A stretch of DNA of 64,000 nt from an uncultured Desulfovibrionaceae bacterium (lineage in GTDB: Bacteria; Desulfobacterota; Desulfovibrionia; Desulfovibrionales; Desulfovibrionaceae): the NCBI GenBank assembly GCA_944324045.1, contig CALUUT010000049.1, forward strand, positions 1 to 64,000. Reading direction: 5' to 3'. This document shows, piece after piece, positions 1-64,000 of this stretch. Under the pieces are notes generated by a model. That model ran no database searches and had not been told where the DNA came from. It saw nothing but the letters and a program-made list of their open reading frames with translations. Positions within the stretch are counted from its first letter, which is position 1, and every line of letters begins with the position of its first letter. The translations under genes and the position numbers were made by a program.

Positions 1-1002
1 AATCAAACGACAACTTATTTCCACTCCCAAAAGCCGGCGGGAATTGAACAGCTCCCTATATCGAGAGTAACCCCAGCGATGCAGCCGCGTTGTTTCATCT
101 CCTGCGGGAATCGCGTCATCCGGTATATAAAGCGGCTTTAGAGCGGCCAATCTTGACCGGGCCTCCGTGACGTTCGCCAGGTCGGTTGAATCCGGAGTCT
201 TAAAAAAGCGTCCCCGACGCAGTGACTTGCATGCCGGACAATAATACTCAAGAGCAAAAAGACGATGCCGATACGGCTTTTTCGCTCCATTGGCGTATTG
301 CATTGTCTCATTGCAATGCGGACACCGGCAACGCCCTCTTTCAGCGGTATTGCGCGCCGCGAGCGAAGCGCCGCAATGAGCGCATTTTCCCGGATTTTTT
401 CTGTCGGAGCACTCTGTCAGATCGCCGCATTCCGGACAAACAAAAACATTTTTGGGGTGTCTGGAATCATCGGCGACAAGATATCCAGGAAAAAGATCAA
501 AAGGCTTGCCGCAATGACGACAATCCGTTGTTTTCACCCAAAGAAAATATTTGACGCGCGCTTCAGGACTTCCGCAAACCCCGCAACGGGTCCGATATAG
601 ATGCCCCAACTCCTTTCCAAGATTCGCCCTGAGCGACATCGCGGCTTCCCGATACGCCTCGACATCCAAAGTTTCCATTTCCCGCCGGACAATCCAATAC
701 GCCATGGGATTGATATCGCAACCTTGAACGTCAGCGCCCATGCGGTTTGCTTCAAGCAGGGGAGTGCCGCCGCCCATAAAGGGATCCGCGATGGTTTTTC
801 CCGAGAGATCGCCGGCCTGATAAAAGGCCTCCTGAAGCGGGACATCTGAAAATTCAGAAAGCATAAGAGCGCGGAAAAGAGTTCCGGGCCTGCGGGCAAA
901 CCACTTGTGAACCGCTATAACGGGGCGGTAGTATTGCTGGATCTGCTTCTCACGCCGGGCGAGATTTGCCACAAAAGATATATTGTAACGATTTTCTATC
1001 AT
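1..1002 (-). CDS. Zinc-ribbon DNA methylase (COG1743-like), N-terminal part, runs off left edge
   Basis: The frame is open for 334 codons from an ATG at 1002 to the window edge, so the C-terminus is missing. The protein begins MIENRYNISFVANLARREKQ and continues with HKWFARRPGTLFRALML, which is typical of zinc-ribbon adenine-type DNA methylases. An AdoMet-binding motif ADPFMGGGTPLLEANRMGAD lies near residues 65-85. From about residue 140 there are many paired cysteines (CGVCG, CRHCG, CPECG, CAHCG, CPHC, CPAC), consistent with several zinc ribbons. The catalytic (D/N)PPY motif should lie beyond the edge. The expected role is DNA base methylation in a defence or modification locus; the partner subunits are not visible. 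An in-frame TAA sits about 25 codons upstream and no other ATG intervenes, which fixes the start. Confidence 0.8.
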   Translation of the reverse strand, partial: MIENRYNISFVANLARREKQIQQYYRPVIAVHKWFARRPGTLFRALMLSEFSDVPLQEAFYQAGDLSGKTIADPFMGGGTPLLEANRMGADVQGCDINPMAYWIVRREMETLDVEAYREAAMSLRANLGKELGHLYRTRCGVCGSPEARVKYFLWVKTTDCRHCGKPFDLFPGYLVADDSRHPKNVFVCPECGDLTECSDRKNPGKCAHCGASLAARNTAERGRCRCPHCNETMQYANGAKKPYRHRLFALEYYCPACKSLRRGRFFKTPDSTDLANVTEARSRLAALKPLYIPDDAIPAGDETTRLHRWGYSRYRELFNSRRLLGVEISCRLI

Positions 1003-1283
1003 TGAAACGGTAAAAGCATTTTTACGTGCTTTATTTCCTTCCTTGCGGATGCCGACATCATACGGCGGTTGAGGTTACGCTTTACTCTTCTCCGATCAAC
1101 GGACTCAATTCGGCAAAATGTCCATGCACGTGCCTGCACGGCATACGGCGACCGGCGTAAATCCCTTACGAAATATCGCCCATGTCGGAACAGCGTAATT
1201 CAAAAGAAGAACTTTTTCCATACTTCAAAACTGATGTTCGACGCGATTCCGTCACGTTTCCGTGAATTGGCAATTCTCCTACC
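1003..1283. other. Gap between methylase and methyltransferase stump
   Basis: No convincing gene on either strand. The minus strand carries short broken frames only. This is where the rest of the truncated methyltransferase would be expected, but I could not recognise its downstream motifs in any frame, so the sequence is either deleted or too decayed to read. Confidence 0.4.
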
Positions 1284-1622
1284 TTATACATCATATCCAT
1301 ATTTATTCCAAAATCTACCGAATGGTTCACAGCGGACTTCAAACCGGCGCGGTTCGTCAAACAGGTGCGGCGGCGGGAGCTTGGCCGCGTCTTCGGCGCA
1401 GGCCAGAAGGAATTCGCAAAAGTCCCGGCCCGGATTGCGGCTGTCCCAGTTCATGCTGGGCGCAAGCGCGGAATCGTAACAATAGCGCTTTGGCTCTTTC
1501 TTTTTGGAAAAACGCGCCTGACTGCCTATTTCAGGCCGCATGCGCAAACGCTTGTCGGCGTGTTCATAGCTTTTCGCGCGCGGCGCGGACCGGGACGGAT
1601 ACCGGGGCTTTTTTTCGGACAT
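1284..1622 (-). pseudogene. N-terminal stump of a site-specific DNA-methyltransferase
   Basis: The 112-residue frame has a good ribosome site (AGGAG, 7 bases before the ATG at 1622). Residues about 28-93 (RPEIGSQARFSKKKEPKRY, then YDSALAPSMNWDSRNPGRD and LPPPHLFDEPRRF) match what I recall as the N-terminal region of long site-specific DNA-methyltransferases of the type III-like Mod class. After PRRF the similarity stops, and an unrelated tail of about 18 residues leads to a stop. Such enzymes are normally several hundred residues long, and neither AdoMet nor catalytic motifs are present. I read it as a truncated remnant next to the methylase at 1-1002. A short functional protein is possible but less likely. 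Confidence 0.5.
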
Positions 1623-1701
1623 GGCTCAACTCCTGTTATCCGCGAATCCTAATATAAGCCTCTGAAAAGCTCAAATCTTGATGCCGCGTTGCGCATAAAA
1701 C

Positions 1702-1740
1702 ATCAAGACCGCTTCCGATGCCGTCGAAAACGGTCTTGAT
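1702..1740 (-). terminator. Probable terminator of pnp
   Basis: Perfect 10-bp inverted repeat (ATCAAGACCG / CGGTCTTGAT) about 70 bases beyond the pnp stop. In the minus direction it is followed by GTTTTATG, a short T-run. It fits the end of the long minus-strand operon. Confidence 0.5.
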
Positions 1741-1807
1741 ATCCGTATTTAAGCCGCAAACCGGCACAGCGGACGTTTGAAAGACGCCCGCGCCTTTTTG
1801 TCATCTA

Positions 1808-4006
1808 TTATCTGCGCCGGCGCTCTCCGCCGTCCCGCCGTCCGCCTTCGCGGCGCGAAGAGGACGGCCGGGCCGTATCTTCGGGATTCCAGGGAATCCC
1901 CTGTTCCTCAAGAAGCACGGCCTTGCGCGACGCGCGGATGCGATCGCCTGTGATTTCAATGACCTTGACCATCATTTCCTCGCCGACGCGCGCCACATCC
2001 GAAGCCTGTTCCACGCGATTCACGTCAAGCTGGGAAATGTGCACCAGCGCCTCAAGGTTGGGCAAAATTTCCACAATAGCGCCGATTTCCAGGACTTTGC
2101 GCACCTTGGCGAGATAATTCTTGCCCAATTCGGCGCGCTGGTCGTAGTAAAGCACCATGGTCTTGGCCAGTTCAAGCGATTCCTTGGTGGGCGCGAAGAT
2201 GGATATCTTGCCGGAATCGTCGATATCAATCGAAGCCTCGGTTTCAGAGGTGATCTGTTTGATGTTCTTGCCGCCCGGTCCGATGATCAGCCGGATAATA
2301 TCCGGATTGACCATGACTTCCTCATGCTGAGGCGCATACTTGGACAATTCGGCGCGCGGTCCGGGCATGGCCCTGGCCATTTCCCCAAGAATATGCAGCC
2401 GCGCCTCTTTGGCCTGTTGCATGGCGCGGGCCATGATTTCCGTATCAATGCCGGAAATCTTGATATCCATCTGCACCGCGGTCACGCCGTCCGCCGTGCC
2501 CGCAATCTTGAAATCCATGTCGCCAAGCGCGTCTTCGTCGCCCAGAATATCGGTCAGCACGATAAACTCGTCGTCTTCCTTGATAAGCCCCATGGCCACG
2601 CCCGCAACCGGCGCGGAGATGGGCACGCCCGCGTCCATAAGAGACAGGCAACCGCCGCACACCGCGGCCATGCTGGAAGAGCCGTTCGACTCCATGGTTT
2701 CAGCCACGACACGCAACGTGAAGGGAAACTCCTCAGCGGACGGCAAAATCGGCTTCAGCGCCTTTTCCGCAAGCGCGCCGTGCCCTATTTCCCGGCGGGA
2801 CACGCGCACGGCCTTGACTTCGCCCACGGAAAAAGGCGGAAAGTTGTAGTGCAGCATGAAACGCTTGGTCACGTCGCCGGCCAGAGAATCCACGCGCTGC
2901 TCGTCCGTGGAGCTGCCAAGAGTGGTCACCACCAGGGATTTGGTCTCTCCGCGCCGGAAAATCGCGGACCCATGGGTGCGCGGCAACACGCCGGATTCAA
3001 TGGTTATGGGGCGCACGGTTTTGGTGTCGCGGCCGTCAATGCGCAACCCCTGTTCCTTGATGCGCCGGCGCACGATTTTCTTTTCCAGCGCGGCAAAAAT
3101 GTCCCCAAGCTGGGCCAAAGGCGACGGGTCTTCCGCATAGTCCGGGTCCGCGGCCAAGGCTTCCTTGACTTCGTCCTTGACGGCCTTGCGCGCGTCCTTG
3201 CGCTTCATCTTTTCCGGAACAGTCAGGGCCGCCGCGAGCTTTTCGCCGCACAAGGCCTCGACCTTGCGCGTCAGGGCTTCATCGTTTTCCAAAGGCGTAA
3301 AGGCCATCTTGGGTTTGCCCGCCTGGGCGCGCAACGTTTCTTGGGCTTCGATAAGCGGCTGCACGGCGTCATGACCGAAATTCAAGGCCGCAATGATCAC
3401 GTCCTCAGGCACGAACTCGGCCTCGCCCTCAACCATGACCACCGCTTCCTTGCTCGCGGCCATGACGATGTTCAAATCGCTTTGTTCCTGTTCCTTGAGC
3501 GTGGGGTTGAGCACAAACTGACCGTTCACCCGTCCCACGCGCGCGCCGGCGACCGGCCCGTTGAACGGAATGGAGGATATCATGACCGCAGCGGACGCCG
3601 CGGTCAGGGCAAGCACATCCGGATCGTTGTCCGGCTCGGCGGACAAAACGGACGCAAGAATCTGCACCTCATCCTTGAACCCTTTGGGAAAACACGGGCG
3701 CACCGGCCGGTCGATAAGACGGGAAACCAGGGTTTCACGTTCCGACGGACGGCCTATCTCGCGCCGGAAAAAGCTGCCGGGAATGCGGCCCGCCGCATAC
3801 ATTTTTTCAGAATATTCCACGGTCAGGGGAAAGAAATCCGCTTCCCGTTCCATGGGCTGGGAACAGACCGTGACCAGAACCACAGTGCCGCCGCACTGAA
3901 TCCAGACCGCGCCGTCCGCCTGATTGGCCAGACGCCCGGTTTCAAAAAGAATTTCCTTGCCGCCCACCTGGGCTGCAACCCGCGTTACATCAAAAAGACT
4001 GTTCAT
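1808..4006 (-). CDS. pnp: Polyribonucleotide nucleotidyltransferase (PNPase)
   Basis: 732 residues. PNPase phosphorolytically degrades RNA 3' to 5' in the cytoplasm and is part of the RNA degradosome. The order is RNase PH domain 1 (GRIPGSFFRREIGRPSE near residue 75), a helical linker, RNase PH domain 2, a KH domain (IGPGGKNIKQITSETEASID), an S1 domain (GAIVEILPNLEALVHISQLD) and a basic Arg/Gly tail. I start at MNSLFDVTRV. The preceding codon is also ATG (4009), and the AAGGA at 4013-4017 would serve either. It lies downstream of rpsO, the classic rpsO-pnp pairing, across an unusually long 430-base gap. Confidence 0.95.
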   Translation of the reverse strand: MNSLFDVTRVAAQVGGKEILFETGRLANQADGAVWIQCGGTVVLVTVCSQPMEREADFFPLTVEYSEKMYAAGRIPGSFFRREIGRPSERETLVSRLIDRPVRPCFPKGFKDEVQILASVLSAEPDNDPDVLALTAASAAVMISSIPFNGPVAGARVGRVNGQFVLNPTLKEQEQSDLNIVMAASKEAVVMVEGEAEFVPEDVIIAALNFGHDAVQPLIEAQETLRAQAGKPKMAFTPLENDEALTRKVEALCGEKLAAALTVPEKMKRKDARKAVKDEVKEALAADPDYAEDPSPLAQLGDIFAALEKKIVRRRIKEQGLRIDGRDTKTVRPITIESGVLPRTHGSAIFRRGETKSLVVTTLGSSTDEQRVDSLAGDVTKRFMLHYNFPPFSVGEVKAVRVSRREIGHGALAEKALKPILPSAEEFPFTLRVVAETMESNGSSSMAAVCGGCLSLMDAGVPISAPVAGVAMGLIKEDDEFIVLTDILGDEDALGDMDFKIAGTADGVTAVQMDIKISGIDTEIMARAMQQAKEARLHILGEMARAMPGPRAELSKYAPQHEEVMVNPDIIRLIIGPGGKNIKQITSETEASIDIDDSGKISIFAPTKESLELAKTMVLYYDQRAELGKNYLAKVRKVLEIGAIVEILPNLEALVHISQLDVNRVEQASDVARVGEEMMVKVIEITGDRIRASRKAVLLEEQGIPWNPEDTARPSSSRREGGRRDGGERRRR

Positions 4007-4009
4007 CAT

Positions 4010-4440
4010 ATGAATCCTTGTAGATGCGAAGGGGATTCCGGGGAGAGGGCCGAAGCGCTCGGCGCTGTACCCGGACCCCCCGTTCGCGCGACTTGCGCGG
4101 ACGCAAACGTCATGCGTCCGTCTTTGTTTTTGAGCGCTGGACAGGCATCGTTCAGCGCCTGGCGGGTTTTCCCGCCGTTCATTCTTTGCCCTTGCCGGGA
4201 CATTTTTTACAAGCAAAAACACAAAGCCGCGTTGATCGCCGGCCTCTCCTGCGCTCCCTGCCAAAACGCCCGGTTTCGGACGAAACAGTGCGAAAAAAAG
4301 GCATGCGTGCGCGCACCACGCGGGAAACGCGGGGGATTGCGCGCGAAACGTCCATCTGACGCGGACAAAGGACAAAAAGGCCAACAACCAACGCATCCAA
4401 ACAGATTCGGGGGACGCATGCGTCCCCCGAAGCATCCTTG
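4010..4440 (-). other. Long rpsO-pnp intergenic leader with hairpins
   Basis: No credible gene; the open frames here are GC-rich artefacts. It contains an 8-bp stem (CGGACGCA / TGCGTCCG) at 4098-4120 and the palindrome next to rpsO. In enterobacteria the pnp leader is folded and is cut by RNase III for autoregulation. This leader could play that role, but that is inference. Confidence 0.4.
4407..4430 (-). terminator. Perfect 24-bp palindrome just after rpsO
   Basis: TCGGGGGACGCA followed by its exact reverse complement, beginning about 10 bases past the rpsO stop. It can fold as a GC-rich hairpin. No strong T-run follows, so it may be a partial terminator or an mRNA-stabilising or processing hairpin between rpsO and pnp. 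Confidence 0.5.
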
Positions 4441-4710
4441 TTATTTGCGCAGGCCCAGCTTCTCAATCAAAGCGCGGTAGCGCTGAATATCCGTCTTTTT
4501 CAGATACTTGAGCATGTTTCTGCGATGACCGACCATCTTCAAAAGACCGGTACGGGAATGAAAATCCTTCGTATGGGTCTTGAAATGATCGGTAAGCTGT
4601 TCAATGCGGGCGGTGATCAGGGCAATCTGCACCTCAGGGGAGCCCGTGTCGCCTTCATGTTTGGCGTACGCTTCAATAACTGCCTTTTTGTCGTCGGGAT
4701 GCATGGCCAC
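4441..4710 (-). CDS. rpsO: 30S ribosomal protein S15
   Basis: 89 residues, the usual S15 length. S15 binds the central domain of 16S rRNA early in 30S assembly. It has [16 protein letters not shown], the H(F)[14 protein letters not shown] rRNA-binding stretch and [13 protein letters not shown] chose the GTG at 4710 because a GGAGG lies 8 bases upstream and the length then matches the family. The ATG at 4704 is the alternative, and an upstream in-frame TTG at 4725 overlaps the ribosome site. It sits between truB and pnp, as in many bacteria. Confidence 0.95.
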
Positions 4711-4734
4711 AGCGTTATCCTCCAATGTTTTGGG

Positions 4735-5727
4735 TTAATTCCAGAGTCCGCGAACAACGGTCCACACAGGCGCGCCCCTGAAAGACGCGGTCTGCGCCAA
4801 AGCCAGCGCTTCCCCATTTCCGGACAGGAAAAGTCCGCTCATGCCCGGAACAAAAGACGCCGGCCGCAGGTTTTCGTCCATGACCGGAAGCGCGGCATAC
4901 GGCAGGGCGACTCCGTTGCGAACCTTCTGTTCCTGTTCGCTGTTCAAAAACAGCGCAGGCCGGTCGCAAAGCGCCTCTTTTATGGGTATGACGCATTCCG
5001 CCAGCATTTCCGGATGTTCCAAAAGCGCATCAAGCTCATGGGCCGTTTTAAGCGAAAACGGATGACTGTACTCCCGGACCAGCTCAGTAAGCACGGCGCC
5101 GCACCCTAAGCGCATCCCCAAGCTGTGGGCCAGGGACCGTATATAAGTGCCGGAGCCGCAGCCGACCCGGAAGCGGATAAACGGAAGCTCGCAATCGAGC
5201 ATTTCCGCAAACTCAATGATCACATTCTTTGTCTTGACCGGGGTTTCCCGGCCCTGTCTGGCCAGACGGTACAAGGGCTGCCCCTTGTGTTTGGCCGCGG
5301 AGAAGGGCGGAACCACCTGCTCCGAAATATCCCGCCAGGCGCGTATTTCCCCTTCCACCTGGTCCGGGACGACTCCCGCGACGGATGCGGTTGCAATGCG
5401 CTCGCCTTCGGCGTCCCAGGTGTCCGTGGTCTCTCCCAGCTTCAGGCGACCGGAATACACCTTTTTGCCCATTAAATAGTTCGACAGCTTGGTCGCCTGT
5501 CCCAGAAGCACAAGCAAAACGCCCTGAGCCATGGGGTCAAGAGTGCCCGCATGGCCAATCTTGGCCTGCCCCAGCTCGCGCTTGACCCGCGCGATGCACT
5601 GGGCCGAACTGGGACCGCTGGGCTTGTTCAGAACCAGAACGCCGTGACACTGAGACGGCTTTACGCCGCGAACACGGCATGCCTGCGCATCCCGCCCGGC
5701 TCCGCTCTTGCCTGCGCCGCCGCTCAT
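4735..5727 (-). CDS. truB: tRNA pseudouridine(55) synthase
   Basis: 330 residues. TruB converts U55 in the T-loop of tRNAs to pseudouridine. The catalytic motif GHAGTLDPMAQGVL carries the nucleophile Asp at about residue 64. KVYSGRLKLGETTDTWDAEG, GTYIRSLAHSLG and a PUA-like C-terminal part are present. An N-terminal extension of about 27 residues precedes HGVLVLNKPSG. The ATG overlaps the stop of the upstream phosphoesterase gene in an ATGA, which supports this start and implies translational coupling. Confidence 0.95.
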   Translation of the reverse strand: MSGGAGKSGAGRDAQACRVRGVKPSQCHGVLVLNKPSGPSSAQCIARVKRELGQAKIGHAGTLDPMAQGVLLVLLGQATKLSNYLMGKKVYSGRLKLGETTDTWDAEGERIATASVAGVVPDQVEGEIRAWRDISEQVVPPFSAAKHKGQPLYRLARQGRETPVKTKNVIIEFAEMLDCELPFIRFRVGCGSGTYIRSLAHSLGMRLGCGAVLTELVREYSHPFSLKTAHELDALLEHPEMLAECVIPIKEALCDRPALFLNSEQEQKVRNGVALPYAALPVMDENLRPASFVPGMSGLFLSGNGEALALAQTASFRGAPVWTVVRGLWN

Positions 5728-6719
5728 GAACGCCCCAATCCCTTTACGGCGTCGCCCGCCAGCGGCAGCAAAATATGCAGCGCTTCGTTCACAGGCGCAT
5801 TGAGCGCGACGCCCGCCGCGTTTTTGTGGCCGCCGCCGCCCAAACGGGCCGCAATCTTCTGCACGTCCACCTCAGAAGAGGAACGCAGGCTGACCTTGCT
5901 TTTGCCCGGTCCGTCCGGACGGATGAAAATGCCCACATGCACGCCGCGCAAACGCCGAAGCCATGAAACGAATTCCTCCAGGGCGCGGTTGTCAAGCCCG
6001 TACTGTTCCAAAAGCCCGTCAGGCACGACAGCATACGCGACCTGTCCGTCATGGGCAAGCTTCGTCCCGCAAAACAGCTCTCCCCACACATGCAGCCGCG
6101 GCAGCGTCCAGTTGTTCGCGCGGCGGGCCGTAAAGGAGTCAAGATCAAGCCCCTGGCGCACAATAACCGCCGCCATGTCGAAAACATCGGCCCCGGTATT
6201 GGCGAACGTAAAGGAACCCGTATCCGACACCAGTCCAAGGTACACGGCCTCGCCAAGCGGTCCGGACAGATCATGCCCCATGCTTTGAGCCAGTTCGCCC
6301 ACAAGCAGACAGGCGGCCGCCGCATGCGGCTCCACCCAGCGTATGTCGCCAAAAACCGGCGTTCCGGTATGGTGGTCAATGACCACGACGTGCGAAAAAC
6401 GCCCGGCCGCCAGGGCCGCGGCGAATTCCCCGCCTGTGCGGTTCGGCTCGGCGCAATCCGCGATAACCGCCACGCGCGGCGTAAAATCATGCAAATCCGC
6501 AAGCCGCGAGATCAGGGGCGCGCCCAGATCGAGCCACGCCAGGTCTTCCGGCACGCCGCTTTCATTATACAAACGCACCCTCTTGCCCAAAAACAGCAAA
6601 AGATGCGCAAGCGCCGCCGTGGCGCCCAGCGCGTCGCCGTCCGGATTGTGGTGAGCAACCACAAGAAAATCATCCGCCTCACGAAACAGGCGCGCTATGC
6701 GGTCCTTTGGCTCGCCCAT
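5724..6719 (-). CDS. nrnA: DHH-family oligoribonuclease/pAp phosphatase (NrnA-like)
   Basis: 331 residues. NrnA-type enzymes hydrolyse short RNA oligonucleotides and 3'-phosphoadenosine 5'-phosphate with Mn. Motifs seen are AHHNPDGDALG (residues 22-32), IADCAEPNR, VIDHHTGTP and GLVSDTGSF in the DHH domain, and RLGGGGHKNAAGV in the DHHA1 domain. The start MGEPKDRI is chosen because it follows directly on the stop of the upstream DUF503 gene. An in-frame ATG at 6743 would overlap that gene by 23 bases. Its place between truB and the rbfA-like position is standard for this operon type. Confidence 0.88.
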   Translation of the reverse strand: MGEPKDRIARLFREADDFLVVAHHNPDGDALGATAALAHLLLFLGKRVRLYNESGVPEDLAWLDLGAPLISRLADLHDFTPRVAVIADCAEPNRTGGEFAAALAAGRFSHVVVIDHHTGTPVFGDIRWVEPHAAAACLLVGELAQSMGHDLSGPLGEAVYLGLVSDTGSFTFANTGADVFDMAAVIVRQGLDLDSFTARRANNWTLPRLHVWGELFCGTKLAHDGQVAYAVVPDGLLEQYGLDNRALEEFVSWLRRLRGVHVGIFIRPDGPGKSKVSLRSSSEVDVQKIAARLGGGGHKNAAGVALNAPVNEALHILLPLAGDAVKGLGRS

Positions 6720-6720
6720 G

Positions 6721-7011
6721 CTATTCCATTCCCATAATTTCAATGTCGCTGTAGACCATTTCCTCAGCCGTGCACGCTTCCATATGCGAAAGGCATTTCG
6801 TCAGTCTGGATTGCAGATGCCGCTCGTCATTGCTCACGGACACCACCGTCAGACGCAGACGCGTCATGGAATCCTCGCTGCCGGTTTCAGCCACAGCCAC
6901 ATTGAACTGGTTTCGCGTTTTCTGCTTGATGCTGTTGGCGATACGGCGCTTTCCCTTGAGAGAATCCATGCCATGCAACGCATATTCCACTGTAAGTACG
7001 CCAATCAACAT
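6721..7011 (-). CDS. DUF503 (YlxP-like) protein
   Basis: 96 residues starting MLIGVLTVEYALHGMDSLKG. The family signature is visible: SLKGKRRIANSIKQKTRNQFNVAVAE, then RLRLTVVSVSNDERHLQ. YlxP/DUF503 proteins are small ferredoxin-fold proteins found between infB and rbfA or truB; a ribosome-assembly role is suspected but not well defined. No strong ribosome site precedes this ATG, so the start is chosen by homology; longer in-frame starts exist up to 7089. No separate rbfA gene is visible between infB and truB. Confidence 0.75.
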   Translation of the reverse strand: MLIGVLTVEYALHGMDSLKGKRRIANSIKQKTRNQFNVAVAETGSEDSMTRLRLTVVSVSNDERHLQSRLTKCLSHMEACTAEEMVYSDIEIMGME

Positions 7012-7110
7012 AATAACTACGTTTCTTCCAGACGAGCCGGTCCGAAACATTCCGGCTTTTTCAAGCATAATGAAAGACCGCGACGGCAAAACGTCGCGGC
7101 CCGTTTCCCC

Positions 7111-10100
7111 TTACAGCGTCGCGGCTTCCTCGACCAGTTCAAAGGCTTCGATGATGTCTCCGGCCTTGATGTCGTTGTAATTCTCAAGACCGATGCCGCA
7201 TTCATATCCTTTGGCCACTTCGCGGGCGTCTTCTTTAAAGCGCTTCAGCGAGGATATCTTGCCGGTGTAAATGACCACGCTGTCGCGCAAGAGGCGAGCG
7301 CCGGCATTGCGGGATATCTTGCCGTCAACCACATATGAGCCAGCAATGGTCCCGACCTTGGGCACGCTGAAGGGCTGGCGCACCTCAGCCTGACCAAGAT
7401 ATATTTCCTTGCTGACCGGCGCAAGCATCCCGGCCATGGCGCTGCGTATCTCATCCACAAGGTTGTAGATGATATTGTAGAAACGAATATCCACATTTTC
7501 CTGTTCCGCGACTTCCTTGACCTTGGCTGTGGGACGCACGTTAAAGCCTATGACTATGGCGGAAGACGCGGCGGCAAGCATGATATCCGACTCTGAAATC
7601 GCGCCGGTGCCGCCATGAATGACCTGAATGCGCACCTTGTCCGTGCTCTGCTTGTTCAAAGCCTCGACAATGGCTTCAAGCGAGCCCTGCACATCCGCCT
7701 TGACCACAAGATTCAGGGTCTGGGCCTCCTGGTCGTCCGCGCCTCTTGACAGGAAGGTTTCCAGGGTGACCTTGGTTTCCCGGGCCAGTTCCTTTTCCCT
7801 CTGTTTCATGGCGCGCGTATCAGCAATGCGCCGGGCGACCTTTTCATCAGCGACCGCCACAAACTCTTCGCCGGCGACAGGCACGCCTTCAAATCCCTGA
7901 ACCTCGACAGGCGTGGACGGTCCGGCTTCCCTGACCTTCTTGCCCTGGTCGTTGAACATGGCGCGCACCCGGCCGGAGAACGTTCCGCACACGAAAGGAT
8001 CTCCCAGCTTGAGGGTTCCTTCCTGAATCAGCACGGTTCCCACAGGCCCGCGCCCTTTGTCGAGCTTCGCCTCCACAATATGCCCGCGGGCCGGTTTATC
8101 CGGGTTGGCCTTAAGCTCCAGAATTTCCGCCTGAAGCGCAATCAGTTCCAAAAGATCGTCAAGTCCCACTCTGGTTTTTGCGGAAACCTGCGCGAACACC
8201 GTATCGCCGCCCCAGTCTTCGGACACCAGGCCATAATCGGCAAGTTCGCGCATCACGCGCTCAGGATTGGCCTCAGGCTTGTCGATCTTGTTGACCGCGA
8301 CCATGATGGGCACGCCGGCGGCCTTTGAGTGGTTTATGGCTTCTTTCGTCTGTTCCATGACCCCATCGTCCGCCGCGACAACCAAAATGACGATATCCGT
8401 CACCTGCGCGCCGCGGGCGCGCATGGCGGTAAAGGCTTCGTGACCGGGCGTATCAAGAAAAACAATATCCCCGCGCTTCGTGGACACAAGATAAGCGCCG
8501 ATATGCTGGGTGATGCCGCCCGCTTCGCCGGAAACCACGCTGGATTTGCGGATTGCGTCCAGAAGCGACGTCTTGCCGTGGTCAACGTGTCCCATGATGG
8601 TCACCACCGGCGGACGCGGTTTAAGCATTTCCGGGGTATCCACAGTGGTTTCCGCAAGGTAGTCCGTTTCGGAAAAGCCCACGCGCTCCACTTCATAACC
8701 GAATTCGGACGCGACGACTGTCGCGGTGTCCAAATCCAAGGACTGATTGATGGTGGCCATGACGCCAAGCCCAAACAGCACCTTGACCACTTCCGCGCCT
8801 TTAACGCCCATCTGGTGCGCGAAGTCCGCCACGCGGATGACTTCTTCCATGCGCACCTTGCGCTTGGCCGCCTTGATGGGCTGGGTGTTGGTCTGCGCTT
8901 TTTGCTCGCGCTGTCTGCGTTTGGGCCGGCGCGCGCCCGACGGACGCGGCGTCTGCCATGTTTCCCCCACATCGCCAAGCCTGAATCCGGCGTCCATGTC
9001 GTCGTCGCCCAGCATTTCCTGGTGAAAATCCACGGTTCTGCGGCCGCCCTTGGGACGCGGCGCTTTTTTCTTGCCGTCCCGGTCCACAGGACCGTCAAAC
9101 GAACGGCCCGGCGTCGACGGCATGAACATGCGCTCCACGGGACGGGCCGGCGTCCCGGCCGGCGCGCCTGTTCTTGGCGCAGGCTCAGGCGCGGCAGGCG
9201 CGGGGTCGGGCCGTGAAATAATGCGCACCTGCGGCGCGGGCGTTTCCTCGCGGCGTTTTTTGTTGCGCGCGGGACGCTCCGGCCGTTCGCTCCCTTCTTC
9301 CCGGCCCTGCCTGCGGCCGTCGGGACGGGGCGCCTCGTCGCCCTGCGCTTCCAAAGGCGCGGACGGGGCGGCCTGCATGGCGGCCTGAACCTGGGCGCGC
9401 GAAGCCGCTATGTCGTCGGCGTCGGGAACAGCCGTGGCGTCGGGAGACACCAGCCGTTTCCTGGCCGATGCATCTTCAACTGCTTCCGCGGCCGGAACCG
9501 GCGCGCTTTTCACCTCGGAAACAGGTGGCTGCTCCAGCGGCGTTTCCTGCGCCGCGTTTTCCGTTGCAGAGGCCACAGGCGCTTCATTTTCCGGCTCCGC
9601 CTCCACGGGTTTTGGCGCGATATCTTCGGGGCGGCTGATGACTCTGGCAGTAGCCGCAACCGGCTTCGGCCTGGGTTTGTTTTTCTGAGGCCGCGGTTTC
9701 GCCGTTGCGCCTTTCGCGCTCTCTTTCGCCGCCTTTTCCTCTTCGCCGGCGATATCCGCCGCGGATGCGGCCTCCTGCGCGTCCAAAACCGTTTTGGAAC
9801 GATTCTCTTCGGACTCGGAAGCCTGAGGTTCCCGCTCAGGCTCACGCCCGCTCTTCGCCGTTCCCTGCGTGGACGCATCCGCGCTTTCATCGCGATTGCG
9901 GCGCCTGCGCACAATCACGTCGCCTTTTGACGGGGTTTTGGCCGTCACATTCACGGACGGGGCGGCCGAATAATGTTCACGGACACGCATGGCTTCCTCC
10001 GCCGAAATCAGGGATTGCTGATTTTTGGCCGGAATCCCAAGATCCCGCAACATCTGAAGCAACTCCTGCCGCTGAACGCCGAGTTCGGCGACCAGGTCTT

Positions 10101-10125
10101 TGACTTTCACACTCTCTTCGCTCAT
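7111..10125 (-). CDS. infB: Translation initiation factor IF-2
   Basis: 1004 residues. IF-2 is the GTPase that brings fMet-tRNA to the 30S subunit and drives subunit joining. The N-terminal IF2 motif ([20 protein letters not shown]) is followed by about 300 residues rich in Ala, Pro, Glu and Arg, a second IF2-N motif ([20 protein letters not shown]), and the G domain with GHVDHGKT near residue 510, DTPGH and NKID. C-terminal beta-barrel and fMet-tRNA-binding domains follow. The long, biased N-terminal segment is typical of deltaproteobacterial IF-2. It follows ylxR with a 10-base gap. Confidence 0.97.
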
Positions 10126-10134
10126 GCGTATCCC

Positions 10135-10362
10135 CTAATTAAACTTCTTGCGCCTGACGCGCGCCGCTTCAAGCCGCTCGCCGCACGTCCCTTCCCGGCA
10201 CACATACCATCCCCGTCCGGGCATAACCTGTTCCGGGTCGGGAACAAATGTCCTGTCCGTCACATCTGCAGGCGCGCACACGTAACGAAGCAACTCCCGC
10301 TTTGGAAAACACTTTCTGCACACAACGCATGTGCGCATGGGAACGCCCTTACTCCGCGTCAC
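10135..10362 (-). CDS. ylxR: YlxR family RNA-binding protein (DUF448)
   Basis: 75 residues if the GTG at 10362 is used; an ATG at 10338 would give 67. The family core RTCVVCRKCFPKRELLRYV and PGRGWYVCREGTCGERL is clear. YlxR is a small basic protein always found between nusA and infB; RNA binding is inferred from the fold. I favour the GTG because an AGGAAGAGG purine run lies just upstream and homologues usually have about ten residues before CVVC. It overlaps the end of nusA by 14 bases. Confidence 0.8.
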   Translation of the reverse strand: MTRSKGVPMRTCVVCRKCFPKRELLRYVCAPADVTDRTFVPDPEQVMPGRGWYVCREGTCGERLEAARVRRKKFN

Positions 10363-11665
10363 GTTCCTCTTCCTGCGTTTGCGCGGCCTGCGTCGGCGCA
10401 TCCTCACCGCTTTTTTCTTCCTCTTCCCGTTCCTTGCCGGGAGTCAGGAAGTTGACGGCGGCGCGCACATCATCAAGTTTGGAAGGCGAAAAGCCCTCTA
10501 TGGCAAGCAGTTCCTCATCCGTGGCCTCGCGGATGCGCGCCAAAGTATTCAAGCCCGCCGCCAAAAACTGCTCTTTGGGAATGCCGGCCACGCAGGAAAG
10601 CTGTTCCAGCCCGTGCCCGACGGCATGCAATTCATTATGACGGCTTTCCGTAAAGATATCAATCTTCCAACCCAGAAGTTTCGCCGCAAGCTTCACATTC
10701 TGCCCCTTGCGGCCGATGGCGTTGGTAAGCTGATCATCAGGCACGATGACCTCTAGAAGGTTTTCTTCTTCATCCACAATAATGCGCGATATGACCGCCG
10801 GCGCCAGCGCGTTGCGGGCATATGTCGCGATATCCTGACTCCAGACCACAATATCTATGCGCTCTCCGCGCAACTCCTGCACCACGTTTTGAATGCGCGA
10901 GCCGCGAATGCCCACGCATGCGCCCACGGGATCGACGTCGCGGTCGCGGGACATGACCGCGACTTTGGCGCGGCTGCCCGGATCGCGGGCAATTCCCATG
11001 ATCTGCACGGTCCCGTCATCCACTTCGGGAACTTCGCGCTTGAAAAGACAGGCCATATAGTCGCGATGCGAACGGGACACGACCACCTGCGGCCCCCGGC
11101 CTTCGCGGCGCACGTCAAAAATTATGGCCTGCACGCGGTCTCCGCGTTTGTAGTGCTCGCGCGGAATCTGCTCTTCTTTCGGCAAAAGCGCCTCCGTGCG
11201 CCCCAGATTGATGATCCAGCCGGCTTTGTCGCGACGCTGGATAATGCCGGAAATGAGCTCGCCCTTGCGTTCCTTGTATTCATCATAGATTATTTCAAGT
11301 TCCGCATCGCGCATACGCTGGATAATGACCTGCTTGGCGGATTGCGCCGCAATGCGCCCCAGATTTTCTATCTTCAGCCGAAACCCCACTTCATCGTCAA
11401 GCTGCACGTCCGGATCATGCTCCCGCGCTTCCTCAAGCGTAATCTCCGTGTTGGGGTTGGCCACATCATCGGTAACGATTTTGAAGTGATACACTTCAAT
11501 TTCGCCGGTGTCGTCATTGTATGTGACTTCAATATCCATATCATCGCCGAATTTGCGCTGCACAGAGGTCCGCACCGCATCTTCAAGCGTGCTGATCAAC
11601 ATGCCGCGATCCAGTCCTTTATCGCGGCTGATCTGGTCAATAGCCTTCTTCAATTCCAAACTCAT
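10349..11665 (-). CDS. nusA: Transcription termination/antitermination factor NusA
   Basis: 438 residues. NusA binds RNA polymerase and modulates pausing, termination and antitermination. An N-terminal RNAP-binding domain (residues 1-125) is followed by an S1 domain (near RKGELISGIIQRRDKAGWII), two KH domains with GIRGSRIQNVVQELRGERID and AIGRKGQNVKLAAKLLGWKI, and a single short helix-hairpin-helix segment. The C-terminus has none of the acidic repeats found in E. coli NusA. The start MSLELKKAIDQ has an AGGAG upstream. It lies in the conserved rimP-nusA-ylxR-infB operon. Confidence 0.97.
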   Translation of the reverse strand: MSLELKKAIDQISRDKGLDRGMLISTLEDAVRTSVQRKFGDDMDIEVTYNDDTGEIEVYHFKIVTDDVANPNTEITLEEAREHDPDVQLDDEVGFRLKIENLGRIAAQSAKQVIIQRMRDAELEIIYDEYKERKGELISGIIQRRDKAGWIINLGRTEALLPKEEQIPREHYKRGDRVQAIIFDVRREGRGPQVVVSRSHRDYMACLFKREVPEVDDGTVQIMGIARDPGSRAKVAVMSRDRDVDPVGACVGIRGSRIQNVVQELRGERIDIVVWSQDIATYARNALAPAVISRIIVDEEENLLEVIVPDDQLTNAIGRKGQNVKLAAKLLGWKIDIFTESRHNELHAVGHGLEQLSCVAGIPKEQFLAAGLNTLARIREATDEELLAIEGFSPSKLDDVRAAVNFLTPGKEREEEEKSGEDAPTQAAQTQEEERDAE

Positions 11666-11792
11666 GGAGTTCCTCCATCTCGGGGGAATACAACATCCGG
11701 CGCGATTTTACATCATTGGTTATACAATCACACGGCGTTTCGCCGCCGTTTTTGAGCCAAAAAACGACAAGACGCCGTAAAAACTCTCCAAA

Positions 11793-11820
11793 GCCTTTTT
11801 GCGCCCAGGCGCAAAAAGGC
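11793..11820 (-). terminator. Strong hairpin between rimP and nusA
   Basis: Perfect 13-bp inverted repeat (GCCTTTTTGCGCC / GGCGCAAAAAGGC) in the 180-base gap between the rimP stop and the nusA start. In the transcribed direction it is followed by TTTGGAGAGTTTTTA. It could be a weak terminator or attenuator controlling nusA-infB, or an RNA processing site. Confidence 0.45.
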
Positions 11821-11845
11821 GCGTCATTGCGTTGAAAGCGCGACA

Positions 11846-12478
11846 CTATCGCTTGCCGGGCTTGCGCGGTTCGGGAAAAATATGCACAAGCCGCATACGC
11901 TTGACGTCATTCCAGCTAAAAACAAGTTTTTTGGCGTTCTCCGGCACAGGCAAAGCCATGCAGTCAGGCACGACGGCGATGGGGCCGTCCTCGTCGCGAC
12001 GCGGAGCGTCGACCAGCACGCCTCTGAAATTTTTGCGGCCGGGAAAATCCGGACCTGGCGCGGACAAAACAAGCTCCACAGGAGCGCCGACATACGGATG
12101 CAGTTGCGCGGCGCAAAAAAACGGGCGTTCAAGTCCCGGCGAAGACACTTCAAGGATATAAGCTCCGCTCATGACGTCTTCCACCTCAAGGCTCGCCCCA
12201 AGCAAGCGGGAGAACTCCCCGCATTGATCAATGGTCACGCCCGGCGGGAGCGCCGCATCCTCGGGCGCGCGCGCAGGGCCGTCCTCGCCGGCAGCGCCTT
12301 CGCCAGCTTCACGCGCCGCGCCGCATTCAGCTTCGGCATATGGCGAAGCGTCAACATATACGCGCAAAACGCCGCGCGCGCCGCCTGAACATTCAATGCC
12401 CCATACCATAAGGCCCAGCGATTCCGCCAAAGGCTCAGCCAGAGCGCGAACTCGTTCAATCAAGGAAATATGTGCCAT
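11846..12478 (-). CDS. rimP: Ribosome maturation factor RimP
   Basis: 210 residues. RimP is needed for 30S subunit maturation. The N-terminal domain (LIERVRALAEPLAESLGLMVWGIE), the CGEFSRLLGASLEVED segment and SGAYILEVSSPGLERPF are characteristic, followed by an Sm-like C-terminal domain (GVLVDAPRRDEDG, WNDVKRMRLV). Relative to the family there is a roughly 30-residue Ala/Glu/Gly-rich insertion at about residues 48-78. It opens the rimP-nusA-ylxR-infB run and is preceded by a terminator-like structure at 12515-12545. Confidence 0.92.
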   Translation of the reverse strand: MAHISLIERVRALAEPLAESLGLMVWGIECSGGARGVLRVYVDASPYAEAECGAAREAGEGAAGEDGPARAPEDAALPPGVTIDQCGEFSRLLGASLEVEDVMSGAYILEVSSPGLERPFFCAAQLHPYVGAPVELVLSAPGPDFPGRKNFRGVLVDAPRRDEDGPIAVVPDCMALPVPENAKKLVFSWNDVKRMRLVHIFPEPRKPGKR

Positions 12479-12514
12479 GCCGTTTCTTTGTAAAAAGAGA
12501 TATGTACGGTCCGA

Positions 12515-12690
12515 CGACGGAACAAAAAAAAGGGGGCCTTCGTAAGGCCACCCCGATTTGCCGTTGTCCGGTTACAGGATGCCTGAACAGAACCCCCTTC
12601 TTTTTCCGCATGCAGCGAAAACCTTCGAGAGCGCCGCCTGTTCAGATGCCCTTTCCTAAGCTGCAAACGAAACAATGTCAATGTTTTTCC
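12515..12690 (-). ncRNA. Candidate small RNA or attenuated leader upstream of rimP
   Basis: The 290-base gap upstream of rimP contains a clear intrinsic terminator on the minus strand at about 12525-12555: a GGCCTT/AAGGCC stem extended by G:C pairs and followed by nine T. Upstream in the same direction are a TATAAT at 12695-12700 and a TTGACA at 12676-12681, though neither has a well-spaced partner. Between them are long-range complementary segments CTGAACAG (near 12640) and CTGTTCAG (near 12577). This suggests a transcript of about 100-170 nt that ends before rimP or is attenuated there. It shows none of the SRP, tmRNA, RNase P or tRNA signatures I know. Confidence 0.4.
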
Positions 12691-12769
12691 CGCGATTATA
12701 TGCCTGCTCTTCAAAAAAACGCCCGCAAAGAAAGAAACGCCGCACGGCGAATGCGCGCAATATCCGGAC

Positions 12770-13279
12770 TCAACGCCCGTTTTCCATGGCGCGGCGTTTT
12801 CCGCGCCCCTTTATCCAGGACAGCAACGCGCCGGCGTTCAAAAGCAGGCTCGCCCCCAAAATCGCCTTCAGGGCCATGGGCGCCGTCTGCCGGGAAACAT
12901 CAACTGCGCCCTGCGCCATGCCGGTCCCGGACAAAACCACATTGACCGACGTTTCAGCTCTGTGCCCCATGTTGTCCGCAACGACCGCCCGCCAGAGCCC
13001 CGGCTTGTCCGGAACAAAGGCGAACCGTCCCCGCCTGTCCGTGCGGCCGTTTTGAAACTCCACCCTGGCGTCGTCCGGGCCATACACTTCAATTGCGGCA
13101 TAGGCCGGCGTCTCGCCGCTTGAATAGGCAAATTCAAGCACGACGGCGGAAGCGCCGTCAACCTGCGAGCCCGCAAGCGCGTGGGCATGCGCCGGACGCG
13201 ACGCGGCGAGCGGACTGAACGCGCATGCGGCGGCAAAAATGAAAACGCTTCGAATCGCGATACTTCCCATGGTTCCCAT
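12770..13279 (-). CDS. NikL-like exported accessory protein of nickel uptake
   Basis: 169 residues from the ATG at 13279, which has GGGAG 5 bases upstream. An N-terminal signal sequence ends near RPAHAHA. A beta-sandwich-like domain follows (AAIEVYGPDDARVEFQNGRT, DRRGRFAFVPDKPGLWRAVV), then a C-terminal membrane helix (LKAILGASLLLNAGALLSWI) and a basic tail. This matches the NikL type of accessory component seen with NikM/N-Q-O nickel transporters. The DUF4198 gene upstream and the NikR-type operator support a nickel link. No transporter subunits are in the window. An in-frame ATG three codons further in is an alternative start. Confidence 0.55.
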   Translation of the reverse strand: MGTMGSIAIRSVFIFAAACAFSPLAASRPAHAHALAGSQVDGASAVVLEFAYSSGETPAYAAIEVYGPDDARVEFQNGRTDRRGRFAFVPDKPGLWRAVVADNMGHRAETSVNVVLSGTGMAQGAVDVSRQTAPMALKAILGASLLLNAGALLSWIKGRGKRRAMENGR

Positions 13280-13352
13280 ACATTCTCCCACGGCAAAGGG
13301 CGGCCAGTCCAGGGTCTTGCATGAACGCCGCAACCGGACGCCCGATTGCTCT

Positions 13353-14126
13353 CTACTGAATGGCGAAAACATACGTGGCGCGCATGTCCGCCTTATCCGC
13401 TCCGCCGTCCGCGACCGGTCCGGTCATAGCCGCGCGCAGCATCCACAGACCGGGTTTTGTCATCACAATCGCGGCTTCGCCGTTCGCGTCGGTCTTCGTC
13501 TCGGATGCATACACGTCCGCATCCTTGGAATAGCCGTCATATACGGCGCTCACCGTGGCGGCCAACGGCTTGCCCCTATACAGCACCCGGCAGCGAATGG
13601 CATCGCCGGGCCTGATATTCGCGGGATTGTCCAGAAGAATAATTTCAAGCGGCTGCCCCAGCGCTTCTTTGTACAATGTGTCCGCGGCGGCGGCGTTGAT
13701 CAGGGCCTTTGCAAATTTTTCATATCTGCCCACCGAAAGCACCTTTTTGCCCTGCGCTTCAAGCGCGGCGCGGTCTCCGGCCAAAACGCCCTCGGTGGTG
13801 TCGCTCCACAGTTGCGGCAGCCGCGTCGCGGACAAAAGCGCGGGACCATCTTTTGCAAGCGTCGCTGTTCCGAAAAGATATGTCCCTTCCGGCGAAAGCG
13901 CCACGTCGGTCACGGTTTCGCCCTGCCGCATCTGAAGCTTCACGTCGCGCACAGATTCCGCTTCCTCGCTGACCATAAACACATGCGCGGCCTGAACCTG
14001 GACGCCCACGGATTCGCCCTTGGCCGCGGCCGCGGCGTCAGGCTTGACTATGAACTCATGCGCGAACGCCAAATTGAACGCCCCCAGCACGCAAAAAACC
14101 GCCAATGCCATTGTCCTGATTCTCAT
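13353..14126 (-). CDS. DUF4198 periplasmic protein (NikK-like)
   Basis: 257 residues with a signal peptide (MRIRTMALAVFCVLGAFNLAFA) and a mature start HEFIVKPD, typical of DUF4198. Later segments such as IRPGDAIRCRVLYRGKPLAATVSA and TDANGEAAIVMTKPGLWMLRA fit the family's beta-sandwich domains. DUF4198 proteins of the NikK type accompany nickel/cobalt ECF-like transporters, apparently helping periplasmic metal delivery. The ribosome site AGGAG lies before the ATG. The promoter carries a NikR-like operator at 14164-14190. It is probably co-transcribed with the NikL-like gene 73 bases downstream. Confidence 0.65.
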   Translation of the reverse strand: MRIRTMALAVFCVLGAFNLAFAHEFIVKPDAAAAAKGESVGVQVQAAHVFMVSEEAESVRDVKLQMRQGETVTDVALSPEGTYLFGTATLAKDGPALLSATRLPQLWSDTTEGVLAGDRAALEAQGKKVLSVGRYEKFAKALINAAAADTLYKEALGQPLEIILLDNPANIRPGDAIRCRVLYRGKPLAATVSAVYDGYSKDADVYASETKTDANGEAAIVMTKPGLWMLRAAMTGPVADGGADKADMRATYVFAIQ

Positions 14127-14163
14127 ACGCCACTCCTTTTTTCGGGACGCTCAACGCCCATAG

Positions 14164-14209
14164 GTGTTACTTTTTTATAAAAAGTAACACCAAGCGCCCA
14201 GCCGGTCAA
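14164..14209 (-). promoter_or_regulatory. nikK promoter with NikR-type operator
   Basis: The palindrome GTGTTAC-N13-GTAACAC at 14164-14190 extends to 13-bp arms. As I recall, GTGTTAC-N13/14-GTAACAC is the predicted NikR box of Desulfovibrio species. A sigma70-type promoter on the minus strand, TTGACC (14204-14209), 17-base spacer, TACTTT (14181-14186), is overlapped by the operator, which suits repression by nickel-loaded NikR. No nikR gene is in the window. Confidence 0.65.
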
Positions 14210-14244
14210 CCGCTTTTGCTTTTTGCGGCAATGCAGAGCCGCCC

Positions 14245-14273
14245 ATAAAAAAAGGGAGGCCCGTGGCCTCCCC
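14245..14273 (-). terminator. rho-independent terminator of perR-rbr
   Basis: GGGAGGCC / GGCCTCCC stem with a 3-base loop, followed on the minus strand by seven T, about 20 bases past the rubrerythrin stop. Confidence 0.85.
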
Positions 14274-14291
14274 AATTGGCGCGCCGCGCGC

Positions 14292-14870
14292 TTACCAGTT
14301 TATGCCAAGCAACTCAAAATGCGCTCTGGGATGGGCGCAGGCCGGGCACAGCTCAGGCGCGCTTTTGCTGTTTTCAAGGATAAAGCCGCAGTTGCGGCAA
14401 CGCCATGTGACCGGAACTTCGCGGGTGAACACGCGACCCTCTTTCACATTTTTGGCGAAATCGCGGAAACGCTTTTCATGAAAGGCTTCAGCCACGGAAA
14501 TTTCTTTCCATATCTGGGCCAGTTCGTTGAAACCTTCGGCCAGGGCGATCTTGGCAAAACCGGGATACAAAACCGTGTGCTCATGATTTTCGCCGTCAGC
14601 GGCCATATTCAGATTATACAGGGTGTCTTTGGTGCATCCGGCCGGGAAGGTTCCCGTTATCTCAAGATCGCCGCCTTCAAGGAACTTGAACATGCGTTTG
14701 CCGTGTTCTTTTTCCTGCTCCGCGGTTTCAGCGAAAATGGCGGAAATCTGCTCAAAGCCCTCTTTTTTGGCCGCGCTCGCGGCAAAGGCGTACCGGTTGC
14801 GCGCCTGAGATTCGCCTGCAAAAGTCAACAACAAATTTTTTTCGGTCTGCGTTCCTTTCAAAGATTTCAT
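14292..14870 (-). CDS. rbr: Rubrerythrin
   Basis: 192 residues. Rubrerythrin is a non-haem di-iron peroxidase that reduces hydrogen peroxide in anaerobes. The N-terminal four-helix ferritin-like domain carries GESQARNRYAFAA, ETAEQEKEHGKRMF and SVAEAFHEKRF, which supply the Glu/His iron ligands. The C-terminal rubredoxin-like domain has CRNCG and CPACAHP, a Cys4 iron site. It lies 40 bases downstream of perR, so the two are probably one PerR-controlled unit ending at the terminator at 14245-14273. Confidence 0.95.
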   Translation of the reverse strand: MKSLKGTQTEKNLLLTFAGESQARNRYAFAASAAKKEGFEQISAIFAETAEQEKEHGKRMFKFLEGGDLEITGTFPAGCTKDTLYNLNMAADGENHEHTVLYPGFAKIALAEGFNELAQIWKEISVAEAFHEKRFRDFAKNVKEGRVFTREVPVTWRCRNCGFILENSKSAPELCPACAHPRAHFELLGINW

Positions 14871-14910
14871 AGGGGCCTCTTTTTTTTGGGGTGTTGCTTA
14901 AAAACCGCAT

Positions 14911-15297
14911 TCAGTTTTTGCACTTATCGCAAACGCCCTCGAACTCAATCCGGACGCCTGTAACGGTAAATCCTGGAGCGACCTCCAGCTTTTCCGGAAG
15001 ATCCATCTCCATGTCGGTGAACACATCGCCCACCCTTCCGCATTGCGTACAACGTACATGATGGTGCGGTTTCGTGCAACCATCAAAACGTTTTTGCCGG
15101 CCAGCGCTTTCCAGCAATAAAATTTCACCGGCTTCTGCAAGCATGTCCAGGTTGCGGTATACCGTGCCAAGACTGATATAAGGAAGACGGGCGCGCACCA
15201 TCTGGTACACCTCATCAGCCGTGGGGTGGGTGGTCACGCTTTGAAGTTCCTCAAGAATGATTTTCCGCTGTTTCGTCATACGCGTCATGGCTGCCAT
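14911..15297 (-). CDS. perR: Fur-family peroxide regulator PerR
   Basis: 128 residues. It has a winged helix (TKQRKIILEELQ, HPTADEVYQMVRARLPYISLGTVYRNL) followed by a metal-binding dimerisation domain with HHHVRC, CTQCG and CDKCK, the last two forming the structural zinc site. The neighbouring rubrerythrin argues for PerR rather than Fur. GAGAGG lies 5 bases before the ATG at 15297; ATGs at codons 4 and 7 are weaker alternatives. A Fur/PerR-like box 32 bases upstream suggests autoregulation. Peroxide would oxidise the iron form and release the operon. Confidence 0.85.
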   Translation of the reverse strand: MAAMTRMTKQRKIILEELQSVTTHPTADEVYQMVRARLPYISLGTVYRNLDMLAEAGEILLLESAGRQKRFDGCTKPHHHVRCTQCGRVGDVFTDMEMDLPEKLEVAPGFTVTGVRIEFEGVCDKCKN

Positions 15298-15328
15298 GTG
15301 AACCTCTCTGTAATGCTGATTAAAAAAT

Positions 15329-15346
15329 ATTGATAATTATTACCAA
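15329..15346 (-). promoter_or_regulatory. PerR/Fur-like operator upstream of perR
   Basis: ATTGATAATTATTACCAA is a near-palindrome resembling the PerR box TTATAATNATTATAA. It sits 32 bases before the perR start, a position suited to autoregulation. Confidence 0.55.
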
Positions 15347-15350
15347 AGTA

Positions 15351-15568
15351 GCGAAAAAGATCAAGTCTTATTCCATGACGATGCGCCAGACGCACATTTC
15401 TTTAACCATGCCCCGCAAAAAAATCAGCGCCACGCCCGCCCCAAAGACGGCAAGCGCGATGCGCGACGCCTCTTATAATGCTGTATACTGGGCACATATG
15501 ACGGATTGAAACCTGGACGCAAAAAACGATTTAACGTTCTGAAAGGCAGGATAACAAAGCGGAAATCC
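15351..15568. other. Gap between perR promoter and polysaccharide locus
   Basis: No gene or clear terminator is visible. A TATAAT at about 15475 lacks a recognisable -35 partner. Confidence 0.4.
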
Positions 15569-16261
15569 TTATGAATGCCTGGCCAGCATCATTTCGGCAA
15601 TGGCGAAATCAAGTTCGTCGTCAATATCAAGCGAACGTTTTCGCGGCATGACATACCCCACAGTCTGTGGAGAAAAAAACGTCTTTTCCCGCAAAAACCA
15701 GGGCACGGAAGCGACATAGACCGCGCCGTTCACCGCGTATGCCGCGGGCAGTTCCTGACGACGCAACGGCATATCGCCGCGCGGAATAAGCGGGGAAAGA
15801 CGCCCGGCCGCATCGCGGGCGAACATCCAGTAAGGACTTTTATCCGGCTCGACGACGCCCACGCACGCGGGCGCGCCTGTCTCAAGGCACAAACGCACGG
15901 CGGCGTCAATGTCGCCCGGCTCGCGCAACGGCGAGGTAGGTTGCAAAAGGACCACAAAATCGTAGGTTTCAGGCAGCGTTTCAAGGGCATGCGCCACAGG
16001 CGCGACGCCCGGCGTCGCGTCCTGGGCAAGTTCCGCCGGACGTACAAAAGGAACGTCCGCCCCCCATTGTCTGGCGGTCTCCAAAATCTCCCTGTCTTCG
16101 GATGAAACGATTACCCGCGTAAGCGCGTCGCTTGCAAGAGCGCTTTCGATGGTCCAGGCGATAAGCGGCTTTCCGGCAAGCATGCGGATGTTTTTGCGGG
16201 GAAGCCCCTTAGAGCCGCCTCGCGCCGGAATAATCCCCAGAATGCGCGCCGCCGTCTTCAT
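15569..16261 (-). CDS. legF: CMP-legionaminate/neuraminate-type cytidylyltransferase
   Basis: 230 residues. NeuA-family enzymes join CTP and a nonulosonic acid to give the CMP-sugar. The nucleotide-binding start IIPARGGSKGLPRKNIRMLAGKPLI, the LLQPTSPLREPGDIDAAV motif and DIDDELDFAIAE are diagnostic. It follows the PtmE-like gene with an ATGA overlap, with a NeuB-type synthase just beyond. That set matches the C. jejuni ptm/leg pathway, so CMP-legionaminate synthesis is the best guess; CMP-Neu5Ac or CMP-pseudaminate are alternatives by sequence alone. It is the last gene of the minus arm. Confidence 0.75.
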   Translation of the reverse strand: MKTAARILGIIPARGGSKGLPRKNIRMLAGKPLIAWTIESALASDALTRVIVSSEDREILETARQWGADVPFVRPAELAQDATPGVAPVAHALETLPETYDFVVLLQPTSPLREPGDIDAAVRLCLETGAPACVGVVEPDKSPYWMFARDAAGRLSPLIPRGDMPLRRQELPAAYAVNGAVYVASVPWFLREKTFFSPQTVGYVMPRKRSLDIDDELDFAIAEMMLARHS

Positions 16262-17307
16262 GCGAACACCTCCGGATACGCTTCTTCAGCCTTGCGCAAA
16301 TCTTCAGGGCTGCCGATATCAGACCAGTAATCCAGGATGGGATACACGGCCGCGTTTTTATGGTTGCGGGTCAATTCCGTAAACAGTCCGGGCATGTCCA
16401 GATAGACGTTGGGCCGCACGAATTCAAGCGCTTCCGGCGAAAGAACATAAATTCCGGCATTCACGAAATGATGCTGGGTCGGTTTTTCCTGAATATCCAC
16501 AAGCCGTCCCCCTTCCGTATGGATGACGCCGTATGGAACCTGATACTGATACTCGCGCACGCCCATGGTTGCGCATGCGCCGTTTAAATTATGGAAATCC
16601 AGCATGGCGCCGAAGTTCAGCCGGGTAAGGATATCCCCGTTCGTCACCACAAAAGGCTGGTCCGGGACATGCGGCATAAGGCCCAACGCGCCGGCCGTGC
16701 CAAGCCGCTCGTGTTCGCGCAGATATTCAAAACGCGCGCCGAACCGGACGCCGTCGCCCAGGTGCTTTATGATCATGTCGGCCAGATAATTGACTGAAAT
16801 ATAAAAATTCCGAAACCCGCAGCGCATAAGTTGCGCAATGATGGTTTCAATGACCGGCCGCCCGCCCACGGGCAAAAGCGGTTTCGGGCAGGAATCGGTG
16901 AGGGGCCGCAATCGGGTTCCCAGACCGCCGGCCATGACGACGGCCCAATTGGAACGCGCCGGCGCGCCCATGATTTCCGAAAAGCGGCGCACTCCAAGCA
17001 CCCGCCCCTGACTGTCAAGCAGGGGAAGCTGCTGCACGTCATGCTCGCGCATGATCTTCAAAAGGTCGGCCACGCTGTCTTCCGCGCGGGCCGAAACGAA
17101 TTCCCGCCGCATCACGCCGCTCACCGGGCTGTCCAGAGACAGACCGCGCAAAAGACCGCGGCGGATATCGCCGTCCGTAACCACGCCTAAAAGACGCTCT
17201 TCCGGATCCACGACCAGGGCGATGCGCAGGGCCGCCGCATCCAAAGCGCCCAGCGCGGTAAAAATACTGTCCTCAGGAGATACCAGCGCTTTTTTCCAGT
17301 CTTTCAT
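16258..17307 (-). CDS. ptmE: CBS-domain sugar-1-phosphate nucleotidyltransferase (PtmE-like)
   Basis: 349 residues. Two CBS domains (residues about 1-118) precede a nucleotidyltransferase domain that opens MAGGLGTRLRPLTDSCPKPL near residue 125. This architecture is that of PtmE, which makes GDP-glucosamine in the GDP-dependent legionaminic acid route of Campylobacter. LegI, LegF, LegB, LegC and LegG homologues in the same locus support that role. It is separated from legI by about 205 bases and overlaps legF in an ATGA. A general GDP- or UDP-sugar pyrophosphorylase role cannot be excluded. Confidence 0.75.
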   Translation of the reverse strand: MKDWKKALVSPEDSIFTALGALDAAALRIALVVDPEERLLGVVTDGDIRRGLLRGLSLDSPVSGVMRREFVSARAEDSVADLLKIMREHDVQQLPLLDSQGRVLGVRRFSEIMGAPARSNWAVVMAGGLGTRLRPLTDSCPKPLLPVGGRPVIETIIAQLMRCGFRNFYISVNYLADMIIKHLGDGVRFGARFEYLREHERLGTAGALGLMPHVPDQPFVVTNGDILTRLNFGAMLDFHNLNGACATMGVREYQYQVPYGVIHTEGGRLVDIQEKPTQHHFVNAGIYVLSPEALEFVRPNVYLDMPGLFTELTRNHKNAAVYPILDYWSDIGSPEDLRKAEEAYPEVFA

Positions 17308-17512
17308 GCCTGTTCCTCAAAAAAACAGAAACGCCGCGTTGTTTTCAAAAAAGGAATGCCGTTCAGCGCCGTCCTTCCCCGGCCCCTCCATCCGCGTCCC
17401 GCATCGAAACGCTCCTGACGCGCCGGAAAACATGCCCGTTTGAAGCCATGAAGCGACAGGGCCGGGGAAAAAGGGAATCATTTTCCCTTTCCCCGAAAAA
17501 AACATCCCCGGT

Positions 17513-18523
17513 TTACAGTTCAATCATCTCGTCCGGCGCATAGTCCCGACGCGCTTCAAGCCCCATCAGCCGGTCCCAGAGCATGGGCGACAACCCGGTT
17601 CCCGGACGCTTGACAGTAAGATTCTGCGCTGTAAAGCGCTCGCCCTTGCGAATAGGGCGCGCGGCCATGACGCTGCGACGGGCCACGCCCATATTTTTAC
17701 GTTCCGACGGGCTTGGGGCCTTGACGCCGTTCCCCATGGCCTCGCTTATGATGCGAATCCCGCGGACCATGGCCGCAAGCTCTCCAGGCTCAAGCGACGC
17801 CTGATGATCCGGACCGGGCAGATTCCGGTCAAGCGTGAAATGCTTTTCTATGACCGTCGCGCCCATGGCCGCCGCGGCCAGAGGGATTTCGATGCCGGGA
17901 GTATGATCGGAGTAGCCCACGCCGGCCACCCCGGGAAAGGCCGCGCGCAGGGTCTGCATGGCCTGCAGGTTCACTTCGGAATACGGCGTGGGGTATTCCG
18001 TGGTGCAGTGCAAAAGCGTCGTCCTGTCGCGCGCAAGCCCGGACGCCTCAAGCACGGCGAGCGCGGCTTCGATTTCTCCCAAATTGGCCATTCCTGTGGA
18101 CAGATATACAGGCAGCCCCTGGGCCGCGATGCTTCTCAGATGCAAAGGGTTGGTGAGCTCGCCGGAAGGGATTTTAAAAAACGGCATTCCCAAATCCGCA
18201 AGCAGACGGATGCTGTCCTCGTCAAAAGGCGTGGAGGTGAACAGAACGCCCCGTGCCCGGCAATGCGCAAAAAGCCGCTCATGAGCGTCGCGGTCCAGTT
18301 CCAGCCTGCGAATCATTGCAAGCTGGCTTTCCGCGCTTCCTGTGGCGGCCTTTTGGTATTCAGCCTTCGCAGCGCCCGGCGAAACCAGCTTTTCCGCGCG
18401 AAACGTCTGAAATTTAACGGCGTCGGCGCCGGCGTCGGCCGCCGCGTCAATCAGCCGCAGGGCCATATCGAGACTGCCGTTGTGATTCACGCCCGCTTCC
18501 GCGATAATGAACACCCTGTCCAT
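17513..18523 (-). CDS. legI: N,N'-diacetyllegionaminate synthase (NeuB family)
   Basis: 336 residues. NeuB-family enzymes condense phosphoenolpyruvate with a hexosamine-type sugar to form a nine-carbon sialic-acid-like sugar. FIIAEAGVNHNGSLDMALRL, DAVKFQTFRAEKLVSP, FKIPSGELTN, LSTGMANLGEI, GYSDHTPGIEIPLAA and IEKHFTLDRNLPGPDHQ are all family motifs. The last 60 residues form the SAF/antifreeze-like domain. The start ATG follows the rfbF stop by one base. Legionaminate is preferred over sialate because of the LegB/LegC/PtmE neighbours. Confidence 0.8.
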   Translation of the reverse strand: MDRVFIIAEAGVNHNGSLDMALRLIDAAADAGADAVKFQTFRAEKLVSPGAAKAEYQKAATGSAESQLAMIRRLELDRDAHERLFAHCRARGVLFTSTPFDEDSIRLLADLGMPFFKIPSGELTNPLHLRSIAAQGLPVYLSTGMANLGEIEAALAVLEASGLARDRTTLLHCTTEYPTPYSEVNLQAMQTLRAAFPGVAGVGYSDHTPGIEIPLAAAAMGATVIEKHFTLDRNLPGPDHQASLEPGELAAMVRGIRIISEAMGNGVKAPSPSERKNMGVARRSVMAARPIRKGERFTAQNLTVKRPGTGLSPMLWDRLMGLEARRDYAPDEMIEL

Positions 18524-18524
18524 G

Positions 18525-19295
18525 TCAACCCCGGACCCAGGGACGCTCGCCGCGGTCCCACATGGCGTTGAGGTTCTGATGATCGCGCAAGGTGTCCATG
18601 CACTGCCAGAACCCGTTGTGCGGATACATGGAAAGCTGTTTTTCCTCAGCCAGCCTGGTCAGGGGTTCTTTTTCCAGGTCGCAGGAAGGATCTTCGCTCA
18701 GATAATCCAGAAATTCCCGTTTGAATACAAAAAATCCGCAGTTGATGTATTCATCAAGAACCGGCTTTTCCTGCCAGGAAAGAATATTCCCCTTGTCGTC
18801 GGTTTTGACCGTGCCGAAACGGGATGGCATGCGCACGCCCGTGAACGTGCCGATGGTCCCGGACGCCTTGTGAAAAGCCGCAAGCTTTCCGATATCGATA
18901 TCCGACACGCCGTCGCCATAGGTCACCATGAAACGCTCCGTATCGATGTACTTGGCCACGCGCTTGATGCGCGCGCCTTTGAGCGTCTCTTCTCCCGTGT
19001 CGGCCAACGTCACGGTCCGGTCCGTGTCCGCGCCGCCGTGCGCGACCACGTTGCCCGATTTCAGATCCACGGTAAAATCCGAATTGCGCATTTTGTAATC
19101 ATAAAAATACTGCTTGATAAGCTCGCCCTTGTAGCCAAGCGGCAATATGAAATCCTTGAAGCCGTAATACGCATACATGCGCATGATATGCCACATGACA
19201 GGACGCCCGCCGATTTCCACCATGGGCTTGGGTTTGTATTCCGTTTCTTCGCGCAACCGGGTTCCCTTTCCGCCGCACAGTATAATAACCTTCAT
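18525..19295 (-). CDS. rfbF: Glucose-1-phosphate cytidylyltransferase
   Basis: 256 residues starting MKVIILCGGKGTRLREETEYKPKP. RfbF makes CDP-glucose from CTP and glucose 1-phosphate. GGRPVMWHIMRMYAYYGFKDFIL, FMVTYGDGVSDIDI and GFWQCMDTLRD are characteristic. The next enzyme of the pathway, RfbG, is 14 kb away in the plus-strand arm. A start four codons upstream (19307) would sit directly on its own AAGG, so the inner ATG is preferred. The stop is one base from the legI start. Confidence 0.9.
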   Translation of the reverse strand: MKVIILCGGKGTRLREETEYKPKPMVEIGGRPVMWHIMRMYAYYGFKDFILPLGYKGELIKQYFYDYKMRNSDFTVDLKSGNVVAHGGADTDRTVTLADTGEETLKGARIKRVAKYIDTERFMVTYGDGVSDIDIGKLAAFHKASGTIGTFTGVRMPSRFGTVKTDDKGNILSWQEKPVLDEYINCGFFVFKREFLDYLSEDPSCDLEKEPLTRLAEEKQLSMYPHNGFWQCMDTLRDHQNLNAMWDRGERPWVRG

Positions 19296-19352
19296 AGTTT
19301 GCGTCATCCTTCTGAAAAAACGTGTTTGCGTTCTCCAATCGGGCTTGCACCA

Positions 19353-20918
19353 TCAGCGTCCGCACTCGCCGCCGTCCATATTGTCAAGATCAAAGCATTG
19401 AATGATTCGTTCAACGTCAGGACGCTCAAACAAAAGATCTCTGAATTTCACGGCTTCCTCTGGCCGCATGGATGCAAGCAGTCTGGTCCGGGCGGGCAAC
19501 AGCTCTTCAGGGGCGCTGATGCGTTCCCAAAGCGTTCCCTGTCCAAAAGGCGGAAGATAGTTAAGGCCCGTATGGTCGGCGCTGTCCACGGCTATGGCCG
19601 GGATGCCCCGGCTTACGGCCTCCGGCAACGTTCCGGACCCGGCCCCTACGACAAGAGACGCGTTTTCCAGAGCCTCGCTTAAAGAGCCGCTGGACAGGGT
19701 ATAGGTCCGGGGAAGCAGATGCGCAAACTGCTGCGGCCGTACCGCCGGGTGAAAGCGGTAGACCACGGACAGCCCGGCTTGCTCCAGTTGCGGCCGCGCG
19801 CCCGCAAGCAGGCGAAGCACCCGGATGGTCTCCTCCGGATGATAGGACAAAAGCGCCAGTATGGGGGCTGCGGGGTCAGGGCGCAACGTTGGAAGCGTAT
19901 GCAGATCCCGGTAGCGCAAAGCCGGCCCCACCCGATATTCCGGCGCGTCCGGCAGCGGCTCAGGCATAAAGTACGGACCGTTCACGGCTGTTATATGCGG
20001 GGTCGCGGCATGGCGCGCATCCGCCGGGTCCGGGTGATTGTTCAAAAGCTCCGGCGGCCAGGTAAGAAGCTGGGCCGCATACAGCCGGATGTTCCGGCGC
20101 GTCTCGCGCACGCCGCGGTAAAAACATTTATCCACGACCTGGTTTTCATGCCAGCTTATGATTTTTGACCCTTCCGGAAGCAGGGCCGCCAGACGGCGGG
20201 CCGCCAGACGCCGCGATTCGCCGGGCAGATAGCATTGACCAAGGCAGCGCAAAAGCGCCGCGCGCGCATGCCCTTCAAAGCCGTCCTTAGAAAGGCTTAA
20301 GGCCAGCCTGATGGTCGCAATCGGAAAGGAAACAAGATGCCAGGCCAGGCTCAACCAGTCGCCCGGCGTCAGCAGCTCGACTTCGGTCAGGACCGGCTCG
20401 GCATGGTTTTTCAAGATGGAGAACACCCGGCCGAGCAATCGCGGGTCGCGACTTCCGTACAAACGGGCCAACACGACCGGGGCATGGCCATGGTCTCCAA
20501 GCGCCTCAGGCAGCCCCGGCAAATACGTATCTCTGTAGCGGCCTTCGGAGTCCACGCGGCGCACCAGCACAAACACATCGACCACGGTCGCGGTCCGGCC
20601 CTGCTCGCGACATGCGCGGATATGCTCCTTAAGGCGCGGCAACGCGGCCAGACCGCTCGCCTTGCGCATAATCCCCGCGGCCGCATGCAGGGCGAAGGCC
20701 GCGGCATTGACCGCATAATATCTGGCCGTCTGAAACGCTATCTCCAGCGCATCCGGCTGCCGGGGCGTTTCCCCGCGCCGCCAGCGTCCAAGCATGTCGT
20801 TGCAATGCGGCGCCTTGGAGAGCACATGGTTCGCCAGAAGGCGCGGGTCCGCATACGCCTTTTCATTTATACGGGAAAAGGTCTCAAAAAACGCTCTGAT
20901 ATCCTCTGGAATCCTCAT
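19353..20918 (-). CDS. Unknown surface-carbohydrate protein, GT-B-like C-terminus
   Basis: 521 residues; not assigned to a named family. The N-terminal third is helical. The C-terminal 200 residues contain ILALLSYHPEETIRVLRLLAG, VVYRFHPAVRPQQFAHLL and ASLVVGAGSGTLPEAVSRGI followed by PAIAVDS. That pattern (Rossmann-like, HP motif, then GS-x-x-x-E-A-x-x-x-G-x-P) resembles nucleotide-sugar or glycerophosphotransferase-type GT-B domains. No signal peptide or membrane helix is obvious. The ATG at 20918 overlaps the stop of the upstream SDR gene in an ATGA. A glycosyl- or glycerophosphotransferase for the surface polymer is the best inference. Confidence 0.55.
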   Translation of the reverse strand: MRIPEDIRAFFETFSRINEKAYADPRLLANHVLSKAPHCNDMLGRWRRGETPRQPDALEIAFQTARYYAVNAAAFALHAAAGIMRKASGLAALPRLKEHIRACREQGRTATVVDVFVLVRRVDSEGRYRDTYLPGLPEALGDHGHAPVVLARLYGSRDPRLLGRVFSILKNHAEPVLTEVELLTPGDWLSLAWHLVSFPIATIRLALSLSKDGFEGHARAALLRCLGQCYLPGESRRLAARRLAALLPEGSKIISWHENQVVDKCFYRGVRETRRNIRLYAAQLLTWPPELLNNHPDPADARHAATPHITAVNGPYFMPEPLPDAPEYRVGPALRYRDLHTLPTLRPDPAAPILALLSYHPEETIRVLRLLAGARPQLEQAGLSVVYRFHPAVRPQQFAHLLPRTYTLSSGSLSEALENASLVVGAGSGTLPEAVSRGIPAIAVDSADHTGLNYLPPFGQGTLWERISAPEELLPARTRLLASMRPEEAVKFRDLLFERPDVERIIQCFDLDNMDGGECGR

Positions 20919-21850
20919 TTCGCGCACCGCCCGCTCGCCCAGGCATACATGCGTTTCAAACCTTCGGAAAGAGAGGTCTGCGGGACATAGCCCAACACTT
21001 CAGCCGCCAGAGACATGTCCGCATAAATGCCGTGCATGTCGCCGGGAGTGCAGCCCGCATAGCGCACGGAACACGGCGCGTCGTGAAGCGCCCTTAAGGC
21101 CGCCGTCAGCTCGCCCACGGTCACCCGGCCGCTGCCGCCGATATTGATCGCGCATCCCGCGGATTCCGGATGATCAAGACACAGCAAAAAGGCCCGCACC
21201 ACGTCGTCTATATATACGAAATCCCTGTAGCGGTCCGGATTGCCCTTGACATGGATATCGCCCTTGTCGAGCATCATGGCCATGTAGATGCTGACCATGC
21301 CCTGACGCAGGTTGCTCATGTTCTGGCCCGGTCCATACACGTTGAACAGGCGCAACGCCGTGGAGCGCACTCCATATTGCTCATAAAGCCGCAGGTAATG
21401 CTCGCTTGCAAGCTTGCCCACTCCGTAGAAAGAACGCGGAAACGCGGGCGCGTCTTCTCTGACCGGCTTATCCGGCTGGTCTCCGTACACGGACATGCTG
21501 CTTGCATACAGGATGCGCCCGCACCCCACAGCCAGCGCGAATTTAAGCAGATGCAGAGTTGATTCGGCATTTGTGCGCAGATCATAGACCGGATCGTCAA
21601 AGCTGATTTCGCCGCTGCTTTGTCCGGCGATATGGAATATCGCGGCATAGGGCTCGCGCGGCAGAATTTCGGCGTACAGGCGCGCATCCTGGCACGCGGC
21701 TTCATAAAACTCCGCTTCCGCGGGGATGTTCTCCCGAAACCCCGTAGTCAGATTGTCCACGCCCACGACACGGTGCCCCTGCGCCAAAAGCGCCCGCGCC
21801 ACGGCTGAACCGATGAAGCCCGCAATCCCCGTCACAAGATATGAAGCCAT
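20915..21850 (-). CDS. NAD-dependent sugar epimerase/dehydratase (extended SDR)
   Basis: 311 residues. Rossmann motif TGIAGFIGSAVARALL at residues 7-22 and catalytic SSMSVYGD plus YGVGK (Y-x-x-x-K) mark an extended short-chain dehydrogenase acting on nucleotide sugars, of UDP-glucose 4-epimerase type. NVYGPGQNMSN and YRDFVYIDDVVRAFL are family features. The exact substrate is unclear. It follows the HAD gene immediately and is coupled to the 521-residue unknown protein. It may process a precursor for the nearby aldolase/cytidylyltransferase cassette. Confidence 0.8.
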   Translation of the reverse strand: MASYLVTGIAGFIGSAVARALLAQGHRVVGVDNLTTGFRENIPAEAEFYEAACQDARLYAEILPREPYAAIFHIAGQSSGEISFDDPVYDLRTNAESTLHLLKFALAVGCGRILYASSMSVYGDQPDKPVREDAPAFPRSFYGVGKLASEHYLRLYEQYGVRSTALRLFNVYGPGQNMSNLRQGMVSIYMAMMLDKGDIHVKGNPDRYRDFVYIDDVVRAFLLCLDHPESAGCAINIGGSGRVTVGELTAALRALHDAPCSVRYAGCTPGDMHGIYADMSLAAEVLGYVPQTSLSEGLKRMYAWASGRCAK

Positions 21851-22477
21851 TTATTCCTCCAGAACATACCGAGCCAGCCGGGTCAAATCCTCATGCCACG
21901 GATGGGCCGGGCTCACCGGCCCCCGACCGTAAAACGCGGTTCCCACGCTTTCGGCCGCCTCGAAATCCGTGATGCTGTCTCCGACCATCAGCGCCCGTTC
22001 GGGTTTGACGCCCGCTTCCCGCACGCACCGCGCGACCAGTTCCGCCTTGGCCGGCGGAGTGCCGTGCGCCGCGAAAAAGAATCGCACAAGGCCGCGTTTT
22101 TCCAAAATAAAATGCAGCTCTTCATCCGGCATGCCTGTGGCCACGCATAAGGGAATGCGCCCATACAGGGTCTCAAGGGCGTCCATCGCGCCGGGGACCA
22201 TGGGCTCTGTGACCATGCGCTCCCGCACCTTTGACGCAAACTGGGCGCACAGGGCGTCTGAAAGCTCCTGAGTCCATGGTTTGCGCAAGGCTTCTTTAAA
22301 GAGCCATTCAAACTTGAGCACCCGGCTTACGCCGCCGTGCGCCCGATGATAGTCCACCAGCCTTCGCGCCGCATCCTCGCCAAAGGGCAACGCCGTTTCA
22401 TAAAACGCCCTGGTCTTGACCTCCACAGTCTCGCCGAGCACCCCGTCAAAATCAAAAATCACCAGATCAAACCGCAT
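21851..22477 (-). CDS. HAD-superfamily phosphatase
   Basis: 208 residues from the ATG at 22477, which has GGGGGA 6 bases upstream. The motif FDFDGVLGET (Asp nucleophile plus D+2 acid), a helical cap and MVGDSITDFEAAESVG identify a phosphoglycolate phosphatase-like HAD enzyme. It could dephosphorylate a sugar-acid phosphate, for example the phosphate product of an ulosonic acid synthesis, analogous to KdsC. That is inference from the neighbouring KdsB-like and aldolase genes. Confidence 0.8.
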   Translation of the reverse strand: MRFDLVIFDFDGVLGETVEVKTRAFYETALPFGEDAARRLVDYHRAHGGVSRVLKFEWLFKEALRKPWTQELSDALCAQFASKVRERMVTEPMVPGAMDALETLYGRIPLCVATGMPDEELHFILEKRGLVRFFFAAHGTPPAKAELVARCVREAGVKPERALMVGDSITDFEAAESVGTAFYGRGPVSPAHPWHEDLTRLARYVLEE

Positions 22478-22500
22478 GGGCGTTCCCCCGGCTCGCAAGC

Positions 22501-23415
22501 CTACGCATCGTCGCGTTTCAAGACGTCAAGAATATTCCGGACAGCGTCGGTTTCCATTTTTATCCGCGCTTCCTTGGCGTATGAGCCGATGTGCGGCGTT
22601 ACAATGACCGTATCCAATTCGGCGAGCGGGCCGGCATACGGCTCCTTGCCGAACACATCCAGGGCGGCGCCGGCCAGATGCCCGTTTTCCAGAAGCGCGC
22701 GCAACGCCTCTTCGTCCACAAGGCCGCCGCGCGCGCAGTTGATCAGAAAAGCCCCTTTTTTCATGAGTGAAAGCTTTGCGGCGTCAAGAAGCGGCCGGCC
22801 CTTGCCGCCGGGAAGATGCAGCGTCACGATATCGGCCCAACCAAGAAGTTCGTCAAGCTCCATGCGGCGGCCGGCGTCCGCGACAAAGGGGTCGGAATAG
22901 GCGGTTTGCGCGCCAAGGGCCGTAAAAGCGGCGCTTACGGCCCGGCCGATGCGCCCCATGCCCACAATGCCCACGCGCTTGCCCGCAATCAGGCTTCCCA
23001 TGCGCTTTTTCCACACGCCGGAACGCAATTCCCGGTCCATACGGCAGATATCGCGCAACAGGGAAAGCGCAAGCCCCACAGTCAGTTCCGCGACCGCGGC
23101 GACCGGCGCATCCGGGGTGTTGCGCACCGCGATGCCCCGCCGTTCGGCTTCCTCAAGATCGACATTGTCCATGCCCGCGCCGCAACGGGAAATGACTTTA
23201 AGCTCCGGAAGAGCCGCCATGACGTTTGCGGTCAACGGCTCGGTTCCGGCCACGACCGCCGCGCACCCCTGAAGAAACTCCATGGCTTCCTCTTCCGTGA
23301 GCGCGCGGCCATGGGGATTCAATTTGACCGTGAACCCGTTTTCCGCCAGCAGACGCAGGGGCGCGTCGCTGAACTTGCCGAATGATGACGTGGTAACAGC
23401 TGCCTTCATGAACAT
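22501..23415 (-). CDS. D-isomer-specific 2-hydroxyacid dehydrogenase (SerA-like)
   Basis: 304 residues. The fold is complete: RCGAGMDNVD, the NAD motif VGIVGMGRIGRAVSAAF, catalytic NCARGGLVDE and TPHIGSYAKEA supplying Arg, Glu and His. Without the ACT domain of biosynthetic SerA it is more likely a dedicated enzyme of this locus, interconverting a 2-keto and a 2-hydroxy acid with NAD. Two in-frame ATGs (23415, 23409) compete. Nearby aldolase and KdsB-like genes suggest a substrate made from or going into a keto-acid sugar. Confidence 0.85.
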   Translation of the reverse strand: MFMKAAVTTSSFGKFSDAPLRLLAENGFTVKLNPHGRALTEEEAMEFLQGCAAVVAGTEPLTANVMAALPELKVISRCGAGMDNVDLEEAERRGIAVRNTPDAPVAAVAELTVGLALSLLRDICRMDRELRSGVWKKRMGSLIAGKRVGIVGMGRIGRAVSAAFTALGAQTAYSDPFVADAGRRMELDELLGWADIVTLHLPGGKGRPLLDAAKLSLMKKGAFLINCARGGLVDEEALRALLENGHLAGAALDVFGKEPYAGPLAELDTVIVTPHIGSYAKEARIKMETDAVRNILDVLKRDDA

Positions 23416-23477
23416 TTCCGCCTTTGCTCTTTATGCTTGAAATACGCGCGCCAAAAAACGCCGAACAAAATCGCCGC

Positions 23478-24101
23478 TCACGCCGCAGGGGCGTCCCCGC
23501 ACGCCGGGGAACCCGCTTTGGGCTCCCGCATCCGTATGACCCGCGCCGGAACCCCGCCCACAATCGCCATGGGCGGCACATCCCTGGTCACCACCGCGCC
23601 CGCGCCCACCACCGCGCCCCGGCCAATGGTCACATTGGAGGTGATCACCGCATTCGACGCAATCCATACGTCGTCCTCAATCACGATGCGGCCCGGCGTA
23701 TGGCCCTGCTCCATAATGGGAATATCCGTGCGCTCGATACGGTGATCCGCGGCCTGAATGACGACGCCGGAAGCAATCAGGACATTGTCGCCGATAACCA
23801 CTTCGCCGTCATCCCCGGAAATAATGCTGAAATCGCCCAGAAACACATTGTCGCCTATCGTGATGCGGCCCCGGTCCGCGGCCAGCATGGACAGACGGTT
23901 CAGGGCCACATTGGTTCCCAGACTGATATTGGAGAAGCCATAGATCACCACGCCGACGCCGGAACGAAACCGCCCGGCCTTACGGAAAAAAGGCCGGTAC
24001 GCCAGACGGCGCAAAAGCGTGCCTGCGGCGGCCGGAATCCAGCCCGCAAGCCAGAGACCGCACTCCCGAAGGTGCAACCGGATGCGTTCGGCCGTGGTCA
24101 T
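23478..24101 (-). CDS. Hexapeptide-repeat acyltransferase
   Basis: 207 residues. A run of hexapeptide repeats (about residues 48-190; [60 protein letters not shown]) indicates a left-handed beta-helix acetyltransferase of the Maa/WcaF type, and [10 protein letters not shown] supplies the likely active-site His. It overlaps the KdsB-like gene in an ATGA. It may O- or N-acetylate a sugar of this locus. It is the only N-acetyltransferase candidate for the LegH step, but nothing in the sequence proves that. Confidence 0.8.
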
Positions 24102-24883
24102 GGATGCGTCCGTTTTTTCATGTAGGCGTCCAAAAGCGGGTCGTCTTTCATAAGCGCGCGCGCACGCTCAAGGTCTTCCGGCGTATCCACGCTGACATTC
24201 GGGGTCGTGGTCGGAATCATGCGCACCGCGTCGCCGTTTTCAAGAATGCGCATCATATCCACGGACTCGATGATCTCAAGAGGCGTTTCCGGCAGACTGT
24301 TGAAATGCAAAAGATAGTCGCGCCGGAACGGAATGACGCACACCTGTTTTTTCATGGGCACGACCGGCGCGCCCTTTTTGCGGCTTGGCACAGGCTCACG
24401 GGAAAAATACAGGGCGTTGCCCTTAAGATCGGTCACCACCTTGACTTCATTGGGGTTTTCAAAGTCCTCGACCGAATCGATATCGCCCATCAGATTCACC
24501 ACATTGAGCGAAGGATCCTGCAACAAGGGCTCAATCGCGGCATCCACCATTTCCGGCGTGACCATGGGTTCATCGCCCTGAACCATGACCACGATATCCA
24601 CGCGCTTTCCCGTCATGGCCTCGACCGCCAAGAGGGCTTCGGCCGTCCGGTCGGAACAGCGGGTATGCGTATCCGCGGTCATAATACCCGGAATGCCGAT
24701 GCTCTCGGCATATATTTTTATGAGCTCATCGCAGGTGGCGATATAGGTTCCGGACAGTTTTTTGCTCATGGCCGTGCGCAGGGCCACATGCCCGACCATG
24801 GGCATTCCGAGAATGTCGGCCATGGGCTTGCCCGGAAAACGGGACGAACCCATGCGCGCCGGAATAATGGCGATAATGTTCAT
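24098..24883 (-). CDS. KdsB-like CMP-ulosonate cytidylyltransferase
   Basis: 261 residues. KdsB makes CMP-Kdo; the family signatures [52 protein letters not shown] and [12 protein letters not shown] are here. It departs from housekeeping KdsB in places (MGSSRF for the usual YASTRL, a shortened [17 protein letters not shown] loop). Its coupling to an acyltransferase, SDR and aldolase rather than LPS-core genes suggests a paralogue for a different 3-deoxy-2-ulosonic acid. Whether another kdsB exists in the genome cannot be seen here. Confidence 0.75.
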
Positions 24884-24923
24884 CTCAATGCTCCGTCAAA
24901 GTCTCGTTGAAACGCCGCACAGA

Positions 24924-25850
24924 TTATTTTCCCTTCAACTCTTCGTCTTTTAAAAGATATCCGTGCGCGGTCCGCATCTGCGAGTTTATTTCGCGATGCA
25001 CATCCTCAATCACCCGCAAAATGCCCTGTCCAAGGTCCGTGGACAGGCGCGGCGTCATTTTATAGCCCACCTGAGGGTTGAAGGAATACGGCGTGATCTC
25101 ATAATGGCCGCTTTGATCATCGGCCAGAAATTCAAATTCAATGGGCTCGCCCAGAATTTCCTGAATCATCTTCAAAACGTCGCCGACCCGCATGGGCTGA
25201 TGCCCGGAAAGCACAATATGCTTGTTCGCATATTCCGGATTCAAGATCTCCACGCTGCACACGGCCGCATCCTCGACATGGATGTATTCGCGCAGGGCCT
25301 TCGCGTGTCCGAAATAGGAAATATGCTTTTTCTCCAGGGCTTCGCGCACGAACCGGTAAATGGCGTTGCGATTGTCCGCGCGCGGACCGTACAGGGAGCC
25401 GTAGCGCAAAATCGTGTAATCAAGGCCGTGCACTTTCTGGTACTGCTGGATATAAAGCTCGCACGCCTGCTTGCTGCACCGGTAAAAACCGCCCGCGCTG
25501 CTGTAGACATAAAGAGAGCTTGCGAACACGAAACGCCGCACCCTGGCTTTCACGCTTGCTTCAAGCGCAAGGGTGTTGCCGAGAATATTGTATTTGACCG
25601 TGTCCACAGGCCGCGAGCCGGCCTCGCCGATATCCGCGATGCCCGCGAAATTATACACGGCGTCCGCGCCCGCCACGGCTTCGGCCACAGCCTTTTCATC
25701 AAGCACATTGCCCACGATCATCCGCTGCCCTTCTTTAAGCCAGGGAGATTCGCGGATATCGAAAACCGTGACGGAATGCCCCGCATCGGTCAGCTTGTCG
25801 CACACATGGGAGCCAAGGAACCCGGCTCCGCCAAACACGGTAATATTCAT
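24924..25850 (-). CDS. NAD-dependent epimerase/dehydratase (extended SDR)
   Basis: 308 residues from MNITVFGGAGFLGSHVCDKL, with a GGAC purine site before the ATG at 25850. The NAD motif GGAGFLGSH, SSLYVY and the catalytic YRCSK are present, with RYGSLYGPRADNRN and REYIHVEDAA later. It is a nucleotide-sugar SDR distinct from the one at 20915. Position between the aldolase and the KdsB-like gene suggests it prepares the aldehyde or alters the product in the same pathway. Confidence 0.8.
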   Translation of the reverse strand: MNITVFGGAGFLGSHVCDKLTDAGHSVTVFDIRESPWLKEGQRMIVGNVLDEKAVAEAVAGADAVYNFAGIADIGEAGSRPVDTVKYNILGNTLALEASVKARVRRFVFASSLYVYSSAGGFYRCSKQACELYIQQYQKVHGLDYTILRYGSLYGPRADNRNAIYRFVREALEKKHISYFGHAKALREYIHVEDAAVCSVEILNPEYANKHIVLSGHQPMRVGDVLKMIQEILGEPIEFEFLADDQSGHYEITPYSFNPQVGYKMTPRLSTDLGQGILRVIEDVHREINSQMRTAHGYLLKDEELKGK

Positions 25851-25914
25851 GATGCTGTCCTTCAAAAACGTTGTGCGGTCAAAAATTCAGGCCCAAGGAG
25901 CAAAACCGCTCCCC

Positions 25915-26673
25915 CTATTCCAGGGGCGGCATTTCAGCCGCGACGCGTAAAAACACGGAATCAATGCCGTAGGCGATGAACTGATAGCCTTCGGCGATAT
26001 TGCGCCGCAACTGGTCCGGGTCGGGCATGACCACATGCGCGCCCATGGGCATGGCATGTTTTTGACACACGGCGTTGATATGCGCCATGGCTTCCTTGAA
26101 TTCCGGATGATCAAACCGCGCGGTCAGGTTCATGGAGCCGGACAGATCATAGGGACCGACAAAGACCGCGTCCAGTCTGGGGTTGCCGATAATGGACTCA
26201 AGATTGTTCACCGCATCGATATGTTCTATCTGGGCCACAATAAGCATCCGCTCCGCCGCGCCATGCATGTATTCGTCGAAATCGCGTCCATACAGATTGG
26301 CGCGGCAGAATCCCACTCCGCGGCGGCCCGCAGGGGGATACAGAATATGGCCCACGGCGGCGTCAAGCTGCTCTCTTGAGGTGATCATGGGCAAAATGAG
26401 GCCCTGAGCTCCGGCTTCCAGAGCCATTTTCACATGCGTCATGTCCGCGCGCGCGACCCGGGCCATGGGAAGAACGCCTTTCAATTCCATGGCCCGAAAC
26501 AGGTTGGCCAATTGATGGCGCGCTATGCCGCCATGCTCCAGATCGACGGCAATCCAGTCATACCCGGCGTTTGCCAGCATTTCGGAAACATCGGCATCCG
26601 GAATCTGCTGCCATGTGCCGACGCTGGCCTTGCCCGCGCGCAGTTTTTCGCGAATCTCTCTGCTATCCGCCAT
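25915..26673 (-). CDS. HpcH/HpaI-family aldolase
   Basis: 252 residues. Class II metal-dependent aldolases of this family join or split pyruvate and an aldehyde to give 2-keto-3-deoxy acids. AGYDWIAVDLEHGGIARHQL, QGLILPMITSREQL, GRRGVGFCRANLYG, AQIEHIDAVNNLESI and DAVFVGPYDLSGSM are conserved motifs carrying the Glu/Asp metal ligands and substrate Arg. In catabolic loci it would cleave aromatic or sugar-acid products. Here, next to a KdsB-like cytidylyltransferase in a polysaccharide operon, a biosynthetic condensation making a 3-deoxy-ulosonic acid is an attractive inference. Confidence 0.82.
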   Translation of the reverse strand: MADSREIREKLRAGKASVGTWQQIPDADVSEMLANAGYDWIAVDLEHGGIARHQLANLFRAMELKGVLPMARVARADMTHVKMALEAGAQGLILPMITSREQLDAAVGHILYPPAGRRGVGFCRANLYGRDFDEYMHGAAERMLIVAQIEHIDAVNNLESIIGNPRLDAVFVGPYDLSGSMNLTARFDHPEFKEAMAHINAVCQKHAMPMGAHVVMPDPDQLRRNIAEGYQFIAYGIDSVFLRVAAEMPPLE

Positions 26674-26780
26674 AATTTCTCCCTTGCCGCCTCATGCGGT
26701 CATTTCGATTATACGCCGCCTGCGCAGATGATGCAATCCGCGAGAAAAAGCGGCTCGCGCGCCCTTTTTGTCGCGGACGG

Positions 26781-28313
26781 TCAGCGACGCGCCATCCGGC
26801 GCGCCATGGAAAAAATGCGTTGCAAATCCGAGCGGCGCAATCCGAAAATCCGGGGAATCAGGACCGCGACCGCGGCCACAGCCACGGTATAGGCAATGCC
26901 GTGAAGCACAAAATCAAGGACCACAACGCCGGTTGAAAACAATGCGCCCGTGCGCGCCGCGCCCCATGCAAGACCGCACATGACCAGAAGAGACGCCGCC
27001 TGCTGGCCGAGCGTGCGCCAGAAACTGATGGGAATAATTCTTGAGAGAAGCCAGATCATGAGCGTGACGCTCACAATCTGCACAACCACGGTTTTGACGG
27101 CCAGCCCAAAGGCTCCGAGATTGAGCCCGCCGCTTTCATGCGGGGCAATGGCCACATAGGCGAGAAAAAGCCCCAGAATATTGACCGCAATGGAGACCCA
27201 CAGCACCGATCGGGTCCGCCCGGCCGCATAAAACGCGGACGAGGTGAGCTGCCCATAGCCCTGATGCACCGGATACAAAGACATGACCTGCACAGCGCCT
27301 GTCGCGCCCGCGAACTGGGCTCCGCCGAACAGATATACGATAGCCGGCGCTTCAAACGCCACAAAACAGGCGAAATACGCGGCCAGGGAAAAAAGCATGG
27401 GCCCAAAGCGGTCGTAAAGCGCCGCCATAAGCCGCAGATCTTTGCGCCCGAACGCAATGGAGAATTCGCGCATCACCAGGGGAACCATGGCGGATATGAA
27501 AAGAAAGCAGGCCATGCCCACTTTCTGGGACAGCCCGAAAAAACCCTGCTGCACGTTGCCGTCAAAATGCTGCAACAGCCAGCGCTCCGCCATAAGCGCC
27601 AGGGCCGCGGCCACTCCGTTTATAAAAATCGGGACGCTGAACTGGATGAATTCCCTGCGGCAGGCTTTTTTTTCTTCCGCGCTGGGCCGTTTTTTTTCAC
27701 ATCCCCAGTCCCGGACGACAAACCAGCCAAAACCGACGCACATAAGCGCAAGATAGGCTATCTGCTGCCAGAAAAGCACGGACAGGCTCAGAAGATTCAT
27801 GGCGAAAAGCGCGACAAGCGCGATAAGTCCAAGAATGCTGGCCGCCATGCGCGCCTTTTCGCTGTCCGCGGTATTGCCCATGGCGTCATTGACGCCGCGC
27901 AGCACGCGCCCGGCCCAGGTGAAATAGGCCCACAACCCGGCAAGAGGCAAACTCCAGCGCGGGATATCCGGCATGACGAGAGCATCCGCCGCGGGGAAAA
28001 AGCCAAGCCCGGCCAGCGCCAGCACAACGCCGAGCAGCCCCAGGGAAAAATTGCGGTAAAACAGCATGGCGCACCAGTCGCGGCCGCGGGCCATGCGATT
28101 GAACAGGCAGCTTGACGTGCCGCCGTCCAGAAAATTGACAAGATACTGAAACATGCCCGTGGTGTAGCTGAACACGCCGTACTGCGACGGCCCAAGCGCG
28201 CGCGGGAGTATGGCTTCCATGACAAGATACAGCGGAACGCTGAACGCATTTGCCAAAAGCTTGAAGGAATAACGGCGGGCAAGAGAATCGGAAGAACGAT
28301 TGTTTCCTGTCAT
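26781..28313 (-). CDS. Polysaccharide flippase (Wzx/MATE-like)
   Basis: 510 residues starting MTGNNRSSDSLARRYSFKLL, with about 12-14 hydrophobic helices. LANAFSVPLYLVMEAILPRALGPSQYGVFSYTTG is typical of the Wzx/RfbX O-unit flippases, which move undecaprenyl-linked repeats across the inner membrane. The ATG overlaps the stop of the upstream gene in an ATGA. No Wzy polymerase was recognised in the window, so polymerisation may be encoded elsewhere or the product may be a non-polymerised glycan. Confidence 0.8.
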   Translation of the reverse strand: MTGNNRSSDSLARRYSFKLLANAFSVPLYLVMEAILPRALGPSQYGVFSYTTGMFQYLVNFLDGGTSSCLFNRMARGRDWCAMLFYRNFSLGLLGVVLALAGLGFFPAADALVMPDIPRWSLPLAGLWAYFTWAGRVLRGVNDAMGNTADSEKARMAASILGLIALVALFAMNLLSLSVLFWQQIAYLALMCVGFGWFVVRDWGCEKKRPSAEEKKACRREFIQFSVPIFINGVAAALALMAERWLLQHFDGNVQQGFFGLSQKVGMACFLFISAMVPLVMREFSIAFGRKDLRLMAALYDRFGPMLFSLAAYFACFVAFEAPAIVYLFGGAQFAGATGAVQVMSLYPVHQGYGQLTSSAFYAAGRTRSVLWVSIAVNILGLFLAYVAIAPHESGGLNLGAFGLAVKTVVVQIVSVTLMIWLLSRIIPISFWRTLGQQAASLLVMCGLAWGAARTGALFSTGVVVLDFVLHGIAYTVAVAAVAVLIPRIFGLRRSDLQRIFSMARRMARR

Positions 28314-29488
28314 GGCTTCATGCCGGCGGGCCGCGGCGGGAAAGGCGGCGTCCGGGATTCCCGCGTCCCGTTCGCCGCGTCCAGGAGAATCTGCCAGAAC
28401 GGTTTTTCCGGGGTGCGCGGCTCTTTGATGTACCGGCGGCAATATGCGGCATAGGCCCGGGCGTCCACTTCCAAAAGCCCCGCGCTCCATTCTTCCGGAA
28501 GCCTGTCCACATTCAAAACCGGACGTCCGGTGAGCGCGGCCATGGCCGCAATGGTCGGGCCCATGGCGCGTTCCAGCTCGTTTGTACTCAAAAAAAGCAT
28601 GGGCGTATTGGCCAGTATCGCGAAATTAAGCGCCGTGGAATAATGAAGAAGAACAAGCGACGCATGACGGACCAGTTCCAGAGTGCGCCCGCCGACAACC
28701 CGACGGTTTCCAAACAGGCGGGCCGTTCCTTCGTATTCCGCTCTGGGATGGGCCGCGATAATCACGGGCATCCCCGTATGCGCTTCCAGCACGTCGAAAA
28801 AGGCCCTGAGCGACGGATAATACTGTTCAGGCGTAACAGGAAAGGCGCTTTTAAGCATGTTGAAATCCGGGTGAAACGGAAGATGCTGGTCTATAAACGT
28901 AATATAGGGCTCTTCGGACTGCGGCTCCGCCTTTTCCAGAAAGAGATCGTAATCAAGGGCATGCGCGCTCACAAGCCGGGCCGCCTCATAGGACGCCGGC
29001 CGCATGACCTCGCCGCCGTAAATAATGATATCCGGCCGCCTTGCGACCCAGGGCCAAAGCAGGATGCGCGCCAGCGCATCCCATACCTTCCGGGGCGTCA
29101 GACGCGCAAGGCGGCGTCTGAGGCCGCCGCTGCCTGGAGAGGGAACGGCGTTGGTGCGCACTTCCACGCACAAGGCCCGGCACGCGCGAAGCGCTTTCGC
29201 CACAGGAAGCGCCGCCGCGTTGCGCGCAAGCAGATTGATCAGCATGACATCCGGCCCAAACCCGTTCAAAGCGGCGCGCACCGCGGCCATTGTGCTTAAC
29301 GGCCTTTTTTCTATGACCCCTTCCGGCTCGGAAGAGTCAGGACGCCCCGGATGAAGAAGCGGTTGAAGGTCGAGCACCTCCACTTCAAGACCGGCATTCT
29401 GATATAATTGCGCCCCAAGACGGACGACATCCCGCGCAGTAAACGGAACCTCCATCAGGTACGCCACTTTTCGCAACGGCTCACGCAT
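28310..29488 (-). CDS. Unknown polysaccharide-locus protein, first gene of minus arm
   Basis: 392 residues; no named family recognised. It has no signal peptide. Visible features are PDVMLINLLARNAAALPVAK, YITFIDQHLPFHPDF, MPVIIAAHPRAEYEG and SLVLLHYSTALNFAILANTP, a Rossmann-like layout ending in HPRA and an 'HYSTAL-A--ANTP' motif similar to the donor-binding half of GT-B enzymes. It is first in the long minus operon, with an extended -10 promoter upstream. The ATG at 29488 is preferred to an upstream TTG two codons earlier. A glycosyltransferase or capsule-assembly role is plausible. Confidence 0.5.
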   Translation of the reverse strand: MREPLRKVAYLMEVPFTARDVVRLGAQLYQNAGLEVEVLDLQPLLHPGRPDSSEPEGVIEKRPLSTMAAVRAALNGFGPDVMLINLLARNAAALPVAKALRACRALCVEVRTNAVPSPGSGGLRRRLARLTPRKVWDALARILLWPWVARRPDIIIYGGEVMRPASYEAARLVSAHALDYDLFLEKAEPQSEEPYITFIDQHLPFHPDFNMLKSAFPVTPEQYYPSLRAFFDVLEAHTGMPVIIAAHPRAEYEGTARLFGNRRVVGGRTLELVRHASLVLLHYSTALNFAILANTPMLFLSTNELERAMGPTIAAMAALTGRPVLNVDRLPEEWSAGLLEVDARAYAAYCRRYIKEPRTPEKPFWQILLDAANGTRESRTPPFPPRPAGMKP

Positions 29489-29825
29489 CTTCAATATTCT
29501 CCGCGCTGCTCATACCATGGGCAACGTCATCCGGCAAGCCGGCCGCCCGCGTCTGAAACGCGAAGTTTGCCGAAGGCTTCGGCCGCACGGCGCGCCTCTT
29601 TCGGCGCTCTGTCTCAACATTCAAAAAATTATGAGTTATTATAGCATGATAGTTCATACTTGTCGTTTTTTTCAAATAGCGATATTCTTACGCGATATAT
29701 AAAAATTTCAGACCGTTTCATCTGAACAGGATTTTTCGCGCGCCAATCCAAAGAAACCGGGTCTGAGCGAAAAACACAATGCGCGCGCCCTTAAAAAAGA
29801 CAGCCCGGACAGGGATATTACGGAT
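29489..29825. promoter_or_regulatory. Divergent promoter region of the polysaccharide locus
   Basis: The AT-rich gap between the two arms. Minus arm: extended -10 TGCTATAAT (TATAAT at 29638-29643), no clear -35. Plus arm: TTGTCG (29660-29665), 17-base spacer, TATTCT (29683-29688), about 140 bases before legB. The two lie about 20 bases apart, so one regulator bound here could control both arms. Confidence 0.5.
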
Positions 29826-30824
29826 ATGGAACTTCGCGGCAAAAACGTACTGGTAACCGGCGCCGACGGTTTTATCGGCAGTCATCTTGCGGAGCGGCTT
29901 CTTGAAGAGGGATGCCGGGTACGCGCCTTCGTATATTACAATTCCTTCAATTCCTGGGGCTGGATTGACTCCTTTCCCAAAGACCGGCGTCAGGCGCTTG
30001 ATATCTTCGCGGGCGATATCCGCGACCCCAACGGCGTGCGCGAAGCCATGACCGGCATGGACGCCGTCTTTCATCTGGCCGCGCTCATAGCCATTCCCTT
30101 CAGCTATCATTCCCCGGACAGCTACGTGGACACCAACATCAGGGGAACCCTGAACGTCCTTCAGGCCGCGCGGCTTCTGGAAACGCCGCGCGTGCTCGTG
30201 ACCAGCACCTCTGAAGTTTACGGGACCGCGCAATACGTCCCCATCGACGAAAAACATCCCTATCAGGGCCAGTCGCCCTATTCAGCCACAAAAATAGGGG
30301 CCGACCGCATGGCGGAAAGCTTTTACCGCAGTTTCGGGCTGCCCGTGACCATTGTGCGGCCCTTCAACACCTACGGTCCGCGCCAGTCCGCGCGCGCCGT
30401 CATCCCAACGGTCATAACCCAGCTTCTTTCAGGTCAGGCGGAAATACGTCTGGGCAGTCTCACGCCCACACGGGATTTCAATTTCGTTCTGGACACGGTC
30501 GAGGGATTCGTCGCGCTTGCCCGATGCCGCGCCGCGATCGGCGAAGAGGTCAACATCGCAAGCCAGAAAGAGATATCCATCGGCGAGCTTGCGCGCGAAA
30601 TGATCCGGCAGATCAACCCCAAAGCGCGCATCGTCACGGACGAACAGCGACTGCGGCCTGAAAAAAGCGAAGTGGAGCGGCTTCTCGGCTCGAATGAAAA
30701 AATCAGAAGCCTCACAGACTGGACGCCGCGCCATACTCTGGAGCAGGGCATTGCGAAAACCGTAGAGTGGTTTTCCAGGCCCGAAAATTTAAGCAGATAC
30801 AAAGCGGACATATACAATATATAA
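29826..30824 (+). CDS. legB: Legionaminic acid pathway 4,6-dehydratase
   Basis: 332 residues. An extended SDR: TGADGFIGSHLAERLL at residues 11-26, then FVYYNSFNSWGWIDSF, VTSTSEVYGTAQYVP, catalytic YSATK, and RPFNTYGPRQSARAVIPTVI. The YNSFNSWGW segment and overall pattern match LegB, the NAD-dependent 4,6-dehydratase acting on GDP- or UDP-GlcNAc to give the 4-keto-6-deoxy sugar. The LegC-type aminotransferase follows 34 bases later. It is the first gene of the plus arm. Confidence 0.85.
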   Translation: MELRGKNVLVTGADGFIGSHLAERLLEEGCRVRAFVYYNSFNSWGWIDSFPKDRRQALDIFAGDIRDPNGVREAMTGMDAVFHLAALIAIPFSYHSPDSYVDTNIRGTLNVLQAARLLETPRVLVTSTSEVYGTAQYVPIDEKHPYQGQSPYSATKIGADRMAESFYRSFGLPVTIVRPFNTYGPRQSARAVIPTVITQLLSGQAEIRLGSLTPTRDFNFVLDTVEGFVALARCRAAIGEEVNIASQKEISIGELAREMIRQINPKARIVTDEQRLRPEKSEVERLLGSNEKIRSLTDWTPRHTLEQGIAKTVEWFSRPENLSRYKADIYNI

Positions 30825-30858
30825 ATAACTCCAACCCGACCAAACAGAAGAAGCACGT

Positions 30859-32037
30859 ATGGAAAACCAGAAATTCGCGGATATCGTCCGATTCATCCGC
30901 AGGCAGTACCCCAATGTCGAAGGAACCATTCCCCTGCATGCCCCTTGTTTTGTAGGGCCGGAAAAAGAAAACCTCACGGAATGCGTGGACAGCACCTATG
31001 TTTCCTATGTAGGGCCTTTCGTAAAAAAGTTTGAGGAACAGATTGCGGAATACACAGGCGCGCGCCATGCGGTGGCCATGGTCAACGGAACCGCGGCCCT
31101 GTTCATGATTCTGCACGCCATGGGCATAGGCGCGGGCGCGGCGGTGATCACCCAGGCGCTGAGCTTCGCGGCCACGGCCAACGCCATAGCGCAGACCGGC
31201 GCGACGCCCTTTTTTGTGGACGTGGACCAGGACACGTTCGGCATGAGCCCGGTTGCGCTCGACGCGTTTTTACACGAGCAGTGCGCCGTCACGGATGACG
31301 GCGTGACCCATAAGGCCACGGGGCTTAAAGTCGGCGCGGTCATGCCCATGCATACCTTCGGGATGCCCATGCGCATCAAACAAACGCGCTCCATCTGCGA
31401 GCAGTGGGGCCTTCCTCTTATCGAAGATGCGGCGGAATCGCTTGGCAGCTTCATCGACAAGCAGCACACCGGCACATTCGGATATGCCGCGGCATTGAGC
31501 TTTAACGGCAACAAGGCCGTGACCACGGGCGGCGGCGGCATGGTCCTGACCAACGACGACGAGCTGGCCCAAAAAATACGCCATCTCTCAACCACAGCCA
31601 AAATGCCCCATCCTTATGAATTTTTCCATGACGAAGTCGGGTACAACCTGCGCCTGCCCAACGTCAACGCCGCCCTGGGGTGCGCCCAGATGGACCTCAT
31701 AAACCAGATGCTCGCGGACAAACGCGCCCTGCACAGGGCCTATGTGCGCTTTTTCTCCAGATACGGCATGATCATGCTCTGCGACAGGCCGGGCGTGGAG
31801 TCCAATATGTGGCTGAACGCCGTGCAGTTTGAGGACCGCCCGGAACGGGACGCCTTTTTGAAGTACGCCAACGACAACGGCGTCCAGTGCCGTCCTGTCT
31901 GGACCCTTTTATCGAAACTGCCCATGTACGAACACTGCCCCTCAGATGGACTCAACATCTCCCTCTGGCTTGAGGATACGGTGGTGAACATCCCAAGCGG
32001 CGCGCGTCCGGAGAATGTGCTCAATGCCGCGCGCTAA
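30859..32037 (+). CDS. legC: LegC-family PLP aminotransferase
   Basis: 392 residues. DegT/DnrJ/EryC1-type aminotransferase adding the C4 amino group in legionaminic acid synthesis. N-terminal PLHAPCFVGPEKENLTECVD, TYVSYVGPFVKKFEEQIAEY, PLIEDAAESLGSF and SFNGNKAVTTGGGGMV (PLP lysine in NGNK) are characteristic of the LegC group rather than of general sugar aminotransferases. It lies between LegB and LegG homologues, in pathway order. Confidence 0.87.
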   Translation: MENQKFADIVRFIRRQYPNVEGTIPLHAPCFVGPEKENLTECVDSTYVSYVGPFVKKFEEQIAEYTGARHAVAMVNGTAALFMILHAMGIGAGAAVITQALSFAATANAIAQTGATPFFVDVDQDTFGMSPVALDAFLHEQCAVTDDGVTHKATGLKVGAVMPMHTFGMPMRIKQTRSICEQWGLPLIEDAAESLGSFIDKQHTGTFGYAAALSFNGNKAVTTGGGGMVLTNDDELAQKIRHLSTTAKMPHPYEFFHDEVGYNLRLPNVNAALGCAQMDLINQMLADKRALHRAYVRFFSRYGMIMLCDRPGVESNMWLNAVQFEDRPERDAFLKYANDNGVQCRPVWTLLSKLPMYEHCPSDGLNISLWLEDTVVNIPSGARPENVLNAAR

Positions 32038-33376
32038 AGCCCAACGGCCGAAAGACTCCCCCGGACAGGCGGATGCGGCGGACCATGCCCCGGAAGAAAA
32101 CGCGGCGCGCAAGGCGCTCTGGCCCAGGCCGGCGCGCGTCGCCGTGCTCACCGCGACCAGGGCGGAATACGGCCTTTTGCGCTGGCTTATGCGCGATATC
32201 GACCAGGACCCGGACCTTGAGCTGCAGGTTTGCGCGACCGGAGCGCACCTTGCGCCGGAATTCGGGGAAACATGGCGAAACATAGAAGAAGACGGCTTTC
32301 GCATTGCCGCGCGCCTTCCTTTTCCCATGGGCGCGGGCGGGCGCAGGGATCTTGCGCTCGGCATGGCCGCCTGCGCTCAGGGCGCCGCGCTGGCTTTTGA
32401 CGAATTAAAGCCGGATATGCTTATTGCGCTTGGAGACCGCTATGAACTGCTTCCGGTATGCGGCGCGGCTTTGGTCATGGATATTCCCGTGGCCCACATT
32501 TCCGGCGGCGACATAACCGAAGGCGCCATTGACGACCAGATACGCCACGCCGTGACCAAGCTCGCCAGCCTCCATTTCCCCGGCTCCGCGGAATCCGCGG
32601 CCCGGCTGCTCCAAATGGGCGAAGCTCCTGAACGGGTCATTTTAGTCGGAGAGCTGGGGCTTGACGGCTTCATGCGCGGACCGCGCCTTGACCGCCGCGC
32701 TCTGGCAAAAGACCTGGGCCTTGACGAGGCGCGCCCCTGGGCGCTTGTGACCTGGCACCCTGAGACCAAAGCAAGCCTTGAGTACAACCTGCGCGCCGCG
32801 CATGATATCATGGCCGCGCTTCTCAAAGCCCCGGAATGGTCCGCTCCCGGCATGCCCAAAGGACGCCTGCAATGTCTTGTCACCTACGCCAACGCGGATT
32901 ACGGCGGCCGTGAAATCAATGCGTTCATGAACGCCGCCGCATCCCGGCATCCGCATGACATTCTTGTCCGGGACAATCTGGGGCCGGTCCGGTACATCAG
33001 CATGCTGCATGAAGCCGCCTGCATGGTGGGAAACTCGTCAAGCGGCATCTTTGAAAGCCCCACGGCGAAGCTCCCCACGCTTAATATCGGAGACCGGCAA
33101 AAAGGACGCTTTCTCACGCCCAATATCGTGCAATGCGCGCCCACGCAAGCGGCTGTCCTGCGCGGCCTTGCAACGCTCCAGTCGCCGGAATTCAGAGAAA
33201 AAAGCAACCATGCCGCAAGTCCCTACGGAGACGGACGCGCTTCGGAAAGGGTGCTCAACTCCCTCAAATTCTGGCTTGCGCCGGAGCGGATTCAGGAATT
33301 GAAACGCAAGCCTTTCGTGACCCTTCCGGCCGTTTTGAATTCAAAGGAACAGCGTCCGTTTCTGTCTCCTTTATAA
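32024..33376 (+). CDS. legG: Hydrolysing UDP-N-acetylglucosamine-type 2-epimerase (LegG/NeuC-like)
   Basis: 450 residues. Family motifs RVAVLTATRAEYGLLRWLMR, VCATGAHLAPEFGETW, ALGDRYELLPVCGAALVMDI, HISGGDITEGAIDDQIRH and MVGNSSSGIFESP identify the GT-B-fold hydrolysing epimerase that releases the 2-epimer sugar and nucleotide diphosphate before LegI. About 38 non-conserved residues precede the domain. I use the ATG at 32024 with GGAG 10 bases upstream; it overlaps the legC stop by 14 bases. An ATG at 32015 is almost on top of that site. Confidence 0.85.
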   Translation: MPRAKAQRPKDSPGQADAADHAPEENAARKALWPRPARVAVLTATRAEYGLLRWLMRDIDQDPDLELQVCATGAHLAPEFGETWRNIEEDGFRIAARLPFPMGAGGRRDLALGMAACAQGAALAFDELKPDMLIALGDRYELLPVCGAALVMDIPVAHISGGDITEGAIDDQIRHAVTKLASLHFPGSAESAARLLQMGEAPERVILVGELGLDGFMRGPRLDRRALAKDLGLDEARPWALVTWHPETKASLEYNLRAAHDIMAALLKAPEWSAPGMPKGRLQCLVTYANADYGGREINAFMNAAASRHPHDILVRDNLGPVRYISMLHEAACMVGNSSSGIFESPTAKLPTLNIGDRQKGRFLTPNIVQCAPTQAAVLRGLATLQSPEFREKSNHAASPYGDGRASERVLNSLKFWLAPERIQELKRKPFVTLPAVLNSKEQRPFLSPL

Positions 33377-33443
33377 AAAGGGTTCCGCATCAGGACGCCT
33401 TAAGCCGGAAAGAACGCCAAAAAACAGCCGCAACGGAGTATGC

Positions 33444-34541
33444 ATGTTCGGCAACATATACAAAAACCGCAAAGTGCTGGTCACCGGCCACACCGGATTC
33501 AAAGGCTCATGGCTGTGTCAATGGCTGCTTGGCCTTGGCGCCGACGTTACGGGCTATTCGCTGTCTGTGCCCACTGCGCCCGCCAATTTTGAGGTTCTGA
33601 GGCTTGAGGCCGCAATGCGCGACAGGCGCGGAGACATACGCGACCGCGACGCCGTGGCCGCGCTCTTTAAAGAAAGCGCGCCGGAAATCGTGTTTCATCT
33701 TGCGGCGCAGCCTCTGGTGCGCGAATCCTATAAAGACCCGGTCGGCACCATTGAAACGAACGCCCTTGGAACGCTCTACGTCATGGACGCGGTGCGGCAA
33801 ACGCCGTCCGTCAAGGCCGTGGTCAGCATCACCAGCGACAAATGCTACAGAAACGACGAATGGGTATGGGGGTATCGGGAAACCGACCATCTGGGCGGCA
33901 GCGATCCCTACAGCGCCTCCAAGGCGTGCGCGGAAATCATCGCTCATTCCTGTTTTCGCTCCTTTCTTGGACATGTGCGCACGGCCACCGTGCGCGCGGG
34001 CAACGTCATAGGCGGCGGCGACTGGGCCGCAGACCGCATTGTCCCGGATTGCGCCCGGGCCTTTGCCGCCCAAAAACCGGCGTCCATACGCAGTCCCTGG
34101 GCGACACGGCCGTGGCAGCATGTGCTTGAGCCGCTTTCGGGATATCTGTGGCTTGGCGCCCTGCTTTTTTCCGGACAGGACGCGCCCTTTCCCTTAAGCG
34201 GCGAAGCCTACAACTTCGGTCCCGCGGCGGATGTGAACAACACCGTGTCCGAAGTCGTGGATGCGCTTGCGCAGTGGTGGCCCGGCTTCAGCTGCGAAAT
34301 GGACAGAAACGGATGCGCGGGCCAAAAGGAATGCACGCTTTTAAAGCTGTGCTGCGACAAATCGCTTGCCTATCTGAACTGGAAAGCGGTCCTGACGTTT
34401 GCCGAAACCATCCGCTTTACAGCCGAATGGTACAAGGCCTACTATGAAGGGCGCGAAGACATGCGCGCGCTTACGGACGGACAAATCGCGCAATACGTGG
34501 AACGGGCCAGGGAGGCCGGATTGCCATGGGCCAGGAAATAA
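33444..34541 (+). CDS. rfbG: CDP-glucose 4,6-dehydratase
   Basis: 365 residues. Motifs VTGHTGFKGSWLCQWLLGLG, SITSDKCYRNDEWVWGYRE, DPYSASKACAEI and IRSPWATRPWQHVLEPLSGY are specific to RfbG, which makes CDP-4-keto-6-deoxyglucose from the RfbF product. The start has GGAG 5 bases before the ATG. RfbF itself is in the other arm (18525-19295). The next gene overlaps by 16 bases. Confidence 0.93.
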   Translation: MFGNIYKNRKVLVTGHTGFKGSWLCQWLLGLGADVTGYSLSVPTAPANFEVLRLEAAMRDRRGDIRDRDAVAALFKESAPEIVFHLAAQPLVRESYKDPVGTIETNALGTLYVMDAVRQTPSVKAVVSITSDKCYRNDEWVWGYRETDHLGGSDPYSASKACAEIIAHSCFRSFLGHVRTATVRAGNVIGGGDWAADRIVPDCARAFAAQKPASIRSPWATRPWQHVLEPLSGYLWLGALLFSGQDAPFPLSGEAYNFGPAADVNNTVSEVVDALAQWWPGFSCEMDRNGCAGQKECTLLKLCCDKSLAYLNWKAVLTFAETIRFTAEWYKAYYEGREDMRALTDGQIAQYVERAREAGLPWARK

Positions 34542-34990
34542 CCGGCGTCTCATTTACGCCCTTAAACAGCATTCCCACGGCCGGGGGGCCGGTGTTGCAT
34601 CTTCTGCGCCCCGGCGGGCTTTCGCCCAAAGATGCCGGCGAAGTCTATTTTTCCGAAGTGGCGTCCGGCGCGATCAAAGCCTGGAAACTGCATACGCGCA
34701 TGACTCAGAACATGGCCGTGCCCATGGGCCGCGTGCGTTTTGTGCTCTACGACGACAGGCCGGATTCCCCCACGCGGGGAACCCTTGCCGCATACGAGCT
34801 CGGCCGTCCGGACAACTGGGGCTTTCTGCGCATCCCGCCCTGCGTGTGGTACGGATTCGCAGGCGTCGCCCAAAGCGCTTCCCTTGTGGTCAACTGCCCG
34901 GACATGGCCCATGACCCTGAAGAAAGCCGCCGCATTCCGGTCGATTCAAATCTCATCCCCTACCAATGGAACAGCGAGGAAACCAAATGA
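34526..34990 (+). CDS. dTDP-4-dehydrorhamnose 3,5-epimerase-like cupin
   Basis: 154 residues, shorter than RmlC (about 185). KDAGEVYFSEVASGAIKAWKLH, MTQNMAVPMGRVRFVLYDDR and NWGFLRIPPCVWYGFAG place it in the RmlC-like cupin family. Beside rfbG it probably acts on CDP-4-keto-6-deoxyglucose, as 3- or 5-epimerase or ketoisomerase, rather than on dTDP sugars. It overlaps rfbG at its start and the aminotransferase gene at its end (ATGA), so the three are translationally coupled. Confidence 0.75.
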   Translation: MGQEITGVSFTPLNSIPTAGGPVLHLLRPGGLSPKDAGEVYFSEVASGAIKAWKLHTRMTQNMAVPMGRVRFVLYDDRPDSPTRGTLAAYELGRPDNWGFLRIPPCVWYGFAGVAQSASLVVNCPDMAHDPEESRRIPVDSNLIPYQWNSEETK

Positions 34991-36114
34991 ACGCCATGCG
35001 TCTGTCACGCTCCATTGTGGGCGAAGCCGAGGCCCAGGCCGTATCGCGGGTCATCACGGATATCGGATACCTGGGCATGGGCGCGGAAGTGCAGGCCCTG
35101 GAAACAGAACTTGCGGCCTATCTGGGCGTCCGCCCCGAAGAAGTCACCTGCGTCAACACCGGAACGGCCGCCCTGCATCTTGCGACGCTGGCGGCGCTTC
35201 CGCCCGGCTCTGACGTGCTGGTCCCGTCTCTTACGTATGTGGCCTCTTTTCAGGCCATACGCATGGCGGGCTGCGAACCCGTGGCCTGCGACGCGCTTTT
35301 GGAAACCGGCACCCTTGACCTTGAGGATGCGGAAAAACGCATCACGGAACGGACAAAAGCGGTCATGCCCGTGCACTATGCAAGCAACCCCGGCGATCTG
35401 GACGCCGTGTACGCCTTTGCGCAAAAGCACGGCCTGCGGGTTATCGAGGATGCGGCCCATGCCTTCGGCAATACCTATAAAGGCAAAAAAATCGGCTCGT
35501 TCGGCGATATTGTGTGCTTTAGCTTCGACGGCATAAAAAACATCACCTGCGGGGAAGGCGGGGCCATAGTCAGCCGCGACCCCGCAGTCAATGAAATCGT
35601 GCGCGACGCGCGTCTGCTCTCTGTGGAGCACGATACGGAAAAACGCTACGCCGGAAGCAGGAGCTGGGATTTCGACGTGACCCGCATCGGATACCGCTAC
35701 CATATGAGCAACATCATGGCCGCAATCGGGCGCGTTCAGCTTCCGCGTCTGGACCGCGAATTCGCCCCGGCGCGCCGGAATCTGGCCCGCCTGTACCGCG
35801 CGCAACTGGCCCATATTCCAGATATTGCCTTTTTCAGGGCCAATCTGGATGAGATTGTGCCTCATATCCAGCCCGTGCGCGTCCTAAACGGCAAAAAAAA
35901 CGCTCTAACGGCCCATCTTGAGTCCAAAGGCATTCCAACGGGAATACATTACAAACCGAATCATCTTTTAAGCTTTTTCGGCCATGGCCGGGTTTCGCTG
36001 CCCGTCACGGAACAGCTCGCGTCCGAACTGACGACGCTCCCTCTACATCCCGGACTAAACGACAAAGACGTGCTCTGGATATGCGACGAAATAAAGAAAG
36101 GACTGACCGCATGA
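34987..36114 (+). CDS. DegT/DnrJ/EryC1 sugar aminotransferase
   Basis: 375 residues starting MNAMRLSRSIVGEAEAQAV. Motifs TGTAALHLATLAALPPGSDV, PVHYASNPGDLDAVYAFAQK, RVIEDAAHAFGN and CFSFDGIKNITCGEGGAIVS show a PLP enzyme with the catalytic Lys retained (GIKN). That Lys argues against the RfbH-type dehydrase, where it is replaced by His. With rfbF, rfbG and the epimerase-like gene it should produce a CDP-linked amino-6-deoxyhexose. The ATG overlaps the upstream stop and its own stop overlaps the next gene. Confidence 0.82.
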   Translation: MNAMRLSRSIVGEAEAQAVSRVITDIGYLGMGAEVQALETELAAYLGVRPEEVTCVNTGTAALHLATLAALPPGSDVLVPSLTYVASFQAIRMAGCEPVACDALLETGTLDLEDAEKRITERTKAVMPVHYASNPGDLDAVYAFAQKHGLRVIEDAAHAFGNTYKGKKIGSFGDIVCFSFDGIKNITCGEGGAIVSRDPAVNEIVRDARLLSVEHDTEKRYAGSRSWDFDVTRIGYRYHMSNIMAAIGRVQLPRLDREFAPARRNLARLYRAQLAHIPDIAFFRANLDEIVPHIQPVRVLNGKKNALTAHLESKGIPTGIHYKPNHLLSFFGHGRVSLPVTEQLASELTTLPLHPGLNDKDVLWICDEIKKGLTA

Positions 36115-37412
36115 ACCCAACGCGCAAAAAAACGCCTGCTTCTTCCCAAGACCGGAAAAAGAATACGCGCTCCGCAAAAACGGCGCGCTCCAAAGTCGCC
36201 GCATGCGCCCAACAGGACGCGGCGCAGGTCATGGAAACGGCGCCGCTCAGCGTCGCGGACGCGCCCATAACCGCGGCGACGGACGCCGCCCCGGCCGCGG
36301 TCTCTCCCGCTCCTGAAAACAGCGACGCGGATCGTGCCGTCCCCGCGCAGGCTGAAAACCAGGACAGCATGACGCCGTTTGACGCGCCCCAGTCTGAATG
36401 CGCCCCTGCGCCGGCGCAGTCCCTGTCCCGTGAAGAATCGCATGCGCCGGCATGCCCGCCGCCCGTGGTCAGCGTGATTATGAACTGTCGCAACAGCGCG
36501 GCCTATTTGCGCGAAGCTATCGAAAGCGTCTTTGCCCAGACCTTTTCTTCATGGGAAATCATCTTCTGGGACAACGCCTCCACGGACAACAGCCCGAACA
36601 TCGCGCAAAGCTTTACGGATGCGCGAATGCGCTATTTCAGAGCCGACGAGCCGACTCCCCTGGGCGAAGCCCGCAATCTGGCCATAGCCAAAGCGCGCGG
36701 ACGCTATATCGCGTTTCTGGATTGCGACGACTTGTGGGCTGTGACCAAGCTGGAAAAACAGGTGGCGCTTCTTGAAAAAAATCCGCGGACAGGGCTTGTC
36801 TGCACGGACACCATGATCTTTTCCGGCCGCAGTTTCGCATCCGGCGCGCAAGGGACCATCCGGCGCATGTTCTCCATAGCCGCCCCGCACAGAGGCATGG
36901 CCTTTCGCGAACTTATCGCCGCAGGCTGGATAGCCATGTCCGCCGCCGTCATCCGACGCGCGGCCCTGGACGGCCTGACGGAGTGGTTTGATCCCTCTTT
37001 CAACGTGGCTGAAGAGGCGGACCTCTTCTACCGCATCGCCCACGACTGGGAGCTGGACTATGTCCGCGAAACGCTTACGGGCTGGCGGGTGCACGGCGCA
37101 AACAACACCTTTGCCCGCATAGGAGAATTCGGGGACGAAACGCGGCGCATCCTGCAAAAACATGAGCGCCTGTATCCTCACTATGCCCTTCAGTATCCGG
37201 ATATCGCGGCCCTTCTGTCCCAACGCGCCGCCTTCCAGACCGCTGTGGCCTTATGGCGCGACGGCAACGGCGCTCTCGCCCGCAGGGAAATTTCCGGATA
37301 CCCGCCAACGCCCAAACTCCGGGCGTTCTGGCTCATAAGCTGGCTTCCAGGCTCGCTGTTCAATATAGCGGCCAGAGCCTACCAGTTTCTTCCGACGTGT
37401 TTCCGGCGCTAG
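36111..37412 (+). CDS. Family 2 glycosyltransferase with low-complexity N-terminus
   Basis: 433 residues. The GT2 domain begins near residue 121 (VVSVIMNCRNSAAYLREAIE), followed by DNASTDNSPNIA and the acidic metal motif FLDCDDLW. The first 120 residues are rich in Ala, Pro, Glu and Lys and look disordered, which is unusual for GT2 enzymes. The ATG overlaps the aminotransferase stop (ATGA). It is the last gene of the plus arm and the only clear GT in the locus, so it may transfer one of the special sugars made here. Acceptor and donor cannot be read from the sequence. Confidence 0.82.
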   Translation: MNPTRKKTPASSQDRKKNTRSAKTARSKVAACAQQDAAQVMETAPLSVADAPITAATDAAPAAVSPAPENSDADRAVPAQAENQDSMTPFDAPQSECAPAPAQSLSREESHAPACPPPVVSVIMNCRNSAAYLREAIESVFAQTFSSWEIIFWDNASTDNSPNIAQSFTDARMRYFRADEPTPLGEARNLAIAKARGRYIAFLDCDDLWAVTKLEKQVALLEKNPRTGLVCTDTMIFSGRSFASGAQGTIRRMFSIAAPHRGMAFRELIAAGWIAMSAAVIRRAALDGLTEWFDPSFNVAEEADLFYRIAHDWELDYVRETLTGWRVHGANNTFARIGEFGDETRRILQKHERLYPHYALQYPDIAALLSQRAAFQTAVALWRDGNGALARREISGYPPTPKLRAFWLISWLPGSLFNIAARAYQFLPTCFRR

Positions 37413-37491
37413 GGGCGTTTTCCTTATGCAAACATGAAAAGCGCGCAGGAGCTTTTTCAAAAATTGCGGCTTTCCGGGCGTAAAATCCGGT

Positions 37492-37514
37492 TTGGGGGCT
37501 TGCCCGCGGATTTT
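37492..37514 (+). terminator. Possible terminator after the plus arm
   Basis: AAAATCCG / CGGATTTT inverted repeat about 80 bases after the GT2 stop. The T-run is part of the stem, so termination strength is uncertain. Confidence 0.35.
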
Positions 37515-37651
37515 GGCTGCCTATATATGCAAAGACAAAAGCGGCGATGCAACGCATATGACGTCTGGCGCCGCGACACTCGTTGATCCGGCCCAATGAA
37601 GGGCTCCACAGGCAAGGCTTGAAGGACTGCATCAAGGAAAGGAGAGGAACA

Positions 37652-38233
37652 ATGAAAAAAATTTTGCTGCTGGCCGGCGATTTTGTGGAAGATTATGAAA
37701 TAATGGTGCCGTTTCAGATGCTCCATATGCTGGGCTATGAAGTGCACGCCGTATGCCCCGACAAAAAAAACGGCGAAACCATAGCGACCGCCATTCATGA
37801 TTTTGAAGGCTATCAGACGTATACGGAAAAGCCGGGCCACCTTTTCACCATCAACTACAACTTTGACGAAGTCAAAACAGAAGACTACATAGGCCTTGTC
37901 GTGCCCGGCGGACGCGCCCCGGAATACTTGCGCCTGAATCTCAGGGTGCTGGAAATCGTGCGAGAGTTCCACGCCGCCAAAAAGCCCATCGCCGCAATCT
38001 GTCACGGTCCGCAAATCCTGATTTCCGCAGGCATTCTGAGCGGACGCTCCTGCACGGCCTACCCCACGCTCAAGCCGGATATCATGGATGCCGGCGCCGG
38101 CTGGGTGCACAACAACAGAACCTTTACCAACGCCTTTGTCGACGGCAATCTGGTCACAGCCCCGGCCTGGCCCGCGCATCCGGGCTGGATGGCGGCCTTC
38201 ATCAAACTTCTGGGCGCCAAGGTCACTATCTGA
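37652..38233 (+). CDS. DJ-1/PfpI family protein
   Basis: 193 residues from the ATG at 37652, which has GGAGAGG upstream. [35 protein letters not shown] and [13 protein letters not shown] (nucleophile-elbow Cys in ICHG) define the glutamine-amidotransferase-like DJ-1/PfpI fold. Members act as glyoxalase III/deglycase, protease or chaperone; which applies is unclear. No operon partner is apparent; the next gene starts 235 bases downstream. Confidence 0.87.
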
Positions 38234-38468
38234 TTTATTTTTAGGATTATGGTTATGCAATGTGGAGAGAATAAAGGGAATCCTTCCCTTTTTTCTCCCC
38301 ACGCCCTTCATCGTTCCCCATCCAAACGCCGCGCTCCAGACAAAACGCGCCCGCCGGACGTCCTCTTTGGCCCGAACCTCATCCTTGGCAAAACTTTTGC
38401 AGTGATGCAGGACGTTATAATCAATCCCGCCAAGAAACTGACGCATCACGCGGAAAGAGGAGGATATC

Positions 38469-38831
38469 ATGTTTTTCTTGCTCGGCGGCAATGAGCGCAA
38501 AGTCAAAAAACCGGCTCCCCAGGCAGAAAATATGGACAAGGTCAAGGAACTGTTTCTTTCCGGAAAATTTCCTGTTGTGACAACGGAATTTCTGGAAGGC
38601 CGAAAGCTTGAAAAAGTGCTGGGCCTGGTCGTATGCCGGGGATATGATTCTGAAGAGGCCTTTTTTGGAATGGCGGTTCGGGCCGTCAACAAAGGCGCTC
38701 AGGCCATTATCGGCTACAAAGAAAATGTGGCCTTTCACCCGGACGGAAGCAAATTCTTTTCCTGTTACGGAACCGCCGTTCAGTTCGAACTGCCGCAACG
38801 CAACCGGCGGCTGGAGCCCCTCCAGGCATAA
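38469..38831 (+). CDS. YbjQ-like (UPF0145/DUF74) small protein
   Basis: 120 residues. After a 30-residue polar N-terminus come PVVTTEFLEGRKLEKVLGLV, VCRGYDSEEAFFGMAVRAV, KGAQAIIGYKENVAF and YGTAVQFEL, which follow the YbjQ pattern of an 'ETV-G-V-G' strand, a helix, and 'GA-A(V/I)G' then 'GTAV'. YbjQ proteins form pentamers; a heavy-metal-binding role has been suggested but is not established. GGAGGA precedes the ATG. Matching is by pattern, and the usual central insertion is missing. Confidence 0.5.
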   Translation: MFFLLGGNERKVKKPAPQAENMDKVKELFLSGKFPVVTTEFLEGRKLEKVLGLVVCRGYDSEEAFFGMAVRAVNKGAQAIIGYKENVAFHPDGSKFFSCYGTAVQFELPQRNRRLEPLQA

Positions 38832-38916
38832 AAGCGGCCCGGCCGCATCCGTTGCGGCATTGCAGACAAAGCCTGCAGGAATGCCCCGGCGCACGCGCTG
38901 TTTTCCGCCAAAAACA

Positions 38917-38940
38917 CGCGCCCGTCCGGGGCGTTTCTTT
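38917..38940 (+). terminator. Weak terminator-like hairpin after the YbjQ-like gene
   Basis: CGCCC / GGGCG stem with a 5-base loop followed by TTTCTTT. Confidence 0.35.
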
Positions 38941-39031
38941 GCTTTTTGCGCCGGACTGCGGTAGAAAACACGCAACAGACCCGCCGCGCCTTCCCCCTTG
39001 AAAAACATCAGCACGGAGAGAGACACACAGC

Positions 39032-39877
39032 ATGAGCATTCTGGTTTCCCTGACCCCTTCGGAATCCAAACGGCTTATCGCCCGGGCCGTGGCCGCGCAT
39101 CCGCTTGTCAAAAAGGCCATGACGCAGGGCCGGATTTTCATTTCAAACGGCACCACCGCCGGATACTGCGCCCAGGAACTGCTGTGCAAGGATTTTGCAA
39201 TCGAGCGCTTTGCCTGCGGCGTGGTGACCAGGGGCGTTCCGTGCCTGTCGCCGGAAGAGCGTATGCGCTCCATCATGATTCATAACGGCAAAGAACTTCC
39301 CGCTCGCCCCGATATGCCTCAGTACGATGAATTAACAGCCCTTATCGGAGAAATGGGGGCGGGCGACGTCTACGTCAAAGGCGCAAACGCCATTGACGCG
39401 CAGGGAAACGCCGGTTTTCTGCTGGCTCATCCCAATGGCGGCAGCATCCTTCTTGCTCTGCATAAAGTCTATGCCCAGGGCATGAGCCTGCTCATTCCCA
39501 CGGGCCTTGAAAAGCTCGTCGCCTCGGTCCCGGACGCTCAGCGGCACATGAAAGGCATCGGAGAATACTCCTTTACCTTCGGGCACGGCTGCGGTTATGT
39601 CTCCGTCAACAACGGCGTCGTCATCCATGAAATAACGGCCCTTGCCATGCTCGCCGGCGTTGAGGCGTTCCATGTCGCATCCGGCGGGGTGGGCGGCTCG
39701 GAAGGAACGGTCACGCTGGTTGCGGAAGGAACGCCGGAACAGGAACGCGCGGCTGTCGCGCTCCTTAAGGACATAAAGGGCGAACCGCCTACGCCCTCAT
39801 GGAAAAAGAAATGCTCCGACTGCCCGTTTTGCTGCAAATACATGTCTCAATCCACGTCTCGCCCCATCGCCGGCTGA
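39032..39877 (+). CDS. Unknown conserved-looking protein with C-terminal Cys cluster
   Basis: 281 residues; no family recognised. The start has GGAGAG upstream. The sequence looks like an enzyme core: KAMTQGRIFISNGTTAGYCA, VYVKGANAIDAQGNAGFLLA, IPTGLEKLVASVP and AFHVASGGVGGSEGTVTLV are Gly-rich loops, and 'EVTALAML-G' type helices follow. The C-terminus carries a compact CSDCPFCCKY cluster, four cysteines in eight residues, likely a metal or disulphide site. No signal peptide or membrane helix. A cytoplasmic metalloprotein is a fair guess; no function is proposed. Confidence 0.6.
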   Translation: MSILVSLTPSESKRLIARAVAAHPLVKKAMTQGRIFISNGTTAGYCAQELLCKDFAIERFACGVVTRGVPCLSPEERMRSIMIHNGKELPARPDMPQYDELTALIGEMGAGDVYVKGANAIDAQGNAGFLLAHPNGGSILLALHKVYAQGMSLLIPTGLEKLVASVPDAQRHMKGIGEYSFTFGHGCGYVSVNNGVVIHEITALAMLAGVEAFHVASGGVGGSEGTVTLVAEGTPEQERAAVALLKDIKGEPPTPSWKKKCSDCPFCCKYMSQSTSRPIAG

Positions 39878-40151
39878 CGGTTGCAGCCGGCGGACAGAAA
39901 GCATGCGGATTGCCCCGCCCCCAAAGGCGGGGCTCTATCCGGCCTTCCGGCTCAAACCACAAAGGAAGGCGGATGATGCTTTTGATACGCCAATGCCGCT
40001 TTTTCTCAAAACCAAAGAACGCCCTCTCCCGTTTCCCACGCAAAGCCCGGCGCGCACGCACGCGGGCAAATGAGGGAGCAGGGGCATGACGCCCCAGACC
40101 GGGGAGTTTACGGGGCAAACGGCCCCTCAACATATCCGCCATGCAATGCGC
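39878..40151. other. Convergent gap
   Basis: No gene. It contains an 8-bp GC stem (GCCCCGCC / GGCGGGGC) at 39912-39933 without a T-run on either side, possibly acting as a shared transcription barrier between converging genes. Confidence 0.35.
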
Positions 40152-41750
40152 TCACGCCTGCCCGGCCAGCTTCCCATCCAATTCCAGAAAGGAATCCAGT
40201 TTTTCAAGACGCGCGCGAGCGGCCGGGGCATTCGTCTTGACCGGGACACGGGCCCATATTTCAAGCACGAGTTTTTCATTGCCCTTAAGAGGCGCAAGCC
40301 ATGACTCAAGAGCGCATAACTGAGGCCGCTCATAAATAAAGCGCTCGATATCCGCGGCAATGCCTTTTGTTTCCTCCCGCAGGGCCGCGCGTTCGGAGCC
40401 GGTCAAAAAACCCTTGGCCCAGAAAAGCATAAGGCGCAGGGCAAATATGGCGTCCGGCATGGGGTCGCGTTCGCCATGCGGAATAAGCCGGACAAGGGCC
40501 CGTCCGCTTCCGGAAAGAAGCGCCGCTGTCCCCGCGCCGGTTTTGCCCGCCAGGACGCGCGTCTGCCTGCCTGTAGCGCTTAAAGCATGAAGCGAAGCCC
40601 GCCCCAACCCCACGACGCCGTCCCGCACCCCGCCCGCCACGGCCGCGCCGCCCCGGACTACCGCGTTTCCAGCCGCTTCCGCGCAATCCGTCACGGCCAC
40701 AATGACCGCGCCGGTTCCAGCGCCGACAGCCGTGGCCGCGCCGGTCGCGGCTTTAACCACGCTTCCAGCCGCGCTTTTCGTTTTTTCCGCCGTCATGCCG
40801 ACGGCATTCCCGGCTGTTTCCGCCAGCTTTTTGCCCACAGGCGCCGACAGGCCGGCAAGCTGGCTGCCCAGCGCGTTGATGATGACGCCCATGCTTTCCC
40901 GCGATATATCAAGAAGCATGGCCCCGGTTTCCCTCACGGTTGACTGGCGTTGGGCCTCATTTTCTCCAAAGACCGCGAATCGAAATGAATTTTTGGCGAT
41001 GACGCCGGCGCGCACGGCCAAAAGACAATTTGCCGCGCCGTCAATGACCGAAGCGGTGAACTTCTGAAGCGTGTTGCCCACAAAGGGCATGCTGGACGCG
41101 GCCACGGCCGGGGCCACGGCCGGAAGCAATTCGCCCATGGCGTTGGCGACGGTCTGAGGGATATCCAGTGCGTCAATAGAAAAGGAAATAAATGTCGCTG
41201 AAGACGTCGCGGAATACACGCTGAGCATCTCTCTGGCGGTGGGCCGCTGGTTATAGATGCAGGAAACTCTCCAGACCAGCCGGCACAGAGAAAAAAAGAC
41301 AATCAGCGCATCAAGCCGGCCGTTCTGGGACAGGGCGGTCCCCAGAAAAACTTTTTTGGCGCTGGAACGGATTTCTTTTTCCGCCACGGAATCCAGAACA
41401 GTCAGGGCTTTGCTCAAAAATTCAGGATGATCCGGATTAAGGCCCGCATCGCGCACATGCTTGTTCCCGGCAAGCTGTTTTTCAAGCTCCGCCGCAAACG
41501 CCCGGCGTTGCTCCTCTGTGGAATTTTTCCGTATGAGCAGTTTCGAGGGCCGCAAAAACCAGGATAAAAAAAGCCAGCATAGCGCCGCCAGCTCGCACGA
41601 CGCCAAAACAACATACACGACCCGCCCCCAACCCGGCGCCAGGGCATCCGCCGCGCTCATGGCGACGCTGTTGATCTGGAGCAGCAAAAGCACGGTGACG
41701 GCAATGAGAACATAGCCGAATATCGCAAATATTTTTGTACAGTATCGCAT
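40152..41750 (-). CDS. YcjF-like (DUF697) membrane protein
   Basis: 532 residues. Two N-terminal membrane helices (FAIFGYVLIAVTVLLLLQI; VVYVVLASCELAALCWLFLS) are followed by a DUF697-type region (ALIVFFSLCRLVWRVSCIYN and VDALDIPQTVANAMGELLPA-like helices, then NTLQKFTASVIDGAANCLLAVRAGVIA). A long Ala/Gly/Val-rich stretch comes next. DUF697/YcjF proteins usually pair with a YcjX GTPase; none is seen here. I start at the ATG at 41750 with GGAAC 6 bases upstream; 41762 is the alternative. Function unknown, inner membrane. Confidence 0.6.
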   Translation of the reverse strand: MRYCTKIFAIFGYVLIAVTVLLLLQINSVAMSAADALAPGWGRVVYVVLASCELAALCWLFLSWFLRPSKLLIRKNSTEEQRRAFAAELEKQLAGNKHVRDAGLNPDHPEFLSKALTVLDSVAEKEIRSSAKKVFLGTALSQNGRLDALIVFFSLCRLVWRVSCIYNQRPTAREMLSVYSATSSATFISFSIDALDIPQTVANAMGELLPAVAPAVAASSMPFVGNTLQKFTASVIDGAANCLLAVRAGVIAKNSFRFAVFGENEAQRQSTVRETGAMLLDISRESMGVIINALGSQLAGLSAPVGKKLAETAGNAVGMTAEKTKSAAGSVVKAATGAATAVGAGTGAVIVAVTDCAEAAGNAVVRGGAAVAGGVRDGVVGLGRASLHALSATGRQTRVLAGKTGAGTAALLSGSGRALVRLIPHGERDPMPDAIFALRLMLFWAKGFLTGSERAALREETKGIAADIERFIYERPQLCALESWLAPLKGNEKLVLEIWARVPVKTNAPAARARLEKLDSFLELDGKLAGQA

Positions 41751-41762
41751 AGTTCGTTCCAT

Positions 41763-42132
41763 TTGTTCAACGAGGGAAACAAAAGATGCAACGCATGGTT
41801 CCCGCGTCTTTGTCTACAGCGCCTTTTGTATGCGCGCCGGCCGCAACGGCTTAAAAAAACAGCCGCCGCCTCATGCGGTCGTTGCGCGGCATTCGCGACG
41901 ACGCCCAAAAGCGAAAAACGCCGCGCATGGCTCGTCAGCCCGTATGCCAAACGCCTCTTTAATCATAAAAGGGTCTCAAAACCATCCGTTCCAGCCCTTT
42001 TGGCGGCAACGAAAAAAGAACCGCTTCTTTGCGGGGGAATCATTGCCCGCACACATGTTTTTATGTATAATTTCCATATATTATAGTAACTTTTCACCAT
42101 ATTGCAAATGCCCCGTGACCAGCGAGGAATCT
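41763..42132 (+). promoter_or_regulatory. Divergent gap with promoter of the RND adaptor gene
   Basis: No gene. On the plus strand TTGCCC (42043-42048), 17-base spacer and a perfect TATAAT (42066-42071) lie about 60 bases before the adaptor start, a strong promoter candidate. The AT-rich stretch just after it could hold an operator. Confidence 0.55.
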
Positions 42133-43410
42133 ATGCGCACATACAGTATGCACAGTACGGACAGGGCAACGCCGTCGTTTAAGGGAAAAAGGCCCGCGCG
42201 CCATGTCTTTTTCAGGCGCGCCGCCTGCTGTTTTACGGCGCTGTCGCTTTTTCTTGCGACAGGATGCGACAAAAAAGGCGACGACGCGGCGGACGGCATG
42301 CCGCCTGCGCCGGTTTTGATCATGGACGTTGCGCCGCGGCGCGTGCCCATGCTTCTTGAATATGTGGGGCAGACCGCAGGCTCAAAAGAAACGGAGATAC
42401 GCGCCCAGGTCGGCGGCATTCTGTTGCGCCGCCTTTATGTGGAAGGCGACATGGTGCAAGCCGGCGACGTGCTTTTCCAAATAGACCCCGCTCCGTACAA
42501 GGCTCGTCTTGACGCGGCCGTGGGCGCCATGAACAGGGCGCAGGCGCTTTATATCCAAAACGCGCAAAACTACCGCAGGGCCCAAAAACTGTTCAGCGAA
42601 GACGTGATTGCGGCCCAGGAAATGGATGACGCCGCCGCATCGTTCAAGTCGGCGAAAGCCGAACTGGAAACCGCCCGGGCTGACGTCGAAGAGGCCAAAA
42701 TCAATCTTGACTACACCACGGTCACCGCCCCTGTTTCCGGAGTGACGGCGCTTGAGGCGGTATCCGAGGGAAGCCTGATCGACGTCGGCACAGGCTCGGC
42801 CATGCTCACGACTATTACCACGCTGGACCCCATCTATGTCAACTTCACCGCGCCGGGCGTGGAAATCATGCGCCTGCGCGCCATGCCGCGCAAAGACGCG
42901 ACGGTTCCTCTGGAATCCGGGCTCAAAGTGGATATCGAGCTTGCCGATGGAACGCCCTATGCGCAAAACGGCCAGGTCACCTACCTGGGACGGACCATGG
43001 ACCCGCAGACCGGCGCTGTTCAGGGGCGCGCCCAGTTTTCGAATCCAAACGGCGTCGTGCTTCCGGGGCAGTTCGTCAAAGTCTTCATCCGCGGGGTCGT
43101 CCTTGACGATGCGCTTCTTGTGCCGCAAAGAGCGGTTCTCGCCGGACAGCAGAGCGACACGGTGCTTACTGTGAACAAGGACAATATTGTGGAAGCGAAA
43201 ACAGTGTCCCTGGGCGACAGCGTGGGCAATGACTTTCTTATTCTAAGCGGCATTGCGCCAGGCGACAAGGTCATTGTGGACGGCATTCAAAAAGCCAGGC
43301 CCGGGGCCAGAGTCCAGCCGCGCCCTGTAAAACCGGGCTCACCCCCGGAAGCCGGCGCGCCGGAAGCCGGCCTCTCCCAGGACGGCGCGGCTTCAGACGC
43401 GTCCCGATAA
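42133..43410 (+). CDS. RND efflux periplasmic adaptor lipoprotein (AcrA/MexA-like)
   Basis: 425 residues from the ATG at 42133 (GAGGAA upstream). The lipobox LFLATGC near residue 40 predicts a lipid-anchored periplasmic protein. PVLIMDVAPRRVPMLLEYVG, AQVGGILLRRLYVEGDMVQA, a coiled-coil hairpin, NLDYTTVTAPVSGVTALEAV and LLVPQRAVLAGQQSDTVLTV are adaptor signatures. The RND pump gene that normally follows is absent: the next gene is a sigma-54 activator. A TolC-family gene is 7 kb away. The Pro/Ala-rich C-terminal tail is longer than usual. Confidence 0.88.
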   Translation: MRTYSMHSTDRATPSFKGKRPARHVFFRRAACCFTALSLFLATGCDKKGDDAADGMPPAPVLIMDVAPRRVPMLLEYVGQTAGSKETEIRAQVGGILLRRLYVEGDMVQAGDVLFQIDPAPYKARLDAAVGAMNRAQALYIQNAQNYRRAQKLFSEDVIAAQEMDDAAASFKSAKAELETARADVEEAKINLDYTTVTAPVSGVTALEAVSEGSLIDVGTGSAMLTTITTLDPIYVNFTAPGVEIMRLRAMPRKDATVPLESGLKVDIELADGTPYAQNGQVTYLGRTMDPQTGAVQGRAQFSNPNGVVLPGQFVKVFIRGVVLDDALLVPQRAVLAGQQSDTVLTVNKDNIVEAKTVSLGDSVGNDFLILSGIAPGDKVIVDGIQKARPGARVQPRPVKPGSPPEAGAPEAGLSQDGAASDASR

Positions 43411-43864
43411 ACTATACCCCGCATCTCCAGGCGGCCGGAACCGCGCATGCGGAACGCACTTTGGCGGCGGCGTTCCTGCAATGCGCTTGTTCCAAAACCC
43501 CTCTGCGGGCGGCCCGTCTTTGCTGTCTCTGTAAAGAAAAATGTCAGTTAATTGACATAGTCATAAAATATGAGTACAAAACCATTTAATGAGCAAGCGG
43601 GGTTGAAGCACACAGCCCGCGCCGCCCGCAACCGGCAAGAAGACTGTCCGGCGCAAGGGAAAGACGCGGACGGAAAAAAGTCTGAAGCGCCCGAATCCGG
43701 CGCTTTTTTCTTGAACGAACCCTCGCGGCGATTATGACCAAACTTGATCTGCGCCGCGAAAAAACACGCAACACGCAGGCGTTGCAGCTCAACAGACAAG
43801 ACCCAAAACGCAAGGCGGCCGTAAAAGACGCGGCGCGTTTCACAACCATCAACGGGAGCGGAGA
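43411..43864 (+). promoter_or_regulatory. Leader of the sigma-54 activator: promoter, palindromes, attenuator
   Basis: No convincing gene. TTGACA (43552-43557), 17-base spacer, TACAAA (43575-43580) form a promoter. The palindrome ATGTCA-N6-TGACAT (43541-43558) overlaps its -35, and TCATA-AAA-TATGA (43561-43573) fills the spacer, so a repressor may act here. A terminator-like AGCGCC / GGCGCT stem with six T (43686-43709) lies in the leader, 155 bases before the gene. Confidence 0.45.
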
Positions 43865-44902
43865 ATGGAAAACGACAACGGAATTATCGGGCAAAGCACG
43901 TCTTTGCGCAAGGTATTCCATGTCTTGCTTAAAGTCGCTCCCACAGACAGCACCGTACTTGTCACCGGCGAATCAGGAACAGGAAAGGAACTTCTGGTGC
44001 GCGCCCTGCACAGTCATTCCCTGCGCAGAGAAAAACCGTTTGTTCCGGTGAACTGCGGCGCCATCCCCAAAGACCTTCTGGAGTCAGAACTCTTCGGCCA
44101 CGAAAAAGGCGCGTTCACCCATGCAATCCGCAGCAAGGCGGGCCGTTTTGAACTCGCTGAAGGCGGCACCATTTTTCTTGACGAAATCGGAGAAATGGAT
44201 GCCACGCTTCAGGTAAAAATCCTGCGCGCCCTTCAGGAAAAAGAAATTGAGCGCGTCGGCGGAACAGGCGCCAAAAAAGTGGATGTGCGCATCGTGGCGG
44301 CCACAAACCGCAATCTTGAGCAGGAAGTTGAAGCCGGACGTTTTCGGGAAGATCTCTATTACCGGCTGAATGTCATTCCCTTGCATCTGCCGCCGCTGCG
44401 CGAACGGGGACACGATATCCTGCTTTTGTGCGAGCATTTTCTGAAGCGGTTTTGCGAACGCCGGCAACGTCAGGTTCTTGTCCTGTCCGCGAACGCCCGC
44501 AAGGTGCTTTCGGCCTATCCCTGGCCCGGCAATGTGCGGGAACTTGAAAACTTCATGGAACGGCTGTCCATTCTGTGCGACAATCAGACTGTTCAGGTCG
44601 AGGATCTTCCGGACAAAATCCTGAGCGTGGCCGCTGAACTGGATTCCCTTCCGACGGAGCCGCCGCGAACCGGAAACATGCCGGAAACGCCCGCAGGCCA
44701 AGCCGGCGCATTCCGGCTTCCCGACCTTGAAGATATGTTTGCCTCTCATCTTGGGCTCAAGGAATTTCTGGAGTCCATGGAAGACAGGCTGCTTATGCAG
44801 GCTTTGGAAAAAGCCGGGGGCGTCAAAAATCAGGCTGCCGAAATTCTTGGAATCAAGCGAACCACGCTGATTGAAAAACTGAAGAAAAAACGCATGGACT
44901 AA
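43865..44902 (+). CDS. Sigma-54-dependent transcriptional activator without receiver domain
   Basis: 345 residues. The AAA+ domain starts almost at residue 8: GQSTSLRKVFHVLLKVAPTD, Walker A TGESGTGKE, Walker B GGTIFLDEIGEMD, VRIVAATNRNLEQEV, FREDLYYRLNVIPLHLPPLR and YPWPGNVRELENF. The sigma-54 contact loop reads GAFTHA, not GAFTGA. The C-terminus is a Fis-type helix (LEKAGGVKNQAAEILGIKRTTLIEKL). With no receiver or sensor domain its activity must be set by level or by a partner, as in PspF-like proteins. A flagellar FlrC-like role is possible. A sigma-54-like promoter follows the gene. Confidence 0.88.
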   Translation: MENDNGIIGQSTSLRKVFHVLLKVAPTDSTVLVTGESGTGKELLVRALHSHSLRREKPFVPVNCGAIPKDLLESELFGHEKGAFTHAIRSKAGRFELAEGGTIFLDEIGEMDATLQVKILRALQEKEIERVGGTGAKKVDVRIVAATNRNLEQEVEAGRFREDLYYRLNVIPLHLPPLRERGHDILLLCEHFLKRFCERRQRQVLVLSANARKVLSAYPWPGNVRELENFMERLSILCDNQTVQVEDLPDKILSVAAELDSLPTEPPRTGNMPETPAGQAGAFRLPDLEDMFASHLGLKEFLESMEDRLLMQALEKAGGVKNQAAEILGIKRTTLIEKLKKKRMD

Positions 44903-44995
44903 AATGCGTATAGGCGCGTTTTAAAAAACGATTCCGGCAAAAACGGAACATATCCCGCATCTGCCGCAAAGAATCGAATCCCAAACTCGTCAGCT

Positions 44996-45012
44996 ATTGC
45001 ACGAAAATTGCA
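44996..45012 (+). promoter_or_regulatory. Sigma-54-like promoter before the TPR gene
   Basis: ATTGCACGAAAATTGCA matches the consensus (TGGCACG-N4-TTGCW) except for one of the two -24 guanines (TTG for TGG); the GC at -12 is intact and the spacing is right. It lies between the activator gene and the TPR gene, whose GTG would then be only a few bases from the transcript start. Confidence 0.4.
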
Positions 45013-45025
45013 AGATACTGAATCC

Positions 45026-48000
45026 GTGAAGAAAAAACGTCATGCCGGCTTCATCCGGCTTCTTTTCGCAGCATGCGGCATAGCATGGCTGCTTACGGTC
45101 ATGCCGGCGAACGCGCTTACCTGGCAAAAACGCATGTTGCCCGACAGGGAGCGCATCATAATCAACCTTGACGCGCCGGGAACCGTGCGCGTGGAGCGCA
45201 CGGGCATGCAAAGCCTTGAGGTGCGCGCGTCTGAGCCCGCGAACGCGCCCGCAGGCGAAACCGGCGCACCCTCGCGCCTTGTGGCGGGCGTCGCGCCTTC
45301 GCAAACGGGCCTGCGCCTTGAGACCACAACGCCGGCTTTCGGCTATATCGTCACCACGCCCGCCCCAAACGCCGTGATTATTGATTTCTTCGACAATCCG
45401 CTTGGCGCGCGCTGGCGGCCGCCGGCGCAGGCCCGGCAGAACGAATCCGAAACGCCCCGCACTGCTCCGTCTCGCGCCGCGCAAGCGCCGGCCGCATCCT
45501 CTGATAACGCCGCCGCAGGCGCGCAGGCAAGCCCGCCCGCGCAAACGCCTGCCCTGCCAAACCAGGCGTCCGCGCAAAGGCCCCGGCAGGAACCGCGCGA
45601 AACAGCCCGCCCTGCTTCCCCGACGCCGCTGCGCCGGCAAGCTCTGACCGACGCTTCCGCCCAAAGGGCCGAAACGCCGGTCATGCCTGTTGCGCGTGAA
45701 AACACGCCGTCAAGAACAAATCTGTACCCGGTTTCCGCTCCCCGGAATTCCTCTGCATCAACAGGGAAAACCGGACGCAGCGCGGAATCCCGGACGGAAA
45801 GGCCAAATGCCTCTGTAAGCCGTCCCGGAGAAGGCGGCGCGGCCGTTCAAACGCAGGATGCGGCGCGCCTGGCCCCAAAATCGCCGGAAACGGCGGTCAG
45901 GATGCCTGTGGACGGCAACACGCCGGCCGCGACAGGGAAAGGCGGACGTTTCCCGGTCCAGCCCCAAAACGCGCCGGAACAGACGAACGCCGCGATTTCC
46001 CAAACCGTTCCCCTGCCCGCGGTGGGCGAGCCGCAGGCTGTCGCGCCTGAGCCTGACGCCGAGCCGATTGTGACCGCGTCGGACGTGGAACAGCCCGTGC
46101 AGCAATACGATGAGGACGGCAAACCCATTCCTCTGCCGCCCAACCCGGTGGAACTGCTGTTGCGCGCCAGAATCGCCGCCAACAACGGCGATTACAAAGG
46201 CGCAAGCCTGCTCTATTCCAAAGTGACGCACCTGCATTCCAGCCTGCCGGAACAGATGGAAGAGGCCCTCTATGGCATCTGCGACATGGAATACGCTCAG
46301 GCCAAGGAGCAAGACGCGCTTTCCGCGCAGTACAGCCGACTTATGGGCCTGACCGAAGAGGCCATGAACTACAATCTGAAATCCCAAAGGGTTCCCGGCG
46401 CTCTTCTGCGCCTTGGTTATTTAAGCATGGCCGTGGGCAACGAGCTTGAAGCTCAGGCGTATTTCAATCTGCTCAGACGCGAATACCCCAACGACGAAAG
46501 CATTCCCTCCACGTATTATTACTGGGGCGACTACTTTTTCCGGAAACAGGACTGGAACAAAGCCGCGGACGAATTTCAAACCATTGTCCAGAAGTATCCG
46601 AACAGCCCATATGCGCGCGAAGCGGCGGTCAACCTTTCGCGAGCCCTGTACCAGCTTGAATACTTTGACCAGGCGAACCAGATTATCGAATATGTGGAAA
46701 TGCGCTGGCCTCAGTTCTATACGGAGTATCCCACGATTCTCGGCATGATGGGAGCCACGGCCGCGCATCTGAATAAGCTGGATTCCGCGAAATCCTATTA
46801 CTGGACCTACTACAACATAGACCCGGACGGCGAAGAGGCCGACATGGTCTTAAGCCGCATCGGCGATATCTATCTTAAGCAGGACAAGCCCGGCGCGGCC
46901 CGGGAGGTCTATGAGGAAGCCCTGCGCCGTTTCCCGAAAAAGGAAGGCGGCATCATCGCGCTTTTGCGTCTGTCCGAGGAAGGCATCCATGATGCGCCGG
47001 ATATCACGGAAATGAACGGGGTGTTCGACCGGCCGTACAACCTGCGGCCTGTGCAGGCGTATACGAAAATCATCCGGGAATTCCCGGACAGCGCGCTTGC
47101 GCCGCTTGCCCAGATCAAGCTGGCCATGTGGTATCTGTGGAACAGCCAGTTTTCGGAAGCCTTAACCGCCGCCACCAATTTTCTTGAAAAATATCCCAAG
47201 CATGAACTGCGCTCCAAGGCGGAAGAAGTGGCTATGAAAGCCTACGACTCCATGGTCGCCGAATGCCTGCGTGAAAACAACACCAACCGCATCCTTCAGG
47301 TCTGGGACGAATATCCCATTGTGCGCAACCAGCAGGAGAGCATTCCCAATCAAACGCGGCTGGCCCTGAGCATGAGCCAGTGGAAAAACGCCCGCGGGGC
47401 CGAGGCCCTGCAACTGCTTGAGCCGCTGTTCAGGGGCGTCAAGCAGGGAGAGGACTCTGAAGCGGCCCTGGCGCTCGCCCTGACCATATACATGGGCACG
47501 GAGCAATGGGACGGCATCGAAAAGCTTGCGCTCAGGGTGCAGGATTGGGAATTAACGCCCAAGGCGCGGGAAAACCTTGAATACGCTCAGGCGCTCGCCT
47601 ATGAAAATCTGGATCAGCCCGAAAAATCCGTTGAACTGTGGCGGCATCTGCACGGCTATGCGGATCTGCCGCTCGACAAGCGAACCTATATGTCCTACTT
47701 CCTCGCCCGGGCGGCCAAGGCGGAAAATGATCTGGAAAATACCTATTTCATGAGTCGCGACGCCTTGCGCGGCTTTCTCGAACTGGCGGAAAACGACCCC
47801 AAATCCGCGGACACCGCGAAAATCAAAGATACCCTGCTCACGCTCATGGACATTACAGAACGCGCGGGCCGCACTCAGGAAGCCCTGGAATGGGCCGGTC
47901 AGTACAGGCAATACGTCAACCCCGGCGATGAAGAATACCCGGCCATGCAGTATCGCCTTGCCCGGCTCTACAAAAAAAACGGCGCCATAAACCAGTGGTC

Positions 48001-48124
48001 GGCCACGCTGAACCAGCTTGCCAAGGAACAGCCGGAATCGTTCTATGGCCGCATGGCCGCATCCGAACTGCGCACCCAGGCCATTTCCGAGGGCGCGGCC
48101 AGATTCTCCGGCCCGCAACAATAA
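45026..48124 (+). CDS. Exported TPR-repeat protein with Pro/Ala-rich linker
   Basis: 1032 residues from the GTG at 45026, which gives a clean signal peptide (basic KKKRH, then LLFAACGIAWLLTVMPANA). A TTG six codons upstream is less likely because it spoils the n-region. An N-terminal beta domain (residues about 25-110, LTWQKRMLPDRERIIINLDA) is followed by about 250 residues rich in Ala, Pro, Gln and Arg, and then tetratricopeptide-like repeats to the end (YNLKSQRVPGALLRLGYLSM, AADEFQTIVQKYPNSPYARE). Likely a periplasmic or envelope scaffold. The beta domain recalls AMIN-type cell-wall domains. Its placement after the sigma-54 activator suggests regulation by it. Confidence 0.75.
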   Translation: MKKKRHAGFIRLLFAACGIAWLLTVMPANALTWQKRMLPDRERIIINLDAPGTVRVERTGMQSLEVRASEPANAPAGETGAPSRLVAGVAPSQTGLRLETTTPAFGYIVTTPAPNAVIIDFFDNPLGARWRPPAQARQNESETPRTAPSRAAQAPAASSDNAAAGAQASPPAQTPALPNQASAQRPRQEPRETARPASPTPLRRQALTDASAQRAETPVMPVARENTPSRTNLYPVSAPRNSSASTGKTGRSAESRTERPNASVSRPGEGGAAVQTQDAARLAPKSPETAVRMPVDGNTPAATGKGGRFPVQPQNAPEQTNAAISQTVPLPAVGEPQAVAPEPDAEPIVTASDVEQPVQQYDEDGKPIPLPPNPVELLLRARIAANNGDYKGASLLYSKVTHLHSSLPEQMEEALYGICDMEYAQAKEQDALSAQYSRLMGLTEEAMNYNLKSQRVPGALLRLGYLSMAVGNELEAQAYFNLLRREYPNDESIPSTYYYWGDYFFRKQDWNKAADEFQTIVQKYPNSPYAREAAVNLSRALYQLEYFDQANQIIEYVEMRWPQFYTEYPTILGMMGATAAHLNKLDSAKSYYWTYYNIDPDGEEADMVLSRIGDIYLKQDKPGAAREVYEEALRRFPKKEGGIIALLRLSEEGIHDAPDITEMNGVFDRPYNLRPVQAYTKIIREFPDSALAPLAQIKLAMWYLWNSQFSEALTAATNFLEKYPKHELRSKAEEVAMKAYDSMVAECLRENNTNRILQVWDEYPIVRNQQESIPNQTRLALSMSQWKNARGAEALQLLEPLFRGVKQGEDSEAALALALTIYMGTEQWDGIEKLALRVQDWELTPKARENLEYAQALAYENLDQPEKSVELWRHLHGYADLPLDKRTYMSYFLARAAKAENDLENTYFMSRDALRGFLELAENDPKSADTAKIKDTLLTLMDITERAGRTQEALEWAGQYRQYVNPGDEEYPAMQYRLARLYKKNGAINQWSATLNQLAKEQPESFYGRMAASELRTQAISEGAARFSGPQQ

Positions 48125-48350
48125 TTCCGCCATGCCCTTTGCGCCCCGGAAAAATCCGCACGCCGGGGCGCAGAGGCCGCTCCTTTTTCCTTAGCCGGCC
48201 CGGTTGCTTCAACGCCCTTTTACGGTTACCATAGAAGCGAAACCGCTCCATCCCTGCGCGGCCCCTTCCAGGCCGCTTCGCCAGCCCCAATAGCGTAACA
48301 ACAAGCTGACCGCCGCCGTTTTCAAAGGCGGCCCTGGTAGGAGTCTGCCC

Positions 48351-49190
48351 GTGTCCGATTCATCCCTTATCCGCAAGTCTGTCGTATCCGGCACATTCTA
48401 TCCGGACAAACCGGAACAACTGCGCGCTCTGGTCGAGAGTTTTCTGACCCTTTCGCCAGCCCCTGAAAAAAGGGAGCAACCCGCGGGAATGCTGTTGCCG
48501 CACGCGGGATATCCCTATTCCGGACCAGTGACGGGCTACACGCTTTCGCGCGTGTTTGGAGACGATGCGCCTTTTCCGGACGCCGTCGTCCTTCTTGGGC
48601 CGTCGCACCGCTCGCACGCACGCGGCATCTTTGTCTGGCCGGACGGCGCATGGCAAACGCCCCTGGGCGAAGTCCCCATTGATCAGGAACTGGCGCGGCG
48701 AATTCTCGAATCATCCCCGGCGTTCAAAGCGGACATAGTCCCCCATGAACAGGAACACGCGCTGGAAGTGCTTCTCCCTTTTCTTTTGTGTTTGAATCCG
48801 AACGTCCGCATTGTGCCCATCAGCGTGGCCGAACAGGATATCGCGATTTTACAGAAAGCCGGTCTTGCGCTCGCGGCGGAACTTCTGGCAAAAAAGGCTT
48901 TTGTCCTGGTCAGTTCGGACATGAGTCACTACATTTCCCAGGAAGCGGCGCACCGGATGGACGCCATGGCGCTTGCCCGAATCGAGGCTCTGGATCCTCT
49001 GGGGCTGTATAAGACCGTCATTCAGAATAAAATCAGCATGTGCGGCGTGCTGCCTGCGGTTCTTGCGCTGTATGCGTTTCAGGCCATGGGGAAAAAACGC
49101 TCGGAAACCGTCTGCTACGACAATTCCGGAAGGGTGACCCATGATACGGGGCAGGTGGTCGGATATGCGGGCGTGCTCCTGGGCCTGTGA
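48351..49190 (+). CDS. MEMO1 family protein (AmmeMemoRadiSam system protein B)
   Basis: 279 residues from a GTG with AGGAG 7 bases upstream. RKSVVSGTFYPDKPEQL, MLLPHAGYPYSGPVTGYTLS, VLLGPSHRSHARGIFV, EQEHALEVLLPFL, LVSSDMSHYIS and ISMCGVLPAVLALYAF are the conserved MEMO motifs, with histidines that form a metal site in the dioxygenase-like fold. Prokaryotic members often occur with AMMECR1 and radical-SAM partners; neither is in the window. The biochemical role is not established. Confidence 0.88.
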   Translation: MSDSSLIRKSVVSGTFYPDKPEQLRALVESFLTLSPAPEKREQPAGMLLPHAGYPYSGPVTGYTLSRVFGDDAPFPDAVVLLGPSHRSHARGIFVWPDGAWQTPLGEVPIDQELARRILESSPAFKADIVPHEQEHALEVLLPFLLCLNPNVRIVPISVAEQDIAILQKAGLALAAELLAKKAFVLVSSDMSHYISQEAAHRMDAMALARIEALDPLGLYKTVIQNKISMCGVLPAVLALYAFQAMGKKRSETVCYDNSGRVTHDTGQVVGYAGVLLGL

Positions 49191-49220
49191 GTCGGCCCGC
49201 GTTTTTTTCTGTTTTCAATT

Positions 49221-49249
49221 TAAAAGCCGGGGGAGCCGTTTCCCCCGGC
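49221..49249 (-). terminator. Terminator after the tolC-epimerase operon
   Basis: GCCGGGGGA / TCCCCCGGC stem, 6-base loop, followed on the minus strand by four T. It lies about 50 bases past the epimerase stop, in the convergent gap. Confidence 0.6.
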
Positions 49250-49299
49250 GAAAATGCAGGGACGCCAGTCCCCGGAAAAAAGGGGCGCTCAACCGCCGC

Positions 49300-50322
49300 C
49301 TAGAGATTTTTTGCGTACCAGTCCCCTGAAAGCCGCAATCCCTGGGGCACGCGAATCTGAGGGGCATAGCCCAAAAGTTTTTTTGCCCTGGAGATATCCG
49401 CCTGAGAGTGGCGCACGTCGCCGGGACGAAACGGCCCGTACTCAGGCTCGACGTTTGCGGCTTTGGGGTTATGCCGGGCGACTTCGTCCCGAATGGCGTA
49501 AAAAAGCTCGTTCAGCGTAGTGCGGTCGCTCACGGCCACATTGTAGACCTTGCCGCGCGCCTCGGGCTCGCTGGCGCACGCGGCCAGAATATTGGCCTGC
49601 ACGGTATTGGCGATATGGCAGAAGTCGCGGCTGGTTTCGCCGTCGCCGTTGATGCGCACCGGCAGCCCTTTAAGCAGCGCGGCGAACCACACCGGAATCA
49701 CCGCCGCATACGCGCCGTTTGGGTCCTGACGTTTGCCGAACACGTTGAAATACCGCAATCCGATGCTGGAAAAGCCGTAACAGCGATTAAAAACATCCGC
49801 ATAAAGTTCGTTCACATATTTCGTCACCGCATACGGCGAGAGAGGAGCGCCGATGCGCTCTTCCACCTTGGGCAATCCCGGATCGTCGCCATAGGTGGAA
49901 CTGGAAGCGGCATACACGAAATTGCGCACCCCGGCGTCGCGCGCCGCGACCAGCATATTGAGAAATCCATCGATATTGTTGCTGTTCGACAATAACGGGT
50001 CTTCAATGGAGCGCGGCACGGAGCCCAAAGCCGCCTCATGGAGCACATAATCCACGCCGCCGCATACGGCCCGGCACTGCGCAAGGTCGCGCACGTCTCC
50101 TTCCACAAAACAAAAACGCGCCCACTGAGCCGGGGACACGTTTTCCCGAATCATCTCCAGGTTGCGGCGGTATCCTGTGGAAAAATTGTCCAGCCCGGTC
50201 ACAGTCTGGTCCAGGGCCAGCAGAGTCTCAACCAGATTGGAGCCGATAAAACCGGCGGCGCCGGTCACCAGCCATGCGCGGGGATGGGCGCGCAAATCGT
50301 CGCAGACGTCATCATATTTCAT
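49300..50322 (-). CDS. UDP-GlcNAc/GalNAc 4-epimerase-like SDR (WbpP/TviC type)
   Basis: 340 residues. The N-terminal extension before [19 protein letters not shown], the [17 protein letters not shown] segment, [19 protein letters not shown], catalytic YAVTK and [20 protein letters not shown] are characteristic of the WbpP/WbgU/TviC group, which interconverts UDP-GlcNAc and UDP-GalNAc or the uronic acids. The ATG overlaps the stop of the TolC-type gene in an ATGA, an unusual partner. It may supply a sugar to the locus at 15-37 kb. Confidence 0.82.
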
Positions 50323-51698
50323 TTCATTCCTTCCTGAAGCTCTTTTCCGGGCACAAGCGTGGGATTAAGCTGCCCCATGGCCGCATAGATGCGCGAAAGC
50401 GCAATAAGATAATCCGCCTGGGCGCTTGTAAGGCTCGCCTCGGCCTGGGTCAGGCTGTCCTGGGCGGTCAGCACGTCCAGATTGGTCCCGACCTGCGCCT
50501 CATAGCGGGCGACGGCCATGCGGTATGCTTCCTTCGCCTGGGCGAGTCCCTTCTGACCAAGGATGATACGCTTGCGCGCATTCTGAATCATGAGCAGCTT
50601 GGACATAATGTCATAGGCCACTTCCTGGCGCAAGTTCTCTTCCTCGGCGCGCACCTTGTTTATGAGAAAATCAGAGGCTTCGACGTTGTAATAATCCTTG
50701 CCCCACTGAAACAGATTCCACCTCGCGCCCACGCCCACGCTCCAGCTCCGGGGCTTTCCATCCATCTGGCTGCCGCCATAGGCTTTCATGGAATCGCCGG
50801 TCTGGCTGTAATTCACATTGGCGTTTAACTGAGGATAAAAATTGCTGGCCGCGATCATCTTGTCCTTTTGCGCCATTTCCACGCTTTTCCCGGCCATGTA
50901 AATATCCGGGCGGCTGCTGTAGGCGATGGCGAGGCACGGCTCAAGCGTGCCGTCAAAAGGAATCTGCCGAAGGGAGCCCACATACTCGACGTCCGCGTCA
51001 AGAGGAAGACTCAGCAGCGTATTCATACGGACCTGTTCGGTCTCCAGATTGTTCTGAGCCACAATAAGCTGGCGTTCCGCATCAGACACGTCCACTTCAG
51101 CCTGAAGCACGTCAAGACGCGGCCGCAATCCCACATCATAAAAAGCCTGCGTCACCTGAAGCTGGGTTCGCAGGCGCTCAAGCGAATCCTGGGCGCTGCG
51201 CACGTTTTCCCGCGCCGAAAGCAGGCTTAAAAAGGTTTCCTGCACCGTGTTGGTCAGGGAGATGGACGTATCGCGCTCCATGGCCTTTGAGTATTCAGCC
51301 TGAAGCGCCGCTTTCTGGTAGGTTGAAAGCAGATTGAAGCCCGTGAACAAAGGCTGGGTCACCCCAACCCCCCATTCATAGGTATTGACCTTGTTCGTGC
51401 GCATATTGGAAACCGAATCCTTGTCCACATGGGTGTAGTTGTACTCAGTGGACAGGGACGGCCCAAAGGAGCCGCGCGCCGACTTGCGGCTGCTTTCGGC
51501 CGCCTTGCTCTCTTCTTCGGCGGCGCGCAGAGACTGGTTCGCATCAAGCGCTCTTTGAACGCTTTTTCCCATATCGTACACCTCGGTCGCCCGCGCCCAG
51601 TCCACGGCTTCAGCGAAGCCGCCGGCCAGCAGCAGCCCCCCGGCGAGCCCGCCCGCGGCGGCGCGAAACAGCAGGCGTTTCATTATATGAAAATTCAT
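50319..51698 (-). CDS. TolC-family outer membrane channel protein
   Basis: 459 residues from the ATG at 51698 (AGGAG 5 bases upstream); a signal peptide ends near GGFAEA. Coiled-coil helices and paired repeats are visible: [60 protein letters not shown] and [20 protein letters not shown], typical of the two OEP domains. TolC-type proteins form trimeric outer-membrane tunnels for RND efflux or type I secretion. Here it is coupled to a sugar epimerase, with an orphan adaptor at 42133. Export of a protein or a sugar-modified substrate are both possible. Confidence 0.88.
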
Positions 51699-52221
51699 AT
51701 AAACTCCTGGAAAAAACAATCCTATATAAAATTGTGGCATCATACCCTGCGCGGCGTCAGGTTTCAAGTAACCGAAGAAAATGCGATTCGCAATTATCCG
51801 CCGTCCCGTTCATCCCGCAGGCGGCTTTTCCCCCCAAAAAAACGCTCTCCCGGCCGTTTCTGTCAAAAAACAAGCCCTGGCGGGCTGACTCGCCCTTCCC
51901 ATTTTTTATTAAAAACATATTTTCCGGAAATATAAAATATGATATATATCATCACGCCGCACGCGCGAAACGCCGCCGGACCGTTTTTCGCCGAACGCAG
52001 GCCCGGCCTATGCGGCATGCGGCGCAAACGCCCGGCATCTTTATTTTAGGAGAAAAATGGGCCGCTTTTTATATAAAAAAGCGGTTTCATCTAAAAAAAC
52101 AAACTTTTTTCGATGGATAATGCATATATGGTCATTGCCAACCGCCAAAGAGCGGGGTATGGAAAGTCCGGAAAGCGCACTTGTTTTTTTGCCGGATAGT
52201 CACTGAGTCTTCGGAGTACCC
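51699..52221. promoter_or_regulatory. Divergent tolC-tolQ gap
   Basis: 523 bases without a gene. AT-rich patches at 51905-51950 and 52060-52125 probably hold promoters. For tolQ, TTGCCA (52135-52140), 17-base spacer, TATGGA (52158-52163) is the best candidate, about 55 bases before the start. Confidence 0.4.
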
Positions 52222-52929
52222 ATGGACGGATTTTTCTTTTCCATCATTGCCCAGGCCACTTTGGTCGCCAAATGCGTTCTTGTTCTGCTGGTGATTATGT
52301 CCATCGCCAGCTGGGCCATAATGATTCAAAAATGGCGCGCCTTTTCACGGGCGCGGGACAAAGCCGCGCACGGCACCGAACGCTTCAAGCGGGCCCGGGA
52401 TCTGCGCGAAGCGGTGCTCTCCCTTGGCGGCGATCAGGATTCTCCGCTCTACAGCATTGCCGGCGAAGGGGTTGCCGAATATAACCGCTTGAAAGAACTG
52501 GGAAATAAGGGGGAAGTCGTAACGGACAACGTGCAGCGCTCCCTGCAGCAGGGCGTGGGAAATGAAATCGCGCGCCTGCAAAAGGGTCTGGCCTTTCTGG
52601 CCACGGCCGCGAATACGGCCCCGTTCATCGGGCTGTTCGGCACCGTTTGGGGCATTATGACCTCGTTTCACGCCATAGGCCAAATGAAAAGCGCATCCCT
52701 TGCTGCTGTGGCGCCCGGCATTTCCGAAGCGCTTATCGCCACGGCCATAGGCCTTGTCGTAGCCATTCCCGCATCCATCGGCTACAATGCGTTTCAGGGA
52801 GTTCTTGGCGGCATTGAGGTGCAGCTTTCAAACTTCGCCGGGGTCTTTCTCAATCGGGTGCAGCGCGAAACGGATGCGGCCGAGCATATGCGCAGGGACC
52901 AGGGCAAGACGCCGCATATGGGGAGCTGA
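52222..52929 (+). CDS. tolQ: TolQ proton-channel subunit
   Basis: 235 residues. Three membrane helices: FFSIIAQATLVAKCVLVLLV near the N-terminus, and FLATAANTAPFIGLFGTVWG with IATAIGLVVAIPASIGYNAF in the C-terminal half. The GTVWGIM and channel-lining polar residues mark the ExbB/TolQ/MotA family. With TolR and TolA it uses the proton gradient to maintain the outer membrane and constrict it at division. The full tolQ-tolR-tolA-tolB-pal order here selects TolQ over ExbB. Confidence 0.93.
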   Translation: MDGFFFSIIAQATLVAKCVLVLLVIMSIASWAIMIQKWRAFSRARDKAAHGTERFKRARDLREAVLSLGGDQDSPLYSIAGEGVAEYNRLKELGNKGEVVTDNVQRSLQQGVGNEIARLQKGLAFLATAANTAPFIGLFGTVWGIMTSFHAIGQMKSASLAAVAPGISEALIATAIGLVVAIPASIGYNAFQGVLGGIEVQLSNFAGVFLNRVQRETDAAEHMRRDQGKTPHMGS

Positions 52930-52931
52930 TC

Positions 52932-53366
52932 ATGGGCGGCATGATGCGCAAAAAAGGCGGTCTTGTTTCTGAAATCAACGTGACGCCGTTTGTTGACGTC
53001 ATGCTGGTTTTGCTGATCATTTTCATGGTCACGGCGCCGCTTATGACCCTTGGCTTTGATGTGGACCTGCCCCAGACGAAAACCGTCGACGTTCTGCCCA
53101 CGGATTCGGATCACATGGTGCTTTCCGTCACCGCCGACGGAACCATGTACCTTGACGAATACCAGGTAAAAGACCTCAACGACCTGGAAGAATTCCTGAA
53201 AACCATGGTAAAGGCCCAGGACAAACAGTTGTTTCTCCAGGCTGACAAATCCGTTCCATATGGCGTGGTGGTGGATATCATGGGCCGGGTAAAAGCCGTG
53301 GGCATTGAAAAGATGGGCGTAGTGGCCGAGCCGCAGGAAGAAAAGGAAGTCGGAAAAACGAACTGA
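52932..53366 (+). CDS. tolR: TolR
   Basis: 144 residues. One N-terminal helix with the essential Asp (SEINVTPFVDVMLVLLIIFM) and a periplasmic domain ending in the LQADKSVPYGVVVDIMGRVK motif. It follows tolQ by two bases and partners it in the proton channel. The C-terminal EEKEVGKTN tail is polar. Confidence 0.93.
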   Translation: MGGMMRKKGGLVSEINVTPFVDVMLVLLIIFMVTAPLMTLGFDVDLPQTKTVDVLPTDSDHMVLSVTADGTMYLDEYQVKDLNDLEEFLKTMVKAQDKQLFLQADKSVPYGVVVDIMGRVKAVGIEKMGVVAEPQEEKEVGKTN

Positions 53367-53381
53367 CACCGGGAAGCATGA

Positions 53382-54593
53382 ATGCGCTTTTCTTCGAGCT
53401 TTATTCTCTCTGTGCTGCTGCATGCGGCGCTGGCGTTGGCCGTCATATACTGGCCGCAGGCGCTTACGCCCGCGGCGAATCTGAAGATTGATCCTGAATC
53501 GCCGCCTCTGGTCGGCTGGCTTACGCTGGACAACCCCGGCGGCAAAACCGGCTCAAAGCCAGGCGTTCCCCGCCTTCCTGCCGGCGGCGGTCAGAAGAAA
53601 CCGCCGCAGCAGGCGAAATCGCCCGCGCCGGCACGGACTCCCGCCGAGCCTGCGCCCGTTCCGGATATTCCGGCCGCGTCCCAGCCGCAGGCGCCGGAAG
53701 CGCCGCCTGCGCCCGAAAATCCCGCTTTGCCTGAGCCCGCGCCAGCTCCTGAACCGCCAAAAAATCCGGCGCCTGTCGCAGAGCCTGCGCCTGAACCAGC
53801 TCCGCCCGCGCCGGTCGAAACGCCGCGCCCGGAACCCAAGCCTGAGCCCAAAAAAGAAAGCGCGGCCAAAGCGGAAACCGTGCCTGAGGATGCAAAGCCC
53901 ATAAGCGCAAACAAGGCGGAAGAAGCCCAAAAGCCTCAGCCTGAAAAGGATACGGAAAAGCCGAAAGAAGCGCCCGCGGATTCCGCCAAAAAAACGGAAC
54001 CCGCCAAGCCCGCACCCAAGAAAGAAAAGCCCGCTGAAACCGGGAAAAAGACGGATCAGACCGGCAAAGGCGCGGCCGACGCCAAGAAAAGCGACGCCAA
54101 GGGCGCGGCGGACCCTCTGAAGGACGCCCTGGCCGACGCCCGCCGGGACGTGGCGCGACGGGAACGCGCCCGGGACCGCGCCGCCGTCAATGAGGCTCTG
54201 CGCTCCCTGCAGACCGACGCCGTGGTCATGGACGCGTTGCGCGAGCTTGGAGAAGGCGAAGGCGGCGGCGAAGGAAACGGCATGGGCGGCGGAGTCGGAG
54301 ACGGGGTCGGGGTACAGGTGTCGTATCAGACGCTTGTATCCGGCATCATCAGAAATTATTGGACATACCCCAACCAGGGCGACCGCAGCATACCGCTGGC
54401 CGTGGCCTATGTGCGCATATCGTCGGCCGGGGAAGTCGTGGATTACCGGATACAGCAAAGCTCCGGCCGCCCGGACTTCGACTCTTCCGTTTTGGCGGCG
54501 ATACGCAAAGCCAACCATCATCCGCTGCCGCCGCCGCCGTCAGGACAGGCTGAAGAATTCAGCATACGGTTTTACAATGCGGAACGGCGCTAG
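53382..54593 (+). CDS. tolA: TolA/TonB-type energy transducer
   Basis: 403 residues. An N-terminal membrane anchor (SFILSVLLHAALALAVIYWP) is followed by about 190 residues rich in Pro, Glu, Ala and Lys, a Lys/Arg-rich helix (residues about 235-280), a GEGEGGGEGNGMGGGVGDG linker, and a C-terminal TonB/TolA-type domain (IPLAVAYVRISSAGEVVDYR, PDFDSSVLAAIRKANHHPLP). It spans the periplasm linking TolQR to Pal/TolB. Position in the tol operon favours TolA, although the C-terminal signature reads like TonB. Confidence 0.85.
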   Translation: MRFSSSFILSVLLHAALALAVIYWPQALTPAANLKIDPESPPLVGWLTLDNPGGKTGSKPGVPRLPAGGGQKKPPQQAKSPAPARTPAEPAPVPDIPAASQPQAPEAPPAPENPALPEPAPAPEPPKNPAPVAEPAPEPAPPAPVETPRPEPKPEPKKESAAKAETVPEDAKPISANKAEEAQKPQPEKDTEKPKEAPADSAKKTEPAKPAPKKEKPAETGKKTDQTGKGAADAKKSDAKGAADPLKDALADARRDVARRERARDRAAVNEALRSLQTDAVVMDALRELGEGEGGGEGNGMGGGVGDGVGVQVSYQTLVSGIIRNYWTYPNQGDRSIPLAVAYVRISSAGEVVDYRIQQSSGRPDFDSSVLAAIRKANHHPLPPPPSGQAEEFSIRFYNAERR

Positions 54594-54645
54594 CCGCCTT
54601 TTGCGAAAAAAACAGCGCGTCCGGAAAAATCACAGCAAGGCGAAA

Positions 54646-55308
54646 ATGCGTATGCGGCTATCCATGCTCTGCACGTTCTGCACCGGCGGCCTGTCGGCGC
54701 TTTCTTTGTGCTCATGCCTTTCCTGGTTTGCGGACGCCCCGCCTGCGGAGCGGCCGCAAACTGCGCCCCTGGTCATAGAAAGCACGGCGCCGGGACTCAA
54801 GGACCCGTGGGCCGCCCCGGATGAGCCACAACCCCATATTCCTGAAGCCGGAAGCGCAGAGACGCCCGCGGGCAAACTTGTCGGCGAACGCGCTCTTGAC
54901 GGCGAAAACAAAAGCCGTCCCGTTCTTTCCGGAACGCGGAGCAGGCTCGCGCGTCGCGCGCCGTTAAGCGTGCAAACCCGTAAGCCCGCGCAGGCAAACC
55001 CGCCCGCGCCCCGGCGCAAAGAGCGGGAAGCGCGCTACTGGAAGATTGTGGAGCAGGAACTGCGCAAAGCCTGGAACGCATCGCCCGAAGCGGCTGAAAT
55101 ACGACGCCTTTCGCGGCAAAGAACCGTCGGCCGGGCGGGGCTTGTGCTGCATCTGACGCCGGATGGAACGGTTGCGGCCGCGGCTATTCAAAAAAGTTCC
55201 GGCTCGCCTGAAACAGACCGCGCGTTGCTGCGCGCCGCGCGCTCGCTGAAAAAACTCCCCTCGCCGCCGGCCGGCGCAGGGCCCGTGCATCTTGATTTTG
55301 CTTTCTGA
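54646..55308 (+). CDS. Second TolA/TonB C-terminal-domain protein, probable lipoprotein
   Basis: 220 residues from the ATG at 54646 (AAGG 5 bases upstream). A hydrophobic N-terminus with LSALSLCSC could be a lipobox (Cys 23 or 25) or a signal peptide. A Pro/Ala-rich linker follows, then ARYWKIVEQELRKAWNASPE and LVLHLTPDGTVAAAAIQKSS with PETDRALLRAARSLKKLPSP, the same helix-strand-helix plan as the TolA C-terminus. It lies between tolA and tolB, with no membrane anchor like TolA's. It may be an auxiliary Pal/TolB-binding protein; I know no named family. Confidence 0.6.
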   Translation: MRMRLSMLCTFCTGGLSALSLCSCLSWFADAPPAERPQTAPLVIESTAPGLKDPWAAPDEPQPHIPEAGSAETPAGKLVGERALDGENKSRPVLSGTRSRLARRAPLSVQTRKPAQANPPAPRRKEREARYWKIVEQELRKAWNASPEAAEIRRLSRQRTVGRAGLVLHLTPDGTVAAAAIQKSSGSPETDRALLRAARSLKKLPSPPAGAGPVHLDFAF

Positions 55309-55411
55309 CGGCGCGCGGTTTATAACGGCGCATGGTAAAAAAACATCCCGAAGAGCTTTTCGGCGGCAAAAGGCCGAATGGCGCTCAACATTAAAGAGGC
55401 ATGAGAACAGG

Positions 55412-56770
55412 ATGACCGCATACGAAAAAACGCAACAACGAAACGGCTGGCTTTTATGCGCGGCGACCATGGCCATGGCCGCGCTTTTTCTGATTACGGC
55501 GCCTTTTTCCGCAATGGCCGCGCCCATGCAGACCATCGACATTTACGGGCCAAGTCAGCGCATTGTGACCGTGGCCATGGCCGACCCGCTGGGAGAAAAC
55601 GGCCAGAACGCCCCCCAAATGGGCACTGAACTCAACACGCTGATCCGGGAAAACCTGCGCTTTTTGCCGTTCATCCGGATTATCGACAACAAGATTCTGG
55701 GCGGAACCCGCCTTGCGGGATACACGACACCGAACATTGATTTCAAACGCTTTGAACTTGCTGGAGCCGACCTTTTGATCACAGCGGGCTGGGTCGCGCC
55801 GGACACGGTGCAATTGCGCGTTTTCGAGACCCTTGGCGGCAGCCTCGTGGTGGGCCGGGCCTATACCGATGTGGAGCCGGATACGCTTGTCCAGGTGGCG
55901 GACAAATTCTGCTCTGAACTCATGCGCGTTCTCACCGGGCGCGGCGAATTCTTCCTGTCCACGCTCGCCTTCGTCAAAAACGAAGGCGAAAACCGCAACC
56001 TCTGGACCGTGCGCCCCACGGGCCGCAATCTGAAAAAACTGACCAACATGAACGGCATCGCCATGTCGCCTTCCTGGTCTTCAGACGCCCGGTTCATCAT
56101 CTTCAGCCATATCAACAAAACAAGTCATGCGCTTGGAGTATGGGACCGCCGCACGGGCCAGACCCAGCGAGTGAAGTTTCCCGGCAACACGGTCATCGGC
56201 CCCACGTTCATGCCCGACAACAAGGTGGCGGTCAGCCTCGCGCAACACGGCTATCCCAATATTTACCTGCTGAACCACTCTTTCAAGCGGGAACGGGTGC
56301 TTGAGGACAGCGGCGGCATAGACGTCTCGCCCTCCTTTGACGCCAAGGCAAGCAAAATGGCCTTTACATCCAGCCGTCTTGGCAACCCTCATGTATTTTT
56401 AAAAGACATGGCCACAGGACAGGTGCGCCGCATTTCCCAAAGCGGAACCTACAACACCGAGCCCTCCATCAGCCCCGACGGAACGCTTGTTGCTTTTTCC
56501 CGCATGACGGACCAGGGCTTTCGCATTTTTGTCTATGATGTGCTGACCGGCGAAGAGCGGCAGATTTCCAACGGCCCCGGACGGGACGAACAGCCAAGCT
56601 TTGCGCCGGACAGCTATTTTCTTGCGTTCGTATCCAACCGCTCCGGGAAAAAACAAATCTATCTGACAACCCGGCACGGCGGCGAAGCCCGCCTTGTGCC
56701 CACCGGCAAGGGCGAGGTCTTTTTCCCGGCCTGGGGCAATTTCGCCGACTGGGGAAAAAGCGCAAAATAA
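55412..56770 (+). CDS. tolB: TolB
   Basis: 452 residues from the ATG at 55412. A signal peptide (LLCAATMAMAALFLITAPFSAMA) is followed by an alpha/beta N-terminal domain (LRFLPFIRIIDNKILGGTRL) and a six-bladed propeller with WD-like repeats (MSPSWSSDARFIIFSHINKT, VSPSFDAKASKMAFTSSRLG, TEPSISPDGTLVAFSRMTDQ, EQPSFAPDSYFLAFVSNRSG). It is the periplasmic partner of Pal and TolA. An extended frame upstream to 55292 is not used: it lacks a signal sequence and the ATG is well placed. Confidence 0.95.
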   Translation: MTAYEKTQQRNGWLLCAATMAMAALFLITAPFSAMAAPMQTIDIYGPSQRIVTVAMADPLGENGQNAPQMGTELNTLIRENLRFLPFIRIIDNKILGGTRLAGYTTPNIDFKRFELAGADLLITAGWVAPDTVQLRVFETLGGSLVVGRAYTDVEPDTLVQVADKFCSELMRVLTGRGEFFLSTLAFVKNEGENRNLWTVRPTGRNLKKLTNMNGIAMSPSWSSDARFIIFSHINKTSHALGVWDRRTGQTQRVKFPGNTVIGPTFMPDNKVAVSLAQHGYPNIYLLNHSFKRERVLEDSGGIDVSPSFDAKASKMAFTSSRLGNPHVFLKDMATGQVRRISQSGTYNTEPSISPDGTLVAFSRMTDQGFRIFVYDVLTGEERQISNGPGRDEQPSFAPDSYFLAFVSNRSGKKQIYLTTRHGGEARLVPTGKGEVFFPAWGNFADWGKSAK

Positions 56771-56834
56771 CCGCAAAATTTCCATATTTTTGCAGTAAAA
56801 TGGATATAAACGGAGAAATAGCCGCACCGGCATC

Positions 56835-56862
56835 TTGACAAAAATACGCCACAAGCTACCAT
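56835..56862 (+). promoter_or_regulatory. Promoter of pal
   Basis: TTGACA (56835-56840), 16-base spacer, TACCAT (56857-56862), about 95 bases before the pal start, so pal can be expressed apart from the tol operon. Confidence 0.6.
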
Positions 56863-56955
56863 AGGCACGCAGTTGAAAACGCATATCGCGTTATTCGGCA
56901 AAGAGACGGTTATTACCCAGTTTTCCACTTTAAGGAAAGTTTTTAGGAGGAAGAG

Positions 56956-57459
56956 ATGTACATCTTAAAGCGTTTTGGGCTTATGTTTGCGTTGATGTTC
57001 GTACTTGCCGCGGGTTTCGGCTGTAGCTCCAAGACCGTGGACACAGGCACCGTGCCCCCGGAAGAAACCCCGGTGGCCACAGATGAGCTGGAAGCCGCTG
57101 AAAAGAACGCCATTGCGACCATCACCGACGGAAAAGTGTATTTTGCTTTTGACCGTTACGATATCGCCCCTGAATACAAGGCGATGCTGAACGAAAAGGC
57201 TGAACTGCTCAAGCAGTTCCCGAACCTGTTCGTCAGAATCGAAGGCAACTGCGACGACCGCGGCACTCAGGAATACAACCTGGCCCTTGGCGAACGCCGC
57301 GCCCGCGCCGTCTATGAATACCTCCTGGCCCTTGGCGTGCCGGCCGACCAGATGGACACCATCAGCTTCGGCAAGGAACGCCCCGCCGTGCTTGGCAACA
57401 ATGAAGAAGCCTGGGCGCAGAACCGGCGCGATGAATTTGTCGTGACTGTCAAAAACTAA
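56956..57459 (+). CDS. pal: Peptidoglycan-associated lipoprotein Pal
   Basis: 167 residues. Signal and lipobox LAAGFGC at residue 23 predict an outer-membrane lipoprotein. The OmpA-like peptidoglycan-binding domain has VYFAFDRYDIAPEYKAMLNE, VRIEGNCDDRGTQEYNLALG and ERRARAVYEYLLALGV with ISFGKERPAV and NRRDEFVV. AGGAGGAAGAG precedes the ATG. It closes the tol operon and has its own promoter and terminator. Confidence 0.96.
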   Translation: MYILKRFGLMFALMFVLAAGFGCSSKTVDTGTVPPEETPVATDELEAAEKNAIATITDGKVYFAFDRYDIAPEYKAMLNEKAELLKQFPNLFVRIEGNCDDRGTQEYNLALGERRARAVYEYLLALGVPADQMDTISFGKERPAVLGNNEEAWAQNRRDEFVVTVKN

Positions 57460-57480
57460 AACAGATCCGCAAGCTTTTTT

Positions 57481-57514
57481 AAGCGTCCCGCTTATGGCGG
57501 GACGCTTTTTTATT
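57481..57514 (+). terminator. rho-independent terminator of tol-pal
   Basis: AAGCGTCCCGC / GCGGGACGCTT stem (11 bp) with a 5-base loop and a T-run, about 20 bases past the pal stop. Confidence 0.93.
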
Positions 57515-57539
57515 TCCCTTTTATCCAACGCGCCGTAAC

Positions 57540-57815
57540 TGGAATTTTTGCATTTCCGCCTTTTGTGTGCCAGCAGACGATACGGCGGCGGAGCATGCCG
57601 TGTCAGTCTGTGGAGAGATAGCGAAACCTTACGGGAACAGGTGGCTGGTCTGTACCCGCAAAATTCCCACGTGGGAATATTTGCGGCTAAACCTGCGCCT
57701 TGTTCCTCTTATGCAGTCTCGTTGCAGCAGGAAAGCAAGCTTAAAGGACACAATCGCCAGATTGCCTTTCGCTGGGAATCCCCCAACGCGAGAAGGGGGT
57801 GGATGCCAATTTCCA
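57540..57815 (+). mobile_element. Probable IS200/IS605-family right-end remnant with omegaRNA-like hairpin
   Basis: GGGAATCCCCC (57774-57784), a 10-base loop, GGGGGT (57795-57800) and GGATGCCAA (57801-57809) match what I know of the right end of IS200/IS605-IS1341 elements, GAATCCCC-loop-GGGG-GGATGTCAA, which is also the 3' scaffold of the TnpB omegaRNA. Upstream, a frame from about 57540 reads WNFCISAFCVPADDTAAEHA and then VSVCGEIAKPYG, possibly the tail of tnpB. A 14-bp imperfect stem (CCGCAAAATTCCCA / TGGGAATATTTGCGG) is at about 57658-57688. The transposase body is missing; the pal terminator borders the remnant directly. Confidence 0.42.
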
Positions 57816-57856
57816 TCCCTGCAAACTAAGGACGGCCCTTTCAAGGCCGCGTTGCA

Positions 57857-58156
57857 TTATGTCAGAAAAAACCGGAACAACGCCGCGGCGGCCATGCCGA
57901 TAAGCACCGTAGGCAGCATGGGAAGCCGAAGAGCCGCAATCAGGGTTGCCGCAAGGGCCAGCATGTCCGCGAGCTCTCCGGAAACAACGTTTGGCGCAAG
58001 AAGCGAGACCAGAACGCAACCAGGCGCGACACGCAGGACGGACATGAGCCGCGGACTCAGGCGTCTGTTTCTAAGCGCCGCAAAACCGGCTATCCGGGTA
58101 AGATAGGTGACCGACGCCATGCACAGCGCCGTCAGGGCGTTAGACCAGGCGAGCAT
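57857..58156 (-). CDS. azlD: AzlD-type branched-chain amino acid exporter subunit
   Basis: 99 residues, three or four membrane helices (ALCMASVTYLTRIAGFAALR, LSVRV-like APGCVLVSLLAPNVV, ALAATLIAALRLPMLPTVLI). AzlD is the small partner of AzlC in the LIV-E exporter family. It overlaps azlC by 17 bases, the usual arrangement. Confidence 0.85.
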   Translation of the reverse strand: MLAWSNALTALCMASVTYLTRIAGFAALRNRRLSPRLMSVLRVAPGCVLVSLLAPNVVSGELADMLALAATLIAALRLPMLPTVLIGMAAAALFRFFLT

Positions 58157-58889
58157 CGCGTCCGCCCATGATGTATGCGGCTATAAGCCCTGCGACCGTC
58201 CCGGACAGAATATGCCAGCTTCCGGGGATGAACAGATACGCCGCGGCGGCCGCGGCCAGGCTGACAGCCCACGGTCCCGCGGCCTTAAAGCCCGGCCACT
58301 GTCCTTTCAGCAACACCAGAAAGACCGCCGGAATCGCCATATCCACGCCATAAACGCGCACATCGCCCAGAACAGGGCCGGCTATCGCGCCCGCCGTCGT
58401 GCACCCGGCCCAGGTTCCGTAAAGGCACAGGGACGCGCCCAAATAAAAGGACATGCTGAAGGCGTTGCGTATCCCCCGGGAAACGCGGCGGTTGGCGTCT
58501 TCATAGCCAAGGGCCCAACTTTCATCGCACATGAAAAAAAGCGCGGGCAGAACCTTTTTTTTCGGATATCGCTCAAGAAAGGGCGCAAGGGTCGCGCCCA
58601 TGACCAGATGGCGGCTGTTCACCAAAAAGGTCAAAAACGTGATGAGCAAAACGCGCGGCGGGTTGCTCCATACCTGAATCGCGGCGAATTCGGAGCCGCC
58701 CGCGAAGTTCAGGCCCGTCAAAAACAGCACTTCAAAAGGAGCGAGGCCTTTTTGCGCCGCCGCCGCGCCAAGGACAAGGGCAAAAGGCACAATCCCGATG
58801 CACACGGGAAATGAGGCCGCCACGCCTCTTTGACACTCGCGAAATATCGCATGGCTCTGCTTTTCAGCTTCCGGGGAACCTGTCTCCAT
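58140..58889 (-). CDS. azlC: AzlC-type branched-chain amino acid exporter
   Basis: 249 residues from METGSPEAEKQSHAIFRECQ (an AGGA lies upstream of the ATG at 58889). Features are VAASFPVCIGIVPFALVLGA, AGGSEFAAIQVW, LVNSRHLVMGATLAPFL and FFMCDESWAL, the AzlC signature. With AzlD it exports branched-chain or other hydrophobic amino acids across the inner membrane. A longer frame to 58997 has no ribosome site. Confidence 0.9.
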   Translation of the reverse strand: METGSPEAEKQSHAIFRECQRGVAASFPVCIGIVPFALVLGAAAAQKGLAPFEVLFLTGLNFAGGSEFAAIQVWSNPPRVLLITFLTFLVNSRHLVMGATLAPFLERYPKKKVLPALFFMCDESWALGYEDANRRVSRGIRNAFSMSFYLGASLCLYGTWAGCTTAGAIAGPVLGDVRVYGVDMAIPAVFLVLLKGQWPGFKAAGPWAVSLAAAAAAYLFIPGSWHILSGTVAGLIAAYIMGGRDARLV

Positions 58890-58991
58890 GAAACGCCGTC
58901 CTTTCTGTTTTACGCCGCCGCTTTTGGTCCGCAAAGAAAAATGCGCATTCCGGACCGGATATCCCTGGCCGCGCAGGTCCTCAATGCGGCG

Positions 58992-59123
58992 TTGCATTGC
59001 AACGGATTTCCTGCTAGAAATATCAATTCATGTCAAATGTTCCGTAGACTGTCCAAACAAACAGATTTTTTCGGGCCTTAAAAAAATCGCCGCCGCCTGC
59101 TCCCCAACGGCGGCGATTTTTTT
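58992..59123 (+). ncRNA. Candidate small RNA between azlC and htpG
   Basis: Promoter: TTGCAT (58992-58997), 17-base spacer, extended -10 TGC-TAGAAA (TAGAAA at 59015-59020). Terminator: 15-bp stem at 59081-59095 / 59108-59122 (TCGCCGCCG / CGGCGGCGA core) with a seven-T tail; its A-run makes it bidirectional. The predicted transcript is about 95 nt (59027-59123). No protein frame fits between them. Because the flanking genes are divergent, the terminator does not belong to either. Confidence 0.45.
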
Positions 59124-59267
59124 GCGGCGCGCGCCCGCCTGTTTTGCCGTTTTTCCCAAAAGCAAAAACTCCCGCCGACTCCGCCCGGCTCTTTTCCCGC
59201 CGGCCCTTTGCGCCCGCAAACCCGTCAGAAGACGCTCCGCTATTTACACGCAAAACCGGCCCGGCCC

Positions 59268-59295
59268 TTGACTGCGCGGGGCCCATGCTTACAGT
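59268..59295 (+). promoter_or_regulatory. Promoter of htpG
   Basis: TTGACT (59268-59273), 16-base spacer, TACAGT (59290-59295), 40 bases before the ATG. No CIRCE inverted repeat is visible. Confidence 0.5.
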
Positions 59296-59334
59296 GTGGA
59301 AACATGCCCAAGGTTATTTACGAGGAGGTTTACC

Positions 59335-61257
59335 ATGGCAGAACATACGACACATGAATTCCGCGCGGAAACGCGCAAGGTTTTGAATATTCTCACGCAC
59401 TCTCTGTACATGAACCGGGATATCTTCTTGCGGGAACTTATTTCCAACGCGTCCGACGCCCTGGACAAACTGCGTTTTCTGCAAAGTCGCGGCGACGCCG
59501 TGCATTTTCCTGAGCTGCCTTTGGAAATACGGCTCACTGTGGACAAGGACCGCAAAATACTGTCCATAGCGGATACGGGCATCGGCATGACGGAAGAGGA
59601 AATGATTGAAAACCTCGGCACCATCGCCCATTCAGGCTCCGAACAGTTCATGAAGGACATGACGGAACAAAGCGGCTCCGAAAACGGCAAAACCGACGCC
59701 GCGAACATCATCGGCCGTTTCGGGATAGGCTTTTACTCCGTATTCATGGTTGCGGAAAAGGTGGAGGTCATTTCCAAATCCGCTATCGGGGATGAGCCAG
59801 CGCATATTTGGTCGTCGGATGGAACCGGCTCCTTCTCGATCGCTCCATACGCCCCTGAAGAAGGCATGCCCGATGTGCAGCGCGGAACCGTGATTCGCGC
59901 GACGATAAAGGACAGCGACCGGGAATTTCTGGAAAAATCGCGCCTGGAAGCCATTATCCGCAAGCATTCAAGCTTTATTCCCTTCCCCATTTATGTGGAC
60001 AACGAACACATAAACACCACGCAGGCGCTGTGGCGCGAGCCGCGTCAGTCCGTGACCAGAGAACAGTACAACGACTTCTACAAGTTCCTCTCATATGACA
60101 AACGGGATCCGCTTGAAGTCATACACCTTTCAATGGACGCCCCGGTTCAGTTCAACTCCCTGCTGTTTATCCCCAGCATCCATGAGGATTATTTCGAAGG
60201 CAACAACGATCACTGGGGCCTTGATCTGTATGTGCGCAGAGTGCTGCTGCAACGCGAAAACAAGGAAGTGCTGCCTGACTACCTGGCCTTCGTCAAAGGC
60301 GTTGTGGACACCGAAGACCTGCCCATCAACATCTCGCGCGAAACGCTCCAGGAAAACAGGGTTCTGCGCAGAATCAAGCAAACCATTTCCAAGCAGGTGC
60401 TGTCCAAACTGACCGATATGGCCAAGGACAATCCCGAAGCCTATAAAACATTCTGGGAACTGCACGGCAAAGTATTCAAGCTTGGATATCGCGACTTTTC
60501 GGTTCGCGAAAGCTTTTCGCCGCTTTTGCGTTTCAACTCCTCGGCGCTTTCCGACACAGAAGAGCTTACCTCTCTTGAAGACTATCTAAGCCGCGCCAAG
60601 GAAGGTCAGAAAATCATCTGGTTTTTGACCACCACCCGCGAATCCATCAACGCGAATCCGCATCTTGAAGTGTTCCGGCGCAAAGGAATTGAAGTCCTGT
60701 ATCTGTTCGACACGGTTGACGAATTCGCCCTTGAAGGCATCGGCATGTACAAGGACTTCACCGTCAAATCCGTAGACCGGGCGACCAGCGAAGATTTAAG
60801 CGCGTTTCCGGACAGCGAAGACGCTCCGAAGGCCCCGCCGCTCTCTGAAAGCGAAGTTGCGGACTTCGACGGGCTCATTGGAAAGATAAAAACTCTGCTC
60901 GGCGAACAGGTCAAGGACGTGCGCGCCTCTGAGCGTCTCTCCGACAGCCCCGCGATACTTGTTTCCCCGGACGGCGGACTGTCCTCTTCCATGCAAAAAC
61001 TGATGCGGCGCATTCAAAACGACGACAGCATCCCCCAGAAAATCCTGGAAGTGAACAGAGATCATCCGCTGCTGCGCAGTATGCTGCATATATATAAAAC
61101 CAGCGACAGCGACCCTGTGCTTGCCGAAATGATTCAGTCTCTGTTTGACGCCACGCTTCTTTTGGACGGCTATATCAAAGAACCCAATATGGTCGCCACG
61201 CGCGGCATCAAACTTCTGGAAAGAGCCGCATCATGGTATGAAGGATTACAGAAATAA
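59335..61257 (+). CDS. htpG: Molecular chaperone HtpG (Hsp90)
   Basis: 640 residues. HtpG is the ATP-dependent cytoplasmic Hsp90. The N-terminal ATPase motifs are NRDIFLRELISNASDALDKL, IADTGIGMTEEE and GRFGIGFYSVFMVA; the middle domain has YLAFVKGVVDTEDLPINISR and ETLQENRVLRRIKQ; the C-terminal dimerisation domain ends the protein. GAGGAGG 6 bases before the ATG at 59335 fixes the start. Confidence 0.97.
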   Translation: MAEHTTHEFRAETRKVLNILTHSLYMNRDIFLRELISNASDALDKLRFLQSRGDAVHFPELPLEIRLTVDKDRKILSIADTGIGMTEEEMIENLGTIAHSGSEQFMKDMTEQSGSENGKTDAANIIGRFGIGFYSVFMVAEKVEVISKSAIGDEPAHIWSSDGTGSFSIAPYAPEEGMPDVQRGTVIRATIKDSDREFLEKSRLEAIIRKHSSFIPFPIYVDNEHINTTQALWREPRQSVTREQYNDFYKFLSYDKRDPLEVIHLSMDAPVQFNSLLFIPSIHEDYFEGNNDHWGLDLYVRRVLLQRENKEVLPDYLAFVKGVVDTEDLPINISRETLQENRVLRRIKQTISKQVLSKLTDMAKDNPEAYKTFWELHGKVFKLGYRDFSVRESFSPLLRFNSSALSDTEELTSLEDYLSRAKEGQKIIWFLTTTRESINANPHLEVFRRKGIEVLYLFDTVDEFALEGIGMYKDFTVKSVDRATSEDLSAFPDSEDAPKAPPLSESEVADFDGLIGKIKTLLGEQVKDVRASERLSDSPAILVSPDGGLSSSMQKLMRRIQNDDSIPQKILEVNRDHPLLRSMLHIYKTSDSDPVLAEMIQSLFDATLLLDGYIKEPNMVATRGIKLLERAASWYEGLQK

Positions 61258-61284
61258 TTATATAGCTTGCATATAATAAAAAAT

Positions 61285-61312
61285 AAAAGGCCGCATAATG
61301 CGGCCTTTTTTA
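61285..61312 (+). terminator. rho-independent terminator of htpG
   Basis: AAAGGCCGCAT / ATGCGGCCTTT stem followed by T-rich sequence, about 30 bases past the stop. Confidence 0.88.
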
Positions 61313-61639
61313 TTTATATATACTCCATATATACAGAGATATTTCCTATAATCGTCTGTATATTTTTTATCATAAACACCTTAAAATTTTTTTACAACAT
61401 ATTTATCATTCACTGCATTTTTGCACATTTCATACAAGTAATAATACATACTTTTCATATAAAAAATAAAAAAAATATTATTATAGTGAATAAAATCAAA
61501 ATATTATTGTACATTTCGAAAATTCAGCCCCATCTTGAAAAATTTATCCGAATAGAGTATCCATATTTGAATAAACGTATAAAGATATATTAATATAGGG
61601 ATATGAACGGCAACCTGAACACGTGGAGCGTACAGCACT
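61313..61639. other. Very AT-rich gap before the MFS gene
   Basis: About 290 bases made almost wholly of A and T, unlike the GC-rich surroundings. The open frame through it is built of Ile, Phe, Lys, Asn and Tyr codons and is an artefact of composition. It probably contains the MFS promoter, and may be a binding target for a nucleoid protein or a foreign insertion. Confidence 0.45.
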
Positions 61640-62863
61640 ATGAAAAACCACTGGAGCATATTGTGGGTTTCTTTTTCCCTTGGAGTTCTAGGCGCATTCG
61701 TGCAATTTGCGGTGCAGCCGCTCATACCCGTGCTGCAGGCGCAATTTGCCGTCTCATACGCGGATGCGGGTCTGTTCATGTCCATTTTCGCCTTTGCGAC
61801 CCTTATCGTCGCCTCTCCCTGCGGCCTGACCATCCAGCGTTACGGCGTAAAGCGCGTCGCCTTCATCGGGATGTTTCTGATGCTCATCGGCGTCGTGCTC
61901 TCGATTATCGCTGATTCATACGTATTTTTCCTTTTAAGCCGCATCGTGCAGGGCGTGGGCTTCGCCCTGGTCGCGGTCAGCGCGCCTTCGGCAATCGGCC
62001 AGTTCATACCCCGCCAGATGATGCCCATCGCCATGGGCATCTGGTCCATGTGGATACCGTTCGGCGGCCTTGTCATGTTCTTTTCCGCTTCGCGCGTTCT
62101 TGAAATGTTCTCCATCAGCGCCTACTGGATACTGCTGGCTATCGTCCTTATTCCCGGCATCATCGCGTTGTGGATCGTCATTCCCTCGCATGAGCAGGCC
62201 AAAGCGGCCGGAATCAGCGACGGGCCCGCGTTAAGCTCCGAGATCATCCTGGATGAAATCAAAAACCCGCTTATCTGGATGCCGGCTCTGTCCTTTGCGG
62301 CGCATACCTGGGGGGTGTTTTCCTTCAGCACCTGGAGCACGTCCTATCTGACGGAAGAGCTGTCTTTGACCATGGTCCAGGCGTCATATGTGACCATCAT
62401 CTTCTGGGTTGCAAGCGCGGTCAGCAATATTTACGGAGCGCTGCTCATCCGCAAATTCGCGCACAAACTCTGGCCATATATCCTGCCGCCCTTCATCACA
62501 GGCTGTCTGTGGCCGATATGCGCCATTCACAACATCGCCTCATTTTATGCGGCGGCCACGCTTGTCGGCCTGATCAGCGGCATCATCCCCACAATCATCT
62601 TTCTGTCTGCGCCGCTTCTGGCCAAACGGGCAGCGGGCATCGGGGTGGCCATGTCCATCGTCATCATCGGCGAGAATCTGGGCATCGTGACAGGTCCGGG
62701 GGCCTTCGGCTTCATGCGCGAGCTGACCGGCGGGTATACGGTAAGCTTCTGCATGCTCAGCATCGGCTCGCTGCTCCAGATCTTCTGTTTCTATAAAATA
62801 TGGAGAACAGGCGCTCTGGTCGTCTCCCATGAGCCGCCCAAAACCGTGACGGCGCAAAAATAG
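61640..62863 (+). CDS. MFS transporter
   Basis: 407 residues with about 12 membrane helices. The N-terminal half has the MFS loop-2 region (GLTIQRYGVKRVAFIGMFLM) and PSAIGQFIPRQMMPIAMGIW. The ligand is not evident; nearest by pattern are anion/organic-acid or cyanate-type MFS carriers. The gene stands alone between an AT-rich gap and a strong terminator. Confidence 0.85.
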   Translation: MKNHWSILWVSFSLGVLGAFVQFAVQPLIPVLQAQFAVSYADAGLFMSIFAFATLIVASPCGLTIQRYGVKRVAFIGMFLMLIGVVLSIIADSYVFFLLSRIVQGVGFALVAVSAPSAIGQFIPRQMMPIAMGIWSMWIPFGGLVMFFSASRVLEMFSISAYWILLAIVLIPGIIALWIVIPSHEQAKAAGISDGPALSSEIILDEIKNPLIWMPALSFAAHTWGVFSFSTWSTSYLTEELSLTMVQASYVTIIFWVASAVSNIYGALLIRKFAHKLWPYILPPFITGCLWPICAIHNIASFYAAATLVGLISGIIPTIIFLSAPLLAKRAAGIGVAMSIVIIGENLGIVTGPGAFGFMRELTGGYTVSFCMLSIGSLLQIFCFYKIWRTGALVVSHEPPKTVTAQK

Positions 62864-62903
62864 CAATCGTCCGCCAAAAGACATTCAGGACAAAAAACAT
62901 TCA

Positions 62904-62949
62904 GGGCGCGCCGGACGGTTGTTGCAAGCCGTCCGGCGCGCCCTTTTTT
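62904..62949 (+). terminator. Strong rho-independent terminator of the MFS gene
   Basis: Perfect 15-bp stem GGGCGCGCCGGACGG / CCGTCCGGCGCGCCC with a 10-base loop, followed by seven T. Confidence 0.95.
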
Positions 62950-63021
62950 TCAAATGTCCTGTCCGCGCCGTGCGCCTTTTCATCTTCGCCGCGCGGCGCA
63001 TGAATCAGACGGCGCGCGTTT

Positions 63022-63249
63022 CTACTCCTGGCTGTGCCCGTAAAGGCCGCCGGCCAACGCGCCGATGCCGCCGCCAATCAGCGCCCCCATCGTGCCGCTG
63101 CCGCCGGCAATGGCGCCAATGCCCGCGCCGGCGGCAGCGCCGACCGCCGTTCCGCTTAAAAGCCCCTGCTGCGTCTTGCTCATGTTCGTACAGGACACCG
63201 CTCCCACAAGGAGCGCGCCGGCCAACGCCAGCGAACACAGTTTTCTCAT
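63022..63249 (-). CDS. Glycine-zipper outer-membrane lipoprotein
   Basis: 75 residues. The signal peptide and lipobox LVGAVSC (Cys 20) are followed by a Gly/Ala-rich zipper (AVGAAAGAGIGAIAGG, GALIGGGIGALAGGLYG) of the Rick_17kDa/OmpA-like glycine-zipper type. Such small lipoproteins sit in the envelope; the function is poorly known. It lies 12 bases downstream of the exported protein at 63262 and is probably in one unit with it. Confidence 0.8.
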   Translation of the reverse strand: MRKLCSLALAGALLVGAVSCTNMSKTQQGLLSGTAVGAAAGAGIGAIAGGSGTMGALIGGGIGALAGGLYGHSQE

Positions 63250-63261
63250 AATGCGACCCCC

Positions 63262-63630
63262 TTATTTTCCTTGCGCGGGTTTGATCATTTCATACCAGAT
63301 GACATCGAAAACATTCCGGTCGGCCTGATCCGAATGCGTGGCGTACCAGACGTCAATTTTGCGCTGCATTTCCGGGAGCGTCATATCCTTGAACGCGCCC
63401 ATCCAGCCTTCGACAAAGCGAGAGACAGGCCGGCCCGTTTTTTCCGCGCCTATCTCTTCAATGGCCACAATGCTCGAAGCGCCATATAAAAAGGCCAGTT
63501 TTTCCGAATCGCTCGACAATATCCACTGCCGCCCCGTCAACTCCGTAGGCCGCGTTCCGGCCCAGGCGGGCAACGAGCCCATCGCGAAAAGACATGCCAT
63601 GATGCACAATATCCCTATTTTTTTACGCAT
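63262..63630 (-). CDS. Small exported protein of unknown function
   Basis: 122 residues. A signal peptide ends near SLPAWA. The mature part, LTGRQWILSSDSEKLAFLYG, ASSIVAIEEIG, VEGWMGAFKDMTLPEMQRKI and DVWYATHSDQADRNVFDVIW, looks like a compact helical periplasmic domain and lacks cysteines. I know similar proteins only as uncharacterised ones in Desulfovibrio relatives. AGGAGG precedes the ATG and a promoter lies 22 bases further up. Confidence 0.7.
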   Translation of the reverse strand: MRKKIGILCIMACLFAMGSLPAWAGTRPTELTGRQWILSSDSEKLAFLYGASSIVAIEEIGAEKTGRPVSRFVEGWMGAFKDMTLPEMQRKIDVWYATHSDQADRNVFDVIWYEMIKPAQGK

Positions 63631-63651
63631 AACGCCTCCTTTATGAAAAGA

Positions 63652-63679
63652 ATACTACTGAACTTCCCTGCTTTGTCAA
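63652..63679 (-). promoter_or_regulatory. Promoter of the exported-protein pair
   Basis: On the minus strand TTGACA (63674-63679), 16-base spacer, TAGTAT (63652-63657), just upstream of the gene at 63262-63630. Confidence 0.6.
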
Positions 63680-63689
63680 TGACAACGAC

Positions 63690-64000
63690 ATGCAGCGCAT
63701 GACGCGCGTTCCGGCTGCGCTTTTGCCGCGAACGCCGCGAAACGGCCTGTGCGCGCGGCAACGCCCTTCAGGCCGAAGCGGACTCTATCTGGTCTTACGG
63801 TTTTCAGCCACAAAAGACTACAAAGAAAATGCAATTGACCAGATCCAACCAAACTTTGCTGAAAATTCCATTATAACCCTTGCAGCTGAATAATTTCATA
63901 TGAATATGACGCAATAATATATTTTTTGTTGCATATGCTCAAAACATCCTCGCAAAATATCGCCTCTTTCCAGAGAACGCCATTTGATATATTGACAGAT
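63690..64000. other. Right edge without a supported gene
   Basis: GC-rich then AT-rich sequence. A 67-codon frame at 63690-63893 has no ribosome site or recognisable motif. The last 110 bases are AT-rich and end in TTGACAGAT, so they may be the promoter region of a gene beyond the window. Confidence 0.35.

Follow-up and report, generated by a model that had tools for sequence, protein, structure and literature searches.

A probable non-autonomous IS200/IS605 element with a long-armed TnpB omegaRNA scaffold, present as a decayed copy in a Desulfovibrionaceae genome

Analysis of a 64,000-nucleotide stretch of contig CALUUT010000049.1 from an uncultured Desulfovibrionaceae bacterium (the window) revealed a 285 bp element at positions 57525-57809, adjoining the pal gene, which is very probably a decayed non-autonomous IS200/IS605 element (PATE) composed of transposon ends and a long-armed TnpB omegaRNA scaffold. 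On sequence comparison its ends and scaffold share homology with their counterparts in autonomous tnpA-tnpB elements, and copies of the element occur at unrelated sites. An earlier note had read positions 57540-57815 as a solitary omegaRNA scaffold; these limits were nearly right, the element starting at about 57525 and ending at 57809.

The pal gene ends in an intrinsic-terminator-like hairpin (57481-57507, + strand) immediately outside the element, and a spacer of 12 bases separates this stem from TTTAT (57520-57524, + strand), the target and presumed TAM to the left of the element, recognised from the left-flank motif and from the L098 joint described below. Alignment with sister copies identified a left-end stub CCAACGCGCCGTAA (57525-57538, + strand) and the GGAATTTTTGC block (57540-57560, + strand), the latter common to the left end of autonomous elements. 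The omegaRNA scaffold would span 57584-57809 on the + strand, its start being inferred and its 3' limit being the right end. Within it, covariation and hand mapping from the alignment place stem 1 at 57586-57600 (57586-57590 pairing with 57596-57600), and the same mapping places a pseudoknot between the stem 1 loop (57593-57595) and 57804-57806. Stem 2 and the long arm occupy 57604-57734, where the arm covariance model R1 gives a match of 78.4 bits (E 4e-18). The right end (57776-57809, + strand) comprises the guide tetranucleotide GAAT (57776-57779), a hairpin whose stem 57780-57784 pairs with 57795-57799, and the cleavage site CCAA, with roles as in IS608 (PMC5934647); GGATGCCAA terminates at 57809. 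The IS605-type right-end hairpin postulated in the earlier note, with the motif GAATCCCCC...GGGGG TGGATGCCAA, was located here, and the guide it had predicted from 57810 onward fits this right end exactly, the would-be 16-nt guide TTTCCATCCCTGCAAA lying in the right flank at 57810-57825 (+ strand). The RNA of 57538-57818 folds on the + strand at -111 kcal/mol, compared with a shuffle mean of -90.8 (sd 5.0; z -4.0), and none of the 200 shuffles was as low; the minus strand likewise folds beyond its shuffles (z -3.2). Just past the guide, a terminator-like hairpin on the minus strand (57832-57850) probably serves the convergent gene at 57857-58156, which we take to be azlD-like.

Aligned copies of the element mostly start after TTTATC. 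The better kept ones have subterminal hairpins at both ends, the left one of the type CCTCTCCC..GGGGGAGG, flanked by two copies of GCGCCGTAA or similar, and followed by GGAATTTTTGCC, the structured core and then GGGAATCCCCC..GGGGGAGGATGTCAA. The typical size is about 300-350 bp, nine copies with clear ends spanning 298-349 bp when measured from the first base beyond TTTAT through TCAA. The window copy keeps the right hairpin alone and has a single GCGCCGTAA, as if the left hairpin had been deleted between GCGCCGTAA repeats; the cleavage-site TCAA reads CCAA, and its branch in the tree of copies is long (0.21).

The left end was located by script in 27 out of 36 copies, of which 18 are preceded by TTATC and nine differ. 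Insertion after TTTAT without target duplication is documented by one case, L098, in which the element (1222-1571) lies inside a PDDEXK_9 gene. With TTTAT joined directly to the base that follows TCAA, a single reading frame is restored; its terminal part matches PF08011 (residues 209-314, spanning the joint at 300), and the frame aligns gap-free at the joint to two homologues from genome G106. Joining at TTTATC instead loses the conserved end. Four copies in the relative G002 (L090, L013, L014 and L097) are preceded by TGCTCT, not TTTATC, and have a GAGC..ATTT-like sequence farther to the left; they are perhaps nested in another repeat or inserted at a different target. Regarding transcription, in the second sub-group many copies carry, by eye, TTGCC(T/C) followed after about 17 by CATACT or similar, and the GGAATTTTTGC block might be the source of a -35, reading TTGCCT in many relatives and TTGCAT in the window. 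Copies of the window's own genus lack a good -10, and promoter scoring of the + strand of the window element gave no match, so a promoter common to all copies stays a guess.

G000, the genome from which the window comes (2.55 Mb, 117 contigs), contains six copies including that of the window, in different contexts and with divergent sequences. The other five are 78-83% identical to the window copy (E 9e-54 to 8e-75 with 57500-57870 as query), a repetition well outside what chance would give; a seventh row of the search is a palindrome internal to the window copy and not an extra copy. Since all six fall on one side of a tree branch with support 99/98, the element appears to travel without tnpA and tnpB. 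What the earlier note had called a remnant of an IS200/IS605 element does have an IS605-type end, but it is most likely a copy of such a travelling element and not the leftover of a decayed full insertion sequence. Two of 38 further relatives contain the element: G002 with 11 rows (eight long, two partial and one of 32 bases) and G011 with one. The eight copies of G002, ungrouped rows not counted, likewise fall on one side of a branch, and this grouping of copies by genome suggests amplification within lineages. A search of related genomes, as proposed in the earlier note, thus found short copies, which occur in 19 of the 288 family genomes and 7 of the 44 genera when at most two candidates are scored per genome.

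An exact-pattern scan of a GTDB-based collection, with a pattern of 25 bases that misses copies differing in it, gave 30 stretches, by title 19 from Desulfovibrio sp., six from Desulfovibrionaceae, two from 'Deltaproteobacteria', one from Desulfobulbus (L102, with an arm of 83 nt) and two from Synergistota. Both 'Deltaproteobacteria' stretches come from one MAG, and one of them (L080) has the same sequence as L029, a locus of a Desulfovibrionaceae family genome. The Synergistota stretches are L105, which is not labelled as a MAG and has ends visible by eye, and L092, which holds the core alone. Sheep or goat rumen is named in 10 of the 30 titles; several other isolates presumably come from termite gut, judging from their codes. 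Phage and plasmid collections gave no match to the element, nor did the exact-pattern scan of viral contigs.

About 80 nt at the left and 100 nt at the right of the element match both ends of L051, L055, L059 and L066, and L057 shares the left end by sequence match and the right end by motif. Divergent tnpA and tnpB frames lie between the shared ends in L055 and L059, Pfam confirming the TnpA of the former and the TnpB of the latter. The 3' end of the autonomous tnpB reads GGCGGCAGGGCATGCCGTGTCAGCCTGTGGAG...GAAGCAGGAACCCGCC and is followed by the right end; by eye, the autonomous scaffold is that of the short elements, but with a short hairpin replacing the long arm. The proposal that the right end doubles as a TnpB guide scaffold is borne out by this homology, which covers the 3' end of tnpB together with the right end in autonomous elements from sister genera, and similarity to IS605 right ends is evident, both ends of the element matching those of autonomous relatives.

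The TnpB domain PF07282 was detected in 39 of the 288 family genomes at E 0.001 (30 above the Pfam cut-off), and gave no match in G000, G002 or G011. Two Y1 transposase loci were identified in G000, each broken into pieces. At one of them, C45, the left end survives together with pieces of tnpA and TnpB residues 6-56, the latter interrupted by one stop; this remnant of about 51 residues was all that came of the suggestion that tnpB be sought elsewhere in the genome, and the 117-contig assembly yielded neither an intact TnpA nor an intact TnpB. Three partial tnpB matches were found in G002 and none in G011, while the carrier G106 has 13 TnpB rows, all partial, and in G214 an intact tnpB element (L059) stands alongside two short elements (L028 and L048). 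Around the short elements themselves, TnpB sequence occurs in one of 48 loci (L033, at the edge), these loci measuring 1.8-8 kb each and a few including only part of the element. Carriers have TnpB in 8 of 19 cases vs 31 of 269 for non-carriers (Fisher p 0.0014), a count that includes matches below the Pfam cut-off and a probability that is not independent of kinship, as carrier status and TnpB are each clustered within genera.

Base pairing of the scaffold was followed in 36 copies, obtained from 39 selected copies, with 18 duplicate locus ids dropped, by excluding three incomplete ones. In stem 1, the pseudoknot, stem 2, the stem 3 base and the right-end hairpin taken together, 91.6% of cells are paired, and 33 cells show two-sided changes compared with 9.8 in shuffled and 3-9 in slid controls. 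The pseudoknot by itself has 91.4% of cells paired, three of its four pairs being formed in the window copy. There are compensatory changes in stem 1, the pseudoknot, stem 2 and the right-end hairpin; the stem 3 base has zero two-sided changes, and as many as 12 copies fail to pair there. Pair 97-215 is broken in 12 of 36.

The lone 3' hairpin scaffold of the earlier note is present, but as part of a whole scaffold whose arm exceeds that of the compared tnpB-linked scaffolds by about 60-80 nt. The arm is about 130 nt long in short elements vs 48-73 nt in the eight tnpB-linked scaffolds matching the arm model, where end-to-end matches cover 48 bases (L051, L061, L066, L070, L114 and L117) or 72-73 bases (L052 and L056). 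No long arm was found in 30 fetched tnpB loci, which are fewer than all places listed and some of which contain a partial gene; most of them, including L055, L057 and L059, gave no match at E 0.01. Model R1 was trained on 17 arms of one sub-group, drawn from family genomes, from the Synergistales locus L105 and from MAGs of Desulfovibrio, some of which have titles naming sheep or goat rumen; the window copy was outside the training set. The model detected 39 strong full arms in 76 sources, the window copy included, after the removal from 56 rows of four reverse-strand palindromic matches, five tnpB-linked arms and eight partial or odd ones. In these 39 copies 89.4% of cells are paired and 13 of the 34 pairs show two-sided changes, in 34 cells, compared with 6.3 pairs and 11.4 cells in shuffles and 7-15 cells in slid controls; the alignment is fitted to the model, and pairs 37-117 and 64-86 together account for 18 of the 34 cells. 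Pairing fails in 8-14 copies at 12-137, 13-135, 31-123, 37-117, 51-105 and 64-86 (for 13-135, at the arm base, in 12 of 39), and many invariant columns sit in the arm. A wider count over all 56 rows (24 of 34 pairs, 80 cells) was discarded for possible inflation of double changes. The RNA fold, long arm included, is kept by compensatory changes, and the arm covariation could have been inherited from an unsampled autonomous long-arm parent.

Individual arms vary. That of L083 (7937-8000) is much shorter, and in L104 (4830-4930) the arm is swapped for another palindromic sequence. The arms of L028 (1565-1692) and L089 (2985-3114) contain GGTTCGAAYCC, which in our view resembles a tRNA T-arm; TTCGNA is kept in many other copies, and the sequence may be a T-loop motif.

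For the element family, service in trans by TnpA and TnpB is probable, as far as can be judged from sequence. TnpA of autonomous relatives would move the short element; in lineages holding TnpB, the element transcript, running into flanking DNA, would guide TnpB to the empty donor site, and repair from the sister copy after the cut would restore the element. Conservation of scaffold and arm in tnpB-less elements is what trans use of both proteins predicts. Such use is not general today, since 11 of the 19 carrier genomes, several of them incomplete, have no TnpB domain and the G106 rows are all partial. The use of a guide in trans, raised in the earlier note, is plausible for the family but poor for G000, where no intact TnpB was found. 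In that genome the window guide matches nowhere else with 0 or 1 mismatch; besides its own site there are three sites with 2 mismatches and 52 with 3 (56 rows vs 12 for the reversed control). A second target is not claimed, as there is no 1-mismatch site.

More tentatively, and with somewhat less than an even chance of being correct, guide-only transposons with a long-arm guide RNA, and perhaps their own promoter, may parasitise the TnpA of autonomous relatives for movement and their TnpB for copy-back, and may have spread among Desulfovibrionaceae and also to Synergistota. If true, a guide RNA alone would be a transposon cargo worth keeping, a situation expected on the path from transposon-bound guides to free-standing tracrRNA and crRNA. 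The natural long-arm TnpB scaffolds would be usable for structure and editing work, and they constitute a covarying RNA family with no Rfam 15 match in the window and six related loci. No earlier report of guide-only IS605 elements was recognised in the available text of the best literature matches listed. Work by Meers in 2023 is said possibly to mention PATEs with an omegaRNA, and the idea is therefore not claimed to be unpublished.

The element might instead be plain debris, the internal-deletion product of an IS605 element with a functionless scaffold seen because right ends include the scaffold. As an account of the whole finding this is possible, though doubtful. PATEs arising through core deletion at direct repeats are known (PMC3119063), and the window copy, which sits on a long branch, lacks its left hairpin, shows a mutation in the cleavage site and resides in a genome where intact TnpA and TnpB were not found. 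However, internal deletion of the compared autonomous elements cannot yield 60-80 nt of extra arm, and this arm has many invariant columns and covaries. Debris is thus likely as a description of the window copy's present state, and less likely for the family. The simplest reading of the window copy is most likely that of a fossil, because the left-end hairpin is lost, TCAA has become CCAA and only broken tnpA and a tnpB remnant were found in the genome; with both partner genes found only broken there, it is most likely inert, or at most transcribed still.

It is unlikely that some copies were co-opted by the host as a regulatory RNA independent of TnpB, although L092 (2809-2960, minus strand, a Synergistaceae MAG) is suggestive: this long-arm scaffold has no visible transposon ends, has the promoter-like TTGCTT-17-TATACT upstream (by eye) and is followed immediately by a 271-aa reading frame with AAGGAGG. 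This is one case, whereas the copies in the window's genome stand in different contexts and diverge, and the window guide has no second near-exact site. An omegaRNA of IscB/IsrB (HEARO) would also be a structured RNA without a reading frame, and HEARO RNAs are likewise borne by IS200/605 elements; but neither RF02033 nor RRXRR gave a match in G000, G002 or G011, in a search where both controls were also silent, and direct homology to tnpB 3' ends decides in favour of TnpB, making this assignment very improbable. A structured RNA of an unrelated kind, for example a riboswitch or 6S RNA, would account for the strong fold and has next to no probability, given the transposon ends and multiple copies. 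In addition, cmscan against Rfam 15 at the gathering threshold gave no match in the window and six related loci, and relaxing the limit to E 5 gave nine weak matches, every one of which overlaps the pal terminator stretch 57450-57567.

The preferred reading, a non-autonomous element with an omegaRNA scaffold, has parallels in the PATEs described in Haloquadratum (PMC3119063) and Halanaerobium (PMC7290912). Like the present element, these are short and geneless, with IS605-type terminal palindromes, no target duplication and core deletions at direct repeats; the PATEs in the available text of both reports have fused ends or ends only, whereas here the omegaRNA scaffold is kept and an arm added. 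The ends of IS608, CR TCAA and GR GAAT, are those of most element copies, but its CL is TTAC vs TTTAT here (PMC5934647). RAGATH-18 of IS607 elements is also a TnpB guide scaffold; 64% of these RNAs (10,258 of 16,029) adjoin an IS607 TnpB according to the available text of PMC11061315, so that many would not stand beside one. The present element has no Rfam match at gathering.

A further comparison is with ISDra2. Its reRNA corresponds to the 3' end of tnpB and the right end, extended by about 16 nt of flanking DNA, and repair could restore the element once TnpB has cut the donor joint (PMC8612924). The omegaRNA of ISDra2 has a flexible stem 3b, and the pseudoknot formed with its 3' end is stacked on stem 1 (PMC10097598). 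The architecture of the element fits this RNA, sharing the pseudoknot between the stem 1 loop and the 3' end, stems 2 and 3, the right-end hairpin, with loop UUUA in ISDra2 and TTTA in many element copies, and a guide that would come from the right flank. The scaffold measures 116 nt in ISDra2 (PMC8612924, PMC10097598) vs about 226 nt in the element, a length not strange in itself since processed omegaRNAs are reported at 79-466 nt (PMC10278001). What distinguishes the element from ISDra2, as the latter is described in these sources, is a scaffold that stands apart from any tnpB and carries a long arm in the place of stem 3.
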